A stretch of 6,482 nucleotides of DNA from Nitrospira sp. GTDB taxonomy: Bacteria; Nitrospirota; Nitrospiria; Nitrospirales; Nitrospiraceae. Shown in pieces: positions 1-6,482 of this stretch; positions within the stretch are counted from its first letter, which is position 1; the number at the start of each line of letters is the position of its first letter. The position numbers and the translations under genes are program-made. The DNA lies in assembly GCA_015904075.1 (NCBI GenBank), contig JABMDH010000057.1, positions 12,436 to 18,917 on the forward strand. Direction: 5' to 3'. The notes below the pieces were generated by a model. The model was given only the letters and a program-made list of their open reading frames with translations, was not told where the DNA came from and searched no databases.

Positions 1-158
1 ATATTGCCAAGGTCCAAATATGGTGCACCTATGCGGAAGTACTGCTCGGCGAGGCGTCGTTTGCCAAGCCGACCGTGACGGCGTCGGGCGAAGCCCATGG
101 CAACGGCATGAAAGCCGACAGCGGCATGCAGCATGACAGCATGGCTATGAGCAAATAA
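1..158 (+). CDS. C-terminal end of an unknown protein with a Met/His-rich tail (5' end outside window)
   Basis: An open frame enters from the left edge (first full codon at base 3) and ends at TAA 156-158, giving 51 visible residues. They begin IAKVQIWCTYAEVLLGEASF and end in a low-complexity tail, GNGMKADSGMQHDSMAMSK, containing five Met and one His, with a second His just before it. I do not recognise the family. The front part looks like the last strands of a folded domain. The tail resembles the flexible Met/His-rich ends of some periplasmic copper- or silver-handling proteins, but so short a piece cannot prove metal binding. Codon choice is ordinary for the window and the frame stays open to the edge, so I take it as real coding sequence. 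It converges on the broken minus-strand gene at 347-694, with 188 bases between them. The function is unknown. Confidence 0.6.
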   Translation, partial: IAKVQIWCTYAEVLLGEASFAKPTVTASGEAHGNGMKADSGMQHDSMAMSK

Positions 159-168
159 ACGCCCACAC

Positions 169-222
169 TCGGCAGCCAGTTGTCAGCATCTTGGGAAGCG
201 CAGAGTGGCGTCTGGTTGCCGA
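169..222. terminator. Inverted repeat between convergent genes, possible bidirectional terminator
   Basis: Arms TCGGCAGCCAG (169-179) and CTGGTTGCCGA (212-222) pair over 11 positions with one G-T wobble, around a 32-base loop. The repeat lies 10 bases past the stop of the + gene and downstream of the minus-strand remnant, where a shared terminator would be expected. Against this, the loop is long and no clear T-run follows on either strand. It could instead be an unrelated inverted repeat. The rest of 159-346 shows no gene that I would support. Confidence 0.3.
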
Positions 223-346
223 ATGTGATAATTCGCAGTCGATAGTAAAATAGGCATTTCCTGCCCGTTCCTTCCAAACCAGCACGTGAGGCTCCCCTCA
301 GACGCTCATCGTGATCCGCCAACAGTATCAGTGTACCAACAGCCCC

Positions 347-694
347 TCACTTCGGTGACGCATTCACCTTCATGCCACTTCTCACCGGTGGGTCGATTTT
401 GATGTTTGGCCCTTGCACTTTCGGGAGCAACCCGGCACCCGGTTTCTCCAGCAAACGCAAATCGTTTTGATTGATGGGCAGATGTTGCTTTGAGTGCCCA
501 TCATTGGCAATCGCCGCCTCGGTGAGCGCTTTCTCCGCGATGGTCTTGGGCTGGCCCGGGTTATTTGCGAGAGACTGTCCATACACCGGATCAACTGCGT
601 TGTCCATTGGATAGCCTGGATGCGTTGGTAACATGGCCGGATTAGCCACGACCACGGCGCTTACCGACAACAGGCTGACACACGTAAAAAATGG
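347..694 (-). pseudogene. Small exported protein, 5' end cut off by the ISL3 element
   Basis: On the minus strand a frame ends at TGA 349-347. Read back to the IS boundary it encodes about 115 residues: a hydrophobic stretch PFFTCVSLLSVSAVVVANPA, then a polar Pro/Gly/Asn-rich body with MLPTHPGYPMDN, NNPGQPKTIAEKAL, LLEKPGAGLLPKVQGP and NIKIDPPVRSGMKVNASPK. The hydrophobic part reads as the core and cleavage region of a Sec signal peptide (cut after NPA), so the mature product of about 95 residues would be periplasmic or secreted. It has no start codon or basic n-region of its own: the frame runs straight into the inverted repeat of the insertion sequence. The missing first codons appear to lie beyond the element at 2017-2000. 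I recall similar small proteins in Nitrospira-type genomes, with no function known to me. An internal ATG at about 633 could give a leaderless product, but it would not be exported. Confidence 0.6.
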
Positions 695-719
695 GGCGCT
701 TCCGGGTTTCCCGTGGGTA
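695..719 (+). repeat. Left terminal inverted repeat of the ISL3 element
   Basis: This end matches the reverse complement of 1975-1999 at 22 of 25 positions without a gap. The outer 15 bases are identical; mismatches fall at positions 16, 17 and 19. A weak possible -10 for the transposase (TAGGAT, 731-736) lies just inside it. Confidence 0.88.
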
Positions 720-759
720 GGGTGAACGGCTAGGATGGTCGGCCCAGGAGGGACCGACC

Positions 760-1986
760 ATGCAAGACATCGCACTCTATCAATACCTGTTGGGCCTGCA
801 GTCGCCGTGGACCGTGAGCCGTGTGCACCTGGATGTCCAAGGGCAGTGTGTGGAGGTATGGGCCGAGCACCCAGAGGGCGCGGCGTGGGAATGTCCTCAG
901 TGTCGCGAGAGGCTTCCGCTCTACGATCACGCCGAGGAACGAACCTGGCGGCATCTGGACAGTTGCCAGTTCCAGACCCATCTGCATGCGCGCATCCCAC
1001 GGGTGGACTGTGAGGCACACGGTGTGGTCCAGGTCACGGTGCCATGGGCGGCGCCACGATCGCGGTTCACGCTCCTCTTTGAGCGCCTGGCCATCGACGT
1101 GTTGGGCCAATGCGACGTGAGCGGGGCCACGAGGATCTTGCGGATCAGCTGGGACGAGGCCTGGGGGGTGATGCAGCGGGCAGTCACGCGGGGGCGTGCC
1201 CGCAAGCAGGCGCGGGTCATGCGCCGAATTGGCGTGGATGAGAAGGCCGTGGCCAAGGGCCACCGCTACCTCACGTTGGTCTGCAACTTGGACGAAGGCA
1301 CGGTGGAGCACATTGCCGAAGATCGGAAGCAGGAGAGTCTCGACGGCTACTACGCCGGGCTGACGCCGGCGCAACTCGACGGCATTGAGGCCGTGGCGAT
1401 GGACATGTGGGAGCCCTACATCCAGGCGACGCGGGCGCAGGTACCTGATGCGACCGACAAAATCGTCTTCGACCGATTCCATGTCATGGGCTACATCGGC
1501 AAGGCGGTGGATACGGTCCGCAAGCAAGAGCACCGAGAGTTGATGGCGTCAGGCGACGAGACGCTCAAGGGCAGCAAGTACCTGTGGCTCTACAGTCGAG
1601 AGAATGTACCCGCGCGACGGCGCGAGGAGTTCACTGCGTTGCGGCGCCAGGAGCTCAAGGTGGGACGCGCGTGGGCGATCAAAGAAGCCTTGCGGTGTCT
1701 CTGGCAGTACGTCTATCCGGCGTCAGGCTGGAAGTTCTGGAAGCAGTGGTACTTCTGGGCGACGCACAGCCGACTGGAACCCATTCGGAAGGCGGCGGAG
1801 ACGATTCGTCGGCACATCGACAACATCGTGACCTACTACCAGCACCCGGTGACCAACGCGATGAGTGAAGGGCTCAACAGCCAGATTCAGAAGATCAAGA
1901 GCATGGCCTGCGGCTTCCGCAATACCGAGCACTTCAAGACGGCGATTTACTTTCGCTGCGGCGGGCTCGATCTGTACCCATGCTAA
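760..1986 (+). CDS. ISL3-family transposase (DDE type), full length
   Basis: This 408-residue protein cuts and rejoins the ends of its own element. The N-terminal part carries a zinc-binding pattern, C45-x2-C48 and C84-x2-H87, typical of the ISL3 zinc-finger domain that helps recognise the ends; a DNA-binding helical region follows (about 105-150). The catalytic RNase H-like core shows D160 in IGVDEKA, D215 in AMDMWEPY, the family motif FDRFHV at 237-242, and the final glutamate E370 in NAMSEGLNSQIQ. All expected acidic residues are present and the length is normal for the family, so it is probably functional. The start ATG at 760 is supported by a strong ribosome site AGGAGGG at 746-752, seven bases upstream. 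The stop codon lies inside the right inverted repeat. Nothing next to it looks like an accessory gene. Confidence 0.93.
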   Translation: MQDIALYQYLLGLQSPWTVSRVHLDVQGQCVEVWAEHPEGAAWECPQCRERLPLYDHAEERTWRHLDSCQFQTHLHARIPRVDCEAHGVVQVTVPWAAPRSRFTLLFERLAIDVLGQCDVSGATRILRISWDEAWGVMQRAVTRGRARKQARVMRRIGVDEKAVAKGHRYLTLVCNLDEGTVEHIAEDRKQESLDGYYAGLTPAQLDGIEAVAMDMWEPYIQATRAQVPDATDKIVFDRFHVMGYIGKAVDTVRKQEHRELMASGDETLKGSKYLWLYSRENVPARRREEFTALRRQELKVGRAWAIKEALRCLWQYVYPASGWKFWKQWYFWATHSRLEPIRKAAETIRRHIDNIVTYYQHPVTNAMSEGLNSQIQKIKSMACGFRNTEHFKTAIYFRCGGLDLYPC

Positions 1987-1999
1987 ACCCGGAAGCGCC
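1975..1999 (-). repeat. Right terminal inverted repeat of the ISL3 element
   Basis: Read on the minus strand this end begins GGCGCTTCCGGGTTT and then diverges slightly from the left end. It contains the transposase stop codon (TAA 1984-1986), so part of the terminal repeat is also coding sequence. Confidence 0.88.
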
Positions 2000-2017
2000 A
2001 GAAAAAGATCTGCGCAA
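2000..2017 (-). pseudogene. Candidate severed first codons of the interrupted exported-protein gene
   Basis: On the minus strand, TTG at 2017-2015 opens six codons (M R R S F S) that run into the IS end. Joined directly to the remnant at 694 they stay in frame and give MRRSFSPFFTCVSLLSVSAV, a proper Sec signal peptide: basic start, then the hydrophobic core. A ribosome site lies just upstream. The frame holds only if no bases are removed at the junction; removing eight as a target duplication would shift it. The assignment is therefore plausible rather than proven. Confidence 0.5.
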
Positions 2018-2020
2018 GTA

Positions 2021-2026
2021 TCCTCC
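2021..2026 (-). promoter_or_regulatory. Ribosome binding site for the TTG start at 2017
   Basis: Minus strand GGAGGA stands three bases before the TTG codon. The spacing is a little short, but the match is strong, and it is the main reason for placing the lost start here rather than further upstream, where no ATG occurs on this strand for about 90 bases. Confidence 0.45.
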
Positions 2027-2035
2027 AACTAACCC

Positions 2036-2053
2036 CTCCAGCTATAGCTGGAG
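2036..2053. promoter_or_regulatory. Perfect 18-bp palindrome, likely operator
   Basis: CTCCAGCTATAGCTGGAG is its own exact reverse complement with no spacer. It lies about 10 bases upstream of the ribosome site of the interrupted gene, and just downstream of a possible -10 on the same strand, so it would cover the transcription start. An uninterrupted dyad of this length suits a dimeric repressor or activator; SoxR/MerR-type sites have similar size and symmetry, but I cannot assign a family. As RNA it could also form a hairpin at the 5' end of the message. There is no T-run, so a terminator is less likely. Confidence 0.5.
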
Positions 2054-2057
2054 TCGG

Positions 2058-2085
2058 CGTATAGCCTTCGCGAGAACCTGATCAA
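2058..2085 (-). promoter_or_regulatory. Possible sigma-70 promoter for the interrupted gene
   Basis: Minus strand TTGATC (2085-2080) and TATACG (2063-2058) are separated by 16 bases, each matching consensus at 4 of 6. The predicted start of transcription falls inside the palindrome at 2036-2053. With the IS in place this promoter would transcribe only a few codons before entering the element antisense to the transposase. Confidence 0.35.
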
Positions 2086-2258
2086 TTCCGACCTGCCACG
2101 GGTGGTCCTGTCATCTGGGGACGGCGCAGTTGGCTACGAGAAAAGTCGGCTATGCCGGCCTGTGTTTTCTCTGTTCTTAGGGTGTGAGGCAAACACTGGC
2201 CTCTTCTCCTCGCGCCGAACATTGTCGTCGGGCTGCACGAAAAGCGGCGCACCCCTCT
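2086..2258. other. Intergenic sequence without a recognised feature
   Basis: This is the middle of the divergent control region (about 2018-2353) between the interrupted minus-strand gene and the pilus gene. I see no convincing reading frame, RNA gene or sigma-54 site. A short CGGC-TAT-GCCG stem at 2147-2157 is followed by a pyrimidine-rich stretch but is too short to call. Confidence 0.5.
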
Positions 2259-2287
2259 TTGTTAAGAATTAAATAGCAAAGTAAATA
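2259..2287 (+). promoter_or_regulatory. Possible sigma-70 promoter for the pilin-PilY1 gene
   Basis: TTGTTA (2259-2264) and TAAATA (2282-2287) stand 17 bases apart in a locally AT-rich patch, matching consensus at 4 and 3 of 6. Transcription would begin near 2294, leaving a leader of about 60 bases before the ATG at 2354. This argues against use of the GTG at 2297, which would then be almost leaderless. Confidence 0.3.
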
Positions 2288-2343
2288 CAACGGGTTGTGC
2301 TGCATCATTGCTCCAGGTCTAGCGGCATGCCCCTTGCTCGCTC

Positions 2344-2348
2344 AGGGG
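2344..2348 (+). promoter_or_regulatory. Ribosome binding site choosing the ATG at 2354
   Basis: AGGGG lies five bases before the ATG at 2354. The other in-frame starts (GTG 2297, ATG 2327) have no comparable site. This choice also gives a 17-residue basic leader before the prepilin cleavage site, a normal length for minor pilins. Confidence 0.5.
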
Positions 2349-2353
2349 CTGTC

Positions 2354-5300
2354 ATGTTGTATCAACGACGAGCAGGCACGCGATCTGACACTCGCCAGCG
2401 AGGATTCACGCTGGTCGAAATCATGATTGTCGTTGCCATTCTAGGGATTACCGCAGGAATCGCAGCCCCCAATTTCACCGCGATGTATGCTCGGCACGAA
2501 CTCAATGAGGCGACAAGCAATCTCTATAACCGTCTACTCTTTGCGCGCTCGGCGGCCATTAGTCGCAATGCCATGATTGTGGCGACGCCGGCCAATGTTC
2601 TCAGTGCTGAAAGCCAAGTCGCATTCACTGCTCCCTTGAGCATGGAAAGGTTGCCGCTGAATGTCAATTTTGTTCTTCCATTGCCGGCCACTCCAATCGG
2701 CTTTACTCCTCGAGGTCTAAGCACGCTGCCTCAGGCAACCTTTCTTCTCGGTGAGCACAGGGCACTCTATGGGGGTAATGGAGCCCATTATCTGGACGAT
2801 GTGGCCTATTGGGCCCATACGAATGATCTGCGGCCTTGTAACGGAACAGCGGATGGAATCATTGCCGTATTGAACGTCACCGGCCATTGTTTGCCCGGTT
2901 TGCAAAATGTGACCGTGTACACATTCTTTGCCTTCGGGAACATCTCCGGGCGTGAAATTTTGATGCATACAGCGCAGCTGGGAGGGTTTGAGGATACGAA
3001 TAACAATGGGATACCGGATCTAGTTACGGAATGGGATAGGGTCATTAATGCGACCGGGGCGCCTGGGACGGACGGCATTCCGGACAACTATTTTGAGTCG
3101 TCGAATGTTGATGATCTCCAAGAGCGGTTGATGGCCGCCATCACCTCGATTCTCAGGAAAAGCGCATCAGGGACATCCATTTCCGTGTTGGCCACATCGG
3201 CTACGGGAGAAGGCAGTGTCTACCAAGCCTACTTCTTTACGAATGATGTGGGGCAAGGTGGAGCGAATGTGAAATGGATCGGCTATACCCAAGGGCTCTT
3301 TATCGATACCTTCGGAAACTTCCGTGAAGACACGGTCCAGGATGCGGTTCTGGATTACACACAAGACCTGATCATCACGACCCGCTATGACAACAATCCA
3401 TTGAGTCCAACCTATAAGCAGGTATTGGTTGATAAATTCAATGATGCCAACGGGGATGGAGTCGCTGACAGTACCACTCCGGTCATTACCGCCGATCTCA
3501 AATCGGTTGTGCCGATATGGGAAGCGGGAAAGGAGCTGGCGCTGACGAACTGGAGTTCCCGCAAGGTGCGTACCTGGGTGGATCAGGACAACGACGGCTT
3601 GGTCGATATCGGTGAGGAGATGGACTTCAGTACGGCCAATTGCACGGCGCTGCGCGAGTACCTCCGCTACGCGGGCGACTCCTGCGCCGGGGGATCAAAT
3701 GCCACGAACCTGATCGAGTTTATCCTTGGTAGAGAAGTGACCGGATTGCGGACGAGAATGCTCGAGGTTCCAGTCGGCAGTGGATCGTACCAGGTTTGGA
3801 AGTTAGGAGATCCGATCCACTCGACACCTGCTGTTGTGGCGGCTCCCAAGGCTCGATACGACCTTCAGTATGGAGATGCGACTTACACAGATTTTTATAA
3901 AAAGTACCGGACGAGGCGCCAGATGGTGTATGTCGGCGCCAATGACGGCATGCTCCACGCATTCAACGGCGGGTATTATCACAAAGGGGATAATCCGGCG
4001 ACGCCTGCCACGGTTGAGCATGGCTGGTTCACGAAAAATCCCACCGATAATTCGAGCGGTGAGAACCTGGGAGCGGAAAAGTGGTCGTTCGTCCCCTATC
4101 AACTCTTGCCGCAATTGCAATGGCTGGCCAGGACCGACTATTCGCATGTGTATTATGTCGATCTCAAACCGACGATCGCAGAGGCGAGAATCTTTACGCC
4201 CGATGCCGATCATCCGGGCGGATGGGGAACAATTTTAATCGGAGGATTCCGCCTGGGTGGCAGCTGCGGCAGCTGTATCGCCGGTGGAGGAGCTCCGCCA
4301 ATGACTGTGACGATCGGGGGAGTTCCAAGGACATTCTATAGCGCTTACTTTGTGCTCGATATCACCAATCCGGAAGTCGCGCCGAAGCTCTTGTGGAGTT
4401 TTGGATCTGCCGGGTTGGGATTGACGACGTCCTATCCGACCGTCGCTCGTATAAACCCGCAGACGGATTCCTCTATCGATCCGACAAACGAGAAGTGGTA
4501 CGTGATCTTCGGGTCCGGCCCGAACGGCTATAACGCGGATCTGCCGACACCGCCACTTCCTGCTTCGCCCCAAACAGCCAAGTTGTACGTCGTGGACTTG
4601 AAGGCGGGGCCGGGTGTGGGATTTGCCAATGTGACGAGAATGCCGGTAGGAAGCTGGAATTCGTTCATGGGCCATGTTGTGGCTGTCGATAATAATCTGG
4701 ATTGGCGAACCGATGTGGCCTATGCCGGTCGGACGATCCATGACGGAGCGCTACCTTGGCGAGGCAAAATGTATCGTCTGAAAATGAGTTGCCCGGCCAA
4801 TCCTTGTAGCCCGACGACGTGGGGAATTGCGAATGGAGCGGATCGTACTCCGACCGAGGTGATCGATACCTTCTTCGACGCTCCATCCGGGACGAATTTG
4901 GAGGTCGGGCCAATGGCTTCAGCGCCTGCTGTGACGATTGATGACGCCAATTTGGTCTGGGTCTTTTTCGGCACCGGTCGATACTTTGCCAACGTTGACA
5001 AGGCTGATAATAGCATTCAGCGGCTCTATGGAATCAAAGATTCCGTTACGAACGGCGCCTGTACAGAGTCGAGCGTCTTTAACTGCTGGGATAATGATCT
5101 TGTGGATGTGACAAATGCCGTGGTTTGCTTAATCTGTAGTACGGGGACCAATCAGGTGACCGATCCGACCAACGCCAGTGTGACAAGTGTCAACGGCACT
5201 GGGACCACGTCAATGGTCGGCCTTGTTCAAAGTAGGGATGGATGGCGTGTGACCCTGCCTAGGCCTGTGACTATTGCAGGGACCAATTATGCAGCCGAAC

Positions 5301-5647
5301 GGTCGATAGTCAATCCCACGTTGATCGCCGGGACGATTTTCTTCCCGACCTTCACCCCAACCAACGACCTCTGCGTATCAGATGGACGAAGCTATCTCTA
5401 TGCGTTGTTCTACAAAACCGGGACGGCCGCAGCAACGCCGGTGATCGGCACGGCTGTGTCTGGCTTGAACACGAACGTGACGACGAAAGTCAGCCTCGGC
5501 GTCGGTTTGGCATCGTCAGGTACGATGCACTTGGGTGAGGGAGGAACCCTCAACTTCCAGCAAAGCACGGGAGCATTCAGCCAAACACAGGCGTCGCTCA
5601 CGGGCTACTATAGTCGCTTTGTGAGTTGGGTTCATCAGCGCGATTGA
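2354..5647 (+). CDS. FimT/GspH-type minor pilin fused to a PilY1/PilC tip adhesin lacking its front part
   Basis: This 1097-residue protein joins two pilus proteins. Residues 1-17 are a basic prepilin leader; cleavage is expected at G17/F18 in RGFTLVEIMIVV, with the pilin Glu at 22 and a membrane helix at 18-41. Residues 60-75 (LLFARSAAISRN) and 117-121 (FTPRG) are FimT/GspH marks. Near residue 137 the sequence becomes PilY1-like: YGGNGAHYLDDVAYWAHTND, TVYTFFAFG, LGGFEDTNNNGIPD, ASGTSISVLATSA. The vWA front with its metal-binding DxSxS motif is missing. An EF-hand loop D-Q-D-N-D-G-L-V-D-I-G-E occupies 410-421. The Neisseria PilC-like beta-propeller fills about 480-1097, with GDPIHSTPAVV (485-495), VYVGANDGMLHAFN (525-538) and a calcium-type loop DNNLDWRTD (779-787). 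PilY1 family proteins act at the pilus tip in adhesion and control of extension and retraction. The frame is unbroken. It may be a deletion product, a misassembly or a true fusion; a GTG at 2297 would add 19 residues. Confidence 0.85.
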   Translation: MLYQRRAGTRSDTRQRGFTLVEIMIVVAILGITAGIAAPNFTAMYARHELNEATSNLYNRLLFARSAAISRNAMIVATPANVLSAESQVAFTAPLSMERLPLNVNFVLPLPATPIGFTPRGLSTLPQATFLLGEHRALYGGNGAHYLDDVAYWAHTNDLRPCNGTADGIIAVLNVTGHCLPGLQNVTVYTFFAFGNISGREILMHTAQLGGFEDTNNNGIPDLVTEWDRVINATGAPGTDGIPDNYFESSNVDDLQERLMAAITSILRKSASGTSISVLATSATGEGSVYQAYFFTNDVGQGGANVKWIGYTQGLFIDTFGNFREDTVQDAVLDYTQDLIITTRYDNNPLSPTYKQVLVDKFNDANGDGVADSTTPVITADLKSVVPIWEAGKELALTNWSSRKVRTWVDQDNDGLVDIGEEMDFSTANCTALREYLRYAGDSCAGGSNATNLIEFILGREVTGLRTRMLEVPVGSGSYQVWKLGDPIHSTPAVVAAPKARYDLQYGDATYTDFYKKYRTRRQMVYVGANDGMLHAFNGGYYHKGDNPATPATVEHGWFTKNPTDNSSGENLGAEKWSFVPYQLLPQLQWLARTDYSHVYYVDLKPTIAEARIFTPDADHPGGWGTILIGGFRLGGSCGSCIAGGGAPPMTVTIGGVPRTFYSAYFVLDITNPEVAPKLLWSFGSAGLGLTTSYPTVARINPQTDSSIDPTNEKWYVIFGSGPNGYNADLPTPPLPASPQTAKLYVVDLKAGPGVGFANVTRMPVGSWNSFMGHVVAVDNNLDWRTDVAYAGRTIHDGALPWRGKMYRLKMSCPANPCSPTTWGIANGADRTPTEVIDTFFDAPSGTNLEVGPMASAPAVTIDDANLVWVFFGTGRYFANVDKADNSIQRLYGIKDSVTNGACTESSVFNCWDNDLVDVTNAVVCLICSTGTNQVTDPTNASVTSVNGTGTTSMVGLVQSRDGWRVTLPRPVTIAGTNYAAERSIVNPTLIAGTIFFPTFTPTNDLCVSDGRSYLYALFYKTGTAAATPVIGTAVSGLNTNVTTKVSLGVGLASSGTMHLGEGGTLNFQQSTGAFSQTQASLTGYYSRFVSWVHQRD

Positions 5648-5678
5648 GATCGTGGGAAGCCGTGGGGAGTCATATTTG

Positions 5679-5713
5679 CCAGGTCGTGGCGAGAAAAGCG
5701 CGCCAGGACCTGG
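5679..5713 (+). terminator. Strong hairpin after the pilin-PilY1 gene, possible terminator or processing site
   Basis: CCAGGTC (5679-5685) pairs with GACCTGG (5707-5713), and inside it TGGCG (5687-5691) pairs with CGCCA (5701-5705), leaving one G-G mismatch and a nine-base loop. Twelve mostly GC pairs make this stable. It begins 31 bases after the stop at 5647 and ends 48 bases before the lipoprotein start. The tract after it (TTCCCTATTTC) is only weakly U-rich, so partial termination or protection of the upstream message is as likely as full termination. Confidence 0.5.
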
Positions 5714-5761
5714 TTCCCTATTTCGGAAAGACTTTTCAATGCTAGGGTTTTGAATATTCGC

Positions 5762-6482
5762 ATGCTCCGTCCTGGCTCAGTACAGTTTCCCCTTCTCTTT
5801 TTCTGCTTGCCCATGATGCTGGCGGGAGTCGCTTGCACAAGAGAAGGGCCAGTGGAATCTGTGAAGGCGGCTCCGGCCGTTGGGAACAACGGACCACCCG
5901 TTGTTTTATCTGCCAGGGTTCTGAACAACCCTCTATCGCTCGACTCACTGGTGAAAGTTCAAGTCGAGGCCGAAGACCCCGATCGCGAAGCCGTGTCCTT
6001 CCGTTATCAGTGGCATGCGGATGGGACAGCTCTAGCAGGCCAAACGTCTCCTACGCTGGCGCCAGAGCACTTGCGGCGAGGACAGATGGTGAGTGTCGAA
6101 ATCGTTCCTGCAGATGGGGCTCAGACAGGCAAGGCCTATCGAACGGCCGCTGTTGTGGTCGGCAACACGCCACCTCACATATCCGGTGTCACCGTTACCC
6201 CGCAGCCCATTGTTATCGGTGAGAATGTAGAGGCGCAGGTTGAGGCGAGCGATCCCGATCACGACCGGATCGATGTATCGTATCGCTGGTTCAAGAACGG
6301 GGTCGTGATCAAAGAAAGCGATGAGCCGTTCCTCATGACGACCGGATTCATTCCGCAAGACCATATTGTGGTGGAAGTGACTGTGCGAGACTCTTCATCA
6401 ACAGGGAATTCGGTTCGTTCTGTTTCTGTCAAGGTCGGCAATAGCCCTCCGAAGATCGTGTCCATGCCACCCGCATCCGATG
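5762..6482 (+). CDS. Putative lipoprotein with tandem 92-residue Ig-like repeats (3' end outside window)
   Basis: The frame opens at ATG 5762 and is still open at the window edge (240 residues visible). Residues 1-24 form a signal peptide with hydrophobic core FPLLFFCLPMMLAGVA before Cys25, a probable lipid attachment site, although Gly at -3 is not ideal for a lipobox. Two complete beta-rich repeats and the start of a third follow. Marker residues recur exactly 92 apart: the PP linkers at 45, 137 and 229, DPD at 72 and 164, and the YxW core Trp at 84 and 176. The repeats begin GNxPP and carry an acidic DPD(R/H)D-like turn, as in Ig-fold, PKD or cadherin-like surface domains. The start has no good ribosome site; an in-frame TTG at 5750 is an alternative. 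It follows the pilus gene by 114 bases, with a hairpin between. A surface or outer-membrane role is inferred, and the specific function is unknown. Confidence 0.75.
   Translation, partial: MLRPGSVQFPLLFFCLPMMLAGVACTREGPVESVKAAPAVGNNGPPVVLSARVLNNPLSLDSLVKVQVEAEDPDREAVSFRYQWHADGTALAGQTSPTLAPEHLRRGQMVSVEIVPADGAQTGKAYRTAAVVVGNTPPHISGVTVTPQPIVIGENVEAQVEASDPDHDRIDVSYRWFKNGVVIKESDEPFLMTTGFIPQDHIVVEVTVRDSSSTGNSVRSVSVKVGNSPPKIVSMPPASD

Follow-up and report, generated by a model that had tools for sequence, protein, structure and literature searches.

Modular pilins are widespread, with more than 1,200 proteins in 264 architectures according to the part of PMC8179133 available to us, and in that same part PilB of S. 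sanguinis is described as a small pilin module followed by a short loop and a vWA module. The N-terminal modules of PilC/PilY1 proteins also vary, with 68 architectures counted there (PMC8179133). In Myxococcus, the accessible sections of PMC7541494 report pilV3, pilW3, pilX3 and pilY1.3 to be essential for pilus-dependent motility; upon loss of fimU3, extension was not completely abolished when PilT was absent. As stated in those sections, a PilY1.3 devoid of the vWFA domain still accumulated and brought down minor pilins in pull-down assays, yet did not support motility, and Myxococcus PilY1.1 and PilY1.2 as well as the Neisseria proteins possess no recognisable N-terminal domain (PMC7541494).

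A FimT front and a PilY1 back in one reading frame

The window, by which we mean the whole analysed stretch of 6,482 nucleotides, holds one reading frame with a FimT front and a PilY1 back, and the presence of both in one frame is confirmed as real in the sequence. That a FimT/GspH-type prepilin is joined to the rear of PilY1 had been claimed in the initial annotation and is borne out by the open reading frame and by Pfam matches. The features are given below, with L037 denoting the locus of the closest relative that has DNA on both sides of the junction.

695 to 1999, forward strand: ISL3-family insertion sequence, 408-aa transposase ORF at 760-1986, 15-bp terminal inverted repeats
2011 to 2353, forward strand: native fimT 5' flank, sharing 74% identity with the L037 stretch between the ATPase gene and fimT
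2354 to 5647, forward strand: fusion ORF of 1097 aa, with alternative in-frame starts at GTG 2297 and ATG 2327
2354 to 2740, forward strand: front part (129 residues) of a FimT/GspH-type minor prepilin, without a difference from P0121 residues 10-138
2738 to 2741, forward strand: junction, with a putative overlap of at most about two bases, judged from L037 DNA and P0064 protein
2741 to 5644, forward strand: rear of PilY1, starting at residue 475 and comprising the end of the vWA-type region and the propeller (P0064 match, PF05567)
3803 to 5068, forward strand: PilY1 beta-propeller PF05567, residues 484-905 (Pfam; similar to the solved PilY1 3hx6)
5642 to 6481, forward strand: native pilY1 3' flank, sharing 85% identity with L057

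The frame is open from the upstream GTG at 2297 to the stop codon at 5645-5647, with ATG codons at 2327 and 2354. A prepilin (class III) signal peptide is present at the N-terminus, with GFTLVE and a match to N_methyl PF07963 at residues 14-37 (35.1 bits, cut-off 21.2); besides leader and GFTLVE site, the FimT half displays the motifs ARSAAISRN and FTPRG. The Pfam comparison that the initial annotation had proposed places PF07963 and the propeller PF05567 (66.7 bits, cut-off 28.1, 383 of 411 profile positions covered) above cut-off, while GspH PF12019 at residues 53-133 stays below with 16.5 bits versus 21, as does the stand-alone FimT P0121 with 18.8 bits.

The passage from one half to the other had been located around bases 2755-2775, which is wrong: the switch lies at residue 129/130, bases 2738-2741, because identity to P0121 stops at residue 129 and the P0064 match starts at residue 130, which corresponds to P0064 residue 475 in the protein comparison. 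P0121, a stand-alone FimT of 178 aa from a 947-base contig, continues for 40 residues past fusion residue 129, and the FimT half is cut at residue 129 of 169 with these final 40 residues missing. On the DNA level, 2354 to 2740 is 85% identical to L037 fimT. Modelling of the intact FimT from 34 sequences, with a mean pLDDT of 76.5 in the best model and values around 50-55 in three of the five, yields one long helix and seven strands, of which the three predicted at 139-145, 152-157 and 163-166 all lie past the cut; with these three predicted strands gone, the pilin module would not be complete ahead of the PilY1 part.

On the adhesin side, similarity to 3hx6, the solved PilY1 of P. aeruginosa, reaches E 3.9e-15. 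P0064 ('HP477_01515, partial'), a Nitrospira sp. PilY1 with its N-terminal part present, is identical to the window at 714 of 729 overlapping residues (98%), leaving 15 differences. By sequence comparison, PilY1 residues 1-474 are absent from the fusion, including the putative type I signal peptide and the motifs DNSGSM and VTDGAP, which in P0001 stand at positions 54 and 422, both before the kept part. The initial observation that PilY1 signal peptide and vWA motif are missing is in agreement with the comparison to P0064 and P0001. A DNSGSM-like pattern occurs in 113 of the 114 relatives of at least 1280 aa within the best 120 of 1143 database proteins, the exception being P0009 with DNSLSM; a DxSxS-bearing vWA-type N-terminus is usual in Nitrospira PilY1, though not universal in the family. 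What the fusion retains of the vWA region is a remnant only, and the extra part is the T4P-specific PilY1 domain PF05567. The structure model of the fusion, which has a mean pLDDT of 62.8 and is built on 22 sequences, none of them extending over the pilin part, is fairly confident across most of residues 311-1087, poor at residues 130-310 despite alignment rows there and uninformative for the first 129 residues.

Just downstream of pilY1, at 5750-6482, lies an ORF with a lipoprotein-like start and weak, sub-threshold PKD/Ig-like matches; L057 shares 85% identity with this region over 840 bases, and several other loci match it partially.

The ordinary operon and the search for the fusion in relatives

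The gene order in L037 is T2SSE-type ATPase (PF00437 at 2892-4745), fimT, an N_methyl prepilin, PilW (PF16074), a PilX-type ORF (PF14341, 21.7 bits and thus below the cut-off of 25.5), a 131-aa ORF and pilY1. The prepilin between fimT and PilW is pilV by position only, and the names pilV and fimT in Nitrospira are generally assigned by position, weak domain matches and some database names. The 131-aa ORF (8152-8547 in L037) is without a Pfam match, and its counterpart would fall into the stretch missing from the window, which spans 4,512 bp in L037; genes for pilV, pilW and pilX do not adjoin the fusion.

Both halves exist as separate genes in 41 of 54 loci, fetched with the fusion protein and scored at thresholds of E 1e-9/1e-10, and in these 41 loci the FimT frame is ended by a stop codon and the break points are 3,661-4,738 bp apart (median 4,415). 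Uncounted are seven loci that extend too short a distance upstream to include fimT (L001, L012, L015, L017, L029, L033, L039), four with weak matches only (L016, L018, L046, L050) and two with no match (L041, L054). The 54 loci include a few distant or differently labelled ones, and the named close relatives are Nitrospira or Nitrospirae, by which the window itself would be Nitrospira.

With respect to the fusion itself, 76 of 79 genomes of the genus and 167 of 175 genomes of the family, which include the former 79, gave some match, weak prepilin matches included. Among the matches listed from these genomes none carries both halves, because no PilY1 match starts before query residue 110 and no FimT-type match extends past residue 133. 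Proteins of similar size with this FimT front gave no match among 450 candidates at E 0.001, and within the best 120 of 1143 database proteins the fusion is absent and a strict prepilin motif in the first 80 residues is found in none, a very loose pattern matching eight. Relatives with the same domain order, which had been suggested as a means of assessment, were thus not found among those searched, and a conserved Nitrospira modular pilin is rejected since no relative among the matches listed has both halves in one frame. A plasmid near-match search with window 2000-6482 found nothing, and literature searches, covering paper listings and the passages cited here, returned no description of this fusion. 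As a side aspect, at least four pilY1-type places are present in genome G091 and at least two in G112 among the matches listed.

Origin of the join and the insertion sequence upstream

The presence of near-identical separate FimT and PilY1 proteins, together with a fusion seen in no searched relative among the matches listed, suggests that the fusion is either one allele of recent origin or a chimera produced in the assembly. The reading that we favour, with moderate confidence, is that one recent deletion of about 4.5 kb left an in-frame scar in a Nitrospira fimT-pilV-pilW-pilX-pilY1 operon, and that the product is predicted not to work as a part of the pilus. Order, strand and frame of the two sides fit one operon and both outer flanks match those of the operon. 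A deletion uniting the operon ends had been proposed at the outset and is supported, as the L037 gene order with its ends joined gives exactly this frame. Such a deletion would have occurred in the DNA of the cell, through end joining that used no more than about two matching bases. On the other hand, the frame has been kept, which has a chance of 1 in 3, and there is no decay, features which a selected fusion would also display and which count against a scar without function.

Recombination between long repeats is rejected, as L037 and P0064 indicate that the two broken ends have no more than about two bases in common. In L037, pilY1 contains the string CAGGCAACC ending nine bases before the break and equal to the fimT side of the window; as break site, CAGGCAACC is also rejected, as it would need a further 9-base loss and the P0064 protein, with HPDTT at this place, does not encode it.

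Concerning the age of the join, comparison of the 15 differences between window and P0064 with 19 relatives assigns three changes to the window and two to P0064, with ten undecided. In columns otherwise invariant in the 19 relatives, P0064 being left out of the count, the window is the odd one in 9 of 959, above most near relatives and below P0012 (18) and P0019 (27). An old decaying pseudogene is rejected, as the changes with respect to P0064 are not in excess on the window side, and without a sign of long decay the join is recent or artefactual.

The alternative that the genome possesses an ordinary operon and that fimT and pilY1 have been misjoined in the contig, by assembly or in the library, is possible, although we are inclined to doubt it. 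It would readily accommodate that the fusion was not seen in the matches listed from the records searched and that another record (P0121) has, as a separate gene, a FimT with no difference over the shared part. Moreover, the same contig has a second unusual join, to a different region, at the repeated ISL3 insertion sequence, and window 1-152 and 346-682 find their matches in genome G002 at sites separated by about 87 kb. At the fusion break itself, however, the sides share order, strand and frame of one operon and probably not more than about two bases. A usual overlap-based misjoin needs more than about two shared bases.

The ISL3 element at 695-1999 is not flanked by an 8-bp target duplication (AAAAATGG versus AGAAAAAG); among nine full-length ISL3 copies of other family genomes, five have a perfect 8-bp duplication and four are without a perfect one. 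To its right the native fimT flank starts within 12 bases, and the left-hand parts have their G002 matches near 3.71 and 3.80 Mb, at a distance from the pilus locus of that genome (4.18-4.20 Mb). Direct fusion by the insertion sequence was considered and rejected, since the right end of the element, at 1999, lies 5' of fimT, away from the junction.

The left side of the window contains two further gene segments. On the minus strand, 346-694 holds the gene of a short protein, 121 aa long in L106, that is probably secreted and is conserved across the family; the ISL3 element sits at the very start of this gene, which seems to have lost its first few codons to the element. Window 1-158 is the 3' end of another conserved gene (a 195-aa ORF in L104), and its position next to the 346-694 gene is another unusual adjacency, given the distance of about 87 kb between the matches in G002.

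Function of the product and comparison with described systems

If the favoured deletion is real and the fusion protein is made, prepilin peptidase could still cut its leader. With the pilin fold cut, the vWA motifs missing and PilV, PilW and PilX gone, the locus would be without function, and any pili would then depend on other clusters. Loss of function is suggested by our reading of the truncated fold and the missing vWA motifs along with the requirements for minor pilins in Myxococcus. Loss of the vWA domain alone need not be fatal, because PilY1.3 without vWFA accumulates and pulls down minor pilins and PilY1 proteins without a recognisable N-terminal domain exist. As some family genomes have several pilY1-type matches, a damaged copy might be tolerated.

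That the product is instead a functional modular pilin, a peptidase-processed subunit of the pilus whose PilY1 propeller is displayed at the tip in the absence of PilV, PilW and PilX, is very unlikely. The prepilin leader with GFTLVE, the in-frame join and a propeller match spanning 383 of the 411 profile positions are compatible with it, and pilins bearing grafted adhesin modules have already been described (PMC8179133, in the portion consulted). However, the fusion is found in no relative searched among the matches listed, three of the seven predicted pilin strands would be gone and the model is of low confidence over what is left of the vWA region. In addition, pilV3, pilW3, pilX3 and pilY1.3 are essential in Myxococcus and PilY1.3 without vWFA gave no motility, as reported in the sections of PMC7541494 at hand. 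The idea of a tip adhesin that is itself a pilin subunit, put forward in the initial annotation, is therefore unsupported, with the fusion unseen in relatives, the fold cut short and pilV, pilW and pilX not adjoining. We give hardly any credence to the stronger proposal that a natural deletion made PilY1 a pilin, as a one-protein stand-in for the five-protein tip complex. Were the protein made and built into pili, though, the covalent linkage would bypass the complex of minor pilins that otherwise stands between PilY1 and the pilus filament, and provide a direct test of what this complex is for. As it stands, a known operon is seen here in a lone deletion allele or in an assembly chimera, which is of little import.

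Among known systems, the fusion shares with FimT/FimU, the GspH-type minor pilin of the T4aP priming complex, the leader, the cleavage site and the first 129 residues, and its locus shares the 5' flank with L037, while the last 40 residues with three predicted strands have been swapped for PilY1. With PilC/PilY1 (3hx6 of P. aeruginosa; about 1440 aa in Nitrospira) it has the propeller domain and the C-terminus in common, and differs in lacking residues 1-474 and in that the PilY1 part is not a separate gene. With S. sanguinis PilB (pilin plus vWA), as portrayed in the available part of PMC8179133, it shares a single chain in which an adhesin-type module comes after a prepilin leader; unlike in PilB, both partners of the fusion are cut inside domains, in an arrangement not found in relatives.
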